Shown piece after piece: positions 1-64,000 of a DNA stretch of 64,000 nucleotides. A model generated the notes under the pieces. The model was not told where the DNA came from, made no database searches, and was given only the letters and a program-made list of their open reading frames with translations. Made by a program: the position numbers and the translations under genes. Within the stretch, counting starts at the first letter, position 1. Every line of letters begins with the position of its first letter. Location: assembly GCA_022792335.1 (NCBI GenBank), contig JAAWAV010000003.1, positions 42,752-106,751 on the forward strand. The letters are read 5' to 3'. The stretch is from Lachnospiraceae bacterium (GTDB taxonomy: Bacteria; Bacillota; Clostridia; Lachnospirales; Lachnospiraceae).

Positions 1-7
1 TACAAAT

Positions 8-75
8 GCTGCCCAGACGGTCGGCTCCTATGGACTTCGACTGCACCGTGTTTCTCACGTCTGCCCGTCAGCAAT
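8..75 (-). ncRNA. ZTP (pfl) riboswitch aptamer; target gene lies left of the window
   Basis: Minus-strand RNA reads UGACGGGCAGACGUGAGAAACACGGUGCAGUCGAAGUCCAUAGGAGCCGACCGUCUGGGCA. It matches the remembered ZTP core UGACGG..ACGUG..CAC..GCCGACCGUCUGGGC. CAGACG/CGUCUG pair around the core. Confidence 0.8.
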
Positions 76-162
76 CAAAGCCTTTTCTCTGTCAAACCAA
101 ACAAGGAAAACTTCATTCCCCTCGCATAATATAACATGCTTCTTGACATCCGTCAAGAGTCT

Positions 163-480
163 TTAGCCCTCGTTCGCTTTCTCCACTCTCGTAATCGCCG
201 TCTTAACCATGGGAATCCGGCAGTTTTTATTTCCGCCAAACTCCACAATCACCATATCGTCTGTAATATCGATAATCACGCCGTAGAAACCGCTGGTGGT
301 CTCCACGCTATCTCCTACTTCCATGCTGGCGATCAGAGACTGAAGCTGCTTCTGCTGCTTCTTCTGAGGGCGAATCGCAATAAAATACATAAACGCGATG
401 ATCACGACAATGTAGATAACCCAGAATCCTACGCCGCCCATACCACCGCTGCTGCCGCCGCTGGCAATTAACAAATTCAT
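163..480 (-). CDS. yajC: preprotein translocase subunit YajC
   Basis: Single TM followed by RPQKKQQKQLQSLIASMEVGDSVETTSGFYGVI, typical of YajC; sits next to tgt and secDF. Confidence 0.95.
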   Translation of the reverse strand: MNLLIASGGSSGGMGGVGFWVIYIVVIIAFMYFIAIRPQKKQQKQLQSLIASMEVGDSVETTSGFYGVIIDITDDMVIVEFGGNKNCRIPMVKTAITRVEKANEG

Positions 481-1628
481 ATTCTTTCTCCTTTTTCTGC
501 GGAAACGCCCATCATGCGCTCCAACTTTTCTTTTTTGTATGCGGCAAAGCGATGGTTTTCTATCGCTTCCCGTATCTCACTCATCATTGTATTATAAAAC
601 CAGAGATTATGCAAGACGCAAAACCGCATTCCCAGCATTTCTTTGGCTTTCAAAAGATGCCGGATATAAGCCCTGCTGTATCTTTTACAGGCCGGACATC
701 CACATCCTTCCTCGATGGGTCTGTCGTCCAGTTCATACTTTGCGTTAAACAAATTCAGTTTTCCCTGGTTCGTATACACATGGCCATGGCGGCCGTTCCT
801 GGTTGGATAAACGCAGTCGAAGAAATCCACGCCCCGTTCCACTGCCTCCAGAATATTGGCCGGAGTTCCCACGCCCATCAGGTAGGTGGGCCTCTCCTCC
901 GGCAGATGAGGCACAGTCACATCCAGGATATGATACATCTCCTCATGGCTCTCCCCCACGGCTAACCCCCCAATGGCATAACCGGCAAGCTCCATCCCGG
1001 AAATTTCTTCGGCATGGCGAATCCGTACATCCTCCAGGATACCGCCCTGGTTAATGCCAAACAGAAGCTGATGCTTATTAATGGTATCTGGCAGACCATT
1101 CAGCCGCTCCATTTCTGCCTTGCAGCGGGCAAGCCAGCGGGTGGTTCTGGCCACGGAAGCCTCGATATAATCCCGATCTGCTTTCGCCGGAGCGCATTCG
1201 TCAAAAGCCATGGCAATGGTAGAGGCCAGATTGGACTGAATCTGCATGCTTTCCTCCGGACCCATAAAAATCTTGCGCCCGTCCACATGAGAATTGAAAT
1301 AAACGCCCTCTTCCTTAATCTTTCTCAACCCTGCCAGAGAAAACACCTGAAACCCGCCGGAATCAGTGAGCACCGGTTTCTCCCAGGACATGAATTTGTG
1401 AATCCCACCGAGCTTCTTCACCACCTGATCGCCAGGCCGTACGTGAAGATGGTAGGTATTGGAAAGTTCAATCTGCGTTCCAATCTGTTCCAGATCCGCC
1501 GTGGCCACGGCGCCCTTGATGGCCGCCGCCGTTCCCACATTCATGAACACGGGGGTTTCCACAGTCCCATGGACTGTGGAAAATCTGGCCCGTTTGGCTC
1601 TTCCTTCCTTTATCAGTATCTCATACAT
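477..1628 (-). CDS. tgt: tRNA-guanine transglycosylase
   Basis: TPVFMNVGTAAAIKG, LTDSGGFQVFSL, FDCVYPTRNGRHG and the Cys/His zinc site CGCPACKRYSRAYIRHLL. Confidence 0.98.
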   Translation of the reverse strand: MYEILIKEGRAKRARFSTVHGTVETPVFMNVGTAAAIKGAVATADLEQIGTQIELSNTYHLHVRPGDQVVKKLGGIHKFMSWEKPVLTDSGGFQVFSLAGLRKIKEEGVYFNSHVDGRKIFMGPEESMQIQSNLASTIAMAFDECAPAKADRDYIEASVARTTRWLARCKAEMERLNGLPDTINKHQLLFGINQGGILEDVRIRHAEEISGMELAGYAIGGLAVGESHEEMYHILDVTVPHLPEERPTYLMGVGTPANILEAVERGVDFFDCVYPTRNGRHGHVYTNQGKLNLFNAKYELDDRPIEEGCGCPACKRYSRAYIRHLLKAKEMLGMRFCVLHNLWFYNTMMSEIREAIENHRFAAYKKEKLERMMGVSAEKGERI

Positions 1629-1631
1629 ACA

Positions 1632-3803
1632 TTAATCCTTCTTCTGAAACTTCACCTTCATCAAGTACCAGATGGGACCGGTCAGGAATACGGAGGAATA
1701 AGCTCCGCAGACAATTCCCACCATCAACGGAAGGGCAAACTCCCGGATGGAGGACACTCCCATAAGAAACAGGACGAATACCATGATAAAGGTGGTCAAG
1801 GAGGTATAAATACTCCTACTTAAGGTCTGGTTGATACTCATATTCACCACCGAAGCCAGCTCTGCCTTAGTCCCCATGGCTTTCAGGTTTTCCCGGATCC
1901 GGTCGAAAATGACGATGGTCGCATTGATGGAGTAACCCACAATGGTCAGCATACAGGCGATGAAGGTATTGCCTACGCTCCACTTGACAATGGCGTAAAA
2001 GGCCAGTACTATCAGTACGTCGTGAACCAGGGCCAGCACGGCGCTGGTGGCGAACCGGATATCCTTAAACCGGAACCAGATATAAATCAGCATGAAGATG
2101 GTCGCTACAATGACCGCCACAATGGCGTCCCGTTTCATCTCAGAGCTTACGGTGGCGCTGATGCTGTCAGCCTTGATGTTTTCCTTGTCCACGCCGTATT
2201 TTTCCGCCAGCTTGTTGTTGAGGCTTTCTCTCTCTTCCACAGAAAGGGTTCTGGTCTTGATGATGACTTCGTTGCTGCCGCTCACCTTCTGAGTCTCCAC
2301 ATTTGCGTCGCCGGTCACTTCCTCCACCAGAGGAACCACGTCGCTGTGAATGGTTTCCATGGACAAATCTTCATTAAAGGTCACATTGGTGGAAGTCCCG
2401 CCCTTAAACTCCAGGCTGTAGTTCAGGATACTGCCCTGGCTGCCGTTCGCATAAACTCCCATGAATACAAAGCCGGCCGCAATCACCGCCAGAGAAGCAG
2501 CGATACAGATGTATTTCTTTTTGACAAAATCGATCTTTGCCGGGGCCTTCGCCTTGCCGTAAAGCTTCTCCGACTGGAAGCCCAGGTTGTACAGAGCGCC
2601 AAGGGCCAGCCTGGTGATCACCAGAGCCGTGAACATGGAAAGCACGATACCGAGGGCCAGCGTCTGAGCAAAGCCCTTCACCGTGCCGGAACCTCTCCAC
2701 AGAAGAACCGCCGCCGCAATCAGAGTGGTCACATTGCCGTCCACGATGGCAGACAGCGCCTTGGAAAAGCCCTCCTTCACCGCTCCCTTTACGGTCCGTC
2801 CAAGGGCTAACTCCTCCCGGATCCTGGCGAAGATAATGACGTTGGCGTCTACAGCCATACCGATGGACAGGATAATACCGGCGATACCAGGCAGCGTCAG
2901 AGTAATGTCAAAGGCGCTTAAAAATACGATGACCAGCGCTACGTAGAATGCCAGAGCAATGGCCGCAGCCACTCCGGGGATCCAGTAAAGGACGATCATC
3001 AAAATTGCCACCAGAATAAATCCGATAAGGCCGGCTTTTAAGCTGGTGGAAATGGCGTCCTGCCCCAGCTTTGCGCCCACCACATTCGATCGGATCTCCT
3101 TAAGCTCCAGAGGCAGGGAACCAATCCGGATGGTAGAGGCAAGCTGGTTGGCGTCCTCATAGGAAGCCATTCCGTCGATGCTGCAGTTTCCACCGGTGAT
3201 TTTCTCCCGCACCGTGGGCGTCCGCACCGTCTTGCCGTCATAGATGATAGAAATGTTCTTTCCGATATTTTTCTCCGTAGCCTCGGCGAACTTCTGGCTT
3301 CCCTCGTCCGTAAGCTGCAAAGACACATAATATTCCGTAGCTCCGGTGATCTGGTTCTTGGCGCTGGCGGGCTGGGCCGTTTTCACATCGTCTCCAGTTA
3401 GCACCACATTCCCTTCCGGATCTTGGAAAGAAAGGCTTCCCGGCTGTCCAAGCTCCTCCAAAATCGCGTTGGCGTCAGACACGCCGGGGATATCCACGTT
3501 GATCCGATCAGAACCTTCCTGATAGACTTCCGCCTCGTTGCTATAGCCCGCCACGCGAAGCTGTAGCTTGTAGATGGTATCCTGCATGTCCACGTCGGAA
3601 GGATTCTCATCCACCGTCTGGTAGGTAATGCTTACGCCGCCCGCCAGATCAAGCCCCAGCTTGATGTCGCTTATACTCCCGGAACCGTCGTCTCCCAGTC
3701 CCATCAGAGCCGTGTAGTAAAGCCCCGCCACCACGGCCAGAAGAACAAGGAGGCAGGCGATTCCCTTGCCCCGTTTGGAATTGTTCTTTTTATAGGTTTT
3801 CAT
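1632..3803 (-). CDS. secDF: fused protein translocase SecD/SecF
   Basis: LGLDLAGGVSITYQ (SecD), GMAVDANVIIFARIREEL, then a SecF half with FKGGTSTNVTF and GYSINATIVIFDRIREN. Confidence 0.95.
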   Translation of the reverse strand: MKTYKKNNSKRGKGIACLLVLLAVVAGLYYTALMGLGDDGSGSISDIKLGLDLAGGVSITYQTVDENPSDVDMQDTIYKLQLRVAGYSNEAEVYQEGSDRINVDIPGVSDANAILEELGQPGSLSFQDPEGNVVLTGDDVKTAQPASAKNQITGATEYYVSLQLTDEGSQKFAEATEKNIGKNISIIYDGKTVRTPTVREKITGGNCSIDGMASYEDANQLASTIRIGSLPLELKEIRSNVVGAKLGQDAISTSLKAGLIGFILVAILMIVLYWIPGVAAAIALAFYVALVIVFLSAFDITLTLPGIAGIILSIGMAVDANVIIFARIREELALGRTVKGAVKEGFSKALSAIVDGNVTTLIAAAVLLWRGSGTVKGFAQTLALGIVLSMFTALVITRLALGALYNLGFQSEKLYGKAKAPAKIDFVKKKYICIAASLAVIAAGFVFMGVYANGSQGSILNYSLEFKGGTSTNVTFNEDLSMETIHSDVVPLVEEVTGDANVETQKVSGSNEVIIKTRTLSVEERESLNNKLAEKYGVDKENIKADSISATVSSEMKRDAIVAVIVATIFMLIYIWFRFKDIRFATSAVLALVHDVLIVLAFYAIVKWSVGNTFIACMLTIVGYSINATIVIFDRIRENLKAMGTKAELASVVNMSINQTLSRSIYTSLTTFIMVFVLFLMGVSSIREFALPLMVGIVCGAYSSVFLTGPIWYLMKVKFQKKD

Positions 3804-3823
3804 TTACTGTTCTCTCCTTCTAT

Positions 3824-5242
3824 TTACCTTTCGTCCGGCAGGGAAGCGTTCCGCTCTTCCTCCTCCGCCAGGGCGGCTTTTATCATAATGGCACACTCAA
3901 TGCGTTTTTTCTGCATTTCGCAGCCAATATCATAGGCGTCTGTAATAGAACCATGGAAATTCCAGGAATTGGCCGCACAGCCGCCGCTGCAATAAAACCT
4001 CGCGAAACAGTTCCTGCATTTTTCCTTAGCATAAACATTGCACAGCTTAAACTCATCCCGGAGTCTTGAATTGGTCACTCCCGTATCCACGTTGCCCAGA
4101 AGAAATTCTTCCTGGCCCACGAACTGGTGACAGGGGTAGAGATCCCCCCAGGGTGTCACCGCCAGATATTCTGTCCCGGATCCACAGCCAGAGAGCCGTT
4201 TGGCCACGCAGGGGCCCTGGCTTAAATCGATCATAAAGTGGAAAAAGTTAAAGCCCTTTCCCTCTTTTTTTCTCCGGATAAATTCCTCTGCCAGTTTATC
4301 ATACTCGGAAAGGATTTGCGCAAGATCCTCTTCCCGAATTGCATAATCTTCTTCCGGAGCAGCCACCACCGGTTCTACGGAAATCTGGTCGAACCCCTCG
4401 TCGGCAAAGTGCAGAACATCCTTTGCAAAATCCAGATTATATCTGGTAAAGGTTCCCCGGATATAATAGCTCTTCTCTCCCCGTTCTTTTGCAAACTTCT
4501 TGAACTTCGGCATAATAATATCGTAACTGGATCCCTTCCCGTTTCTGGTGGGGCGCATTCGGTCGTTGACCTCTTTCCGGCCGTCGATGCTGAGGACTAC
4601 GTTGGCCATCTCTTTGTTGACAAACTCTGTCACCTCGTCGTTTAACAACATACCGTTGGTGGTAATGGTAAAGCGAAAATTTTTGTTACACTCTTTTTCT
4701 CTGGAGCGTCCGTAAGCCACAAGCTGCTTCACCACTTCCCAGTTCATCAGAGGCTCGCCGCCGAAAAAGTCCACTTCCAGGTTCCGCCTGTTCCCGGAAT
4801 GTTCAATCAGAAAATCCAGAGCCTTCTTTCCCACCTCATAGCTCATAATGGCCCGCCTGCCGTGATACTCGCCCTCCTCCGCAAAGCAGTAGCGGCATCC
4901 CAGGTTGCAGTCGTGAGCCACATGAAGGCACAGGGCCTTCACCACCGTTTTCCGGCTTTTAAAGTCCGTCACATACTGTTCATAGATATCTTCCGTAAAC
5001 AGAAGGCCGGCCTCTCGAAGCTCTTCAATCTCCTCCAGGGCTTCCTTTATATCACGCTCCGGATATTTTCCTGAGAGTCGGGCCGCCACAACTTCTTTTG
5101 CTTCGTCAGCGGCGTCGTTTCCTTCTGCCCCGTCCGCATAAAGGGCAATGGCGTCATATACTACGTCGTCCACCACATGGACTGCGCCGCTGCACACGTC
5201 CATGACAATATTATATCCATTGCTTTTGTACTGGTGAATCAC
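3824..5242 (-). CDS. scfB: thioether cross-link-forming SCIFF peptide maturase (radical SAM, SPASM-type C-terminus)
   Basis: Radical SAM motif CNLGCRYCFAEEG, FFGGEPLMNWE, C-terminal Cys-rich CNVYAKEKCRNCFARFYCSGGCAAN. The likely start is GTG at 5242 (VIHQYKSNGYNIVMDVCSGAVHVVDD), not the ORF-track ATG at 5353. Confidence 0.93.
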   Translation of the reverse strand: MIHQYKSNGYNIVMDVCSGAVHVVDDVVYDAIALYADGAEGNDAADEAKEVVAARLSGKYPERDIKEALEEIEELREAGLLFTEDIYEQYVTDFKSRKTVVKALCLHVAHDCNLGCRYCFAEEGEYHGRRAIMSYEVGKKALDFLIEHSGNRRNLEVDFFGGEPLMNWEVVKQLVAYGRSREKECNKNFRFTITTNGMLLNDEVTEFVNKEMANVVLSIDGRKEVNDRMRPTRNGKGSSYDIIMPKFKKFAKERGEKSYYIRGTFTRYNLDFAKDVLHFADEGFDQISVEPVVAAPEEDYAIREEDLAQILSEYDKLAEEFIRRKKEGKGFNFFHFMIDLSQGPCVAKRLSGCGSGTEYLAVTPWGDLYPCHQFVGQEEFLLGNVDTGVTNSRLRDEFKLCNVYAKEKCRNCFARFYCSGGCAANSWNFHGSITDAYDIGCEMQKKRIECAIMIKAALAEEEERNASLPDER

Positions 5243-5466
5243 CTTTTGTCTCCTCTCCACTTTCCAATAGCCAACAAGTACAGGTCCTCTTATTTCCTTC
5301 CGGCCTTCCCGACAAATCAACTTTTCCCGCTCTGACAACGGAAGAAAAGACACTTCGCATATGCAAAGTGCCCCCCTTACATGCCGTATTACTCACTGAT
5401 CCTGCCGCCGGCAGTCTCCTCCGGATACAAGACAGTGAAAAACAGATACTGACCTGTTTCGTACAA

Positions 5467-5610
5467 TTATTTACGGTTTTCGCAGGACTGGTTTCCCACG
5501 GTACAGGAAGTCTTGCAGGCAGACTGGCAGGAGGTCTGGCACTCACCGCAGCCGCCCTTCTTCATGGACTCCTTCAGTGTACTGGAAGTCAATGTCTTTA
5601 CTCTCTTCAT
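5467..5610 (-). CDS. scfA: SCIFF RiPP precursor (six cysteines in forty-five), 47 aa
   Basis: Hand translation of the minus strand: MKRVKTLTSSTLKESMKKGGCGECQTSCQSACKTSCTVGNQSCENRK*. Six Cys; immediately upstream of the maturase; absent from the supplied ORF track. Confidence 0.96.
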   Translation of the reverse strand: MKRVKTLTSSTLKESMKKGGCGECQTSCQSACKTSCTVGNQSCENRK

Positions 5611-5838
5611 GTTCTATCCTCCTATCCTCCCGCCGCGCCAGATAAACCGGCCGTTTCAGAGCTTTGACTGTTATCCCGGGCCATATGCCCTGGACTGAAA
5701 ATTTCACTCTAAAATCCACAGCGTATGATTTCGCCGATAGTATAACACAGAATCTTCCATAAGAAAAGGTCTTTTTCCAAATAATCTTTCATATCTTGTC
5801 TTAACTAGTACAAATTTTTCAAGAAAGAAGGTAATTCC

Positions 5839-6207
5839 ATGGCATCTCCTCTTAAGAGCCGGCCCCTGTCCCTGGTCCGCTCCCTGCTTTTCTCCTACAT
5901 CCTGACTGGTATCCTGTTGCTCATTCTCTCTTTCCTTCTGTATAAGATGAAGCTGTCCAGGAGTCAGATCCACATGGGCGTTTATGTGGTCTACGTGCTT
6001 TCCTGTCTCTTCGGCGGATTCTTAGCTGGAAAACAGATTAAAAACCGGCGGTTCCTCTGGGGTGGTCTGACCGGAATCCTTTATTTTACCCTCCTGTTTC
6101 TCATCTCCCTGCTCTTAAATCAGGGGATTCACGTCGAGGTTCCCGGGCTCCTTTTAAATTTTGTTCTTTGCGCCGGGAGTGGTACCATCGGAGGGATGCT
6201 AAGCTGA
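5839..6207 (+). CDS. TIGR04086-like small multi-TM membrane protein
   Basis: About four predicted TMs; GGFLAGKQIKNRRFLWGGLTGILYF; sits beside SCIFF/yajC as family members often do. Confidence 0.75.
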   Translation: MASPLKSRPLSLVRSLLFSYILTGILLLILSFLLYKMKLSRSQIHMGVYVVYVLSCLFGGFLAGKQIKNRRFLWGGLTGILYFTLLFLISLLLNQGIHVEVPGLLLNFVLCAGSGTIGGMLS

Positions 6208-6310
6208 TAATCCGGAGTTTCACATCGTCAGACAATGAACAGATACGGAAATCGAAGCGACGAGAAAATCCGTCAAATCCTGCAGACCGGAGCGCGTGTC
6301 CTTGTCGGCC

Positions 6311-6412
6311 TTGCCGTCGCTTGACAAGGGCACACGGCCGAAGAAGGATAACGCCAAAGAGCGGGTGGCCGGCGCCGTTTGGGGCGTGTGCGCTCCTGTC
6401 AGGCGACGGTAA
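6311..6412. repeat. Long imperfect inverted repeat downstream of res
   Basis: ttgccgtcgcttgacaagggcacacggcc (6311-6339) against ggggcgtgtgcgctcctgtcaggcgacggtaa (6381-6412); reverse complement of the right arm is ttaccgtcgcctgacaggagcgcacacgcccc. Confidence 0.7.
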
Positions 6413-6417
6413 CATTC

Positions 6418-8709
6418 CTATTTATAAATGCAAAGATCGACAGCATCTTTCAAACTAGAACAGGTTATCGGGCAGATTCTTCCCTGTTTCACCATCCATA
6501 CGGTATATCCCGATGTGTCTATCACTTCCTGACGCTCATTATACTTTTTTTCACTAACGAATCTCACGCTCAGTTCTTTTCCCTCGCACGCCTTTTCAAT
6601 ATAAAAAAGTTTTCTGCTGCTATCTTCCGCAATCAAATGGCTGCCTTTCGTATCTAAAGCCAGGATTTCGCTTTCTGTCCATACAATAAAATCCGGATTG
6701 AAGGTATCCGTTCCTTTCCCATCCAGCAATGGAATTTTCAAAAAACCATTGACCGGATTCCGCATCCACAGTACGCCTCTGCTATCCAGTTCACGCGCAA
6801 ACTCCAGTTCAAAAATATTAAAATCGCTATATTGAGGATGAACTGCATGGCAAAATGATTTACTGTTTTCTGTGACAAACACCTCTCCAACCGGCGTTGT
6901 ATCCAATGGATTTTGCATGATAACGGAATTGCGCCTGTAAATGTCTGCAATCTTTTTTGCTTCGTCTTTTATGTATAACGCCGCATTACTGTTGTATTCT
7001 ATCAGAGCGTCAAATTTTTTTGCCGAAATGTCGCATAAGGTTATGGCATTTTTAGCCAGCTTACTCATTTCCCGTTTAAAGATCCATCGTGCGGTTACCC
7101 GATTACTATGTTGTGTTTTATATCCAATCTCTTCCCCACAATCATTTCCAATTTCCGCTATAACCTGTATTCGCTCCCCCGCGCCTACGGTATTATTGGT
7201 ATCATCGCTGTAATCAATCATCTTAGCAATCGCATCTTTGATTTCCGGCATCGCTTTTTCTGAATTGACGACAATATCCGGAATCTCCACTTCGATCTTC
7301 GGCTGAATTGTCGGCCTGTTTTTTCCGCTATTTTTCGCTATATGATAAGAGATTGCGATTTCCGGGATATCGATGGATATGGTCTTTCTGATCTCTTCTA
7401 TTATAGACTTAAAAACATCTTTTTCGTCTGTTTTCACATAAAAATTAGCCATATTCAGTTTATCATCTGCGTAATGTCTCGCTTTTGGCTGCCTTAAAAC
7501 CCTTCCTATCACCTGCGTTACTTGCGTATTCGATCCCATGTCCTTATCTATATATGCAAAATAGCAGGAAGGGTCGTCCCATCCCTCTTGCAGGGATTGG
7601 TTGAAAATAATATGTCGATAATTCCCTGCAAGAAACGCTTCATAATCATTGTCTCCGCCATTAAAAAGGTTAAAATTCAAAGGCTTCGGAAAGCGTCTGT
7701 CAAATTTCAAATTGCAGTATACCGCTATTTCACGGGGATCTACCCCCTCATGTACTAAATGTTTCCAGATTTTAATGGGTCTTGCTTTTCTTTCTTCAAA
7801 CGGCGTCAATGGATCGTCGACTTCTGAAGTTTTCAACAACATATTGGTATCGCTTACATAAATCGCTTTTGGTCTGAAGTCACACGCCAAATCCCGGGCA
7901 GACTGCTCCACTTCCCTGAAGTCCTCAAGCAAATTATGTATGGCTATTTCCATCGGCGTCATATAACCGCCTATGGAAATCAGCTTTTTAATCAAACCGC
8001 TTTTTACTACCTGTTGATTGCTGACCGCAGTAATTAGATCGCTGTCTTTTAAATTCTTTTCTTTTTTTAATCTCGCTATATACCATTCCAGCTCTTTAGG
8101 GACTTTCGTAGTGGCGCTTGCCGCAATCAGTGCCGCCGGATTTAAATCTAACAGCAGCTTCGTCTGCTGATCCGACAGATTATGCCCTTCATCATATACA
8201 ATAATTAAGTCTCTTGTAGCCCCGCGATAATTTTTTCTTGTTTTTAACATCTCCCATAAGGAACGATTGGCCTGATCGAAGCCCGTCTGGAACACTCGTC
8301 TGTCGCCGTCTGCCTTATCCTTTTGATTGATTTTCCCAACTGTTGCAATAAGCAATAACCCTCTTGAATCATCCAGCAAATCTCTTTCTTTACATTCCAG
8401 TAAAGGCTTTACCTGAAAATCAGGAATGTTTTCCACATACTTTCCTGATGTAAAATTCTCTAAGGTCTGACTAACAATCACCTTCCCTTTAGACAGCCAC
8501 AATACGACTGGCTGTGTGGCCGAGCAGGCTCTTATTTGCTCAATGCAGTCGGCTAAAATCAAGGTTTTTCCGGCGCCTGTTATCGCTGACAGGTTTTGAT
8601 AAAAAGGAACAAATTTTCCTCCTAATCCAGGTAAGGGCTCCTTCCTATATTCGCTATATCTGTCCGCTATTTGTTCAGAAGCCTGTATCTGAAATTTCAT
8701 CAATTCCAT
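6418..8709 (-). CDS. res: type III restriction enzyme, Res subunit (DEAD/DEAH helicase + endonuclease)
   Basis: ITGAGKTLILADCI Walker A-like, VYDEGHN motif II, SLQEGWDDPSCY, QVIGRVLRQP, PDFIVWTESEILALDTKG nuclease-like motif. Confidence 0.92.
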   Translation of the reverse strand: MELMKFQIQASEQIADRYSEYRKEPLPGLGGKFVPFYQNLSAITGAGKTLILADCIEQIRACSATQPVVLWLSKGKVIVSQTLENFTSGKYVENIPDFQVKPLLECKERDLLDDSRGLLLIATVGKINQKDKADGDRRVFQTGFDQANRSLWEMLKTRKNYRGATRDLIIVYDEGHNLSDQQTKLLLDLNPAALIAASATTKVPKELEWYIARLKKEKNLKDSDLITAVSNQQVVKSGLIKKLISIGGYMTPMEIAIHNLLEDFREVEQSARDLACDFRPKAIYVSDTNMLLKTSEVDDPLTPFEERKARPIKIWKHLVHEGVDPREIAVYCNLKFDRRFPKPLNFNLFNGGDNDYEAFLAGNYRHIIFNQSLQEGWDDPSCYFAYIDKDMGSNTQVTQVIGRVLRQPKARHYADDKLNMANFYVKTDEKDVFKSIIEEIRKTISIDIPEIAISYHIAKNSGKNRPTIQPKIEVEIPDIVVNSEKAMPEIKDAIAKMIDYSDDTNNTVGAGERIQVIAEIGNDCGEEIGYKTQHSNRVTARWIFKREMSKLAKNAITLCDISAKKFDALIEYNSNAALYIKDEAKKIADIYRRNSVIMQNPLDTTPVGEVFVTENSKSFCHAVHPQYSDFNIFELEFARELDSRGVLWMRNPVNGFLKIPLLDGKGTDTFNPDFIVWTESEILALDTKGSHLIAEDSSRKLFYIEKACEGKELSVRFVSEKKYNERQEVIDTSGYTVWMVKQGRICPITCSSLKDAVDLCIYK

Positions 8710-10742
8710 TCTTCTGTTTCCTCCTGGCTGTGATAACGATCGCTGTTTTCATTCAGTCCCAAATGCATCAAAACTTTATCGGGAATTTGATAAAACTTCA
8801 CTTTAGGCGTTTGATATACCTGGTATCTTGCATAAACATGAAACGGAAACTTCACACCTTCTTTTTTGGCTTCTTCTAACAATTCCATGTAGGTTTTCTG
8901 ATTTAATTCTCCAAGACAGTCTTTGCCGTCCCAAATGATGAAAAAGCCTTCGCCTAATACGTTATGTCCAATCAAATATTTGTAATCTTTATCCATGCGA
9001 TCGATCACACTTGTGGCTCTCCTTCTGTCATCTTCCCAGTGCGTTGTGATAATTATGTCAATCAATTCTTCCCGTTTCATCTCTAATATGGCTTTTGCAT
9101 CTACCTTTTTATCCAACTCCCAATATTCGAACCCATTCGATATGGGTGGTTCTAATATCTGCAGTTCGCCTGCTTTGTTTACCCGCTCGCCAGTAATCGC
9201 ACGTTTTATTCTTTCACAGGTCAGTGTTTTGGTATATCTGTCGTCGCCTTCGCCTTTTTCTACGAGAATGAAATTTCTTCTTGCGCCGGTCAATTCATTT
9301 AATTCCAGTACGGCATGGCCCGTTGTTCCTGAACCGGCAAACGGATCAAATACAATTCCGTGGCTCGGACACCATAACTGAATGATTTTTTCAATCAATT
9401 TCAGTGGTTTAACTGTTTGAAAATTATGCCCTTTTCCCATAACATAATCTAATTCTTTGATTCCTGTCTGGCTGTGTCCGCTCTCTTCATAGGTCCATGA
9501 CTGACAATCCAGTTCAAACAGCTCGTCATAATCTTCATCCGCCCAAAATGTCAATGGAACCTTCCCCTGTTTCACATATTTTAAATAGCGTTTGATAGAC
9601 GGCCTTCCATAACCGTTTTTCAGAAAATAAAGTTCCGGCATTGTTTGCGTATTTCTGATTTGAACCGCCTTTTGTTCTGCCTGCTCAAGCAGTTCATCCT
9701 TTTCACCTTCCAGAGGAACGACAGGATTGTTATCAAGGTTTTGCTCCTTTGGTACGTGTGGAATCACTGCTCCTTTTATAACCAATGCTTTTGGTCTTCC
9801 TTCGCCCAAATCCTTTTCCGCATAGCTTGAACCCCATGCCTCTAAAAAAGATTTCATATTCTTTTTTGTATTCCTCCAGGAACCAGTACCGGGATAGTGC
9901 AATGCTCCTGTAAAGGGAGACTGTATTGCATATCTGTCTTTCTCTGACTTGGTACGCGCAATCGGGTTGTCATCCCGCCACAGTCCTTCCGGATCCTGAT
10001 CCGGATTCTTATATTTTGCATTCATCTGTTCCGTGCGCCCCAAAAGTCCGGTCTTTGTCTGTTCTTTATTTTTCGCATACACTAAAATGTATTCCGTTGC
10101 GCTTGATAGGTGGGTACTGTCATTTTTGGGCGCATAGGATTTTTGCCAATTGATGATGCCTACTCTGTTTTCTTCACCAAATACTTCATTTAGCAGCATT
10201 CCCAAATGAAAAAATTCCCGTTCGTCTATACAGATTGCCAAAACGCCCTCCGGCTTTAACATTGCCCTCATCATCTGTACTCTTGGCAACATAAACTTCA
10301 TCCATTTCGTGTGCCTGGAACCATCTTCAACCGTCACAACCTCTCCCAAATCCGGATCGTTCGGATCCGTATCCCATTTATCATTGTATCTGAAATCTTT
10401 TCCTGTGTTATACGGCGGATCTGTAACGATTAAATCAATCTGACCTTTATATTTATATAAAGTGGCCATCGCCTGCAAATTTTCTCCGTCAACAAGAATA
10501 TTTTTTCCTATTGATCTTTCCGCATGAAACGACAATTTTTTATTTACCTTTATGACTCGGGGCATTACTTTTCTTTCGATGACCTGAGCCGCCCTTTTTC
10601 CGTTAAACGATAATGTGATGCCGCCGTTTAACATTTTCCTGGCAAGCTCCAATAGCTCCTCTTTACTCATCAGTTCTAAACTGGCCAAATGATTCTCCAT
10701 GATGTCAATCTCCATCCGCTTTCCTATATTCGATAATATCAT
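8700..10742 (-). CDS. mod: type III DNA methyltransferase, Mod subunit
   Basis: DLIVTDPPYNTGKDFRYNDKWD (DPPY), VFDPFAGSGTTGHAVLELN; overlaps res by 10 bp. The start is probably ATG at about 10700. Confidence 0.95.
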   Translation of the reverse strand: MILSNIGKRMEIDIMENHLASLELMSKEELLELARKMLNGGITLSFNGKRAAQVIERKVMPRVIKVNKKLSFHAERSIGKNILVDGENLQAMATLYKYKGQIDLIVTDPPYNTGKDFRYNDKWDTDPNDPDLGEVVTVEDGSRHTKWMKFMLPRVQMMRAMLKPEGVLAICIDEREFFHLGMLLNEVFGEENRVGIINWQKSYAPKNDSTHLSSATEYILVYAKNKEQTKTGLLGRTEQMNAKYKNPDQDPEGLWRDDNPIARTKSEKDRYAIQSPFTGALHYPGTGSWRNTKKNMKSFLEAWGSSYAEKDLGEGRPKALVIKGAVIPHVPKEQNLDNNPVVPLEGEKDELLEQAEQKAVQIRNTQTMPELYFLKNGYGRPSIKRYLKYVKQGKVPLTFWADEDYDELFELDCQSWTYEESGHSQTGIKELDYVMGKGHNFQTVKPLKLIEKIIQLWCPSHGIVFDPFAGSGTTGHAVLELNELTGARRNFILVEKGEGDDRYTKTLTCERIKRAITGERVNKAGELQILEPPISNGFEYWELDKKVDAKAILEMKREELIDIIITTHWEDDRRRATSVIDRMDKDYKYLIGHNVLGEGFFIIWDGKDCLGELNQKTYMELLEEAKKEGVKFPFHVYARYQVYQTPKVKFYQIPDKVLMHLGLNENSDRYHSQEETEEWN

Positions 10743-10847
10743 CTATCTTACCGTTTCATCCGCAGCAAATTTTTTCTGATTTTTCCTATATTCCTTCTGT
10801 CACAGAGACTGCAGGTATTCTTTCAGCGACGCTACCTCTCCCAAGGC

Positions 10848-13800
10848 CTAATGTACCTTTGCAAAGTACGCCTGCAGGATCCCCTTAACATGCTGATATC
10901 TTCTGGCGTAAGAATTTTCCACGTGAATCAGCTCCACCCCATGAGCCCTGCATACTTCCTGTTTTTTCTGTTCCCGCATCCGCATTGTCCCATCTGCCGC
11001 ATGCTCCTTCCCATCCAGTTCTATGACCAGGACCGGTTCTTTCTTTTCTCCGCTTTCTTCGTAAACGACAAAGTCAAAACACCCCGAAGGAAACAGAGCA
11101 TGGCCAGCGTCTTTTGGTCCCAGGACCCGGGAGGTAACTACCTCTTTTTCTACAGAAAACCGGTTTTGCGTCAACCACAGATTGTCAAGGGCATGATTCA
11201 GCGCAGTCAAAAATGCCTCTTCCACATCGTTCGTGAAAGGCTTGATTCCAAGCGCCCTGGATTTTGTCTGTCTGGAGGCCACCTTTGAGGAACCGTTGGT
11301 CTGTACATACCGGATCAACTCATAGAGATCGTCCTCTCCCCCTTCGCCGTGGAGCCGTTCCAGATTTTTCCTGCTGGATAATACCACCAGTCTGTCCACA
11401 GCCCGGGATGTAGCCACGTTGATTAATTCCTGATTATTCTTTAACCAGTCGTAAGTCCCTTTGTGCGTTTCATCCGTCAATGCCGTAGAAAACAGCACCA
11501 CCTGTTTTTCGTCTCCCTGAAAGGCATGGACAGTGCCGCAGGATGCGTTCCCTATCTGTTCCTCTGCAAGGCGTTTTTCGATCAGGTTCCTCTGATTGAC
11601 AAAGGGCGTGATGATTCCGATAGACTTGTCCTTATTTTCTTTTGCGTAGCGGACAATCTCCTCGACTTCTGCCGGAGCCGTATTTTTCTCTTCCGTCCTT
11701 CCATCAGAAACATCCACATACTCTAAGGGTTCTTCTTCTCTGCTGCCGGAGCAGACAAGAAGTCTGGAATTGTAGTATTTTCGGTTGTTGAAATCGATAA
11801 TCTTCTGGTTGCAACGGTAATGATGTCTGAGGAGAACCTCGTCGCTGACTGCATCGCAGGCCAGATAAACCTTGTAAACGGAATTGCGTCGATAGTCATA
11901 TTCTTCTGGCACCATATATTTTTTCCGCAGTCTCCGGTTTGCCGCCTCGTCCAGAAGAATTACTGGATTCAACTGTTGCGGATCCCCTACCAACATCAGT
12001 CTCTCTCCCCGGAGAATCGGCACCAGGGAAACAGCCGTATTGCACTGACTGGCCTCGTCCATAATCGTCATGTCAAACTGAGGCCTGGGTGCTCCCAGGC
12101 GGTAGGAGGAATAGCAGGTGGTGGCAATAATGGGGAAAATCCGCTGAAACCGCTTCAGGTTGGCCGTCTCTTTCAGATAACCCTGAAAAGCCTCCAGCCG
12201 CTTCTCCTCATCTTCCATCATAAGAATTTCCTTTAATCCTCTGTTCTCCTCCAAATCCATCCGTTTCACATATTTGGCCGAGACGTAATACAGATATTTT
12301 TGAAGTTCCTCCTCCTCGTCCTCCAAAAGCGCCAGCGCATCCCTGTCTGTAATTTTTCCCAGACGGTCAAGTCCTTTTTTCACCCGTTCCATCTGCCTGC
12401 CGCCAAGATCTGCCTCGAAAGGAAGCATCTGCATGGAAGTTCCCAGACGTCGCTGATAGTCGAGCATCCGTTCCAGCGTTTCCTCTCGTTCTTTTAATTC
12501 CAGCCCTGCTTCATATTTTTTTAATAACCCGGAAAGCTCCCTGGTCTTTGCCGTCCGGCTGTCTCTGTTCCGTTCCAGAGTCGTCTCGAAAATCGTAAGG
12601 GCTTTTGTCTCATCGTAAAGTCGCCTCATCCGTCTCAGGGCTTCCCGGACTTTTTCCTGGTTCCCCAGCCGGATTATAGGAAAAGGAATCTGCTTTCCTC
12701 CATAAGAAAGGGAGGAGAGCTTTTCCGTTACTCCGTCAATGGGATGATTGTTGTGAGACACAAAAAGAACGGTTTTCTCATTAAAAAATGCTGTGATAAT
12801 GGTGTTGATGATCGTACTGGTTTTCCCTGTCCCTGGCGGACCCTGAATATAAGCCACTGGATAAGATATGGCATTGTGAATGGCCAGAAGCTGATCCAGG
12901 TTTACTTTCCTGTTTAACAGCGTAATCGGCTCTGTCCGCCTTCTCCTCCCCCGCTCCAGAAGTTCTCCAAAAAAAGCCCTGATGGGAACGGAAACCTGTC
13001 CTTTCTGATACATTTCCAGAATTGCATTGTACTCTTTGTGTAGATCCAGAGCCGTTTCCATGCCGAGCCCGATCAGGTAAGGCATATCATCCACAGCTTC
13101 CTGTCCCCGCACAGATTTCATAACTGCATCTTTGATCCGATCCTCATTGGCGGCAAAATCCTGTAAAAGCTCATAATCCTCCGCGTCCAGAAACCGGCGG
13201 GCGCTCTGTTTGACGCCATCCACGGTAAACTCTGTGCATATGGTAACATCCTCCTCTGCCTTTAAGCGTCGTTCTTTCACATCCAGAGCCAGCTTCCTGT
13301 AAGCTAACACATAAAGCCCTATGGCCGTATGAATACTGAGTACGTTCATTGCCAGCTTCTGAAGGGTCAGCCTTCTCCCTCCGGCTGCCTCTTCCCTCTC
13401 CCGTTCTGCCCGGCTCTGAAACTCCCGGATAACCATCCGGTACTGTTCCTCACTGAGATAAAGCATCCCTTCTGTAAAGCTCTCTCTGTCAAGGGCCTTG
13501 ACCAGGGCAAAATTCTTCCGGTAAGGAGTAGCGTCCATCCGGTTGCAGTCCTCCAGATAATTCAGGATTTTCAGATTGGCCGTATGTGCAAAAAGCGCCT
13601 GATACCTATGAGGGTTCTCAGCAATATCTTTTACCAGCAACTGGTTCACCGGACAGTAAGTTCCGTCAAGGACCTGAGAGGACAGAATCGAATCGATATA
13701 AATCCAGTCATACTGCTCCAGAGAATACTGCCCCAGATGAAGCCCCTCTACAGCCAGGCTCCGCCTGGCAGGGTTTAATCCCCGGATCCCGATCCAGTAT

Positions 13801-13892
13801 TTTGTAATCTGTTCTTTTTTATTCCGGTATTCAATACTCAACCATTTTCCCTCATGGATAGCCCTGAAAATATCACGGCAGACTGCATTCAT
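10848..13892 (-). CDS. WYL-like + SF1 (Dna2/UPF1-like) helicase + C-terminal nuclease-like (DUF2726/DUF559-like) fusion protein, 1014 aa
   Basis: N-terminal EGKWLSIEYRNKKEQITKYWIGIRGLNP; Walker A YIQGPPGTGKTSTIINTII; motif II MTIMDEASQ; LVGDPQQLNPV; GTVHAFQGDEKQVV; C-terminal PVLVIELDGKEHAADGTMRMREQKKQEVCRAHGVELIHV. Confidence 0.8.
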   Translation of the reverse strand: MNAVCRDIFRAIHEGKWLSIEYRNKKEQITKYWIGIRGLNPARRSLAVEGLHLGQYSLEQYDWIYIDSILSSQVLDGTYCPVNQLLVKDIAENPHRYQALFAHTANLKILNYLEDCNRMDATPYRKNFALVKALDRESFTEGMLYLSEEQYRMVIREFQSRAEREREEAAGGRRLTLQKLAMNVLSIHTAIGLYVLAYRKLALDVKERRLKAEEDVTICTEFTVDGVKQSARRFLDAEDYELLQDFAANEDRIKDAVMKSVRGQEAVDDMPYLIGLGMETALDLHKEYNAILEMYQKGQVSVPIRAFFGELLERGRRRRTEPITLLNRKVNLDQLLAIHNAISYPVAYIQGPPGTGKTSTIINTIITAFFNEKTVLFVSHNNHPIDGVTEKLSSLSYGGKQIPFPIIRLGNQEKVREALRRMRRLYDETKALTIFETTLERNRDSRTAKTRELSGLLKKYEAGLELKEREETLERMLDYQRRLGTSMQMLPFEADLGGRQMERVKKGLDRLGKITDRDALALLEDEEEELQKYLYYVSAKYVKRMDLEENRGLKEILMMEDEEKRLEAFQGYLKETANLKRFQRIFPIIATTCYSSYRLGAPRPQFDMTIMDEASQCNTAVSLVPILRGERLMLVGDPQQLNPVILLDEAANRRLRKKYMVPEEYDYRRNSVYKVYLACDAVSDEVLLRHHYRCNQKIIDFNNRKYYNSRLLVCSGSREEEPLEYVDVSDGRTEEKNTAPAEVEEIVRYAKENKDKSIGIITPFVNQRNLIEKRLAEEQIGNASCGTVHAFQGDEKQVVLFSTALTDETHKGTYDWLKNNQELINVATSRAVDRLVVLSSRKNLERLHGEGGEDDLYELIRYVQTNGSSKVASRQTKSRALGIKPFTNDVEEAFLTALNHALDNLWLTQNRFSVEKEVVTSRVLGPKDAGHALFPSGCFDFVVYEESGEKKEPVLVIELDGKEHAADGTMRMREQKKQEVCRAHGVELIHVENSYARRYQHVKGILQAYFAKVH

Positions 13893-13998
13893 TGGTATAC
13901 TCCTTTATCTCAAACGTACCGCCCCCTATTATCCTCTATGGTAACATGAGTTCCCCCCTATTACAATCCGTCCGATAAAATTCTCTGTAAAACAAAAC

Positions 13999-14024
13999 GC
14001 CCTCCTCCCTACCGGGAAGAGGGC
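13999..14024 (-). terminator. rho-independent terminator after the aldolase gene
   Basis: Minus-strand hairpin GCCCTCTTCCCGGTAGGGAGGAGGGC followed by GTTTTGTTTTA. Confidence 0.85.
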
Positions 14025-14056
14025 AGGCGGATTTCATCCGCCAGGACAATCTCTTC

Positions 14057-14920
14057 TTATTTGTAGTATTTCGCCTTATCTGCGTCGTCAAACAGATTGA
14101 TCTTATGGCGAACAACCTCGTTCATGGCGTCGATACATTTCGGATAAATCGCCATGGGTTCGCGAAGTCCCATATCCTGAAGTACCTTACGGCATTCCTG
14201 ATAGAAGGCGTCTTTGATATCGCTGGAGATATTGATCTTGTTTACACCCAGCTTCACAGACTGTCCGATCTCTTCGTCAGGATTTCCGGAACCGCCGTGA
14301 AGGACAAGAGGAATGCTTACACTTGCCTTGATCTCCTTCAGTCTGTCCAGAGCCAGCTTCGGTTTTCTGTCCTTGGGATACAGGCCGTGAGCCGTACCAA
14401 TGGCAATCGCCAGACAGTCAATATCCGTTTCTTTGATAAAACGAACTGCATCGTCAACTTCCGTATAGATGATCTCCTTGGAACCAGCCTCGCCGTAGTC
14501 GTCAGCCGTACCAATGGTACCAAGCTCTGCTTCTACAGATACATTGACCGGATGGGCAACCTCAACAATTTTCTTTGTGAGCGCAATGTTCTCCTCCAGA
14601 GAAAGGTGTGCTCCGTCGATCATAACAGAGGTAAAGCCGTCCTGGATCGCCCGCAGAATCTGCTCAAATTTTGAACCATGATCCAGATGAATGCATACGG
14701 GAACCGTCGCCTTATGAGCTTCCTCGATAACGGCCTTTACAAAGCTGTCCTCTACAAACTCCAACTCATCCGGATGGATGGCGATAATCACGGGAGCCTG
14801 CATCTCTTCGCAGGTATGCATCACACCTTTCAGGAGCATACTGCTGCTTACGTTGAAAGCAGGAACAGCAAAATTGTGCTCATTGGCAACTGCCAGCAAA
14901 TCGGCCATGTTCATTAACAT
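14057..14920 (-). CDS. class II fructose-bisphosphate / ketose-bisphosphate aldolase
   Basis: VPAFNVSSSMLLKGV, HLDHGSKFEQI, VSVEAELGTIGTADD, LVLHGGSGNPDEEI. Confidence 0.92.
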   Translation of the reverse strand: MLMNMADLLAVANEHNFAVPAFNVSSSMLLKGVMHTCEEMQAPVIIAIHPDELEFVEDSFVKAVIEEAHKATVPVCIHLDHGSKFEQILRAIQDGFTSVMIDGAHLSLEENIALTKKIVEVAHPVNVSVEAELGTIGTADDYGEAGSKEIIYTEVDDAVRFIKETDIDCLAIAIGTAHGLYPKDRKPKLALDRLKEIKASVSIPLVLHGGSGNPDEEIGQSVKLGVNKINISSDIKDAFYQECRKVLQDMGLREPMAIYPKCIDAMNEVVRHKINLFDDADKAKYYK

Positions 14921-15105
14921 AATGTACTTCCTCCTAATCTTCCTTTTACCATATCATTCAATAAGTAGGTTTATGTGTTCATAGTACATCGAATCTATCA
15001 GACTGTCAAGCTTAACTTGTACGCTTTAGAGAATTTTTTACGATGAATTTTCTTTAAATTGTATGGATTGTATAAATACAAGAAATAATATTTCATCCGA
15101 CGATT

Positions 15106-15891
15106 TTATTCTTCTCTTTCCCCACAGTTTTCAGATATTTCATCATAACGCTGCATCCAGACAGACTCTTCTTCCTTTTCGAAGCACACACACAGGGTAT
15201 ATCCAGGAGAATCTCCGGCCCCGACAGAGCTTCCCCGGACGAGACTGTCGCCTGAAAACTCTCTACTGCAAAACCGAAGCCCGTTTGCCTTCCAGCGGAA
15301 GGAACTTCTCTCCCGCACATCCGTCTGTTCCCATTCTGCGCTTTCGGAATCTGGCGCCAGGCAGAGCGCTTCAAAGCCTGCCCCGATTCCTTCTCCCGTA
15401 TATTTTACATAACTCTCCTTCGCTGTCCAAATCTGAAAAAAGCGTTTATACGGATATTCCATGACCCAGGCCGTCTCTTCCGGATGAAAAAAGCGCTCCG
15501 CCATTCTGGCCAGACGAGCCGCAGCCTGTGTCTGACTCTCTCCAGCTCTTTTCACATGTTTCTGAATATCCACTCCCACGGGCCTTTCTGAAAAAGCGCA
15601 TACCCAGAAATCCCCGCTGTGGCTGATGGAAAAATGCAGGTCCGGTTGTTCCGGAAAATACGGTTTTCCCCGTTTGGTCCGGGCGATTCTCCAGATATCT
15701 AACCTTTCTGAGGCAGTTTCCCCCACTGCATCCTGTTCATAGCCTGCAACACTGGCGGCCGCCAAAAGCCGCTCTTCTCTAGTCCGCCCGTCGTCGGAGC
15801 GGAAGATAAAAATACTTACTGCCAAGAGTTCTTCTCCTTCCACTGTACCACCACCGGCCATACATCTGCCGATTCCAACCCCAGCTTCCAA
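15106..15891 (-). CDS. 4'-phosphopantetheinyl transferase (Sfp-like)
   Basis: KPYFPEQPDLHFSISHSGDFWVCAFSERPVGVDIQ and IWTAKESYVKYTGEGI. The first ~76 bp overlap the preceding gene, so the true start may be internal. Confidence 0.85.
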   Translation of the reverse strand: MEAGVGIGRCMAGGGTVEGEELLAVSIFIFRSDDGRTREERLLAAASVAGYEQDAVGETASERLDIWRIARTKRGKPYFPEQPDLHFSISHSGDFWVCAFSERPVGVDIQKHVKRAGESQTQAAARLARMAERFFHPEETAWVMEYPYKRFFQIWTAKESYVKYTGEGIGAGFEALCLAPDSESAEWEQTDVRERSSFRWKANGLRFCSREFSGDSLVRGSSVGAGDSPGYTLCVCFEKEEESVWMQRYDEISENCGEREE

Positions 15892-17654
15892 AAAGCCACT
15901 CCCGCAATATGATTCTCCGTGACTTTTTCCAGCTTCAGGCGGATCGATTCCGTTTCTTCCAACCAGATCCGCCAGGTAGATCCCTCCGCCTCATACTGTC
16001 CGTAATACTGTCCCAGTTCCTCCTGCCACTGTGGCGTTACCCCATGTTCCGAAAGAAGCTGTTTTGCCGTATCCATCCCCACAGCCCTGGAATCTCTGGC
16101 GTATCGCCCGTCATATACGGACAGGCCGTCGTCATAAAGAGCCGCATCAGACGGGGCATTTTCCTCCGGCGTCTCCTGCCACACCCGCATGAAAAAGGGC
16201 AGACCATTGACAATCTTCTCTGCCGGAACATAATCCAGCGTAGAAACAATCCCCTGTTCTGAGAAACCAAGAGAGGCGTTTGTCCCGGCGCAGCATCCCT
16301 TATAATGCTCATCATACCCCATAATAATCACATAGTCAGCTACCTGGCCCTGTTCCCTCAGGTTATACCAGGAGCGCCCTCCCGCCGGAACATAATTGTC
16401 AATCGAAAGGGTAAGCCCCCTTTCCCGGCAGGCAATGGAAAGTTCCCGGATAAACTGGAGAAAATGAGGGGCGCTATCTGCTTTGACGCTCTCAAAATCC
16501 ACATTAATCCCGTCTAGTCTATAATCCACAGCCGCCTGCAAAAGTCCCTCCGTCAGATGTTTTCTGGCCGCCGTAGAAGAAAGCAGAGTGAGCACATCCA
16601 CATCTTTATCAAAATCGTCTACAAGCCCCCAGACTTTTAACCCCCTCTTATGAGCCTCTTCCACATAGGCATGGTCCGCAAGAGAATTTAAGTTTCCCTG
16701 ATTATCCGCCACGGAAAACCAGGTGGGCGACAGAACATTTAACCCGTCTGTCCCCTCCAGATACTCCGAAAGCTTACTGTTATCCTCTGCCGAAAACACC
16801 TGATGCCAAGCCATACAGACTGTCTCTGAAAGTCCTGCCGAAGTGTATTCCGGCAGCGCCTTCCCCGGCTTCCACTCATATTCCTGCCGATTCTTTATAT
16901 ATTTCGTTTTCAGGTATCCTACGAAGCCATCCTCTGTACGCACTCTGGTCCAGTCATCCACACGGTCCATAAGAAGCAACGTCCCGCCCTTTTTTGTCTT
17001 GGTAAGGATGGGACTCTTGGTCCCGGCCAGAACACGAACCGCCGTCCTGCCGGAAGCCTCCGCCTGTTCATATCGTCCCCCACCTCCGTCCAGAAAAATC
17101 CTGGCCGGAAGCTTCTTCTCCGGATCCGCTGGAAAAGAAGTGATCTGGATCCCAGAAAATTCTTCCATAAAATCCGTAGATATGTAAAAAATTCCGTTTT
17201 CCTCATAACAGATCTCGTAACCTACATCTGTCGTAGCTCCTCCAATCTGATAAGTATGGGAGGAGGGTACAATCTTCACAGTCTCATTTGCCAATGAATA
17301 AAGAAGCAGTCCTTCATCGCTGTGATACCATTTGCTGTCCGCCCCAGATGCCAGTCCCTCCGGCAGATATGTCCTGCCGTCCCTGGTCACAGCCATCCCT
17401 TCCGTCTGAACCCCGTTGCAGAATACCACAACTGCATCTGATCCCGCACCATAAACAGCCTCATAATCGGCCCATGTCGTCCCGGGCCCAAACCTTTTGT
17501 ACACCAAGAAGCCTCCCAGAACCGTAAAGAGCAGCAAAACACCCAGGAATATCCATCCCATTCGCAAAGGCCGTTTCCGCTTTCTTCTGTTTTGATTCCG
17601 GCCCTCGTCCGGCTTTTTGTCCCACCTCTCATAGGTCCTACGTAGTTCTGCCAT
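15816..17654 (-). CDS. TM-anchored SH3-like + glycosyl hydrolase family 18-like protein
   Basis: N-terminal TM WIFLGVLLLFTVLGGFLVY; SH3-like VRTEDGFVGYLKTKYI; GH18-like LDGINVDFESV and DYVIIMGYDEHY. Confidence 0.85.
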   Translation of the reverse strand: MAELRRTYERWDKKPDEGRNQNRRKRKRPLRMGWIFLGVLLLFTVLGGFLVYKRFGPGTTWADYEAVYGAGSDAVVVFCNGVQTEGMAVTRDGRTYLPEGLASGADSKWYHSDEGLLLYSLANETVKIVPSSHTYQIGGATTDVGYEICYEENGIFYISTDFMEEFSGIQITSFPADPEKKLPARIFLDGGGGRYEQAEASGRTAVRVLAGTKSPILTKTKKGGTLLLMDRVDDWTRVRTEDGFVGYLKTKYIKNRQEYEWKPGKALPEYTSAGLSETVCMAWHQVFSAEDNSKLSEYLEGTDGLNVLSPTWFSVADNQGNLNSLADHAYVEEAHKRGLKVWGLVDDFDKDVDVLTLLSSTAARKHLTEGLLQAAVDYRLDGINVDFESVKADSAPHFLQFIRELSIACRERGLTLSIDNYVPAGGRSWYNLREQGQVADYVIIMGYDEHYKGCCAGTNASLGFSEQGIVSTLDYVPAEKIVNGLPFFMRVWQETPEENAPSDAALYDDGLSVYDGRYARDSRAVGMDTAKQLLSEHGVTPQWQEELGQYYGQYEAEGSTWRIWLEETESIRLKLEKVTENHIAGVAFWKLGLESADVWPVVVQWKEKNSWQ

Positions 17655-17882
17655 ATCTGTACCTCAATTTTCAAGAATTATCTCATCTGTCAGGGTGTTC
17701 CCAAAGAACGTCGATAAACCTCCGCCCTTATAGAGGGAACGAATGGTATCCCTTAAAGTACAGTATAACACATTTTTCTGGAGTAAATGGAGAATGTAAA
17801 AAAAATCAGAGAATTTTAAGAAATTCCAATAATGTGTGAGAAATGCTGTAGATCCGCCTTTTTCTTGCTTGTTTTAAAAGAG

Positions 17883-18134
17883 TCAACTGTGTCTGTCGGA
17901 AGATTTTCCGACTTTGTCGTAATGTATTTCTGTCAGTTCTCCTTTTTCATTCCATATGTAATCTCCCATATAGCAGCCATGCTCCTTCACTGCGCAGGCT
18001 GAGGCCGCTTTCTCCGGAGAACAACGTTCGCCCGAAAGCAGGATTTCCACGCCCTGTTTCTCATAATGCTTCATCTGCTTCAAAAGAGCATCGTAACGTA
18101 TACGCTCCTCCTTTGTAAACTTTTTCTTTTTCAT
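17883..18134 (-). CDS. hypothetical protein, 83 aa
   Basis: Intact ORF MKKKKFTKEERIRYDALLKQ..., no competing ORF. Confidence 0.55.
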   Translation of the reverse strand: MKKKKFTKEERIRYDALLKQMKHYEKQGVEILLSGERCSPEKAASACAVKEHGCYMGDYIWNEKGELTEIHYDKVGKSSDRHS

Positions 18135-18354
18135 AGGCTTTGCTCCTGTTTTTTATAATTTCCATGGGAAAAATCTGCCCGACCGGGCATACTGAAAAGA
18201 GTGAAGTACTGCTTCTTTTTCAATCATAATACAAGTTCCCAGAATTTTCAAGGGAAAATTTTGCTCTTCCTGAAAATCGTACTTTACATCTGCGCCCTTA
18301 TTGTATATACTAAATCCAGCTATACCATATTTCAAACTAGGAAGTGATCATAAA

Positions 18355-19047
18355 TTGAAGATAGAAAAAATCAGTGAAAACCAGATACGCTGCACGTTAA
18401 ACAGCAGCGACCTGACGGACCGGCAACTGGACCCGAAGGAACTGGCCTATGGCAGTGTCAAAGCCCGCAGTTTGTTCCGGGAAATGATGCAGCAGGCCTT
18501 TAATGATTTCGGTTTCGACGCGGAGGACAATCCGCTGATGGTTGAAGCCATTCCTCTGTCCAGCGACAGCATTATGCTGATTATTACAAAGGTGGACGAC
18601 CCGGAGGAACTGGATACCCGTTTTGCCAAGTTTTCTCCCTCTTTTGAAGAGGATGGCGATGCGGAGGAAGCAGGCGCTCCTCTTGTTTTGGACGGCGCTC
18701 CGGCGTCAGAGCTTCCCGCTGCTTCTGCAGAGCTAAAGGAAGCTTCGACCGCCAAAGCGTTTCGGATTTTCCGTTTTCCGTCCCTGGACGCTGTTTCACA
18801 GGCTGCCGGGATTCTGGGAGATTCCTTTGACGGGCACAATTCTCTGTACCGGAATCCGTCTGACGGAAAATATTTTCTGGTCATCAGTCGCCAGGGCTAT
18901 AGCGAGGAAGATTTTGCCCGCATCCTCAATACTCTCTCCGAGTTTGGCCTCCGTGTAAAGAGTACTTACGCCAGCGAGGCTTATTATCAGGAGCATTTTG
19001 ACCTGATTACCGAAGGATTGGCCTTGCAGATCCTCCGGCGTATTTAA
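18355..19047 (+). CDS. mecA: MecA-like adaptor protein
   Basis: KIEKISENQIRCTLNSSDLTDRQLDPKELAYGS..FREMMQQAFNDFGF; likely TTG start at 18355 rather than the ORF-track start 18301. Confidence 0.85.
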   Translation: MKIEKISENQIRCTLNSSDLTDRQLDPKELAYGSVKARSLFREMMQQAFNDFGFDAEDNPLMVEAIPLSSDSIMLIITKVDDPEELDTRFAKFSPSFEEDGDAEEAGAPLVLDGAPASELPAASAELKEASTAKAFRIFRFPSLDAVSQAAGILGDSFDGHNSLYRNPSDGKYFLVISRQGYSEEDFARILNTLSEFGLRVKSTYASEAYYQEHFDLITEGLALQILRRI

Positions 19048-19661
19048 ACCGGTGGTTCTATTTGGATTCCGAACTGCTCAAGTCCTTTCTTTATTGATTC
19101 ATATCCGTTTACCTGTATCGTATGGATACCGAATTTTGCCGCTGCTTCCAGATTGGCCGGAAGATCATCAAAAAATACCGCTTCCTCCGGAAGGATCCCA
19201 TACCTGGAAAGCAGCGTCTCATAAATTTCCGGCTCCGGTTTGATCCGTTTCTCCTGATAAGAAATCACCTGTCCGTCTGTATACTCCAGAAATTGAAAAA
19301 AGGGCCTGCGTTCCTCATAAAAAGTTTTTCCATAATTGGACAGAATATAAATTTTATATCCCTGTTCTTTTAACTGCTTCAGCAGTCCGGGAGCATAGGG
19401 ATACTCCTGTACCGCGATTCCTGCTCCCCCATAGATCCGGCGAATCAGCTCCTCATAGCCCGGGGCCTTTTCACAAATTTCCGCCAAAAGAGCCTCGTCC
19501 GTCTGACAGCCCCGGTCCACTTCTTTCCACATAGGACTCAGAAACAGCGTCTGCTCTACCATCTGATGTTCTTTCTTTGCAAGCTTCCAGCCCTCCAGAT
19601 AACCTCTCCAGTCAAAAGCAGCCAGTACGTTTCCGATATCAAAAATCAGAGTATGTATCAT
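19044..19661 (-). CDS. HAD-family hydrolase/phosphatase
   Basis: TLIFDIGNVLAAFDW, IYILSNYG, VFFDDLPANLEAA. Confidence 0.9.
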   Translation of the reverse strand: MIHTLIFDIGNVLAAFDWRGYLEGWKLAKKEHQMVEQTLFLSPMWKEVDRGCQTDEALLAEICEKAPGYEELIRRIYGGAGIAVQEYPYAPGLLKQLKEQGYKIYILSNYGKTFYEERRPFFQFLEYTDGQVISYQEKRIKPEPEIYETLLSRYGILPEEAVFFDDLPANLEAAAKFGIHTIQVNGYESIKKGLEQFGIQIEPPV

Positions 19662-19677
19662 AATTCCTCCTTCGCTT

Positions 19678-19718
19678 TGAAAAAGCGCCGGAACATCGAA
19701 TCTCCAGCGCTTTTTTCC
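19678..19718 (-). terminator. rho-independent terminator after purA
   Basis: Minus-strand AAAAAAGCGCTGGA...TCCGGCGCTTTTT. Confidence 0.75.
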
Positions 19719-19723
19719 TATTT

Positions 19724-21013
19724 TCAGATAAGAGGCGTTCTCTTAATGATCTCATTTCTTCCGGGGCCGTTGGACACCATGGTCACCGGGACTTCCAGCT
19801 CCCTCTCAATCTCATCAATATAGTTTCGGCAGTTTTCCGGAAGCTCCTCATAGTTTCGGATACCACGGATATCGCATTTCCATCCGGGAAGCGTCTTGTA
19901 AACCGGCTTACAGTATTCCAGCATGGAAGTCACCGGAAAATCTCTCATCACCTTTCCGTCAAATTCATAGCCGACGCAAATCGGAATCTCGTCCAGATAC
20001 CCCAGTACGTCGAGAACTGTCAGGGCGGCTTCCGTCGCCCCCTGTACCCGACAGCCGTATCGGCTGGCTACCGCGTCGAACCAGCCCACTCTTCTGGGCC
20101 GCCCTGTAGTTGCGCCATATTCTCCGCCGTCGCCGCCCCGGTCTCTGAGCTCCTGGGCTTCCTCTCCAAAAATTTCACTTACAAAGGCCCCCGCGCCCAC
20201 TGCACTGGAATATGCTTTCACAACTGTTGTAATATTTTTGATCTCATAGGGAGGAATCCCCGCGCCTATGGCGCCATAAGCCGCCAGAGTGGAGGAAGAA
20301 GTCACCATGGGATAAATGCCGTGATCCGGATCCTTCAAAGATCCAAGCTGTCCTTCCAGAAGGATACGTTTCCCCTCTTTTCTCGCCTGATAAAGATAAG
20401 CAGAGACGTCGCATGCATAAGGAGCGATCATTTCTTTATACTCCATCAAAGTCTCATAAACCTCTTCCGGCACGAGAGCCGGCTGATGATACAGGTTTAC
20501 CAGCATAATGTTCTTCAGCGTACAGACATTGTTCACTTTTTCTTTCAGCGCGCTCGGGCAGCCAAACAGCTCGCTGACCTGGAATCCAATCTTTGCATAT
20601 TTATCGGAATAAAACGGAGCGATGCCGGATTTGGTAGATCCAAAAGATTTTCCTGCCAGACGCGCCTCTTCACAGGCATCCAAAAGCATATGGTAAGGCA
20701 TCATAATCTGCGCCCGGTCAGACACAAGAATCTTCGGAGTGGGCACGCCGTTCTCTTCCAGCTCCCTGATCTCTTTTAACAGATAGGGAATGTTGAGAGC
20801 CACGCCGTTTCCGATGATGCTGGTGGTGTGGCTGTAAAAAACACCGGAAGGAAGCAGATGCAGCGCAAACTTGCCATAATTGTTGATAATGGTATGGCCC
20901 GCATTGCTGCCCCCCTGAAACCGGATAATAATATCGGATTCTTCGGCCAGCATATCCGTGATCTTGCCTTTTCCCTCATCTCCCCAGTTGGCCCCTACAA
21001 TCGCTCTTACCAT
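19724..21013 (-). CDS. purA: adenylosuccinate synthetase
   Basis: GANWGDEGKGKITDMLAE, FQGGSNAGHTI, GATTGRPRRVGWFD. Confidence 0.98.
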   Translation of the reverse strand: MVRAIVGANWGDEGKGKITDMLAEESDIIIRFQGGSNAGHTIINNYGKFALHLLPSGVFYSHTTSIIGNGVALNIPYLLKEIRELEENGVPTPKILVSDRAQIMMPYHMLLDACEEARLAGKSFGSTKSGIAPFYSDKYAKIGFQVSELFGCPSALKEKVNNVCTLKNIMLVNLYHQPALVPEEVYETLMEYKEMIAPYACDVSAYLYQARKEGKRILLEGQLGSLKDPDHGIYPMVTSSSTLAAYGAIGAGIPPYEIKNITTVVKAYSSAVGAGAFVSEIFGEEAQELRDRGGDGGEYGATTGRPRRVGWFDAVASRYGCRVQGATEAALTVLDVLGYLDEIPICVGYEFDGKVMRDFPVTSMLEYCKPVYKTLPGWKCDIRGIRNYEELPENCRNYIDEIERELEVPVTMVSNGPGRNEIIKRTPLI

Positions 21014-21031
21014 TGTCTTTTCCTCCTAAAA

Positions 21032-22465
21032 TTATACGTTTATTTCCGCCTTGATTCCAAGAAGCTCTCTGTTTTCCTCAAGGATTGGCCGGATAACCTC
21101 TGCAAGGAACTCCTCCACCTGTTCAGGCGCCCGCCCCACATATCCGGCCGGTTCCATGGTCTTTTTCAGTTCCTCAAGGCTCATATTGAAAGCAGGATCG
21201 GCAGCAATCAGTTCCAGAAGATTGTTCTCCAGACCATTTACCTTCACATTCCGACCTGCCTCCATGGATAGCGTACGGATCTTTTCATGAAGCTCCTGCC
21301 TGTCTCCGCCGGCTTTTACCGCATCCATCATAATATTTTCCGTGGCCATAAAGGGAAGTTCTGACTTAAGCCGTTTCTCAATCACTTTCGGATATACGAC
21401 CAGACCATCCACCACGTTCAGATATAAATCCAGGATCCCGTCTACTGCCAGGAATCCTTCCGGAACGCTGAGACGTTTATTGGCCGAATCGTCCAACGTC
21501 CGCTCGAACCACTGAGTCGAAGCCACCAGCATAGGGTTCATGGCGTCGGCCATCACATAATTTGCCAGAGACGCCATCCGCTCGCTGCGCATGGGGTTCC
21601 GTTTATAAGCCATGGCCGAGGATCCAATCTGGCTTTTTTCAAAAGGTTCCTCTACCTCTTTCAGATGCTGAAGCAATCGGATGTCGTTGGAAAACTTGTG
21701 GGCGCTCTGAGCGATTCCCGCCAGGACATTTAATACACGGCTGTCAACTTTTCTGGAATAGGTCTGACCAGACACAGCATAGCAGCCGTCGAATCCTATT
21801 TTCTCCGCAATCTTTTTATCTACCAGCTTAACCTTCTCATGATCTCCGTCAAAAAGCTCCAGAAAACTGGCCTGTGTCCCTGTGGTTCCCTTGGATCCAA
21901 GAAGCTTCATGGTTCCAAGCACGTAGTCGACATCCTCCAGATCCAAAGTCAGATCCTGTAACCACAGCGTCGCCCGCTTTCCCACAGTCGTAGGCTGAGC
22001 CGGCTGAAAATGAGTGAAAGCCAGAGTCGGCTGAGCCTTATATTGATCCGCAAAAGAAGCCAGCTCATGGATCACATTGATCAGCTTTTTACGTACCAGA
22101 CGGAGCGCTTCCGTCATAATAATAATGTCCGTATTGTCTCCCACATAGCAGGAAGTCGCTCCCAGATGGATAATCCCCCGCGCATTCGGACACTGGACTC
22201 CGTACGCGTATACATGGGACATGACATCGTGACGCACTTCTTTCTCCCGCTGCTTCGCCACCTCATAGTTGATATCATCCTGGTGGGCTTTCAGCTCTTC
22301 AATCTGCTCTCTGGTAATCGGGAGTCCCAGCTCATGTTCTGCCTCCGCAAGGGCGATCCACAGCCTCCTCCAGGTCCGGAACTTCTTATCCGGTGAAAAA
22401 ATGTACTGCATTTCCCTGCTGGCGTAACGTTCTGACAAAGGGCTCTGGTATCTGTCGTATAACAT
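21032..22465 (-). CDS. purB: adenylosuccinate lyase
   Basis: LTFTHFQPAQPTTVGKRA-like signature, QIGSSAMAYKRNPMRSERMASLA; likely start MLYDRYQSPL at 22465. Confidence 0.97.
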   Translation of the reverse strand: MLYDRYQSPLSERYASREMQYIFSPDKKFRTWRRLWIALAEAEHELGLPITREQIEELKAHQDDINYEVAKQREKEVRHDVMSHVYAYGVQCPNARGIIHLGATSCYVGDNTDIIIMTEALRLVRKKLINVIHELASFADQYKAQPTLAFTHFQPAQPTTVGKRATLWLQDLTLDLEDVDYVLGTMKLLGSKGTTGTQASFLELFDGDHEKVKLVDKKIAEKIGFDGCYAVSGQTYSRKVDSRVLNVLAGIAQSAHKFSNDIRLLQHLKEVEEPFEKSQIGSSAMAYKRNPMRSERMASLANYVMADAMNPMLVASTQWFERTLDDSANKRLSVPEGFLAVDGILDLYLNVVDGLVVYPKVIEKRLKSELPFMATENIMMDAVKAGGDRQELHEKIRTLSMEAGRNVKVNGLENNLLELIAADPAFNMSLEELKKTMEPAGYVGRAPEQVEEFLAEVIRPILEENRELLGIKAEINV

Positions 22466-22526
22466 AGCAACTGATTTCCTTTCCAAATCACACTGGCTGC
22501 GGTATCCTTGGCCGCATACCGTCCGT

Positions 22527-23993
22527 TTATTTTGTATATTCTCCGCGAATGTCCTTTGACGGAGGCGGCGTCGGATAATCTCCACTAAAACAGCCTGTAC
22601 AGACCGGAAGTCCTCCCACCATCTGGGAAAGACGTTCTATCTCCAGATAACCCAGGCTGTCCGCCGAAAGCTCCGCCTTTATTTCTTCTATTGTTCTGCC
22701 AGGAGCAATAAGTTGCTCCTCCGAAGGAATGTCCGTTCCAAAATAGCAGGAGTGAAGAAAAGGCGGGGCAGAAATTCGCACATGAACCTCCCTTGCCCCG
22801 GCAACCCGGAGCATCCGGACAATCCGGGCGCAGGTTGTCCCCCGAACAATCGAATCGTCTACCATTATCACCCGCTTTCCCGCCACGGCTTCCTTTAATA
22901 CATTCAGTTTTACCTGGACGCCGGATTCCCGACTTTTCTGACCAGGCTTTATAAAAGTCCGACCTACATAACTGTTTTTCACGAAGGCTGTCCCATAGGG
23001 AATGCCGGACTCCTGAGCGTACCCTTGGGCCGCCACATTCCCGGACTCTGGCACGCCGACCACCAGGTCCGCTTCCACCGGATGGTCCTTCGCCAGAAAA
23101 CGGCCGGCGGCCAGCCTGGCATGATATACGCTGACGCCGTCGATTTTTGTATCCGGTCTTGCAAAATAAATATATTCAAACACGCATCTGGACTCTTGCT
23201 CCCGCGGCAAACATAGGCTTGTATCCGATTGGATTCCTTTTTTTGTCATACATACAATCTCGCCAGGTCGCACATCCCGGACAAATTCCGCTCCCACCGT
23301 GTCCAGCGCGCAGGATTCAGAAGCCAGAAACCAGGCGTTTCCCCGCCTGCCGATACAGAGCGGCCGGAAGCCGAAAGGATCTCTGGCGCCAATCAGTTTT
23401 CTCGGACTCATAATCACCAAAGAATAAGCCCCTCTGATTTTTTTCATGGCCAGTTTCACTGCTTCCTCCACGGAACTGCAGCGCACTCTCGCTCTGGCAA
23501 TGTGATAAGCCATCACCTCGGAATCAATGGTGGTCTGAAAAATCGCCCCGTCATATTCCAACTCCCTTTTAAGCTGCGGCGCATTCACCAGGTTCCCGTT
23601 GTGAGCCAAAGCTAACGTACCCTTCACGTAATTTAATACCAGCGGCTGAGCGTTTTCTCTGGTACTGGCCCCTACCGTAGAATAACGAACATGGCCGACT
23701 CCAAGGTTTCCATGACCGAGAGCCGCAAGATGATCGGACGTAAAAACTTCATTTACCAACCCCATCTCCCTTCGGACCTTTACCTGTCCTTTCGGCCCCT
23801 CCGTATCACTGACTGCAATCCCGCAGCTTTCCTGTCCTCTGTGTTGGAGAGCCAGAAGGCCATAATAAACAGTATGCGCCACATCGCCTCCATCCGCATC
23901 ATAAACGCCGAACACTCCACATTCTTCATGGAGCTTCTCTGTCCCGCTCTGCTTCTTTGCTTTCTCCAACAGCTGTTTTTCCATAAATGTCAT
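22527..23993 (-). CDS. purF: amidophosphoribosyltransferase
   Basis: EECGVFGVYD N-terminal glutaminase, VMVDDSIVRGTT PRPP motif; likely start MTFMEKQLLEKA near 23993. Confidence 0.97.
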   Translation of the reverse strand: MTFMEKQLLEKAKKQSGTEKLHEECGVFGVYDADGGDVAHTVYYGLLALQHRGQESCGIAVSDTEGPKGQVKVRREMGLVNEVFTSDHLAALGHGNLGVGHVRYSTVGASTRENAQPLVLNYVKGTLALAHNGNLVNAPQLKRELEYDGAIFQTTIDSEVMAYHIARARVRCSSVEEAVKLAMKKIRGAYSLVIMSPRKLIGARDPFGFRPLCIGRRGNAWFLASESCALDTVGAEFVRDVRPGEIVCMTKKGIQSDTSLCLPREQESRCVFEYIYFARPDTKIDGVSVYHARLAAGRFLAKDHPVEADLVVGVPESGNVAAQGYAQESGIPYGTAFVKNSYVGRTFIKPGQKSRESGVQVKLNVLKEAVAGKRVIMVDDSIVRGTTCARIVRMLRVAGAREVHVRISAPPFLHSCYFGTDIPSEEQLIAPGRTIEEIKAELSADSLGYLEIERLSQMVGGLPVCTGCFSGDYPTPPPSKDIRGEYTK

Positions 23994-24116
23994 CCTCTTC
24001 TTAAAGTCAATCGTTTCCTGTCTCTTAGGTCGGCCTGCCAAAATCTGTTGAAATACGAGTAAATTATAATATAACGCTATGGATAACGCAACTGCAAAAT
24101 GTACAAAAACGTAAAA

Positions 24117-24143
24117 AGAATCCCACACTGCAGGATTCTTTTC
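24117..24143 (-). terminator. rho-independent terminator after the 24.2 kb lipoprotein gene
   Basis: Minus-strand AAAAGAATCCTGCAGTGTGGGATTCTTTTT. Confidence 0.75.
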
Positions 24144-24155
24144 CGTTTCTTTCTG

Positions 24156-24524
24156 TTATTCCGTCGCGTCCTCAAAGCCGCGGCTTAAGTCAGTTCCCAT
24201 ATCATCAACTGCTTTGCTGACATCGTCGCCCACATCATCCAGCACTCCGCCGGTTCCGTCTGTTCCTGTCTCTTTGCTCTCCGTTCCATTCATTCCGGCT
24301 CCGGTGGTAGCGTTTGTACTGCTGTCGCTTCCATTTGTCTCAGCGCCCGTCTGGCCGTTGTTCTTATCTGTGGTCCCGCCGTTTTCGCTGCTTGCGGACT
24401 CATGGGTTTCTGCTCCGTTGCTGGTTCCTTTGTCGTCCTTTTTTCCATCGCCGCAGCCGGCAAGGCACAGACAGGCCGTCAGCAAAAGAACTGCCAAAGC
24501 AGCCACAAAATGTTTTGTTTTCAT
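24156..24524 (-). CDS. small low-complexity putative lipoprotein
   Basis: Signal/lipobox VLLLTACLCLAGCGDGKK then a T/G/E/N-rich low-complexity region. Confidence 0.7.
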   Translation of the reverse strand: MKTKHFVAALAVLLLTACLCLAGCGDGKKDDKGTSNGAETHESASSENGGTTDKNNGQTGAETNGSDSSTNATTGAGMNGTESKETGTDGTGGVLDDVGDDVSKAVDDMGTDLSRGFEDATE

Positions 24525-24654
24525 CGCTTTCTCTCCTTCTTACACAAATTGTACTGCCAGAAAGCAGCATCGCTGCTTCCTGCAGTTTCTACCTATAATA
24601 TGTGCAGAAAAAGTGAAAACTAATTTACCATTTTATTCCAAAAAAACGTTTCTC

Positions 24655-25428
24655 CTACACCGTTTGGGTCCTTCCGTCTATGACATGGCTCATATCATAG
24701 AGACCCGCCGGTTTTCCTGCCAAAAATTTGGCCGCCTCTATGGCGCCTTTGGCAAATACGGCCTTGGAATAAGCCGTATGCTTAAATTCGACGACTTCGT
24801 CTGTTCCCGCAAAAATCACTTCATGCTCTCCGACAATGTTTCCCCCCCGGACGGCGCTGATACCAATCTCCGTTTTCGGCCGTTTCACCCGCTCCCCGGA
24901 ACGGTCATATTTGTAAGAGTACGCATGATCGAGGGCCTCGTTCATAGAATCGGCCAAGGCCAGGGCCGTACCACTGGGGGCATCTACCTTCTGGTTATGA
25001 TGACGCTCCACAATTTCCATGTCAAAGCCGGCCGGAGACAGCGTCTGAGCCGCCTCCTTCAAAAGCTTCAGAAGCATATTGATACCTAAAGACATATTCG
25101 CCGATTTAAGCACTGCCACCGAGGCCGAAGCTTCCCTCACCCTCTTTATCTGCTCCTCGGAAAGCCCTGTTGTACAGATCACCACCGGAATCTGCTTTTT
25201 CACACTGTAAGCCAGCAGACCGTCTATCGCTTTCGCCGAACAGAAATCAATGATCACGTCCGCCTCCACGTCACACTCCTCCAGGGATGTAAATACCGGG
25301 TACGCATTCTTTTTGTCATCTGACAGGTCGATCCCCGCCACAATCTCAAGCTCTTCGTCTCCGGCCGCCAGCCCGGTAATCACCTGTCCCATATGGCCGT
25401 TGCAGCCGTGCATCATTGCCCGTATCAT
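24655..25428 (-). CDS. dapB: 4-hydroxy-tetrahydrodipicolinate reductase
   Basis: MIRAMMHGCNGHMGQVI, EIVERHHNQKVDAPSGTAL; start M at about 25428. Confidence 0.97.
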   Translation of the reverse strand: MIRAMMHGCNGHMGQVITGLAAGDEELEIVAGIDLSDDKKNAYPVFTSLEECDVEADVIIDFCSAKAIDGLLAYSVKKQIPVVICTTGLSEEQIKRVREASASVAVLKSANMSLGINMLLKLLKEAAQTLSPAGFDMEIVERHHNQKVDAPSGTALALADSMNEALDHAYSYKYDRSGERVKRPKTEIGISAVRGGNIVGEHEVIFAGTDEVVEFKHTAYSKAVFAKGAIEAAKFLAGKPAGLYDMSHVIDGRTQTV

Positions 25429-25551
25429 ACCACTAAACCTCCTGTATCTCTTCCTCATTTTTCTATACAAACCGCTCCCAGACGATTCTTCACTGGTTTC
25501 AGACGATTCTCCATTGATTTCACACGTTTCTATCTTGGTTTCGGAATATTC

Positions 25552-26442
25552 CTATACCAGTTTCAGACCGTAATCCACCATGGCCTCCTTTAACCGCTCC
25601 ACATTCTGGGGCTCCATGGGAGACAACGGTCCACGAAGCGGTCCGCACTCCTTCCCCATTAGATTCATGGCCGTCTTAACCGGAATGGGATTGACCTCAC
25701 AAAACAGTGCATCAATCAGCGGAACCGCCTCAAGCTGCAGCCTTCTGCTCTCCGCCACGTCCCCATTCAGATAAGTCATCACCATATCGTGGGTCTGCTT
25801 CGGCGCCACATTGGAAAGCACAGAAATCACACCCAGCCCTCCAAGGGAAAGAATCGGCACCACCTGATCGTCGTTTCCAGAATAAATATCCATACATCCG
25901 TCTGCAAGCTGCGCAAGCTTTGCAATCTGGGAAATATTTCCACAAGCTTCCTTGATTCCCACAATATTGGGAACATGTTTTGCCAGATAAACCGCCGTCT
26001 CCGGAAGAATGTTACAACCAGTACGGCTGGGTACGTTGTACAGAATAATAGGAATCTTCACCGCCTCTGCCACTGCCGTAAAATGGGCGATCAGTCCTTT
26101 TTGCGTCGCCTTATTGTAATAAGGCGTCACCTGCAAAAGTGCGTCTGCCCCCATCTTTTCCGCCTCTACGGAAAGATAAACTGCGGTCTCCGTACTGTTG
26201 GAGCCTGTACCGGCGACGACAGGAATCCGTCCTTTTACCACCTTTACTGCGTGGCCAATCACATTCAAATGCTCCTCATGGCTTAACGTAGAAGCTTCCC
26301 CTGTTGTACCACAAATAATAATACTGTCTGTCCCTGCTGCAATCTGTTCTTCCAAAAGCTCCGTCAACTTATCGTAATTTACCGTTCCATCCTCAAAAAA
26401 CGGAGTGACAATTGCCACGCCTGCGCCTTTAAATACTGCCAT
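25552..26442 (-). CDS. dapA: 4-hydroxy-tetrahydrodipicolinate synthase
   Basis: [44 protein letters not shown]. True start MAVFKGAG at 26442; the ORF-track extension runs into the leader RNA. Confidence 0.97.
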
Positions 26443-26466
26443 TGTTTTCTCCTCCTTCATAAAAAT

Positions 26467-26488
26467 AGAGCTGACGGGAGCCAGCTCT
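26467..26488 (-). terminator. terminator hairpin of the lysine riboswitch expression platform
   Basis: RNA AGAGCUGGCUCCCGUCAGCUCU followed by AUUUUUAU, directly upstream of the dapA RBS. Confidence 0.8.
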
Positions 26489-26539
26489 TTGAAATCGATA
26501 ACGGCACTGAAACACTCTACACGTACCGAATCATCCTCT

Positions 26540-26704
26540 AAGTAGCGCTCCATCCTGTCGGATGACAGTCATATGATTCTTCACCATATGCCCAGGAACT
26601 CCTATCCAGGCTATTTGTTCCTTCGGCGTTTTCCCCTTTCCTCCGACCTCTTCTGTGCCTGTACACATCAGCCGGAATACTGATGAAAAACGCAACCTCT
26701 ACAT
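26540..26704 (-). ncRNA. lysine riboswitch (L-box) upstream of dapA
   Basis: RNA GUAGAGGUUGCG...GUCGGAGGAAAGGGGAAAACGCCGAAGGAACAAAUAGCCUGGAUAGGAGUUCCUGGGC...GACUGUCAUCC...GCGCUAC; conserved AGAGGU, GGAGGAAAGG, GCCGAAGG and ACUGUCA elements. Confidence 0.9.
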
Positions 26705-26831
26705 TGGTTATTCAATTCTTTCGGACATCATAGCACGATTATTTCGTGTTGTCAACTGTCCATTTGCTCAAATTTCTGTATTGTCGGTTCTTAAAACCAT
26801 GACAGAAAAGCCCCTATTATTTAGTAGGTAA

Positions 26832-27341
26832 TCAGCCAAGGTTCTCTCCGTTTCCTTTCACCTCCAGGGAATCAATTCGTGAAATCTGATCCACATAGGG
26901 AGACAGCTCCTCCGGAAACACGATTCCCGTCATAATAACATCCACATCCTCTGCTCTGACTTCCAAAAGTTTTACGATATCTGCAGCCTCGATGATTCCA
27001 CAATCCACCAGCCCTAAAATTTCGTCCAGTATCAGGATATCGCAGCCTCTGGTAGAAAGCACTTTCTTTGCAAAATTTACGCCATTTTGCATATTTGCCG
27101 CTTCTTCCTGCCGCTCTTCTTTGCTCAAGTCACAGTAATGCTTCTCTGATTTCTCGAAGGAAAACACTTTAATCTCCGGCTCCAGACGCCTGCTGATCTC
27201 GCTCTCCTCATTTTTCCCCTTCAGGAACTGGATGATGACAATGTTCTTGTTGCGTCCAACCGCTTTCACTGCAAGCCCTATGGCGCAGGCGCTTTTTCCA
27301 CGGCCCTCTCCGCAAAGTACCTGAACAATTCCTTTTCTCAT
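26832..27341 (-). CDS. cob(I)yrinic acid a,c-diamide adenosyltransferase family (BtuR/CobO)
   Basis: IVQVLCGEGRGKSACAIGLAVKAVG P-loop, IIQFLKG, DILILDEILGLVD. Confidence 0.87.
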   Translation of the reverse strand: MRKGIVQVLCGEGRGKSACAIGLAVKAVGRNKNIVIIQFLKGKNEESEISRRLEPEIKVFSFEKSEKHYCDLSKEERQEEAANMQNGVNFAKKVLSTRGCDILILDEILGLVDCGIIEAADIVKLLEVRAEDVDVIMTGIVFPEELSPYVDQISRIDSLEVKGNGENLG

Positions 27342-27436
27342 GGCCGTCCTCCAGATTCTACCATCGTATTTTCTGCTATTTTACCACTGTTTCCCCGATA
27401 TTGCAACTTCTATTCCGTCGTCCCCTGTCAGGGCCT

Positions 27437-28081
27437 TTATTCCATCCACTCTAATTTACTCACAGAAACTTCATAAGCAACTCTCTTTTCACTTTCTGTC
27501 TCGCTCAGACGCTTCACATATTCCCGGCTCTGTACCCGGCCCCAGACGCAGATTCGGCTTCCCACTTCAAAGCCAGAGGCGTATCTGGCATTCCTACCCC
27601 AGGCAATACACGGAATATAGTCCGACTTCCCATAGGGGCGGTTCACCGCCACTAAAAGATCCGCAATTTCTCTCCCCAGAGGAGTTTTCCTATAGATGGG
27701 CGCCTTGCATATGTATCCGTCTAGAAAAATCTGATTGGTTTTTGTGTAATCCCCAAATTCTTCCACAAAAGCAATCTCTCTCACAAATACGGACAAAACC
27801 AACCTGTTTTTTGTCCCTTCATGGCGGTTATAGGAGCGGAACTGTCCGGACGCTTCTACCAGCATTCCCGTATAATCGCCTGTAATATCAATCAGTCTTT
27901 CTGAAATAAGAAGTGGAATAATATCCGTCTGTTCGCTGAGACGGTTAATAGAAATATCCATTAAATAAAATCCTTCTCCAAACACCTCATGACTGAAGGT
28001 AAAACCTGATATGATTTCCCCGATCACTGTGACCTTGTTGTTTTCCATGATTTTCTCTGACATTCGTATTTCTCCTTTCAC
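27437..28081 (-). CDS. single-stranded DNA-binding-like protein, probable two OB-fold segments
   Basis: NKVTVIGEIISGFTFSHEV...; C-terminal FLDGYICKAPIYRKTPLGREIADLLVAVNRPYGKSDYIPCIAWGRNA. Confidence 0.8.
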   Translation of the reverse strand: MKGEIRMSEKIMENNKVTVIGEIISGFTFSHEVFGEGFYLMDISINRLSEQTDIIPLLISERLIDITGDYTGMLVEASGQFRSYNRHEGTKNRLVLSVFVREIAFVEEFGDYTKTNQIFLDGYICKAPIYRKTPLGREIADLLVAVNRPYGKSDYIPCIAWGRNARYASGFEVGSRICVWGRVQSREYVKRLSETESEKRVAYEVSVSKLEWME

Positions 28082-28309
28082 TTGTGCTTCGTCCTTCTGA
28101 CTGCCATTTTAAGGCTAATACTATGTGTATTCATCCTCTGTCGGTTTTATACATAATTTTTTAAATTTTTCTTCATTTACTTTTATTCCGGTGTATACTA
28201 CAATATATAGAATAACATATTTGGAGGAATTTAAGGAGCGTTTTTGCCTGCAGTCGTTCTGAAATTATCTCCTGAAAATTTGAATTTCTTTGAAAGGCAG
28301 TTCCGTAAT

Positions 28310-30991
28310 ATGACAGAAAAGAATCTCAGACCAAAAACAACTTTACTGGAGAAAGCTCCCTTTCTCCTCTCCTTTTTTTTGCCAGTCATTATCATGATTG
28401 GAATCTTTATCCAGCGTCAGATTTTCCCCTTCGGAGACAATAGCTTTCTCCGGACAGATATGTACCACCAGTACGCCCCCTTTATGAATGAGTTTATGGA
28501 AAAGCTGAAACACGGGGGCAGCCTCGCCTATTCCTGGAATATTGGTATGGGGTCTAATTTTGTTGCCCTTTATGCCTATTATCTGGCCAGTCCTGTAAAC
28601 TGGCTGGCCGTTCTTGTCCCTCAGAGCCTGATGATTGAATTTATGACTTACTTCATTGTCATAAAGATCGGTCTTGCCGGGCTTTCCTTTTGCTGGTATT
28701 TAAGCAGACATTTCAAGACAAAGGATCTCGGAATTTCCTTTTTTGCTGTTTTTTATGCCTTATCTGCCTATATGGCCGCCTATAGTTGGAATATTATGTG
28801 GCTGGACTGTCTGGTCCTGGCCCCCATTCTGATCCTTGGTCTGGAACGATTGGTTAAAGAGGATAAATGCCTCCTCTACTGCCTGACCCTTGCTTTGTCC
28901 ATTTTGAGTAACTATTATATCTCTATCATGATCTGTATCTTCATGGTGTTATATTTTATTGCTCTGTTGGTTATGGAGCCTGACCGCCGTCGTTTTCTAA
29001 AGCGCTGCGCCAATTTTAGTATTTATTCCCTTCTGGCCGGAGGATTGGCGGCCTGTCTGCTGATACCGGTCCTGCTTGCTCTCCGGCTGACTGCATCGGG
29101 GGATGTGAATATTCCCAAAACACTAAGCTCCTATTTTTCCTGCTTTGAAATGCTGGCCCGCCATTTTGTCAATGTGGAAGTAGAAATCGGCCTTGACCAC
29201 CATCCCAATATTTACTGTGGAACGGCTGTGCTGATGCTTCTGCCCCTTTATATGACGAACAAAAATATCTCCAGGAAAGAAAAGACCATGAAAGGCGTGC
29301 TGCTTTTCGTTATGTTAATCGGATTTTCCCTGAATATTCCTAATTTTGTATGGCATGGATTTCATTTTCCCAACAGCCTCCCGGCCCGTCAGTCTTTCCT
29401 TTATATTATTTTGTTGCTCACCATGTGCTATGAAGCCTACAGAAACCTGCAGGCAAATACTAAAGCGCAGCTTTCCGGCAGTTTCTGGGGAGTTGTCATA
29501 TTTATCTTCCTCTGTGAAGCCATCATCACAGAAGAGACCTTTGACTTTAAGATTTATTATGTAACGCTCTTTTTTGTGGGGCTTTATGCGCTTTTACTCT
29601 ATTATCGCAAAAGCGGAAAGGCTTATGCTCCTGTTCTGGCAATTCTGACTGTGGCCCTCATTGCCATAGAAGCCAGTATGAATACAGCTATTACCAGTGT
29701 TACCACGGTAAGCCGCAGTTCTTATCTGGAGAATCAAAGTTCTTTCCGGGCTCTGGCCAAAGCCATTGAAACGGAGGACACCAGCCTGTTTCGTATCGAA
29801 AAGGAGCCAAGAAAAACCAAAAATGATGCGGCTTTGGCTGATTATCACTCAACCTCCCTGTTCTCTTCCACTGCCAATTCTCACCTGAGCGATTTATATA
29901 AAACGCTCGGACTGGAGGGGAATACCAACGCTTACAGTTTTACCGGAGCGACGCCCCTTTCCTCTTCCCTCCTTGGTGTAAAATATACTCTGTCTGTTAA
30001 TGAACTGGACGAAGAACTTTACTCCTTGATTCGGACGGACGGAAAGGTAAACCTTTATGAAAATCGCTTCCATCTTCCTATCGGATTTTTGTTGCCGCAG
30101 AATATGGACTCTCTCTGGAACAGACAGGCATCCAATCCGGCTGCCGTCCAAAATTCTTTTGCAAGCGCCGCTGCCGGCTGTTATGAGATCCTGGTTCCCG
30201 TTCCCAGTGGATCCTCTTCTATTGGAGAATACACCCTGAATATTCCGGAAACCGGTTTTTATTACATTGACGTTACAAACGCTTCTATCAAAGATGTCAC
30301 CTTCTCTGACGGAGCCTCTACAAAAGATTTCTCCAATGTGAACCGCGGCTTTTTCCTGGATATCGGGAAATTGGAGGCCGGTGCCTATGTCACTCTGACC
30401 ACAGAGCAGGAAGATCAGAACTTTACTGCCGAAGCTTACCGGCTTGATTTATCTCAGCTCCAGCTTCTGGTGGACTCCTTAAAGGAACAGCCCCTGATTG
30501 TTGATCAGTATACGGATACTTCTGTAACCGGCCGGATTACCGCTGCCTCTGATGGTCTCCTGTATACTTCAATTCCCTATGAAAAAGGCTGGACCCTCAA
30601 AGTGGATAATGTTGAGACAGAACCTGTCGTTTTTGCCGATACCATGCTTGCAGTACCGATTACCTCTGGCGCTCATTCCATAGAACTGTCCTATGAACCG
30701 GAGGGGCTTCGTCTGGGGCTTTTTATCTCTTTTGCTTCCGTCATTCTCCTGGCGCTTTTGACCCTTGCCCTCCGCCTTCCGGACAGGCGCCTGAAAAAAA
30801 CGGTCTCTGTTCCCATCTCTCCAGATGACCGGACGGATGCTTCCGAAACGCTTCCGGAAGAGTCATCCCCGACGGGTACAGTATCGCCAGACCAATCCCC
30901 GGCAGATACAACGCCAAAAGATACAAGACTGACAGACGCAACAACACCGGAAACTGGCAACCGCCAGAAAGCAACTACCAATGATCTTTAA
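28310..30991 (+). CDS. YfhO-family large membrane protein
   Basis: Many TMs; LRTDMYHQYAPFMNEFMEKLKHGGSLAYSWNIGMGSNF; C-terminal IPYEKGWTLKVDNVETEPV. Probable ATG at 28310. Confidence 0.9.
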   Translation: MTEKNLRPKTTLLEKAPFLLSFFLPVIIMIGIFIQRQIFPFGDNSFLRTDMYHQYAPFMNEFMEKLKHGGSLAYSWNIGMGSNFVALYAYYLASPVNWLAVLVPQSLMIEFMTYFIVIKIGLAGLSFCWYLSRHFKTKDLGISFFAVFYALSAYMAAYSWNIMWLDCLVLAPILILGLERLVKEDKCLLYCLTLALSILSNYYISIMICIFMVLYFIALLVMEPDRRRFLKRCANFSIYSLLAGGLAACLLIPVLLALRLTASGDVNIPKTLSSYFSCFEMLARHFVNVEVEIGLDHHPNIYCGTAVLMLLPLYMTNKNISRKEKTMKGVLLFVMLIGFSLNIPNFVWHGFHFPNSLPARQSFLYIILLLTMCYEAYRNLQANTKAQLSGSFWGVVIFIFLCEAIITEETFDFKIYYVTLFFVGLYALLLYYRKSGKAYAPVLAILTVALIAIEASMNTAITSVTTVSRSSYLENQSSFRALAKAIETEDTSLFRIEKEPRKTKNDAALADYHSTSLFSSTANSHLSDLYKTLGLEGNTNAYSFTGATPLSSSLLGVKYTLSVNELDEELYSLIRTDGKVNLYENRFHLPIGFLLPQNMDSLWNRQASNPAAVQNSFASAAAGCYEILVPVPSGSSSIGEYTLNIPETGFYYIDVTNASIKDVTFSDGASTKDFSNVNRGFFLDIGKLEAGAYVTLTTEQEDQNFTAEAYRLDLSQLQLLVDSLKEQPLIVDQYTDTSVTGRITAASDGLLYTSIPYEKGWTLKVDNVETEPVVFADTMLAVPITSGAHSIELSYEPEGLRLGLFISFASVILLALLTLALRLPDRRLKKTVSVPISPDDRTDASETLPEESSPTGTVSPDQSPADTTPKDTRLTDATTPETGNRQKATTNDL

Positions 30992-31012
30992 AGAAAGAGA
31001 GGAATCAATATC

Positions 31013-32386
31013 ATGAAATTATGGGGAGGACGTTTCACCAAAGAAGAAAATGCTCTGGTAAATCAGTTTAACGCTTCTATCTCCTTTGATCAGCGTTTCT
31101 ACAGACAGGATATTCGCGGAAGTATCGCTCATGTAACTATGCTGGCCAAGCAGGGGATTCTGACAGACACAGAAAAACAACAGATTCTGGCCGGTCTGGA
31201 GGGAATCCTGGCCGATATTGAAAATGGCACTCTGGACGTCGATCCTTCTGCTGAAGATATTCACAGTTTCGTGGAAGCGGCCTTAATTGCCCGTATCGGT
31301 GAAGCAGGCAAAAAACTCCATACCGGGCGAAGCCGCAACGACCAGGTAGCGTTGGATATGAAGCTCTATATCCGGGACGAAATCATGGCTCTGGACGCGC
31401 TCATCAAAGAACTTCTCCAGACAATTCTTCACATCATTGAGGAGAATCTGGAAACCTTTATGCCAGGCTTTACTCATCTCCAAAAAGCACAGCCGGTAAC
31501 AGTCGCTCACCATTTTGGCGCCTACTTTGAAATGTTTCTCCGGGACAGAAGCCGTCTTTCCGATATCCGTAAAAGAATGAATACCTGTCCTCTTGGCGCC
31601 GGAGCTCTGGCCGGGACCACCTATCCCCTTGACCGGGAATACACAGCCTCTCTTCTTGATTTTGACTGTGCCACCAGAAACAGTATGGATTCAGTCTCAG
31701 ACCGGGACTACCTGATTGAACTTTGTAGCGCCATGGCCACCATGATGATGCATTTAAGTCGTTTTTCTGAGGAAATAATTCTCTGGAACTCCAACGAATA
31801 TCAGTTTGTAGAGTTAGATGATGCCTATAGTACCGGAAGTAGCATTATGCCCCAGAAGAAGAATCCGGATATTGCCGAACTGGTAAGAGGAAAAACCGGG
31901 CGCGTCTATGGAACGCTGGTCTCCATTCTCACAACCATGAAGGGCATTCCTCTCGCCTACAATAAAGATATGCAGGAAGATAAGGAGCTGATTTTCGACG
32001 CTGTCGATACTACTAAAGGTTGTCTTGCCTTGTTCACCGGAATGTTGGCCACTATAAAATTCAACCAGCAAATCATGAAAAAAAGCGCTATGAACGGGTT
32101 TACCAACGCCACCGACGCAGCAGATTATCTGGTCAACCACGGAGTTCCCTTCCGTGACGCTCATGGAATTGTGGGGCAGCTGGTTCTCTCTTGTTTGGAA
32201 AAAGGAATTTCTTTGGATGAAATGAGTCTGGAAGAGTACAGGAGCATAAGTCCCGTTTTTGAAGAAGATATCTACGAAGCCATCTCTTTAGAGACTTGTG
32301 TGGAAAAGCGTACCACTCTGGGAGGTCCTGCTCCGTCGGCCATGCGTGAGATCGCCAAGGAATATCAGAAACTTCTGGAAGTGTAA
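31013..32386 (+). CDS. argH: argininosuccinate lyase
   Basis: [67 protein letters not shown]. Confidence 0.98.
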
Positions 32387-32396
32387 GAGGCCGGTC

Positions 32397-32494
32397 GGCT
32401 CCAAAGCAGGGAGCGCATCGCAGGAGGTTTCCTTTGTCGTATCGAATCTGACAGGATCCCTCCCGGCGAAAATGGTGCTCCCTGTTTTGAAGCC
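32397..32494. repeat. inverted repeat in the argH/xylB convergent intergenic region
   Basis: ggctccaaagcagggagc (32397-32414) against gctccctgttttgaagcc (32477-32494). Confidence 0.6.
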
Positions 32495-32519
32495 AGGGCC
32501 TTTAATAGCTTTTGGATGT

Positions 32520-34043
32520 TTACAGTTTTGCCAGTTCTTTGTACTGTTCTTTTAGACAGCCATAGAGACTCTTGTAGATTTTATGATATGCCTCATATGC
32601 CTCCGTATGTTCCGGAATCGCGCTGCAGGACTTGTCCGTATGGATCATCCTGTCGCAGGCTGTCTCTACACTTTCATAAATCCCGGCGCCTACGCCTGCT
32701 AAAATCGCCACGCCAAGGGCCGGTCCCTCTTTCGCCGCTACAGTTTTTACTGTACAGCCATACATATCTGCCAGCATCTGACGCCAGACGGCGCTTCTTC
32801 CACCGCCTCCGCAGGCCATCATATCTGACACTTCCACGCCCATTTCCTTTAGAATATCATTGCAGTCTTTCATGGAATACGATACGCCTTCCATAACAGC
32901 CCGAAGCATGTCTTTTCTGGTATGAATGGCCGAAAGTCCAAAAAACACTCCCCGGCAGTCCGGATCCAGATGAGGCGTCCGCTCTCCCATCAAATAGGGC
33001 AGATAAATCAGGCGATTCGCTCCAAGGGGAACGCTCTCCACATCCCGGTTGATATAATCGTAGGCGTCGCAACCTTCCTGTTTTGCCTGTTCCATATAGT
33101 CCTGACAAAAATTATTGCGGAACCACTGAAGAGAAAGTCCCGCCCCCTGCGTCACTCCCATCACATGCCAACACCCAGGAACGGCACAACAAAATGTATG
33201 TACTCTCCCTCTCGGATCAATGGTCACCTGTTTGCTGTGTGCAAATACAACGCCGCTGGTTCCGATGGTCGTAAATGCTTTTCCATCCCGAACAACTCCA
33301 GTTCCCACAGCCGCCGCCGCATTATCCCCGGCGCCGCCGACCACCACCGTCTTTTCTGAAAGCCCTGTAAGAGCTGCAATTTCCGGCAAAATGGTTCCGG
33401 TCACATCAGGAGACTCATACACCTTCGCCAAAAGCGCTTTATCAATCTCCAACTTCTCCAGTACTTCATCCGACCAGCATCGGTTTGGCACGTCCAAAAG
33501 TTGCATCCCGGAAGCATCCGATACTTCCGTCGCATACTCTCCAGTCAAAATCAAGCGGACATAATCTTTGGGAAGCAAAATGTGACGGCATCTCGCATAA
33601 TTTTCCGGCTCATGATTTCTCACCCAGAGAATTTTGGAAGCTGTAAAGCCGGTCAGAGCCGGATTGGCTGTAATCTCAATCATCCGTCTGGCTCCTACCT
33701 TTTCTGTGATCTCCTCACACTCTTTGGCGGTACGCTGATCACACCAGATGATAGACGGGCGAATCACCTCATTGTCCTCATCCAGCATAACAAGGCCGTG
33801 CATCTGCCCTGAAATACCAAGGCCCCTGATTGCCTCCCTGTCTACACCGGATTCTTTCACCACTCTGGTAATGGTCTCCAGAGCCGCCTCCCTCCAGTCC
33901 TCCGGATTCTGCTCTGCCCAGCCATTTTGCGGCTGATAAAGCGGATATTCTTTCGATGCAGATGCAATGACATTCCCATTCTCATCAAACAATACGGTCT
34001 TTGTGGCGGAAGTACCCAAATCAATACCAATTAAATAATTCAC
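32520..34043 (-). CDS. xylB: xylulokinase
   Basis: MNYLIGIDLGTSATKTVLFDENG, GISGQMHGLVMLD, VVGGAGDNAAAAVGTG, ACGGGGRSAVWRQMLAD. Confidence 0.93.
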   Translation of the reverse strand: MNYLIGIDLGTSATKTVLFDENGNVIASASKEYPLYQPQNGWAEQNPEDWREAALETITRVVKESGVDREAIRGLGISGQMHGLVMLDEDNEVIRPSIIWCDQRTAKECEEITEKVGARRMIEITANPALTGFTASKILWVRNHEPENYARCRHILLPKDYVRLILTGEYATEVSDASGMQLLDVPNRCWSDEVLEKLEIDKALLAKVYESPDVTGTILPEIAALTGLSEKTVVVGGAGDNAAAAVGTGVVRDGKAFTTIGTSGVVFAHSKQVTIDPRGRVHTFCCAVPGCWHVMGVTQGAGLSLQWFRNNFCQDYMEQAKQEGCDAYDYINRDVESVPLGANRLIYLPYLMGERTPHLDPDCRGVFFGLSAIHTRKDMLRAVMEGVSYSMKDCNDILKEMGVEVSDMMACGGGGRSAVWRQMLADMYGCTVKTVAAKEGPALGVAILAGVGAGIYESVETACDRMIHTDKSCSAIPEHTEAYEAYHKIYKSLYGCLKEQYKELAKL

Positions 34044-34077
34044 TCTGCATTCCCTCCATACGTTCAGTTTACTAGGG

Positions 34078-37000
34078 TTATTTTAACATAAAATCTTTCG
34101 TTTGACTATGATTCGCCACTTTCTGATTTTTCTTTTTCAGATGTTTTCCCCATTTCTTTCTCCATCTCACTGTCAGAATTACTCCTGTCGCTAAAATCAC
34201 GCCGACCAAAAGCAGGAAAAACACCAAACGGACGGGGTTCCGGTAAAGCTGTATCCACCAGTCTGAAGTCACTAGAAAGTTCCATTCCAGAAAGCCAGAT
34301 ACTCCCACTCCATGACCATTTCCAAGCTTCAGACGGTTTCCGGCCCCATCCTCTGCATAAAGCGTCAGTGTCTGCCAGTCATCCGACTCAGAAAGTATCA
34401 CCTCCAGACCTTTCTCTGTAGAAATTTTCTCAAGCTCCGCTCCCTCATAACCATATGTTTCCTCCTCTGTTTTCACCTCTACTTTTCGAAGATGCATATT
34501 ATCACGAATATCCAGAAAGAGCTTCAGTTGATCCGTTTTGTAACGTCCCCCGTCCTCTGCTCCGGAAAGAATGGCCGAAGGGCCTGTTTTATCCACAGAA
34601 AAAGCAAATTTAACCGCCCGTTCTTCATTTTTTACTGAGCTGTTTCCCATCTGATTTCCGGCCTTGTCCCTGGAATAAAAAAGAATCTCATAATCCCCTT
34701 CCTTCTCAAACACCTCCTTTTGGATTTTATATTCATATACCTGCCACTTGGATATCGGGCTGTCCTCGGATACCTTTATCCTCTGGAAGTCCTTTTCCTT
34801 CGCCAGTCGTGAAATTTCTCCGTTTCGGCTGACTGCCAGCTGGCTTTCTTCTACCGGATCCACGTTATATTCCCGGACAATCACCTCCCTCTCCTTGGAG
34901 AGATACGGATAGGCCCCTGCCCCCATCCATTCCGCCGTCTCCCCCGTGGCCGCATAAACAGAGCCATATCGGTTGACGGAAAATATCAGTTCTTCCTCTG
35001 CCCTGTTTCCTGCCAGATCCCTTCCGGATGCCCGAAGCAGATAAAGTCCGTCCTTTTCTTCCGTTTTCGGAAAATTCTCTGCGAGAAGTTCTTTTATCAC
35101 CCGCCCTTCTGATTCCTTATATTCTCGATATTGATAATCTTCTTTCTCCCCGCCGCCATCCATCCGTAAAATTTCCAGAGTCGCACTCCCTGGCACCAGG
35201 CGTTTATCCCGAAACAGGGCCTCTGCCCTCACTTCTCCCCGATTGGCCGATGCATTTTTAATACCAGAAATCTGTATGAGCGGAGGCGTCTGATCTATCG
35301 AAAATACGTCCTCAAAACCTTTTTCCGTTCTGTTTCCTGCCAAATCTAGGTATTCCAGCCAAACTCGATAATCTCCGTCCTCCGAAAACACCAGTTCTGC
35401 TCTATGTATGTCTCCTCTGCTGTCAAATTCCTCGGGAAACCAGGATTGTTCCTTTCCATTATCCAGAAGCACATGGAGCTCCCCTGTAAGATCTTCTGCC
35501 TTAAAGTTATGTTCCTCCACAGTAATTTCCGCAGTTCTTGGGCCCGCGTAATACCTGTTATCTCCTGTCTGCTCTCCTTCCTGAAACGTTACAAAAATCT
35601 TGGGGAGCGTCCGGTCTATGGTAAAATCCTCTTCTTTCTTTTCCGATACATGACCGGCCCTATCCTTGCACCTTACGGAAAATGTATAATCTCCGTCTCC
35701 GAAAAAAATCACCTGGCATCTGTGTACGCTCCCCTCGTGACTCCACTCCGAAATTTTCGGCATGACGCCATCCGTATTTGTGATCAGAAGCCATACCTGT
35801 TCTTCAGAAAAATTCACCTCCTCGATAGCCAGGTATGCCGTTCGCTCCTGATTGTAATACCTGCCATTCTCCGGCCGCCCTTCTCCATAAGTGATCTGTA
35901 TCTTTGGCGCTGTTTTATCCATGGAAAAACACATACTTTTTTCTGACTGGTTTCCGGCCATATCTGAAGCCAGGACTGTAAACCACAAAAGCTTTCCGTC
36001 ATAATCTTCTGATGATAAAAGAATCGTGTTCTTCCAGTCTTTCCGGATAGTCAAATCTCCTTCTGCCCCTACAGAAACGCCTTCCTCCAGTAAAATTTCT
36101 TCTTTTAAAAGCTCCCGTTTTCCGTTTTGCTCCGACTCCAGCCTGTAGCTCGCGCTTTTCAGTCCGGAAACAACCCCTGTCTCCTCCGGTTCTGTCAAAG
36201 AAACGGTAAGTTCTACATCCCCTCTATAAATTCCACTTTCTGTCCAGGCATCTCCCCTGGGAGACAGTGCAATAATTGGCCCTTTATTCTCTATCACCAG
36301 ACCGTCAGAGCTAAAATAACGTTCCAGTCCAGCGTAGTTTGTAACCTTTAGATAGACAATTGTTTTGACGTCCGGCGAAAGAAACAAGCTGTTTCCCTCT
36401 TTCCAGCATTCCTCAGGAAGCGCCGTCAGTTCCTCTTCTGTCATACGCTCTTGTGAGCAAAAGAATTGAAGCGGTTCTACGGGAGAAACACTGTCTCCAC
36501 CCTCCAAGACCACCAGCTCTTCTTTGGAGGAATAATGCCCAAAGGTAATCTGTTCTATCAGTGCACTCCAGGATTCTCCCATAGCCCGAATGATCCCTGT
36601 CTCTGGCGCTGTCATATCCACAGTAAATGGAAGCTCTGTCACACTTTCCGGAGACAACGGCCACCCTGCTCCGTCCTGGTAAGAAACTTCGAGAAAATAA
36701 CTGCCTTCCTCCACCACATTTACTGGAAATTTATACCAGTCCTCCCCCTTCTCCGGCGCTAGCTCCCAGGAGCCTTTTACATCCTCTGTCCCCCCGTTCT
36801 TACCCTCACTCTTTTCTTCCTCCTCTTTTTCCGACCTTATGTTGTTTTCCCCCTCTCCCTGTTTTTCCGTTTTTAATGTGATTTGGGGAAGTGTTTCTGT
36901 CTCTTCTGATTGAAAATTATGCTCCTGCAGATACAGCCAGACTGTTATGGGATGATTATAATATCCTTCATGGGCAAGTTCCTCTTCCGGAAGCAGAATC

Positions 37001-37809
37001 TCAAGTTTCGGCGGCGTTCGGTCAATCGTTACAAAAACAGGAGCTGATAACCCAGATACATTTCCCGCCAAATCCCGACAAAGTACCTCTCGAATTTCAA
37101 AACGTCCTTCCATCGGAAACTGTAGACGCATTCTTACTGTTCTATCCTCTGTATGTTCTGACCACCCTTCTTCACTGTCTAGGAACCAAACCTCTCCTGT
37201 CGATACCGGTGCTCCTTCCGTACTCCCCGTACCTTCCGGAGTCTCCTCTTTGTCTCCGGAATTTTCCCCGCCTGCTTCTGGTATTTTATATGGAATAAGT
37301 TCCAGTTTCCCTTCTCCCAGGCCCTCCAGCCCTCTGGCCTCTCCTTCCTCAAAAGTGATTCTCGTCTCCCTTCCCGTCTCATCTCCCACAGTCACAGAAA
37401 TTCCACTGCTGTCAAAATTTTTCTCCACAAAAGTAAATTCTGCCACTGCCGTATCCCGGTAAACGCTAGGACGAACAGACTCTCCTTCCATCGTCACAAA
37501 AACTTTTTCCGCCGACTCTACCGTTTCTTCCTTCTGCGCCTTTACGCTCTGGGGTAAAAGAAACACAGCCTTGATCAAGGCGATCATCGGCAAAATCAAA
37601 AAAGCTGTCGCCAGAAGAAAAGCTGTCTTCTCTTTTCCTCTTCTTTTCCTTTTTCTTCCCTTTCTTTTTCGTCTCTTTATCTGTTCCATACACCATGCCC
37701 CATATCCAAATTTTCGAAATAATACTGCAAGTAACACCGCCCCGCCGATCCCTATTGCCAGAAATCTTTCCGACCACTGATGAAGGATCCTGATTGTTTC
37801 CTGTCCCAT
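34078..37809 (-). CDS. large TM-anchored Ig-like repeat protein, 1243 aa
   Basis: Two N-terminal TMs around a K/R-rich loop; repeated DRTPPKLEI / DMTAPETGI / DKTAPKIQITYGE / DRTLPKIFVTF / DQTPPLIQI / DKTGPSAIL units; C-terminal TM LVFFLLLVGVILATGVIL. Confidence 0.8.
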   Translation of the reverse strand: MGQETIRILHQWSERFLAIGIGGAVLLAVLFRKFGYGAWCMEQIKRRKRKGRKRKRRGKEKTAFLLATAFLILPMIALIKAVFLLPQSVKAQKEETVESAEKVFVTMEGESVRPSVYRDTAVAEFTFVEKNFDSSGISVTVGDETGRETRITFEEGEARGLEGLGEGKLELIPYKIPEAGGENSGDKEETPEGTGSTEGAPVSTGEVWFLDSEEGWSEHTEDRTVRMRLQFPMEGRFEIREVLCRDLAGNVSGLSAPVFVTIDRTPPKLEILLPEEELAHEGYYNHPITVWLYLQEHNFQSEETETLPQITLKTEKQGEGENNIRSEKEEEEKSEGKNGGTEDVKGSWELAPEKGEDWYKFPVNVVEEGSYFLEVSYQDGAGWPLSPESVTELPFTVDMTAPETGIIRAMGESWSALIEQITFGHYSSKEELVVLEGGDSVSPVEPLQFFCSQERMTEEELTALPEECWKEGNSLFLSPDVKTIVYLKVTNYAGLERYFSSDGLVIENKGPIIALSPRGDAWTESGIYRGDVELTVSLTEPEETGVVSGLKSASYRLESEQNGKRELLKEEILLEEGVSVGAEGDLTIRKDWKNTILLSSEDYDGKLLWFTVLASDMAGNQSEKSMCFSMDKTAPKIQITYGEGRPENGRYYNQERTAYLAIEEVNFSEEQVWLLITNTDGVMPKISEWSHEGSVHRCQVIFFGDGDYTFSVRCKDRAGHVSEKKEEDFTIDRTLPKIFVTFQEGEQTGDNRYYAGPRTAEITVEEHNFKAEDLTGELHVLLDNGKEQSWFPEEFDSRGDIHRAELVFSEDGDYRVWLEYLDLAGNRTEKGFEDVFSIDQTPPLIQISGIKNASANRGEVRAEALFRDKRLVPGSATLEILRMDGGGEKEDYQYREYKESEGRVIKELLAENFPKTEEKDGLYLLRASGRDLAGNRAEEELIFSVNRYGSVYAATGETAEWMGAGAYPYLSKEREVIVREYNVDPVEESQLAVSRNGEISRLAKEKDFQRIKVSEDSPISKWQVYEYKIQKEVFEKEGDYEILFYSRDKAGNQMGNSSVKNEERAVKFAFSVDKTGPSAILSGAEDGGRYKTDQLKLFLDIRDNMHLRKVEVKTEEETYGYEGAELEKISTEKGLEVILSESDDWQTLTLYAEDGAGNRLKLGNGHGVGVSGFLEWNFLVTSDWWIQLYRNPVRLVFFLLLVGVILATGVILTVRWRKKWGKHLKKKNQKVANHSQTKDFMLK

Positions 37810-37824
37810 CCTTTCCTCCTTCTC

Positions 37825-39525
37825 TTAAAATGCTCCTTGTATCTCTGAAAAAGCCGCTTCCACTGCCTGCTTCGCTGTCAGAAGCCCATCCTCTACTTCC
37901 TGCATCAGATACCACTCATACTCTGAATTTTCTTCCTGTTTCCATTTAAAAAGTCGTCCCTGTATCTCTGAAAGCATATTCTCCATTCTAGCACTGTCAA
38001 TTCCTGCCTTCTTGAACTGTTCTGCGCGAAGCGCCACCCCCGCCGTCAGCTCCCGATCTGCCAGGAGCGCCGTAATTCGATTATCCCTTTCCTCCAGCTC
38101 CTGGCTGCAAAGCGTTTCCATATCTGTCCAATATTCCTCATAGGAGGCTTCCGTATCTCCATTTCTTTTCTGAACATCCAGCCCCTGATAGTAGCCCGCA
38201 ATCTTACTCAATATCTCCGCCCGGAAAATTTCCTGTTCTGAAAGTCCTGTTCCGGTTGCTGCCCCCGCCGCTGCCAAAAGCCATCTGGCAGAAGCCCGTT
38301 TACCGTCCACCCCCTCATAATCATAAAAATAAGCCTGCCCAATCTCATAAGCCGCACTCTGGTATTCTTCTACCTCTGCCTGAAGCTGTTCCAGGGAACT
38401 TTTTCCACCATCCTGCCGTCCATTCAAAATCTCCCGAAAAATCAGCTCCTCCTCAACAGAAAAAACACCGTCCTCCAGAAAAATATGAAGTAGGCATCTG
38501 TAGCCTTCTGCAAGCCCCGGTTCCAGGAAGATGGCTCTTTTGCATGCCTCCAGGCGGTTTTCCACACCAATCGCCCCTTCTGCCTCCGAAATCCTGGCCC
38601 TGTAAGTGTCCGCCACCGCCCTCTGTTCCAGAAAAGCCATGATTCTGCTCCCAGTAAATGCCGCCACTGTAACCGCCAGGCATAGGGCAAATATCAGGTT
38701 TCTTCTCTTCTTTCGCCGGATAAATTCTTCGTCCAGTTCTCTGTAATGGGTCAGAGCCCAGGAAAGTTCTCTACAGGAATGATAACGTTCACCTGGATCA
38801 TCCCTGGTACAGCACCAAAGGACTTTTTCAAGCCCGCCGGAAATCTCCGGTCGCAAAGTTCTGACTGGTACAAATCCATACGGCGGATCCGCCGGACTGC
38901 GGCCCGTCAGTAAATGATAAAGGACTGCTCCAAGTCCGTAAATGTCTGTTTCCGGCCCTGTCTGACCATGACCTCCATACTGTTCCGGAGCGGCATACCC
39001 CCTTGTTCCAAGCCAAACAGTGTCTCCGCTCGCCTCCTCCTTCTGTTCTCTGGCAGTTCCAAAATCTACTAAAACAAGAGTTCCATCCTCCCTCTGCATG
39101 ATATTGGAAGGTTTCATATCCCGGTAAATCACGGAAGGGATTCTGGTATGCAGATATTCCAACACCTGGCAAAGCTGAAGCCCCCATTTTGCCACCTGTT
39201 CCTGGCTGCAAACCCCTTCTTTCTCTAAAAGTTCCTTCAGAGAATATCCTTCAATATAATCCATCACCAGATAAAGCATTCCGTTCTGTTCCAAAATGTC
39301 TCCTACGGCCGGGAGGCCCGGATGTCGGAGTTTTTTCAGAAGTTCTGCTTCCATAATCAGATGATTTTCTTCCTTTACTATCTCCTTGACCGCCCAGAGC
39401 CTTCCACTGCGCTCATGACGTGCCAGATACACCGTACCATTTCCGCCCTTTCCCAATATATCAAGAATCCTGTAGGTCCCGTACAGAATTTCTCCGGGCA
39501 CACAGGTCATAATCTCACCTCGCAA
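37825..39525 (-). CDS. Hanks-type Ser/Thr protein kinase with TM and C-terminal helical region
   Basis: LGKGGNGTVYLARH, WAVKEI, VIYRDMKPSNIM, LVDFGTAR, GTRGYAAPEQYG, TM RNLIFALCLAVTVAAF. Confidence 0.95.
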   Translation of the reverse strand: MRGEIMTCVPGEILYGTYRILDILGKGGNGTVYLARHERSGRLWAVKEIVKEENHLIMEAELLKKLRHPGLPAVGDILEQNGMLYLVMDYIEGYSLKELLEKEGVCSQEQVAKWGLQLCQVLEYLHTRIPSVIYRDMKPSNIMQREDGTLVLVDFGTAREQKEEASGDTVWLGTRGYAAPEQYGGHGQTGPETDIYGLGAVLYHLLTGRSPADPPYGFVPVRTLRPEISGGLEKVLWCCTRDDPGERYHSCRELSWALTHYRELDEEFIRRKKRRNLIFALCLAVTVAAFTGSRIMAFLEQRAVADTYRARISEAEGAIGVENRLEACKRAIFLEPGLAEGYRCLLHIFLEDGVFSVEEELIFREILNGRQDGGKSSLEQLQAEVEEYQSAAYEIGQAYFYDYEGVDGKRASARWLLAAAGAATGTGLSEQEIFRAEILSKIAGYYQGLDVQKRNGDTEASYEEYWTDMETLCSQELEERDNRITALLADRELTAGVALRAEQFKKAGIDSARMENMLSEIQGRLFKWKQEENSEYEWYLMQEVEDGLLTAKQAVEAAFSEIQGAF

Positions 39526-39550
39526 TCTAAATCAAATGTCGAAAACAATT

Positions 39551-39582
39551 CTTTCTTTAAATAATCTTTTAAATAAAGAAAG
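39551..39582. repeat. AT-rich inverted repeat in the divergent kinase/GT8 intergenic region
   Basis: ctttcttta (39551-39559) against taaagaaag (39574-39582). Confidence 0.6.
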
Positions 39583-39868
39583 TTTTCTCCGAAACAAATT
39601 TATATCATCGTTGTTCTGTGGAATCATCGGGAGAATCCCCGAAAAGAAATGCCGTCAGATAAAACGGTGTCATCATTTTATGACTGTTTTTTCAAAATGT
39701 CAACCTCTTTGCTAAAATTTATATATTATTTAGTTTTTTTATAAACTTTGAAGAGGTTCCTTTCTTGCAATCTGTCAAAAATTGTGATAAAATACCATAA
39801 ATTACCATTTTATTTGGAGGATTTTTATATGATTTCGGATTTTACAAATACCCCCCAGGTATAATATC

Positions 39869-40819
39869 ATGACTTCCTGTGACGATACTCTGGCTCCTTA
39901 CACAGCTATTACTCTTACATCCATGTCGCACAGCCTGTCAAATGCTCAGATTGATTTTTTTCTGCTTCATAGTCGGATCAGCAATCAGAATCTGGAATTG
40001 CTGTATGCCTTGTGTGAAACATATCCAAATATTCATTTTCACCCCATTCTCATACCGGATCAGGAGCCCTTCTCTTTATTAGCCAAATACGGTGGATGGA
40101 CAGAAGAGGCATATTATCCTGCCTGTTCTCACATGTTTCTGCCAAAATCGGCTGAGCGGGTCCTGTATCTGGACGCAGGCGATACTCTGGTCGTCGGAGA
40201 TATCTCCCCCTACTATACCCTTGATTTTCAGAATAATGCTCTAATCGCAACCGGTTCTTCCTATAAGCTGGAGGGAGAACGTCTGATCCCCTATACGCTC
40301 GACGATCTGGGTGACTGGGAAAATGGTCTGCCTTATATACTCCGTGGCCTTTTTAATTCCGGATCTTATATGCTGAATCTCGAGAAACTGCGAGAATCTG
40401 AACTGGCTCTGGATGATTTCTGTTATCTTGCGGAAGAGGTAAACAAAATCGTTGCCGGCGATACGCAAAAAAGAGCCTACTGGGGAGACCAGGGACTCTT
40501 TTCTGCTGCTTTTGTCGGAAACATCCGATATTATGATTTTGAACAGGTACAAAATGTATGGCACATGCCCTATAACTTCTGCCTGTGGTATTTTGACCGT
40601 ATGCAGGAAAGACCGAATTACGATCCGGCAATCATTCATTTTGCAGGCGCTCCCAAGCCCTGGACAGCTTCCTACCTGCTTCCAGTCAAACGATTTCAGA
40701 CAAAGCCTGCCTCCTGCTCTTTAAAAGAACTAAAATTCGGCCAGGCAGAATATTATTATCTCTGGCATGAATACGCCCTTATGACAGACCAGAGGTTAAA
40801 CCGTCTTTCCATCTGTTAA
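39869..40819 (+). CDS. glycosyltransferase family 8 protein; 5' end likely begins at 39829 in another frame
   Basis: TSCDDTLAPYTAITLTSMSHSLSNAQIDFFLLHS, RVLYLDAGDTLVVGDISPYY, YWGDQGLFSAAF, IIHFAGAPKPW. Confidence 0.88.
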   Translation: MTSCDDTLAPYTAITLTSMSHSLSNAQIDFFLLHSRISNQNLELLYALCETYPNIHFHPILIPDQEPFSLLAKYGGWTEEAYYPACSHMFLPKSAERVLYLDAGDTLVVGDISPYYTLDFQNNALIATGSSYKLEGERLIPYTLDDLGDWENGLPYILRGLFNSGSYMLNLEKLRESELALDDFCYLAEEVNKIVAGDTQKRAYWGDQGLFSAAFVGNIRYYDFEQVQNVWHMPYNFCLWYFDRMQERPNYDPAIIHFAGAPKPWTASYLLPVKRFQTKPASCSLKELKFGQAEYYYLWHEYALMTDQRLNRLSIC

Positions 40820-40852
40820 ACCTCTATAAATTTCATCGGCCGCAGCGCTTTT

Positions 40853-41872
40853 TCAGCACCGCTCCAGCACAACGCCGTGAGCGATCCCCGGCACGCTTTG
40901 TCCTTCATTAAAGCTGGTGCTGGAAAGCAGCGCTCCCGTAGGAAGGAAGAGTACCCGTTTCCATTCTCCCGATTCCAGCTTCGGCAAAATATAAGCCGCC
41001 AGTACAATTGCCGAACAGCCGCAGCCGCTTCCGCCGGAATGAGTATCTTGATTTTCTTTATCAAAAATCTCAATACCGCAGTCCATATGGCGATCCATAA
41101 TCTCATAACCGTAACTGCGCATAAAGTCTAGAAGGATTTTCTGTCCCACTTCACCCAGATCTCCGGTGATGATTTTGTCATAGTCCTCCGGCTTTCTTCC
41201 AAAATCCTCCAGATTCCGGCAGATGGTGTCACAGGCCGCCGGAGCCATACAGGCTCCCATATTCATGGAATCCTTAAGCCCCATATCCACAATTTTTCCA
41301 GGGGTAATACCACTTATCCGCACTTTTCCACCCCGATTTCCCAAAATAAAAGAACCGCAGCCGGTAACGGTCCAGGTAGTGGATAAAGGTCTCTGGTTTC
41401 CGTACTCCAGAGGAAAACGGAACTGCTTCTCCGCGCTGGCAAAATGGCTGGACGCCATAGACATGACATAATTGGCATATCCCGCTTCCACGGTCATTGC
41501 TCCCAGGCAAAGGGCTTCACCAATAGTGGAACATGCTCCATAAAGTCCGAAAACAGGAATCTCCAAGTCCACAGTTCCAAAGGAGGTCGCAATGAGCTGC
41601 CCAAGCAAGTCTCCGGCAAAGAGATAGCGTACCTCCGTGCGCACCAGCCCGGCCTTTTCAATCGCCAGATCTGCCGCTTCTTTCTGAAGGGCGCTTTCTG
41701 CTGCCTCCCAGTTCTCACAGCCCACCATCGGATCCGGCTCAATCACGTCAAAATAATCTGCAAGAGGGCCTTCCCCTTCCTTTTTTCCGGCTACAGAAGC
41801 CCTTCCGATGATCTGAGGCCCTTTCTCAAATGCGATGCTGGATTTTCCTTTCTGAAACTTGTTTTCTGTCAT
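40853..41872 (-). CDS. spoVAD: stage V sporulation protein AD
   Basis: IIGRASVAGKKEGEGPLADYFD, GENW-like CENWEAAESALQKEA, FGLYGACSTIGEALCLGAMTVEAGYA, HSGGSGCGCSAIVLAAYILPKLESGEWKRVLFLPTGAL. Confidence 0.95.
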   Translation of the reverse strand: MTENKFQKGKSSIAFEKGPQIIGRASVAGKKEGEGPLADYFDVIEPDPMVGCENWEAAESALQKEAADLAIEKAGLVRTEVRYLFAGDLLGQLIATSFGTVDLEIPVFGLYGACSTIGEALCLGAMTVEAGYANYVMSMASSHFASAEKQFRFPLEYGNQRPLSTTWTVTGCGSFILGNRGGKVRISGITPGKIVDMGLKDSMNMGACMAPAACDTICRNLEDFGRKPEDYDKIITGDLGEVGQKILLDFMRSYGYEIMDRHMDCGIEIFDKENQDTHSGGSGCGCSAIVLAAYILPKLESGEWKRVLFLPTGALLSSTSFNEGQSVPGIAHGVVLERC

Positions 41873-41989
41873 GGATTTTCCCTCTTTTCTGTCTGTTTTG
41901 ACCGGGCTTTATCCCCGCAAACAACGCCCCGTCTTTACCGTCAGTATGCATTGTTTTTCATATATTATTCTCAGAAAACAGGAAAATCT

Positions 41990-42808
41990 TTATTTCGGCC
42001 GAAAGCCTTCAAAAATAAACAGATCAAACTGCCTGCGCGCCTTCTCAAGTTCTTCTTCCGATCGGATCGTCCAGGCCACCGACAGATTCCGGTACAGCGA
42101 ACGGCAAATCCGCCTGGCCGGTACCCCCGCCCCCTTATGGGAATAGGAGATAAAGTCCGGTCTTGCAAGAAAATTCGCCAGCAGATGATGGACAATCCAC
42201 ATGGGAAAGGTCTCCCGTTCTCCTTCTTTTGGAAAGTCCGCTGAAAGCTGTCCCCGGACAATCTCCGGCCGATGCTTTTTGTACCAGTAAACTGCGATTG
42301 GATGAAAGGATTCCATACAATACTGCCCTTGATAATTCTGCAAAATCCGATCCACCAGTTCACATACTCTGGTTCTGGAATCTACCATTTTAATTTCTAT
42401 AATTAAGGGAACTCGCCCCCCAATGACCTCAAGCGCCTCTGAAAACAGTGGAATCCGTTCCTCTGTTCCCAACAAAGAGAGCTTTTTTAGCTCCTCATAA
42501 GTCATAGAATTTACCCATCGATCCAGACCACAGATCCGTTTCAGTGTATCGTCGTGAAAAACTACCGCCTGTTCGTCCTTGGTAAGTCTCACATCCATCT
42601 CGATACCATAGCCTTGCTCTGCCGCCAGCCCAAAAGCCAGAAGTGAATTTTCCGGTACACCGGAATGATTATCATGTAGTCCCCGATGAGCATAGTAGAC
42701 GTCCAAAAAAGGAGAAACGTCCGGTTTCCCAAACATATGAGGCATAATCATCAGAAAATACAGTAAGACAAGTCCTACCAATACGAAAATCGCATTCCAT
42801 CCTGTCAC
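41990..42808 (-). CDS. glycerophosphodiester phosphodiesterase
   Basis: YYAHRGLHDNHSGVPENSLLAFGLAAEQGYGIEMDVRLTKDEQAVVFHDDTLKRICG. Confidence 0.95.
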   Translation of the reverse strand: MTGWNAIFVLVGLVLLYFLMIMPHMFGKPDVSPFLDVYYAHRGLHDNHSGVPENSLLAFGLAAEQGYGIEMDVRLTKDEQAVVFHDDTLKRICGLDRWVNSMTYEELKKLSLLGTEERIPLFSEALEVIGGRVPLIIEIKMVDSRTRVCELVDRILQNYQGQYCMESFHPIAVYWYKKHRPEIVRGQLSADFPKEGERETFPMWIVHHLLANFLARPDFISYSHKGAGVPARRICRSLYRNLSVAWTIRSEEELEKARRQFDLFIFEGFRPK

Positions 42809-42813
42809 AATCG

Positions 42814-44214
42814 TTAATCCTCCACATCAAAATGTTCAAGCAGCGATTTCTTTGATACCGGCTTATTATCCCCGTGCTTTACAAACAGCATGGTTACAAA
42901 AGCTGCCCCGCTGAATATCACCGCATAGGGGAACAATGCCCGGTAAGAGACATACTGAAGCAAAAGTCCCGACAAAATCGGCGTTGCAATCTGCGCCGTC
43001 ATAGAAAATGTATAATAAAGGCCCGTATATTTTCCCACATCGCTGTCCTTACTCATCTCCACCACCATGGGAAGGGAATTGACACTGATCGCCGCCCAGC
43101 CGACGCCAATCAAAGCAAATCCTATCTGAATTACCGGATGATAGTTCGCAAGCAGCGCCGCCATGAAATAACATCCCGTCATCAATAGGATTCCTCCGAG
43201 GATGGTTTTTTTCCTACCGATTTTTGAAGAAATCATACCAATCGGGATATAACTGATAATCGCCGCCACGGTTGCCACCATCAGACAGTCCGCATAGCTG
43301 CCGCCCTCCAGTCCCCATACGGTCACCGCATAACGGGAAAATGCCGTCGTCACTGCATTATAAGCCGCAAACCATAGAAAAATAGAAAGCAGGATGAAAG
43401 ACAGACTGCGTTTCACCCCCTGGGCTTCTGCCGTTTTGGTAAGGGCAGAAACCTCTTTGCCAGCCAGTGCCTCTGTTCCAGCTACTCCTGGCGTCTCATC
43501 AGAACTCTTTTTCAGATTGTCTGCTTCCACAGATATTTTTTCTGCTTTGAAAAGCTCCGGATCTTCCTCCGCCAGTTTCTTTGTCATACTTTTTTCATGA
43601 ATGGTACATAAAAGCAGGATCACCGACAAGACCATCAGCCCGGCAACCCCGGCAAACACAAACAAATAGCTGGGCCTTGTTCCCTTTCCCACCAACCCTT
43701 TAATCAGCAGAAGAGAATATACACCTCCGATGGCCCCCATCAGATTAATGACGGCATTTGCCTTGCTTCGAAGAGGTTTTGGCGTCAGGTCCGGCATAAG
43801 AGCTACTGCTGGAGAGCGATACATCCCCATGGCAAATAAAGTCACTCCAAGGGCAACAATAAACATCGGCAAATGGATCAGTCTGTCTGAAACTGGAAGA
43901 AACATCATGGAAATCACAGCCGCCGTCGTCCCTCCTACAATAAATGGCATCCTCTTTCCAAGCCTGGTATCCATCCGATCAGAAAAGGCCCCAATCACAG
44001 GAAGCAGAAACACCGCCAGCACATTGTCAGCCGCCATAATTACGCCGATCGCGCCTTCTTTCAGGTGAAAGGTGTTTTGCAGGATCAGTGGAATAATATT
44101 GTCATACATCTGCCAGAATGCGCTGATCGCCATAAAAGCAAAACCTATCAGAAATGTTCGCCTGTAATTCAGTTTCATCGCTTCTTCCCCCTCCGTACCT
44201 ATCGGCTCTTCCAT
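42814..44214 (-). CDS. MFS transporter (SLC45/GPH-like)
   Basis: About 12 TMs; AFWQMYDNIIPLILQNTFHLKEGAIGVIMAADN, DRMDTRLGKRMPFIVGG. Confidence 0.9.
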   Translation of the reverse strand: MEEPIGTEGEEAMKLNYRRTFLIGFAFMAISAFWQMYDNIIPLILQNTFHLKEGAIGVIMAADNVLAVFLLPVIGAFSDRMDTRLGKRMPFIVGGTTAAVISMMFLPVSDRLIHLPMFIVALGVTLFAMGMYRSPAVALMPDLTPKPLRSKANAVINLMGAIGGVYSLLLIKGLVGKGTRPSYLFVFAGVAGLMVLSVILLLCTIHEKSMTKKLAEEDPELFKAEKISVEADNLKKSSDETPGVAGTEALAGKEVSALTKTAEAQGVKRSLSFILLSIFLWFAAYNAVTTAFSRYAVTVWGLEGGSYADCLMVATVAAIISYIPIGMISSKIGRKKTILGGILLMTGCYFMAALLANYHPVIQIGFALIGVGWAAISVNSLPMVVEMSKDSDVGKYTGLYYTFSMTAQIATPILSGLLLQYVSYRALFPYAVIFSGAAFVTMLFVKHGDNKPVSKKSLLEHFDVED

Positions 44215-44500
44215 CGTCGTACCACCCGGTCCTATCCTCTGTCCCCCATAGCAGTAACTGTTTCTCTATTTCTTATCATAGCAGACTATCTTTGAAAATT
44301 CCACTCTCTTCTCCTTCTGTTATCCCTTTTTCAAAGTAGAAACCGCCACTCACGTCCATTGCCCCGATTTTTTATGTATCGTTTTGCAAGACCAATTAAA
44401 AAATTCAGTCACCCAAAATCCGCATGGATTCGTATAGAAATGAAGTTCCTCATTCACAAAATCGAGGCCATCTTAAGCTCTGAGGATTTCTCCACGCCAA

Positions 44501-44535
44501 AACGGCAGAGCTTTTACACTCTGCCGTCTTTTTTT
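44501..44535. terminator. possibly bidirectional terminator downstream of ilvC
   Basis: ACGGCAGAGcttttacaCTCTGCCGT flanked by T-rich and A-rich sequence. Confidence 0.7.
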
Positions 44536-44608
44536 CACCATATTGCCCCGTAGCCTTAGGTGAATCAGTCCATATCCAAATCCTAGGCTTGAATACACCG
44601 TAATCTGT

Positions 44609-45622
<1,014 letters not shown>

Positions 45623-45652
45623 TCATTCCTCCATGAATATCGTAATAAAAAC

Positions 45653-46150
45653 TTAATTTATGGGTGATACGCCGCCTCTTTCAAGACCCGTAAGACCTGT
45701 CCTCGCCATTTCCCGAACCGTAAAGCCACGAATCAGCCGAAGGAACGCATCCACCTTCGCCTGATTTCCGGTCAGCTCAATGATCAGGGAATCCTCCGCC
45801 ACGTCAATCACCTTCGCACGGAATATATTTACAATAGAAAGAAGCTGATCTCTCTCCTCCGGCGCCGTCTCTACCTTTAAAAGTACCAGTTCCCGGCACA
45901 CAGATGTCGTGTGAGATTTCAGTTCCTTGATCTCAATAACATCCACCAGCTTCTCTAACTGCCTGTGAATCTGCTCCAGAATCTCGTCGTCTCCTCTGGC
46001 TACTACCGTCATCCTGGAATACGCCGGATTCTCCGTCTCTCCCACAGTCAGGCTGTCAATGTTATAGCCTCTGCGGCTGAAAAGTCCGGAAATCCTGCTC
46101 AAAACACCAGGTGTATTTTCCATTAAAAGCGAGAATACTGCTCTTCTCAT
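45653..46150 (-). CDS. ilvN: acetolactate synthase small subunit
   Basis: FSLLMENTPGVLSRISGLFSRRGYNIDSLTVGETE ACT domain; start MRRAVFSLL at 46150. Confidence 0.95.
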   Translation of the reverse strand: MRRAVFSLLMENTPGVLSRISGLFSRRGYNIDSLTVGETENPAYSRMTVVARGDDEILEQIHRQLEKLVDVIEIKELKSHTTSVCRELVLLKVETAPEERDQLLSIVNIFRAKVIDVAEDSLIIELTGNQAKVDAFLRLIRGFTVREMARTGLTGLERGGVSPIN

Positions 46151-46402
46151 AAGCCTCCTCCTTCCAATTCCATCTTTCAATGGATTATTCCCATAATAGC
46201 ACACCATTTTCAGAATTTCAATCGCTGTTCCCCTTTTTTTGTTATATTCCCCCTCTATTTCCATATCTATTAGTTATAGCTTTTATTCTTAACATGTATA
46301 ATTCCTGGCTTCCTGCGCACACTAACCTCAGAACCTGTAAACAAGAAAGGCAACTTTTTTTCCAGGTTACCTTTCCCTTTCTTCAGACGAGGTATCAAAC
46401 AG

Positions 46403-46585
46403 ATGAAAAAAAACAACGATTCCCTGACGGGAAAACCCAAAAACAAGATTCCCGGAGATCATTTTGAGGAGCCGGATCAGGCCATCCGCCAGTTTTCCGA
46501 CTATACGGAAAATGATCGCCCCGTTCCCGACAATAACCCTTTCTGGGAGAATGGTCATAATCCTTTAAGTTCCAAAGGAAATTAG
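46403..46585 (+). CDS. small hypothetical protein, 60 aa
   Basis: MKKNNDSLTGKPKNKIPGDHFEEPDQAIRQFSDYTENDRPVPDNNPFWENGHNPLSSKGN; hydrophilic, no overlapping competitor. Confidence 0.4.
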   Translation: MKKNNDSLTGKPKNKIPGDHFEEPDQAIRQFSDYTENDRPVPDNNPFWENGHNPLSSKGN

Positions 46586-46921
46586 ATATGTTAGTTTTTT
46601 ATCAAGCCTCAAGAAATCCCTAATAATTTTCACGTTTTTTTTAGAAATCATACAAACTCTTGTCACAATTACCCTGTATACTGTAACCATCAAATGAAGT
46701 TGACAGCAACTAAAGCGCGCAACCGCCGTCAGCTTCGACAAAAAACAACTACCATTTATATAGATTGTCTTTTTCATACTCAGCCGGCGCACAGGCGCCG
46801 GCTACTCCTCTTTTTTCCACTCATAGAAAAAATTCCATCTTAATCGAATAGAGAAAATTTATTTTCCCCTACTTGTTGTGCCGGGGCTTCGCCGACGTCT
46901 TTCTTTTGGGCGTCCGTGCAT

Positions 46922-46962
46922 AAAAACCGGCCGGTTTCCAAATTAGAAAACGGCCGGTTCTT
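46922..46962 (-). terminator. rho-independent terminator after ilvE
   Basis: Minus-strand GAACCGGCCG...CGGCCGGTTTTTAT. Confidence 0.8.
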
Positions 46963-46999
46963 ATCAGAACTACGTCTCCTGCCCGGGGACAGGCGTTTA

Positions 47000-48025
47000 T
47001 TATTTGATCACCCGGATCCATCCTTCCGGCGCTTCGATACGTCCCATCTGAATACCAGTCAAGGTGTCGTACAGCTTCTTGGTAATCGGTCCCATCTGCG
47101 TCATACCACTGGGCAGGCAGATTTCCTTTCCGTGATCCACAATCTTACCCACAGGAGAAATCACTGCCGCCGTGCCGCACAGACCACACTCGGCAAAATC
47201 TTTCACTTCGTCCAGATATACCTCCCGCTCCTCCACTTCAAGTCCCAGATATTCCTTCGCCACATGCACCAGAGAACGGCGAGTGATGGAAGGCAGGATA
47301 CTGCCGGACTTGGGAGTCACCACCTTGTTGTCTTTCGTCACAAACAGGAAGTTGGCTCCGCCTGTCTCCTCCACCTTCGTCCTGGTCTTGGGATCCAGAT
47401 ACAGATTCTCATCGTAGCCCTCTTCGTGGGCAGATACGATGGCATGCAGGCTCATGGCATAATTAAGCCCCGCCTTGATATGTCCCGTGCCATTTGGCGC
47501 CGCACGATCAAAGTCACTGACACGAATGGTCAGAGGCTTCACGCCGCCCTTGAAATAAGGACCTACCGGCGTACAAAATACACGAAATTCAAACTCATCC
47601 GCAGGCTTCACACCGATGACGGCGTTCTTTCCGTACATATAAGGGCGCAGATACAAAGTCGCGCCGGAGCCAAAGGGAGGTACATATGCCTCATTGGCCG
47701 CCACTACCTGAACCACCGCGTCGATGAACCGCTCCTTCGGGAATACCGGCATCTCCAGGCGCTTTGCGGAAGCCTCCATCCGCTCTGCGTTGAGATCCGG
47801 CCGGAAGGTTACGATATGTCCGTCCTGCGTCGTATAGGCTTTCAGACCCTCGAAGCAGGTCTGCGCATACTGAAGGACGCAAGCGCACTCGCTCATGGTC
47901 ACATTCCCGTCGGAAATCAGTGCTCCCTCGTCCCACGCACCGTCCTTAAAGTTGGAGACAAACCGCTTGTCTGTTTCCATATAGGAAAACCCAAGATTTC
48001 CCCAGTCAATGTTTTTCTTTTCCAT
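47000..48025 (-). CDS. ilvE: branched-chain amino acid aminotransferase
   Basis: LQYAQTCFEGLKAYTTQDGHIVTFRPDLNAERM, LRPYMYG, EETGGANFLFVT. Confidence 0.97.
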   Translation of the reverse strand: MEKKNIDWGNLGFSYMETDKRFVSNFKDGAWDEGALISDGNVTMSECACVLQYAQTCFEGLKAYTTQDGHIVTFRPDLNAERMEASAKRLEMPVFPKERFIDAVVQVVAANEAYVPPFGSGATLYLRPYMYGKNAVIGVKPADEFEFRVFCTPVGPYFKGGVKPLTIRVSDFDRAAPNGTGHIKAGLNYAMSLHAIVSAHEEGYDENLYLDPKTRTKVEETGGANFLFVTKDNKVVTPKSGSILPSITRRSLVHVAKEYLGLEVEEREVYLDEVKDFAECGLCGTAAVISPVGKIVDHGKEICLPSGMTQMGPITKKLYDTLTGIQMGRIEAPEGWIRVIK

Positions 48026-48196
48026 TTTCAGTCTCCATTCTGCTGTCTGACGGCAGCCATATTTTTCTATGGGCTACGTCCCCTTTCGGGCGCCCAATCC
48101 CGGCCTTCTGGCCTTCGCATCAAGTATACCTCAGCCGAAAAGGATTTTCAATCCTCTTTTCCCCCGAGTTTCTGTCTTTAAAAAAGTAACCAAAAA

Positions 48197-48997
48197 TCAC
48201 CGGGACAATAGAATCCTGTCATTGTCCAGGGCATGACCGGCTCTCTCTTTAAATCGTGTAAGAAGCCCCTCGACCGTCATTCCCTCCCGCTCTTTCCCGG
48301 AAATGTCCAGAACAATTTGTCCGTCCGCCATCATAAAGGTCCGATTCCCCACGCTTAACGCCTGGTTCATATTGTGAGTCACCATCATACAGGTAATCCG
48401 GTTCGCCGAAACAATCTCCTTCGTCAGGGTCAGGATCTTTTCCGCCGCCGCCGGATCTAGAGCTGCTGTGTGTTCATCCAAAAGCAAAAGTTTCGGCGGA
48501 ACAATGGTTGACATCAGAAGGGTCAGCGCCTGCCTCTGTCCGCCGGAGAGTAACCCCACCGGCTGACTCATTCTCTCTTCCAACCCCATGTCCAAAAGGG
48601 CCAGCTTTTCCTTAAAAAACGCCTTATCCTTCCTGGAAATCCTGCTAAACGGCGCCCTTCCTCTGGAAGTCCGAAGATACGCGAGGGCCAGATTTTCCTC
48701 TATTGTCATATGGGGGGCCGTACCTCTTAAAGGGTCCTGGAACAGCCTCCCGATGATACGGCTGCGTTTATACTCCGGCGTAAAAGTAATATCCTTCCCA
48801 TCCAGGGCAATGGAGCCTTCATCTATATAAAAATTTCCGGCCACCGCATTAAAAAGCGTTGATTTCCCCGCTCCATTGGAGCCGACGATGGTGACAAAAT
48901 CTCCGGAAGCCAGACGGAGGGACAGGCCAGAAAGAGCTCTCTTTTCATTGACTGTACCTTCGTTAAATGTTTTGGAAATGTTTTCAATCTGAAGCAT
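48197..48997 (-). CDS. ABC transporter ATP-binding protein (TrpZ-like)
   Basis: VGSNGAGKSTLFNAVAG, LLSGGQRQALTLLM, LLLLDEHTAAL; start MLQIENISKTF at 48997. Confidence 0.92.
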   Translation of the reverse strand: MLQIENISKTFNEGTVNEKRALSGLSLRLASGDFVTIVGSNGAGKSTLFNAVAGNFYIDEGSIALDGKDITFTPEYKRSRIIGRLFQDPLRGTAPHMTIEENLALAYLRTSRGRAPFSRISRKDKAFFKEKLALLDMGLEERMSQPVGLLSGGQRQALTLLMSTIVPPKLLLLDEHTAALDPAAAEKILTLTKEIVSANRITCMMVTHNMNQALSVGNRTFMMADGQIVLDISGKEREGMTVEGLLTRFKERAGHALDNDRILLSR

Positions 48998-48998
48998 A

Positions 48999-49913
48999 TC
49001 ATTGTCCCCCCTTCCTTCTGGAAGCTGCCGCCCATTTGCGTTTTCTGAAAACAGCATAAGCCTTCAGTGTCGGCATGGCAATGGCAAGGGCCACAATAAC
49101 AGCCGTCATCAGCTTCAAACACTCAATAGGAACAATCTTTGTTTTCAGAACAACTGCATAGATAAAACGATAAATGACACTCCCGGCCACCACTGCAACA
49201 ATCCCCCGTCTGATACGGCCGCGGCCGATCACTGTCTCACCGATAATCAGACAGGCCAGGCCGATAACCACAATCCCGGTGCCGCCGTTGATGTCGGCAG
49301 ATTTCTGAAGCTGCCCTACCACTGCCCCGGAAAGGGCTGTCAGAGCGTTGGAAATGCATAAACCTACTGTGATGGTAAAGACGGGATTGACAGAGGAGGC
49401 CCGCACCATATCCCGGTTATCTCCAGTAGCCCGGATGGAAAGCCCCAATCTGGTACTTAAAAACCAGATCAAAAACAATCCCGCCGCTACTACAATCACT
49501 GCTGCCAGCACAAATTCGTACCAGCTTCCTCCGATTCCCGTTTTCTTAAACAGACTGAAAATCGTATCCTGCTTCAGCAAATTCACATTGGAGCTCCATC
49601 CCATGGCCATCAGATTCACTGTATAAAGTCCCGTATTCGTAACAATACCTGCCAGAATGGACGGCACTCCCATTTTTGTCTGAAGAAATGCAGTGACAAA
49701 ACCTGCCGCTGCTCCTGCTGCCATTGCCGCAGGAATCGCCAGAAACGGATGCCCGGCAGCCGCCAGGGAAACGGATACGGCCATTCCCAGAACAAACGCG
49801 CCGTCTGTGGTCAGATCTGCAATGTCCAACACCCGATAACTTAAAAACAGAGCCATAGACACAAGCGCATACATAAATCCCAGTTCCAGGGCTGTCTGAG
49901 TGATAAAAATCAT
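48999..49913 (-). CDS. ABC transporter permease (TrpY-like)
   Basis: Multi-TM; LSYRVLDIADLTTDGAFVLG, STRLGLSIRATGDNRDMVRASSVN. Confidence 0.9.
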   Translation of the reverse strand: MIFITQTALELGFMYALVSMALFLSYRVLDIADLTTDGAFVLGMAVSVSLAAAGHPFLAIPAAMAAGAAAGFVTAFLQTKMGVPSILAGIVTNTGLYTVNLMAMGWSSNVNLLKQDTIFSLFKKTGIGGSWYEFVLAAVIVVAAGLFLIWFLSTRLGLSIRATGDNRDMVRASSVNPVFTITVGLCISNALTALSGAVVGQLQKSADINGGTGIVVIGLACLIIGETVIGRGRIRRGIVAVVAGSVIYRFIYAVVLKTKIVPIECLKLMTAVIVALAIAMPTLKAYAVFRKRKWAAASRRKGGQ

Positions 49914-49966
49914 GAGAAATCCTCCTTCATTTACCGATTCATTTCCTGACTGTCGCCGGAGTTTTA

Positions 49967-51124
49967 TTACTCTTCCGTGGTCTGGACCTCAATCAGCTCT
50001 CCCATATCCTTAAACACGGAGTAATCAATTCCCAGTCCTTCGGCCGTCTCCGTATTGACAGTAATGATACCGCCGTCTGCCTTGTAATAATCTTCCATGC
50101 CATCCATCCCTTCCGTCACCGCCTGGTAAGCCAGATCTGCCGTCTCTGTTCCCAGAGCTGTGTAATTGACTCCGCAGGTAACGAACGCGCCGTTTCTTAC
50201 AAAAGAATCTGCGCCAGTGTAATGGGGAATCCCCGCGTCAATCAGCGTGTCTGCAATCGCTAACTCCGCCGACATAATGATGTTATCCGTAGGAGTAAAG
50301 ATCGCGTCGACATTCTCCGATACCAGAACGCTGGCGGCTGTAATCACCTCGTCATTGGTATTCGCATTCGCCTCCGTATAGGGGATATTCTTTGCGTCCA
50401 GATAAGCCTTTGCCTCTGCAATCGGGGTTGCAGAATTGGCCTCTGACAAAGAATAGAGCAACCCTACCTTTTTGATATCAGGATTTTGAGCAAACATCAT
50501 ATCCATAATAAATTCCGTATTTAGTGCATCACTGGTTCCTCTTACATAGTCGATGCCAGTCACCTCAGCCGCTTCCGGATCGGAAATCGCCGCGTAAATC
50601 ACAGGAGTCTTTGTCTCCTCCGCACACACGGTCATGACCTGCGCCGCCAGAGTGGCGACCGGAATGATCACATCCACCTGATCTGTAATCGCCTGATCTC
50701 CGATCTGTTTCAGCGTATTCTGCTCTCCCTGTCCGGAATAAATCTCATATTCAATGGTGATGCCGTTGGCAGATGCCAACACGTCAAGCTCTTTCGCCAC
50801 AGCGTCTGCGATCTCGTCCAGAGAAGCATGGTCCATTAACTTTACAATGGCGACTTTTAGATTTTTCTTTTCTCCGTTTTCTGTTCCGGCAGCTTTCGTC
50901 TCCTTGCCGGCTGTCTTTGTCTCTCCCGATTCTGTACCGTTCATTTCCATCTCGGCGTCAGTCTGTATGATTTCCGTTCCTTTTTCTCTGGTGGTCTCGA
51001 CCAGTTCTTCTGTCTCAGCCTGCTTCGTCTCTCCTTTGTCGCCGCCGCAGGCCAGTAAGGAAAAGCTCATGGCGATAGCTGCTGTCATAGCGATTACTTT
51101 TTTAACCAAGTTGTGTTTTCTCAT
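49967..51124 (-). CDS. ABC transporter substrate-binding lipoprotein (TrpX-like)
   Basis: Lipobox SFSLLACGGDKG; LKVAIVKLMDHASLDEIADAV; KKVGLLYSLSEANSATPIAEAKAYL. Confidence 0.9.
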   Translation of the reverse strand: MRKHNLVKKVIAMTAAIAMSFSLLACGGDKGETKQAETEELVETTREKGTEIIQTDAEMEMNGTESGETKTAGKETKAAGTENGEKKNLKVAIVKLMDHASLDEIADAVAKELDVLASANGITIEYEIYSGQGEQNTLKQIGDQAITDQVDVIIPVATLAAQVMTVCAEETKTPVIYAAISDPEAAEVTGIDYVRGTSDALNTEFIMDMMFAQNPDIKKVGLLYSLSEANSATPIAEAKAYLDAKNIPYTEANANTNDEVITAASVLVSENVDAIFTPTDNIIMSAELAIADTLIDAGIPHYTGADSFVRNGAFVTCGVNYTALGTETADLAYQAVTEGMDGMEDYYKADGGIITVNTETAEGLGIDYSVFKDMGELIEVQTTEE

Positions 51125-51280
51125 AATGATGTCCTCCTATTACTATAAATAATCGTTTCCTTTTGGGAGGTAGATGGCCTTCTCGTCTCGCCAAAACAAA
51201 AAGGATTCTGCAGTCTGGTGGAAAACGGTTCTTTTCCCCACTCTTTTTTCATCCACAGATAACCTGCAGGAACTTTCTGT

Positions 51281-51610
51281 GAAATAAAAATAAGCCTCTG
51301 TCCCCTCCATGGGACAAAAGCCTCTGCTTCTGCGATACCACCCAAATTGACGTCATGCGTCCTCTCGCTCTCACGTACCATCCATACGCGTCCCGGTGGA
51401 TAACGGGTGGGATGCCCGTCGGCCCCTACTCGACTTTCTCAAAAAATACGTCTGAGCTCTACTCTCCGACTATTCCTGTCTTTCGGTCCGCCCTCCGAAG
51501 TCCATTCACCGACTACTCCCGGCCCCGCTCTCACCGCCCGGGACTCTCTGCACGTTTGTATACCGGATACTTCTCTCCGTCATAGGTTTCAGCTATTCAA
51601 TTCCGTTTCA
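51281..51610 (-). ncRNA. T-box leader RNA, probable Trp (UGG) specifier, upstream of the ABC transporter
   Basis: T-box element GGGUGGUAUCGC (51332-51343), 5' stem-I-like GCAGAGAGUCCCGGGCGGUGAGAGCGGG, specifier candidate GUGAAUGGACUUC (UGG = 51502-51504), terminator hairpin 51294-51321 followed by UUAUUUUUAUUUC. Confidence 0.85.
51294..51321 (-). terminator. T-box terminator hairpin
   Basis: RNA GCUUUUGUCCC-AUGGAG-GGGACAGAGGC forms an 11-bp stem (with GU pairs), then UUAUUUUUA. Confidence 0.8.
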
Positions 51611-51683
51611 TTATAATGAATCCGGCGGGATTTGTCAACCCCGCCGGAGCAAAAAGTAGCCGTAGGTCCTTCCGCCATCGCCT

Positions 51684-51911
51684 TTAAATCTCCGTAAATG
51701 TACACCGCTCTTTAATTCCCGAGGCATCGATATGAAAAACAACCGTCCCGTCTGCCAGAAGTTCCTTTTCATAAGTAACTGCTTTTCCCTGAAACTTCTT
51801 TTTCACATATTCCTCCGGCTCGTCCAGCTCTACCTCCTCAATAAACACATCTCGCATCTGATTATTGGCACACTGATTAAAAATTTCCCATACGATTTCA
51901 TATTCTTTCAT
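51684..51911 (-). CDS. small conserved-looking hypothetical protein, 75 aa
   Basis: MKEYEIVWEIFNQCANNQMRDVFIEEVELDEPEEYVKKKF; intact ORF with an acidic/aromatic composition. Confidence 0.65.
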   Translation of the reverse strand: MKEYEIVWEIFNQCANNQMRDVFIEEVELDEPEEYVKKKFQGKAVTYEKELLADGTVVFHIDASGIKERCTFTEI

Positions 51912-51996
51912 TTTTCTTCATCCATGTCCCTTCTATGCGGCTTTTGTAATCCAAAGCGACTTCACAGGAAAACGTCTGACGCATCCTCCAAAACAC

Positions 51997-52875
51997 TCAC
52001 TGCAAATCCCTGTCGCTGGTATATACAAGAGCGCACATCCCGGCTCCCACATGGGCTCCGATAACAGGACCGATATCGGCGATAATCGCATCTTTGATAA
52101 GTCCCCGGGAAAGCAGCGTCTCTTTTAACCTTCCGGCCAGTTCCGGATTGGCCGCGTGACCAATGACCACCGTCTGTTCGTTGCTCTTATATCCCTCTGA
52201 TTCAATTTTCTGGCAGAACGTTTCCAGTACCTTCTTCGGCCCGCGAAGCTTCGCGGCCGTCACCAGCTTCCCTTCTCTATCCACGCTCAGAAGCGGCTTC
52301 ACGCCAAGAGCCGTTCCCAGAATTGCCGCCGCCGCGGAAATTCGCCCGCCCTGTCTCAGATGATCCAGATCATCCACGACAAACCAGTGCCGTACTTTCA
52401 GACGGTTCTCATAAATCCATTTCTCCAGTTCCTCCATGGACATCCCCTGCTCCTTCAAAAGGCCGGCGCGGTAAGCCAAAAGCCCCTCTCCGATCGATGC
52501 ACAAAGAGAATCTATGCTGACAATCTTCCTTCCCGGATATTTCTCCATCAAGGTATCTGCCGCCAGCAAAGACGCCTGATAAGTTCCGCTCAGACCTGAA
52601 GAAAAACACAGATATAAAATATCAAGACCCTTTTCCAGAATCGGGGAAAATACCTTTTCATATGTAAAGTAATTAATCTGGGTAGTGCTAACCTTGTCCC
52701 CAGCCTTCACCCGCCGATAAAATTCATCAAAGCTCATTTCCCTTGCGTCTGCATAATGCTGGTAGGGCTTTTCATTCACAAGAAATTCCATCGGTACCAC
52801 TTCTACCCCCAGCTTTGCAAAAAGCTCGCCGGGCAGATCCGCTGTGCCGTCCGTCACAAGTACATAATCCGCCAT
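51997..52875 (-). CDS. DegV family protein (fatty-acid binding)
   Basis: MADYVLVTDGTADLPGELFAKLGVEVVPMEF, STTQINYFTYEKVF, CFSSGLSGTYQAS. Confidence 0.95.
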   Translation of the reverse strand: MADYVLVTDGTADLPGELFAKLGVEVVPMEFLVNEKPYQHYADAREMSFDEFYRRVKAGDKVSTTQINYFTYEKVFSPILEKGLDILYLCFSSGLSGTYQASLLAADTLMEKYPGRKIVSIDSLCASIGEGLLAYRAGLLKEQGMSMEELEKWIYENRLKVRHWFVVDDLDHLRQGGRISAAAAILGTALGVKPLLSVDREGKLVTAAKLRGPKKVLETFCQKIESEGYKSNEQTVVIGHAANPELAGRLKETLLSRGLIKDAIIADIGPVIGAHVGAGMCALVYTSDRDLQ

Positions 52876-53008
52876 GTTTATCCTCCCCTGTTCTGCCGCA
52901 CTGCAAAACCCGCTGTTTCTATGTAACCGGGAGTCCCCTCCCGGCATCATTCCATCCATTGTATCGATAATCAAAGTATTTGTCAATGATTACTTCTGGC
53001 CTCCAGGA

Positions 53009-53689
53009 TTATTTTTTTACCCAGACTTCCACATTTCGGTCCACGCCCAGACGATTGGCGATGGCACAGTTGTCCACCAGTACGTCAATCCGTTTTCCTT
53101 TGATTCCCCCGCCGCAATCCTCAGCCACATATTCATAGTCCAGACCGCCGATTCGCACATGAGTATAATATGGAATCACCGAAGGATCCACAGCAATCGT
53201 ATGGTGGAGCTGCATGGGCTCCTGAGTACTTGTCTGCCATGCCCACTGATCGTTGCAACAAGAGAGCGGGCAGTAATACGTAATCACCCAATCGTCTCCC
53301 AGACTGATCCAGTCGTCCGACGCTACTTCTTCTGCCTCTTCCTCAGTCGTCTCTTCTGGTTCCTCTATCAGTTCTTTCGTGGTTTCCCCCTCCGGTTCTC
53401 CACTTTCCGGTGCCGCTGTCTCTGTAGCATCCGGAATCGCCGTCAGACTCTGACCCACGTCTACGGCCAGTCCTCCGGCAACAACAGCCCTGTATCCGGC
53501 CGTTTCCGATTCCGCATCCCAGTCCGGTTCGCCTATCGTAGACACCCCGTCCTCCTTGGCCGGTTCATAATCTTTCAGCCACCGGATATCAAATCCGGCA
53601 ATATAATTACCTGCCTGTGCCCAGGCCCGGTTTCCCGTCCCAAGCATCAGAAGAGTCATTCCAACACCTATGACAAATCTTGCTCTCAT
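53009..53689 (-). CDS. secreted 3D-domain protein
   Basis: Signal-like N-terminus; VITYYCPLSCCNDQWAWQTSTQ..AVDPSVIPYYTHVRIGGLDYEYVAEDCGGGIKGKRIDVLVDN. Confidence 0.85.
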   Translation of the reverse strand: MRARFVIGVGMTLLMLGTGNRAWAQAGNYIAGFDIRWLKDYEPAKEDGVSTIGEPDWDAESETAGYRAVVAGGLAVDVGQSLTAIPDATETAAPESGEPEGETTKELIEEPEETTEEEAEEVASDDWISLGDDWVITYYCPLSCCNDQWAWQTSTQEPMQLHHTIAVDPSVIPYYTHVRIGGLDYEYVAEDCGGGIKGKRIDVLVDNCAIANRLGVDRNVEVWVKK

Positions 53690-53792
53690 GAAAATCTTCC
53701 TTTCTTTTCATAATATGGATTTGTCATAGTATTGCCCTATTTTTTCTGTTTATTCCAAAATTATCCTTTTACGGGTATTCCCTCGTACTGTG

Positions 53793-54794
53793 TCATACTA
53801 CAAGATGATATAAACGCAAAATAAAACGGCTTCCCACCCCCGGTTCACTTTCCACCTCAATCTGCCCGCTCTGGATGGCCAGAATGTACTTTGCCATGGC
53901 AAGACCGATGCCGACGCTGTCCTTTCCTGCATTCCTTCCTTTATAAAAGCGCTCGAAAATATGGGGTAGATCTTCCGGCGCAATTCCTTCGCCGTTATCT
54001 TCCACCACAAGCTGTGTATAAATCCCTCTGGTTTCACTGTAAATAGAAATAGTCCCGGCTTCCGGCGTATGTTCCATGCAGTTTTTCACAATATTGGCTA
54101 TTGCCTCCGCCGTCCAGTGGGAGTCGCAGACAATCCTTTGATTTTCCGGAATTTCCACCGTAAAGGTCTGTTCTTTAAGCTCCATGGGGATCAGAAGATG
54201 CTCCGTAGCCATGGCCACAAGCGCCCTCAGAGAAATTGACTCCCGCTTGAACTGAATCGTCCCGGCATCCAGTTTAGACATTTTCAGAAGGGAAGTCAAA
54301 AGCCATTCCATCCGTTTTAGCTGGGAACGGATGGCTCTCACAAATTCTTCCCGCTTCTTTATCGGAAGCCTCTCGTCCCGTAGAATGTCTGTCATAACCA
54401 TCATGGAGGTCATCGGCGTCTTTAGCTGATGAGAAATATCTGACAGAGAATCGACCAGATAAGCTTTGTCCGCCAGCAGGAGTTCCGCCTGAGATTCCAG
54501 TTTTGTCACCAGTTTGTAAATATCGTTTCGGAGAATGCTCAGTTCCCCCTCTGCATTATCCGGAATATCAAGCTGTCTTTCCCCATTTAGCACCCGCTTT
54601 AGATACAGGGAGAGCGAAGCTATTTTCCGGTAGCGCACGGCGTTCCCTGCCAGAAAAATCAAAAGCCCGGCCACAAAAAACGAAACAAACCACAGGAATG
54701 CTTTCGTGGATTCCGCAAATACCGCACTGCCACAAAAAATTCCCACACCGATATAAGCCGCACATCCATACTTTACTTCTTTGTTCCGAAACAT
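53793..54794 (-). CDS. sensor histidine kinase
   Basis: SDISHQLKTPMTSMMVMTDIL H-box, ANIVKNCMEHTPEAG N-box, VEDNGEGIAPEDLPHIFERFY. Confidence 0.96.
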   Translation of the reverse strand: MFRNKEVKYGCAAYIGVGIFCGSAVFAESTKAFLWFVSFFVAGLLIFLAGNAVRYRKIASLSLYLKRVLNGERQLDIPDNAEGELSILRNDIYKLVTKLESQAELLLADKAYLVDSLSDISHQLKTPMTSMMVMTDILRDERLPIKKREEFVRAIRSQLKRMEWLLTSLLKMSKLDAGTIQFKRESISLRALVAMATEHLLIPMELKEQTFTVEIPENQRIVCDSHWTAEAIANIVKNCMEHTPEAGTISIYSETRGIYTQLVVEDNGEGIAPEDLPHIFERFYKGRNAGKDSVGIGLAMAKYILAIQSGQIEVESEPGVGSRFILRLYHLVV

Positions 54795-54795
54795 T

Positions 54796-55473
54796 TCATT
54801 CCCCCAGCCGGTACCCCATCCCCCGTACCGTCTTAATCAAATCCGCCTCTCCATTTTCCCCGCCCAGCTTTTCCCTGAGCCGCTTGATATAAACTGTCAG
54901 CGTATTGTCATTGACATAGTCTCCGCCGATGTCCCACAGACTTTCCAGAAGCTGGTTCCGGCTCAAAATCCGTCCCTCCGCCTGTACCAGGGTCAAAAGG
55001 AGGCGATATTCCATCGCAGTCAGATTCAGTTCCTCTTCTCCCTTGTAAACTTTTGCCTGCAAGGGGTAGACCGTGATATCCCTGAGCCGAAATAGCTGCT
55101 CTGCACCGTCTGTTTTCCGGTAACGGCGCAGCACGGATTTCATTCTGGATAAGAGTTCCCGGATCCGAAAGGGCTTGGTAATATAATCGTCGGCCCCCAT
55201 GTCAAGCCCCATGACTACATTTCCCTCGTCGTCGCAGGCTGTCAGAAAAATCACCGCCACATCTTCCCGTCGTTTTGCCTTCTGACAAATCTCATAACCA
55301 TTCCCGTCCGGAAGCGTCACATCTAACAGACACAAGTCAAACAGTTCTTCTGAAAGAGCCGTCTCCGCCTCCGCTACCGTATGACAGGTGCGAACTTCAT
55401 ATCCCTCCTGTCTCAGCGAATACTCCAGTCCCATGGCAATGCTGTGATCATCTTCTACAAATAGAACCTTCAT
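54796..55473 (-). CDS. OmpR-family response regulator
   Basis: MKVLFVEDDHSIAMGLEYSLRQEGYEV, LCLLDVTLPDGNGYEIC, C-terminal winged helix DNTLTVYIKRLREKLG. Confidence 0.97.
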   Translation of the reverse strand: MKVLFVEDDHSIAMGLEYSLRQEGYEVRTCHTVAEAETALSEELFDLCLLDVTLPDGNGYEICQKAKRREDVAVIFLTACDDEGNVVMGLDMGADDYITKPFRIRELLSRMKSVLRRYRKTDGAEQLFRLRDITVYPLQAKVYKGEEELNLTAMEYRLLLTLVQAEGRILSRNQLLESLWDIGGDYVNDNTLTVYIKRLREKLGGENGEADLIKTVRGMGYRLGE

Positions 55474-55669
55474 TTTGTTACCCTCTCCGTCCCGCCGCAA
55501 ATAGGGCAAATTTTTAATGTCAAATTTCCGTCTTTATCATTTTAAAATCTTTTTTATCCATTTTATCATAAACCTGCCCATTTTAACAAAAAATTAAAGA
55601 AAAACTGTGATGATATTTCTCTTCTTCGTGCTATACTGTTATTATTATATTTAAAGAAGGAACTTACCA

Positions 55670-56857
55670 ATGATTGCCGTTTTATTATCTCCTTTATATA
55701 TTCTTGTTACCCTGTATCTTCTCCGCTGGAATCTCTGGTGGTTCTCAGCCTGCGGCTCCTTTTTTCGTAAGAAATGGTTCCGCATCAGTTATTCTGTATT
55801 GTTTCTGTTTATCTCTCTTTCTCTTGTCGTCGCTTTCTTTATCCGGGAGCCTTCCCTGAAATGGTTTTTCAAACATTTAAGTAATTACTGGCTGGGCACT
55901 CTCCTGTATATCACTCTGGCTGTGATCGTCAGCGACCTGGTCCGCGTGATTCTTCTTCACTGCGATCGGGTCAACAAAATCAAGCTTCACTCCAGAAAAA
56001 CCTTTTTAATAAGCGGCGGAATTGTCATCGCAATCATTCTTTCCCTCAGTACCTACGGTATTATCCATGCCAGAAATCTAAAACTTACGCAGTATGACAT
56101 TACCATTGACAAGCCCTGTAAAACGGGCGATCTGAAGATAGTGCTCATCGCAGACCTTCATATGGGTTACAGCATCGACCATAGTTATATTGAACATATG
56201 GTAGAAAAAATCAATGCTCTGGAGCCAGATCTGATCTGCATTGCCGGAGATATTTTTGACAATGATTACGACGCCCTGGACGATCCGGCCGCCATCACTG
56301 CCGCTTTCAAGAGTATGAAGAGTACCTATGGCATTTACGCCTGCTGGGGAAATCACGATATCGATGAAAAGATACTGGCCGGCTTCACCTTCGGTTCCTC
56401 AAAGGAGCTTACGGACGACGCACGTATGGCCAATCTACTAAAAGAAGCCGGAATCACGCTGTTAAACGACGAGATCGTCTGCATAGACGACGCTTTTTAT
56501 CTGGCCGGTCGAAAAGACATTGACCGGGTAAAGAAAATCGAACATACAAGAAAAACGCCCGCAGAGCTGACAGCCGGGCTTGACCTTAAAAAACCGCTCC
56601 TAGTGCTGGAGCATCAGCCAAAACAGCTTGATGAACTGGCAGTGGCCGGCGCGGACGTCCAGCTTTGCGGTCATACCCACAACGGACAGCTCTTTCCCGG
56701 CAATCTGCTCATCAAGCTTTTCTGGGAAAATCCCTACGGCCTGGAAAAACGAGGCTCCATGTATTCCATCGTTACCTCCGGAGTCGGCATCTGGGGTCCG
56801 GATATGCGCATCGGAACTGACAGTGAGATTGTAGAAATTCAAGTCCACTTTCAATGA
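55670..56857 (+). CDS. metallophosphoesterase with N-terminal TMs (YkuE-like)
   Basis: LKIVLIADLHMGYSIDHS, ICIAGDIFDNDYDAL, YACWGNHD, LCGHTHNGQLFPG. Confidence 0.95.
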   Translation: MIAVLLSPLYILVTLYLLRWNLWWFSACGSFFRKKWFRISYSVLFLFISLSLVVAFFIREPSLKWFFKHLSNYWLGTLLYITLAVIVSDLVRVILLHCDRVNKIKLHSRKTFLISGGIVIAIILSLSTYGIIHARNLKLTQYDITIDKPCKTGDLKIVLIADLHMGYSIDHSYIEHMVEKINALEPDLICIAGDIFDNDYDALDDPAAITAAFKSMKSTYGIYACWGNHDIDEKILAGFTFGSSKELTDDARMANLLKEAGITLLNDEIVCIDDAFYLAGRKDIDRVKKIEHTRKTPAELTAGLDLKKPLLVLEHQPKQLDELAVAGADVQLCGHTHNGQLFPGNLLIKLFWENPYGLEKRGSMYSIVTSGVGIWGPDMRIGTDSEIVEIQVHFQ

Positions 56858-56876
56858 ACCCTGTATCTATCGGACT

Positions 56877-57736
56877 CTATAAAACTTGGTAAATTTGGTA
56901 AATTTCTTCAAGAGTTACATTTCTTCCCAGTATGGAACAAATTTCTTGCTCCCTGGAAAGAAAAAGCCTGGAAATCAGTCGCCGTACATCCTCTTTTGTC
57001 CCATAATGGATTTGATTGTGGCAGTTGCTGCAAAGAGAAAAAATATTCTGTTCCCTATCGAGACTGACCCCAAAATAGTCCGTCATTGACATCGGAATTA
57101 AATGATGCGGTTCCATATATAAATGGGACGAATGCTTCCGAAGGAATGAGGTATGTGTTGTGTCTATTTCACAACGATGTCCGGCACGGGTAAGGGCGCG
57201 CTGTGCAACTAAAGGATCCCGCAGGTATGTATTCCTATTACCTGAACGATTCGAGACGCTCCCTTTTGGCATGGGTTTGTCTGAAAGGACTGTCAAAGGT
57301 TCCTCCGGGGCGTTCTCAGCTTGAGATAGCTGCTCTAACAGAATACGATCTGCCGTAAATTCCGGATGGATTTGTGTGTGGAAGAACTTTTGATAGAACA
57401 TAGCAGTAAAATATGTAGTGTCTCCAAAGGAAATGTCCCGAAGCCTCTGGGACAGAGCCTCAACGTATTCTTTGCCTGCCTCTGTAATTTTCCAGAGTTC
57501 ATGTTCACCACTTTGCATATACCCATATGCAACCAGATGCTGGCGCTCATAGGAAAATCATTTCGCCAAGCTTTTTCATTTCTAGTTGTTCGAGAAACAT
57601 CGTTTTGGTCATTTTTATACCAATATCCATTTTCCTGAATGTGTTGTAAAACCGTCTTTCTTTGACTTCCTCCATCCAGCTCAATCAGAGAATAAAGCAG
57701 TACCAGCCATTTTTGTTCTTGTCGATTTATCTGCAC
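56877..57736 (-). pseudogene. Winged-helix (Mrr_N-like) + HNH endonuclease split by a one-base frameshift
   Basis: ORF 57736->57335 starts MQINRQEQKWLVLLYSLIELDGG..NEKAWRND. A different frame continues FSYERQHLVAYGYMQSGEHELWKITEAGKEY...EPHHLIPMSMTDYFGVSLDREQNIFSLCSNCHNQIHYG. Adding one T to the minus-strand T4 (plus AAAA at 57554-57557) joins them. Confidence 0.85.
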
Positions 57737-59775
57737 GGAGAATCACCTTCCTTCCTTTGAAAGCGCAAAATGGGATATGTAATATATTGTCGGATTAGAA
57801 AATACTCAAACTCTTTCAACCGTTTCTTCTGCAGCGTGTCGGAGCATTGTTTTTGATACTGGAAAACCTCAAACAGTGTGTCTCCAAGGTTCTTCTGTGT
57901 TTCCATATCCGGAAAAAAAACCGTGATTTTTGAAAGTTTCCTATTATCAATACTCGCATAGGTTGTGTATACCGTAGAAACATTTTCAATTTCCCACCGG
58001 TAAATCTCGCTTCGAAAATAGCAAGCAGCGTAAAGAGGATTTATGATTTGCTTATCATAAGGGCGCAGCCGTTTTATAAAGCCGCCATAGACTGCGTCCT
58101 GATCCTCCAGTGCGACACAGCAACAGGCCAGTTCTCTGGTTGTTTCGCTTGTCCTGTTTAAAAATACGTCTCCATATTCTATTCCATATTTTCGCTTTTC
58201 ATCCTCCGTCACGTCCACATATGAGGGCCAGCTATCCGGTATATAGGGAGAATGAATGACGGTTTTTACATCCAATATCGGAACTCCTTTGCCAAAGGAG
58301 TCTTTGCTTTTTGTCACTCCTCCAAATACATCATATATCTCAAACAGAGTCGCTTTTTCCCAATGCTTCGCTATCTTTGCATTCTTCCACCGTGCGATAG
58401 AGGATAATAACGGTTCGCTGATTGGCAACGCTGAAAGTTCCTCTATGGTTTCTAACAACTTCCCATATTCTCTGTGAATTTCAGATTCCCCGGGCCGCAA
58501 GACAGCAGTATATCGATTGGGACTTAATATAAAATCGTTTTGCTCAATTTTTTCCAGGGAAGCAACTCCATACCACTCTGTACAGGTATGCAGTTTCCTT
58601 TGTCGGTGTTTGCTTACCAGTTCTGTCAACACTTCGATATGTTCAGATGTAAAATCTTTTTTTATCTCTGGCTTCATATGCGCGGCATTAATAAAAAGTA
58701 TGTCGCCGCTTTTGTTATCGCTGTTTGCAAGTAGCCAAATGCAACACGGAACTTTTGTCGAATAAAATAATCCTGGCGGAAGAGTAATCACTGCTTCAAT
58801 CCGTTTATTCTGTATAATCGCCTGACGAATACCAGCTTCCCCATATGTTTGAGTAGTAAGCGTTCCATTGGGCAAAATTACAGCAGCACGGCCGTTTGGC
58901 TGTAAATGGCTTAGGATATGCTGGAGCCACGCAAAATTGGCATTTGAACGAGGTGGAATGCCAAAATGCCATCTGTCGTCGTAGAAGGGAGGATTGTCGC
59001 CGAACCAGTTTGCATGATTAAATGGCGGATTCGCAATGATATAGTCGAATTTTTTATTTTTATGTTGGTCATCCAACAATGTGCTTGCAGCCGTTTTTCC
59101 TAAATTAACACTTTCCCCGTGTAATATAAGGGTCATTTGCGATAACAGATAAGAATTTTCATCCTGAGTTTGCCCATATAAGTTTAAGTTTTGTTTACTA
59201 CATTTTTGAACTGCCAATAGTAAAGCGCCGCTTCCACAACAAGGGTCATATGCAGTCCCCCGGCCAGGGTTCAGGAATGCCGCCAGACATTGTGCAATGC
59301 TTTTGGGGGTATAAAAATCTCCAGAGGAGGAGGACATATCGTCTGTAGAGGTTTTCCTTTGTAGATGGTTTTCATAAATTGCAGCACATGGCAAATCATC
59401 TATAGAAATATCTGATAACAGATGAATCAACTGTTTCAGAACGCGTTCTTCAACATCTTGCCTTTCATTCTGTGCGATTAATTTATGAACAAAGGGGAAT
59501 ACGGGCTCAATGAAAGTAAGAGATTTCGCAATTGACGACATGTAATTGCCTTCCTGATTGGTTAGAACACTCTCCCATAGAGGATATTCTATTTGTTTTG
59601 CATCGTTGTTGGTTAAGAGTCGGGACAGAGAACCGTCTTGTGATAACTGTCGAAGCAGCAACAGGCTAAAAAGTATACTGTCTTTCATAGAAGTGCAAAG
59701 TTGTTCAATTTCTTTTTGAATGGTACTGCATATAGCTTTCATTGCACGGCTCCTATCATAAAAATCAAGGGACAA
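57727..59775 (-). CDS. HsdM-HsdS fusion: N6-adenine DNA methyltransferase + single specificity (TRD) domain, 682 aa
   Basis: GDFYTPKSIAQCLAAFLNPGRGTAYDPCCGSGALLLAVQ, FDYIIANPPFNHANWFG (NPPF); C-terminal TRD-like GVPILDVKTVIHSPY..DVFLNRTSETTRELACC..IDNRKLSKITVFFPDMETQKNLGDTLFEVFQYQKQC. Confidence 0.9.
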   Translation of the reverse strand: MSLDFYDRSRAMKAICSTIQKEIEQLCTSMKDSILFSLLLLRQLSQDGSLSRLLTNNDAKQIEYPLWESVLTNQEGNYMSSIAKSLTFIEPVFPFVHKLIAQNERQDVEERVLKQLIHLLSDISIDDLPCAAIYENHLQRKTSTDDMSSSSGDFYTPKSIAQCLAAFLNPGRGTAYDPCCGSGALLLAVQKCSKQNLNLYGQTQDENSYLLSQMTLILHGESVNLGKTAASTLLDDQHKNKKFDYIIANPPFNHANWFGDNPPFYDDRWHFGIPPRSNANFAWLQHILSHLQPNGRAAVILPNGTLTTQTYGEAGIRQAIIQNKRIEAVITLPPGLFYSTKVPCCIWLLANSDNKSGDILFINAAHMKPEIKKDFTSEHIEVLTELVSKHRQRKLHTCTEWYGVASLEKIEQNDFILSPNRYTAVLRPGESEIHREYGKLLETIEELSALPISEPLLSSIARWKNAKIAKHWEKATLFEIYDVFGGVTKSKDSFGKGVPILDVKTVIHSPYIPDSWPSYVDVTEDEKRKYGIEYGDVFLNRTSETTRELACCCVALEDQDAVYGGFIKRLRPYDKQIINPLYAACYFRSEIYRWEIENVSTVYTTYASIDNRKLSKITVFFPDMETQKNLGDTLFEVFQYQKQCSDTLQKKRLKEFEYFLIRQYITYPILRFQRKEGDSPCR

Positions 59776-59874
59776 TCCAGTATCTGCTATCCATAATTAT
59801 ACATGGAATATCGTATTTCTTCAATTCTTATGGAAATATAATACATTCAGAAACTTTCTTCCTGTTTTATAGCG

Positions 59875-60162
59875 TTATTGTCTCTCCTTTATAGCCTTAA
59901 TCAGATTTAAAATGGCCGTCTTTTCTGCTTCTGTCAGGCCCGAAAAATCTACCTCCTGTTTCTGTTCTATGCCCAAAAGGAAATCCGTTGTCACCTTAAA
60001 TATTCTGGCTATTGCAATCAAAACATCATAAGAAGGCATTCTCAATCCCGTCTCATATGCACTAATCACAGACTTTGTCAATCCCAATCTCTGTGATAAC
60101 TGTTCCTGCGTCATATCGTTTTTCCTTCTTAACCTCTTCAACGTGTTTCCAAAATCAACCAT
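59875..60162 (-). CDS. XRE-family HTH regulator (possible R-M controller)
   Basis: LKRLRRKNDMTQEQLSQRLGLTKSVISAYETGLRMPSYDVLIAIARIFKVTTDFLLG. Confidence 0.93.
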   Translation of the reverse strand: MVDFGNTLKRLRRKNDMTQEQLSQRLGLTKSVISAYETGLRMPSYDVLIAIARIFKVTTDFLLGIEQKQEVDFSGLTEAEKTAILNLIKAIKERQ

Positions 60163-60406
60163 CTCAAAACCTCCTTTTCCCTAGTTTAATGTACTATGGT
60201 CACACTATGGGTTGATTTATTCTTTGATTAGTTGACTTTGTTTTGATTTAGAGATATTATGTTACTAAATAAACTTTTATTCTCATACAGGAAGGAGGGA
60301 GGGACATGGGATAAAATACATACAAAGGGGTTCCACCTATATGGGGTGAAACCTTCCATTCTGATTCTTTGTAAAGCTAAAACGATTGAAAACAAGGAGA
60401 ATAAGT

Positions 60407-62722
60407 ATGAAAAAAATGAAACACACATGGAAACGGTTATGTGCTATCAGCCTTTCGTCGGCATTGTTAGTATCTGTCATGCCCACACTTTATCTTCCCA
60501 TAGGGGATGTGTTTGCGGCGGAAGAGACAGAAACCAGTGGAACAGAAGTTGTCCCCTCTACGGAAGAAACACAAACGGATTCCGGAACAAAAGAAGAGGC
60601 ACAGACCAATGAGGCGGCGTCAGTGGAAGAAGCCGCTTCTATACTAAATGAAACAGAAACAATCTCTCCCACAGAAGAAACACAAATGGATTCCGTAGCA
60701 AAGGAAGAGGAGCAGACCAGTGAGGCGGCAGCAACGGAAGTATCTACTTCTTTCCCGGAAGAAACAGAAGTGGAAGTATCTGTAGAAGAGTATGCCGCCG
60801 CGCCTAAAGCAGGAGATGTCGCGATTGATTCCACCAATTTCCCGGATGAAAATTTCAGGAAGTATGTGCAGAATAGAATTGACAAAAATAAAGACAATGT
60901 TTTGTCGCAGGCAGAAATTGATAGTTGCGCAAATATATTCGTATCCTTTTTAGAAATAAAAAGTTTGAAAGGAATTGAACTTTTTACTGCCCTGACATCT
61001 TTAGATTGCTACGGTAACAATCTGACCACTCTGGATTTAAGCAAAAATACTGCCTTGACAGTCTTGATTTGCGGTAACAATAATCTGACCACTCTGGATG
61101 TAAGCAAAAGTACTGCCTTGACAGATTTACAGTGCTACCGCAATAACCTGACCACTCTGGACGTAAGCAAAAATACTGCCTTGACAGTCTTGAGTTGCGG
61201 TAACAATAATCTGACCACTTTGGACGTAAGCAAAAATACTGCCTTGACAGATTTACGGTGCTACCGCAATAACCTGACCACTCTGGATGTAAGCAAAAAT
61301 ACTGCCTTGACATCCTTGGATTGCAGTAACAATAATCTGACCACTTTGGACGTAAGCAAAAATACTGCCTTGACATCCTTAGATTGCAGTAACAATAATC
61401 TGACCAGTCTGGACTTAAGTAAAAATAAAAACTTCATAGTTTGGGGTGCCTTTGTTTACTCGGGTAATAGCAAGGCCACTCTGAACCTGAACAAAAATAT
61501 ATTTGATTTATCTACACTTCCGAATTTTGATGTATCCAGAGTAACCTCTGTTGAAGGTGGAAGCATTTCAGGGAATATTTTAACAGTAAATCCAGGAGTA
61601 TCACGTGTAAATTATATATACGACAGTAAATCTCCATCACTGCCAAATGCGGATGTATCGTTCAGCCTCCATTTTGATAAACCTGCTACTGAACCCGACG
61701 ATTCACAGACAACGCCTGAAATCCCGGCATCAGGAACCGGCATTTCCTACCAGACCCATGTACAAACCTACGGCTGGCAGAATCCCGTTTCTAATGGCAA
61801 AGTAGCGGGAACCAGCGGACAGGCGAAGCGTTTAGAGGGAATCAAGGTTTCCGTATCCGGCAATCCGAATCTTGGCGTACAGTACACAGCTCACGTCCAG
61901 TCTTATGGCTGGCTCCCGTGGGTGGGAAATGGAGAATTTTCTGGAACAGAGGGAGAGGGCAAACGTCTGGAAGCAATCAAGATTCAGCTGACAGGAGCAG
62001 ACAAAGATAACTATGATATTTATTACCGTGTCCATGCTCAGTCCTATGGATGGCTGAACTGGGCGAAGAATGGGGAAGCGGCTGGAACCGCCGGTTTATC
62101 CAAGCGGCTGGAAGCGATTCAGATTCAGATCGTAGAGAAAGGAAAGGCAGCCAATACAAAAGCAGAAGGGATTTCTTCTGTCAGAAATGAAGCGTATATT
62201 ACAAACTCAGGAAATGCACCTGTCGTCGGCGGAGCGGACGCACCAAACGTTTTCTATAAAACCCACATACAGACTTACGGCTGGCAGGGGTTAAAGTACA
62301 ACGGACAGATGTCTGGAACCAGCGGACAGGCGAAACGGCTGGAAGGTATTTGTATCAATTTAAGCAACCTTCCTTATTCCGGCGGCATTACCTATCAGAC
62401 CCATGTACAAACTTACGGCTGGCAGGGATGGAAATCTAACGGAACGATGTCTGGAACCAGCGGACAGGCGAAGCGGTTAGAGGCAATCGAAATCAAGCTG
62501 ACCGGAGAAATAGAAAAGCATTATGATGTATATTACCGTGTCCATGCTCAAACCTATGGCTGGATGGGATGGGCAAAGAACGGAGCTTCCGCCGGAACTG
62601 CTGGTTTATCGAAACGGCTGGAAGGGATTCAGATCGTACTTGTACCGAAGGGAAATGCAGCGCCGGCAAATAATTATGGCGGTATCGTTTCTGTAAATGA
62701 ATCGGCATTTGTCCAGAAATAA
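60407..62722 (+). CDS. secreted LRR + ChW-repeat surface protein
   Basis: Signal peptide RLCAISLSSALLVSVMPTLYLPIGDVFAAEE; T/E-rich spacer; EF-hand/dockerin-like DKNKDNVLSQAEID; LRR-like CxNNLTTLDVSKNTALTxL repeats; six ChW-like YxxHVQTYGWxxWxxNGxxxGTxGxxKRLExIxI units. Confidence 0.92.
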   Translation: MKKMKHTWKRLCAISLSSALLVSVMPTLYLPIGDVFAAEETETSGTEVVPSTEETQTDSGTKEEAQTNEAASVEEAASILNETETISPTEETQMDSVAKEEEQTSEAAATEVSTSFPEETEVEVSVEEYAAAPKAGDVAIDSTNFPDENFRKYVQNRIDKNKDNVLSQAEIDSCANIFVSFLEIKSLKGIELFTALTSLDCYGNNLTTLDLSKNTALTVLICGNNNLTTLDVSKSTALTDLQCYRNNLTTLDVSKNTALTVLSCGNNNLTTLDVSKNTALTDLRCYRNNLTTLDVSKNTALTSLDCSNNNLTTLDVSKNTALTSLDCSNNNLTSLDLSKNKNFIVWGAFVYSGNSKATLNLNKNIFDLSTLPNFDVSRVTSVEGGSISGNILTVNPGVSRVNYIYDSKSPSLPNADVSFSLHFDKPATEPDDSQTTPEIPASGTGISYQTHVQTYGWQNPVSNGKVAGTSGQAKRLEGIKVSVSGNPNLGVQYTAHVQSYGWLPWVGNGEFSGTEGEGKRLEAIKIQLTGADKDNYDIYYRVHAQSYGWLNWAKNGEAAGTAGLSKRLEAIQIQIVEKGKAANTKAEGISSVRNEAYITNSGNAPVVGGADAPNVFYKTHIQTYGWQGLKYNGQMSGTSGQAKRLEGICINLSNLPYSGGITYQTHVQTYGWQGWKSNGTMSGTSGQAKRLEAIEIKLTGEIEKHYDVYYRVHAQTYGWMGWAKNGASAGTAGLSKRLEGIQIVLVPKGNAAPANNYGGIVSVNESAFVQK
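61007..61447 (+). repeat. seven tandem 63-bp LRR-encoding repeat units
   Basis: Units start at 61007, 61070, 61133, 61196, 61259, 61322 and 61385; each encodes 21 aa. Confidence 0.93.
61741..62650 (+). repeat. six ChW-type repeats
   Basis: YQTHVQTYGWQNPVSNGKVAGTSGQAKRLEGIKV and five further variants in the translation. Confidence 0.9.
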
Positions 62723-62783
62723 TTTTGTAAAAGCCTAGCTTTATTGAAAGAATACTCTAAAAATCTTATAAAAGGATTCTCTT

Positions 62784-62990
62784 ATGCCAAATAATAGGAT
62801 TCCATTTGTATCATTTATGCACAGCAATGAAACTTATACGCTTACTTATCTCAAAAATTTAGCGATGCAAAATCTGACAGACATTAAAGAAACAGCAGAA
62901 TCCGAATTAATTATCCAATGTGGTGAAAATCAGGATGGAGAACCTTTATACAGATTAACAAATAAAGGGATTCAATACCGAAACAATTAA
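62784..62990 (+). CDS. small hypothetical protein, 68 aa
   Basis: AAAAGGA Shine-Dalgarno-like site upstream of ATG; intact ORF. Confidence 0.5.
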   Translation: MPNNRIPFVSFMHSNETYTLTYLKNLAMQNLTDIKETAESELIIQCGENQDGEPLYRLTNKGIQYRNN

Positions 62991-63014
62991 TTGTAACAAA
63001 GTGACAGCAGGACA

Positions 63015-63479
63015 TCAACTTCCTGCTGCCGCTTTCAATTCTGCCTTATACTTATAATAGGAATTTCTGGAAATCCCCGCTATCTTAATCACTTCTGAGT
63101 CGGTATTCGTACCATTAAAATCCTTGCTGTTCTTCAAGATGATTTCTTTTGCGGCAATCTCTTTCTTTGTCACATACTTGTTACCTTTGATTCTGCCGAT
63201 CTGCTTCCCGTTCAGCTTAGCGGTTTTGATTCCCTCACAAGTCCTCTGATGTAAGTCTGAGACCTCTTTTTCTGCCTGTTCAAAGGCTATCCGTATCTGT
63301 TCTTTTGCAAGTGACAACAAATATTTGTTGATTCCTTCAAGAATGAAATCTACATTCGTGCCCGTCATTTGTACATTGCTTTCCAAAGCTTTTTTGTAAG
63401 TGTCTGTATTAATGTGCTGCTCCTTAAGAAACACAAGGCTAATTCCAAGATGAAAGCCGCCATTTCCCACATTACCCAA
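63015..63479 (-). pseudogene. truncated serine recombinase/resolvase (C-terminal fragment)
   Basis: GISLVFLKEQHINTDTYKKALESN...IRIAFEQAEKEVSDLHQRTCEGIKTAKLNGKQIGRIKGNKYVTKKEIAAKEII..IAGISRNSYYKYKAEL; the N-terminal catalytic Ser region is missing. Confidence 0.75.
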
Positions 63480-63537
63480 AACAAAGAGTGCGTTTCCTTA
63501 TTTGAAAAGTACATCGAAGTGTATAAAGGAGCTTCAC

Positions 63538-63759
63538 ATGCAAGGAATAAAGATTGACTTTAATGACAAATATAATTATTCTCTAACTCAATTAGATACA
63601 GAAAGTCTTGTCATGAGTCAATATTGGTCTCTCGCTCCTTTAAAATCTCAAGAAGTATATTTCCTTCAATCAGTGCCTGATGAAGTTGTATCTCTACCTT
63701 TTGTGATTGAGTTTACTATCGGTGATAGCGAAACAATATATAGATATATACAAAAATAA
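63538..63759 (+). CDS. small hypothetical protein, 73 aa
   Basis: AAAGGAG RBS then ATG at 63538: MQGIKIDFNDKYNYSLTQLDTESLVMSQYWSLAPLKSQEVYFL. Confidence 0.55.
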   Translation: MQGIKIDFNDKYNYSLTQLDTESLVMSQYWSLAPLKSQEVYFLQSVPDEVVSLPFVIEFTIGDSETIYRYIQK

Positions 63760-63912
63760 TTCATCTAACAGCAGCAGGACATCAAATCCTGCTGCTATTT
63801 TTAATTCTACCTTATACTTATAATTTAGAAGAATAAAATATAAAAATAGCAGATAGTATGTTATAATTTATGTGTTGCTCACCGACACCCGCAACAGGGA
63901 GGAGGTGTCTGC

Positions 63913-64000
63913 ATGGAAGTTGTGATTTCTTTTTTAGTCGCTGTTTTGGCTGGTGTAGCCTGCCACTACATCATCAAATGGTTAGACAGTGACGACAAGA
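63913..64000 (+). CDS. partial small hydrophobic membrane peptide, runs off the window end
   Basis: GGGAGGAGG RBS, then MEVVISFLVAVLAGVACHYIIKWLDSDDK... Confidence 0.65.
   Translation, partial: MEVVISFLVAVLAGVACHYIIKWLDSDDK

Follow-up and report, generated by a model that had tools for sequence, protein, structure and literature searches.

A probable Type II-like restriction-modification cassette in apparent decay pairs a fused M-S methyltransferase with a winged-helix HNH nuclease in a Lachnospiraceae genome

The window analysed here is a 64,000-nucleotide stretch of contig JAAWAV010000003.1 from a Lachnospiraceae gut bacterium. A gene for a methyltransferase fused to a specificity domain (M~S, here M-S) lies on the minus strand at 57727..59742, and its 3' end overlaps a nuclease gene at 56877..57736 on the same strand. 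A small gene for an XRE-type regulator lies further upstream, at 59875..60162. An earlier note on this DNA had described the three as one compact restriction-modification (R-M) operon. The overlapping M-S and nuclease pair was recovered in our analysis, whereas the XRE gene was judged unrelated, having homologues that occur without the cassette, and the nuclease gene was found to be frameshifted.

The longest M-S open reading frame covers 57727-59775 on the minus strand and encodes 682 aa when counted from TTG 59775. From the sequence, the ATG at 59742, which lies behind an AGGAG, is the likelier start, and it would give a protein of 671 aa, coding from 59742 to 57730 with the stop codon at 57727-57729. 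Pfam searches showed an N6_Mtase match (E = 2e-73) and one Methylase_S stretch (E = 3e-5, residues 471-639 of the 682-aa ORF), in line with the earlier description of a methyltransferase fused to a single specificity domain. The catalytic motifs DPCCGSG (residue 166) and NPPF (residue 238) were in gamma-class order. After the methylase, at about residues 120-415, come a single Type I-like target-recognition domain (TRD) and a predicted C-terminal helix pair. The closest solved structures by sequence were HsdM subunits (3khk, E = 6e-50), and the PDB fold matches of the M-S model were HsdM subunits as well (3khk and 7vru). The best PADLOC match was a profile for Type I methyltransferases, 932 positions long, which covers both the M and the S parts (residues 132-664, E = 3e-101). 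In the AlphaFold2 model the methylase was good and the TRD was poor, with pLDDT below 50; helices were predicted at 613-632 and 636-654, and the dimer helix was poorly modelled. Judged by these matches, M-S is a predicted N6-adenine methyltransferase fused to one TRD. Separately, the first TRD of an HsdS encoded at another locus (L050:2894-4306) was 39% identical to the TRD of the window M-S over 195 residues; should the motif of that HsdS ever become known, it would predict a half-site of the window system.

The nuclease gene starts at GTG 57736, with a good ribosome-binding site ahead, and its first 10 bp (57727-57736) are shared with the end of M-S, exactly as had been noted before. The gene is broken by one frameshift near 57.55 kb and is read in two overlapping frames, a 5' frame at 57335-57736 and a 3' frame at 56877-57518. 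The part of the 5' frame that is still in register (57560..57736, minus strand) encodes the N-terminal region of a winged helix and is 86% identical to an intact homologue found at a related locus, L020. The 3' frame, also on the minus strand, encodes the end of the winged helix, a linker, and a complete HNH domain (EPHH...NIFSLCSNCHNQIH). The earlier call of a winged-helix/HNH protein held up: the intact homologue, which carries its HNH domain at the C terminus, scored 31.4 bits against Mrr_N (Pfam cut-off 29.5), and the 3' frame of the window scored 23.3 bits against HNH (cut-off 21.4). The HNH domain matched EcoKMcrA (6ghc) in sequence (E = 6e-8), and the model of the intact nuclease matched it in fold (E = 2e-4); the HNH half of this model was confident and the N-terminal half was not. 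The intact nuclease is a small protein that lacks a TRD. Its predicted modules are typical of modification-dependent (Type IV) enzymes, which makes it unusual as the partner of M-S. The same HNH module was also found in another genome of the family, in an HTH_3 + MrcB_N + HNH protein (L074:1495-2835) that is a candidate Type IV-like enzyme.

Close relatives of the cassette were searched for in one scan of 84,980 genomes, and two loci were found. At L020 (Clostridiaceae bacterium strain 9), an intact nuclease of 286 aa (L020:288-1148) follows M-S with the same 10-bp overlap. The last ~76 codons of this M-S remain, and they abut 75 bases that recur at no fewer than 7 other sites of the genome with 91-100% identity and that end several contigs. 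As this repeat is multi-copy, we concluded that a multi-copy element interrupts M-S at L020. At L019 (Dorea sp. 5-2), fragments of M-S are followed by the C-terminal half of the nuclease, joined by an internal deletion. The order of M-S followed by the winged-helix HNH nuclease was therefore the same at all three known loci, a thin sample for the co-occurrence of the two genes. The pairing of an M-S fusion with an HNH nuclease, which the earlier note had proposed as a system without HsdR, is supported by the recurrence of this order at two further loci. Regarding the conservation of the three-gene order, which that note had offered as a check, the step from M-S to nuclease was kept at both of these loci, and at L019 the gene immediately ahead of M-S was not an XRE gene. 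The best reading of the three sequences is that the cassette is decaying at each of them.

Between the loci, dN/dS was lowest in the winged helix (0.06), lay at 0.13-0.15 in the HNH part and at 0.15 in the methylase, and reached 0.24 in the S tail. These values show purifying selection on both genes and indicate that selection acted on each protein before the decay set in. When the intact nuclease was compared with further genomes of the family and the phylum, the HNH half alone was matched, except by a stand-alone winged-helix protein with a different HNH (L071), suggesting that the exact architecture is rare in the sampled genomes. No close relatives of M-S were found in viral contigs. The matches in phages and plasmids were mostly separate HsdM and HsdS proteins, together with Streptomyces M-S fusions that were 23% identical and had no nuclease. 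Other M-S fusions in Bacillota were paired with HsdR (L115) or preceded a complete Type I system (L117). Text searches of the literature did not find the exact architecture, and an identical REBASE entry may exist.

The frameshift in the window probably inactivates the nuclease and would leave the cassette as a methyltransferase-only remnant in this genome. Because the nuclease frame is broken, the system is likely not restriction-competent here. The title and reasoning of the earlier note implied a working trio, which does not fit a nuclease divided over two overlapping frames, although its mention of a "repaired nuclease" acknowledged the break. Alternatively, sequencing or assembly could have introduced the frameshift by error, and the system could be fully active in this strain, which would agree with the mechanism that we favour and contradict decay at this locus. 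In favour of an error, the difference is of a single base and falls at a short run of T, the genome is a draft in 61 contigs, and the halves encoded by the two frames both look well conserved (dN/dS 0.06 and 0.15). However, the other two loci are damaged as well, which makes decay the common state, and we consider an error possible but doubtful.

The XRE/Cro-CI-type gene (59875..60162, minus strand) encodes 95 aa and precedes the longest M-S ORF by ~100 bp, a spacing already given correctly in the earlier note. There the protein had been taken for a controller, and we weighed a C-protein-controlled Type II system in which it delays expression of the nuclease. The shared strand, the short distance, and a weak match (E = 3e-8) to the control proteins of PADLOC are in favour of such a role. 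However, RstR and capH were the better matches, and the homologues do not keep company with the cassette: one that is 96% identical in a same-genus genome (G010) lies beside transporter genes with neither M-S nor nuclease, two more (71% and 66%) also lack M-S and nuclease, and at L019 M-S is not directly preceded by an XRE gene. A promoter-like site, TTGAAG-17-TATAAT, lies between XRE and the M-S start (59796..59824, minus strand); it is known only as a consensus match, at 10 of 12 positions, and promoter-like matches in the region barely exceed the shuffle expectation. No clear C-box-like repeat was found. On these sequence comparisons the XRE gene was judged to be an unrelated neighbour outside the system. 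Its acting as the controller is very improbable, and the class of C-protein-controlled R-M systems was rejected for want of a dedicated controller.

The cassette lies in a species-variable stretch of ~7 kb (56858..63833), which is bordered by a conserved gene for a phosphoesterase on one side and by a short conserved element on the other. The phosphoesterase gene, which ends at 56857, is kept in the same-genus relatives compared. In one locus of the same genus (L155), the next conserved sequence, corresponding to the window from 63833 on, follows ~80 bases after the phosphoesterase gene, compared with 7 kb in the window. The cassette has a G+C content of 0.41-0.42, lower than the 0.47 of the window. 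The variable site and the lower G+C fit acquisition of the cassette by horizontal transfer. Neither Rfam nor tRNA searches gave a match in the surroundings of the cassette. The same variable stretch carries, on the opposite strand to the cassette, a gene for a large secreted surface-type protein of 778 aa (60386-62722, plus strand) with LRR_4 repeats and six ChW (clostridial hydrophobic W) repeats. An ORF at 63015-63479 (minus strand) resembles by eye the C-terminal part of a serine recombinase and has no Pfam match; it is possibly a remnant of the element that carried the region in. A 170-bp element at 63829-64000 is 96% identical in same-genus genomes, compared with only 76-77% for the neighbouring gene there. 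This element has no Rfam match, and in L154 it encodes a short hydrophobic peptide that is type I toxin-like by eye.

We then considered the class of the system. No HSDR_N domain was found in the whole 2.67-Mb genome, which is 88% complete, by a family search that was positive in 9 of 14 control genomes. A Type I R-M system, which requires an ATP-dependent HsdR, was rejected on this basis. In Type IIG enzymes a single polypeptide holds both nuclease and methylase. Here the two are encoded by separate genes, and Pfam found no nuclease domain in the M-S chain, so the label "type IIG-like" given in the earlier note is wrong in the strict sense. That note was right that HsdR is missing, and this extends to the genome searched, but the absence is no puzzle because a single-TRD M-S is a published Type II design. 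Most Type II systems with bipartite or interrupted palindromic sites use single-TRD M-S gamma-methyltransferases (M.XmnI, M.DrdI, M.XcmI), which are thought to be homodimers pairing via their C-terminal helices (PMC3874165). The half-S proteins of EcoR124I and of M.AhdI form dimers that recognise symmetrical sites (PMC2877798), dimerisation and methylation are both seen with an engineered HsdM-half-HsdS fusion (PMC6158711), and HNH is the second most common class of Type II restriction enzymes (PMC4081073). In the window, gamma methylase motifs I and IV (NPPY/F/W) precede a C-terminal specificity domain within one chain, and a separate restriction gene, its frame broken here, adjoins M-S.

Compared with the homodimeric gamma M-S systems of Type II (PMC3874165), the cassette is alike in its methylase with a single C-terminal TRD and a predicted terminal helix, its separate restriction gene, and its lack of HsdR. 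It is unlike them in the partner, a winged-helix + McrA-type HNH protein whose gene is broken here. AhdI, described as "Type 1 1/2" or Type IIH (PMC4081073, PMC2877798), shares a Type I-like methyltransferase, one TRD per S, and an unrelated restriction enzyme, whereas its M and S are separate and its nuclease belongs to a different family. The Type I fusion at L115, where a 728-aa M-S precedes an HsdR-like ORF of 1082 aa, is likewise an HsdM-HsdS fusion, but with a translocating R subunit that the window lacks. EcoKMcrA (6ghc) has the C-terminal HNH domain in common with the nuclease; its N-terminal domain is unrelated, and it has no methyltransferase partner.

We consider the cassette, with a probability of about 60%, to be a small, horizontally acquired, decaying R-M system of Type II-like organisation with a separate HNH restriction enzyme. 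M-S would dimerise in the manner of the published homodimeric M-S proteins, and the dimer would place m6A in a target shaped as an interrupted palindrome. The nuclease would be the separate cognate restriction enzyme, cutting the same site when it is unmethylated; its winged helix would bind DNA and its EcoKMcrA-type HNH would cut, without a motor for translocation. Here the frameshift would abolish the nuclease, and marking of the DNA probably remains. Besides the thin sample of three loci and the poor models of TRD and dimer helix, two observations speak against the Type II reading. The HNH domain resembles that of EcoKMcrA, and its module appears also in the MrcB_N-HNH protein of L074. In addition, the intact nuclease of L020 lies beside a cut M-S, where a free Type II enzyme should do harm unless it is silent or depends on M-S. 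This second observation keeps two other explanations alive.

In the first of these, the nuclease would be a Type IV-like, modification-dependent enzyme that reads 6mA or 5mC and ignores the mark of the adjacent methyltransferase. Published N6-methyladenine-dependent restriction enzymes include winged-helix HNH proteins of 224-283 aa, some of which have an Eco57I-like methyltransferase as neighbour (PMC11037411). SruGXI, and HhiV4I with its added PUA domain, carry winged helix and HNH in one chain (PMC11037411), as does the nuclease here, by Mrr_N in the intact homologue and HNH in the window ORF. At 286 aa, the intact homologue is also of similar length. The closeness of the HNH to EcoKMcrA, the link of its module to MrcB_N in L074, and an intact nuclease without intact M-S at L020, as expected of a stand-alone enzyme, are consistent with this explanation. 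On the other hand, Type IV enzymes of this kind usually stand alone, 87% of the published winged-helix fusions having no methyltransferase within three genes (PMC11037411), whereas the window nuclease overlaps the methyltransferase gene and M-S lies directly upstream at all three loci. The winged helix, moreover, matches Mrr_N. We regard this explanation as rather unlikely.

In the second, the M-S dimer would find the site and recruit a winged-helix HNH protein without specificity of its own, the HNH taking the place of HsdR in a motor-less complex derived from Type I. The overlapping frames suggest co-expression, the nuclease is small and lacks a TRD, and an intact nuclease beside an interrupted M-S, as in L020, is most easily tolerated if it depends on M-S. 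However, the winged helix may bind specific DNA alone, and the L020 nuclease may be merely unexpressed through a polar effect of the insertion. This arrangement is unlikely. Its particular form in which a half-S M-S dimer both methylates and recruits, with the HsdR replacement built from Type IV parts, is compatible with the state of L020 and is less probable again.

Under the preferred Type II reading, the kind of cassette is essentially known, and the mixed ancestry of its nuclease is the unusual point. A restriction enzyme made of Type IV-style parts could show nucleases shifting between cutting methylated and unmethylated DNA. The three loci, each of which has lost a different part, offer a clean example of R-M decay. 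The cassette is otherwise ordinary, and the earlier note over-read its oddity.

Several other proteins related to parts of the cassette were observed. A 632-aa M-S-like methylase gene lies upstream of a Type I hsdM-hsdS pair in two unrelated genomes (L117:3980-9073 and L162:2265-10585); in L162 an hsdR is annotated as well. Elsewhere in the same bacterial family, an HNH protein (L066:826-3516) lies directly before an ORF that by eye is an Eco57I-like methyltransferase. HNH proteins of Klebsiella and Enterobacter plasmids have only the C-terminal part of the nuclease in common, and no methyltransferase was adjacent at the three loci read (L027:5650-6558, L028:5665-6573, L029:5650-6558). There the HNH module belongs to a stand-alone protein, whose N-terminal part has no Pfam match, and the gene adjoins sil metal-resistance or DUF305 genes. 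This type of protein matched ~1,390 plasmid records, mostly from Klebsiella and Enterobacter.
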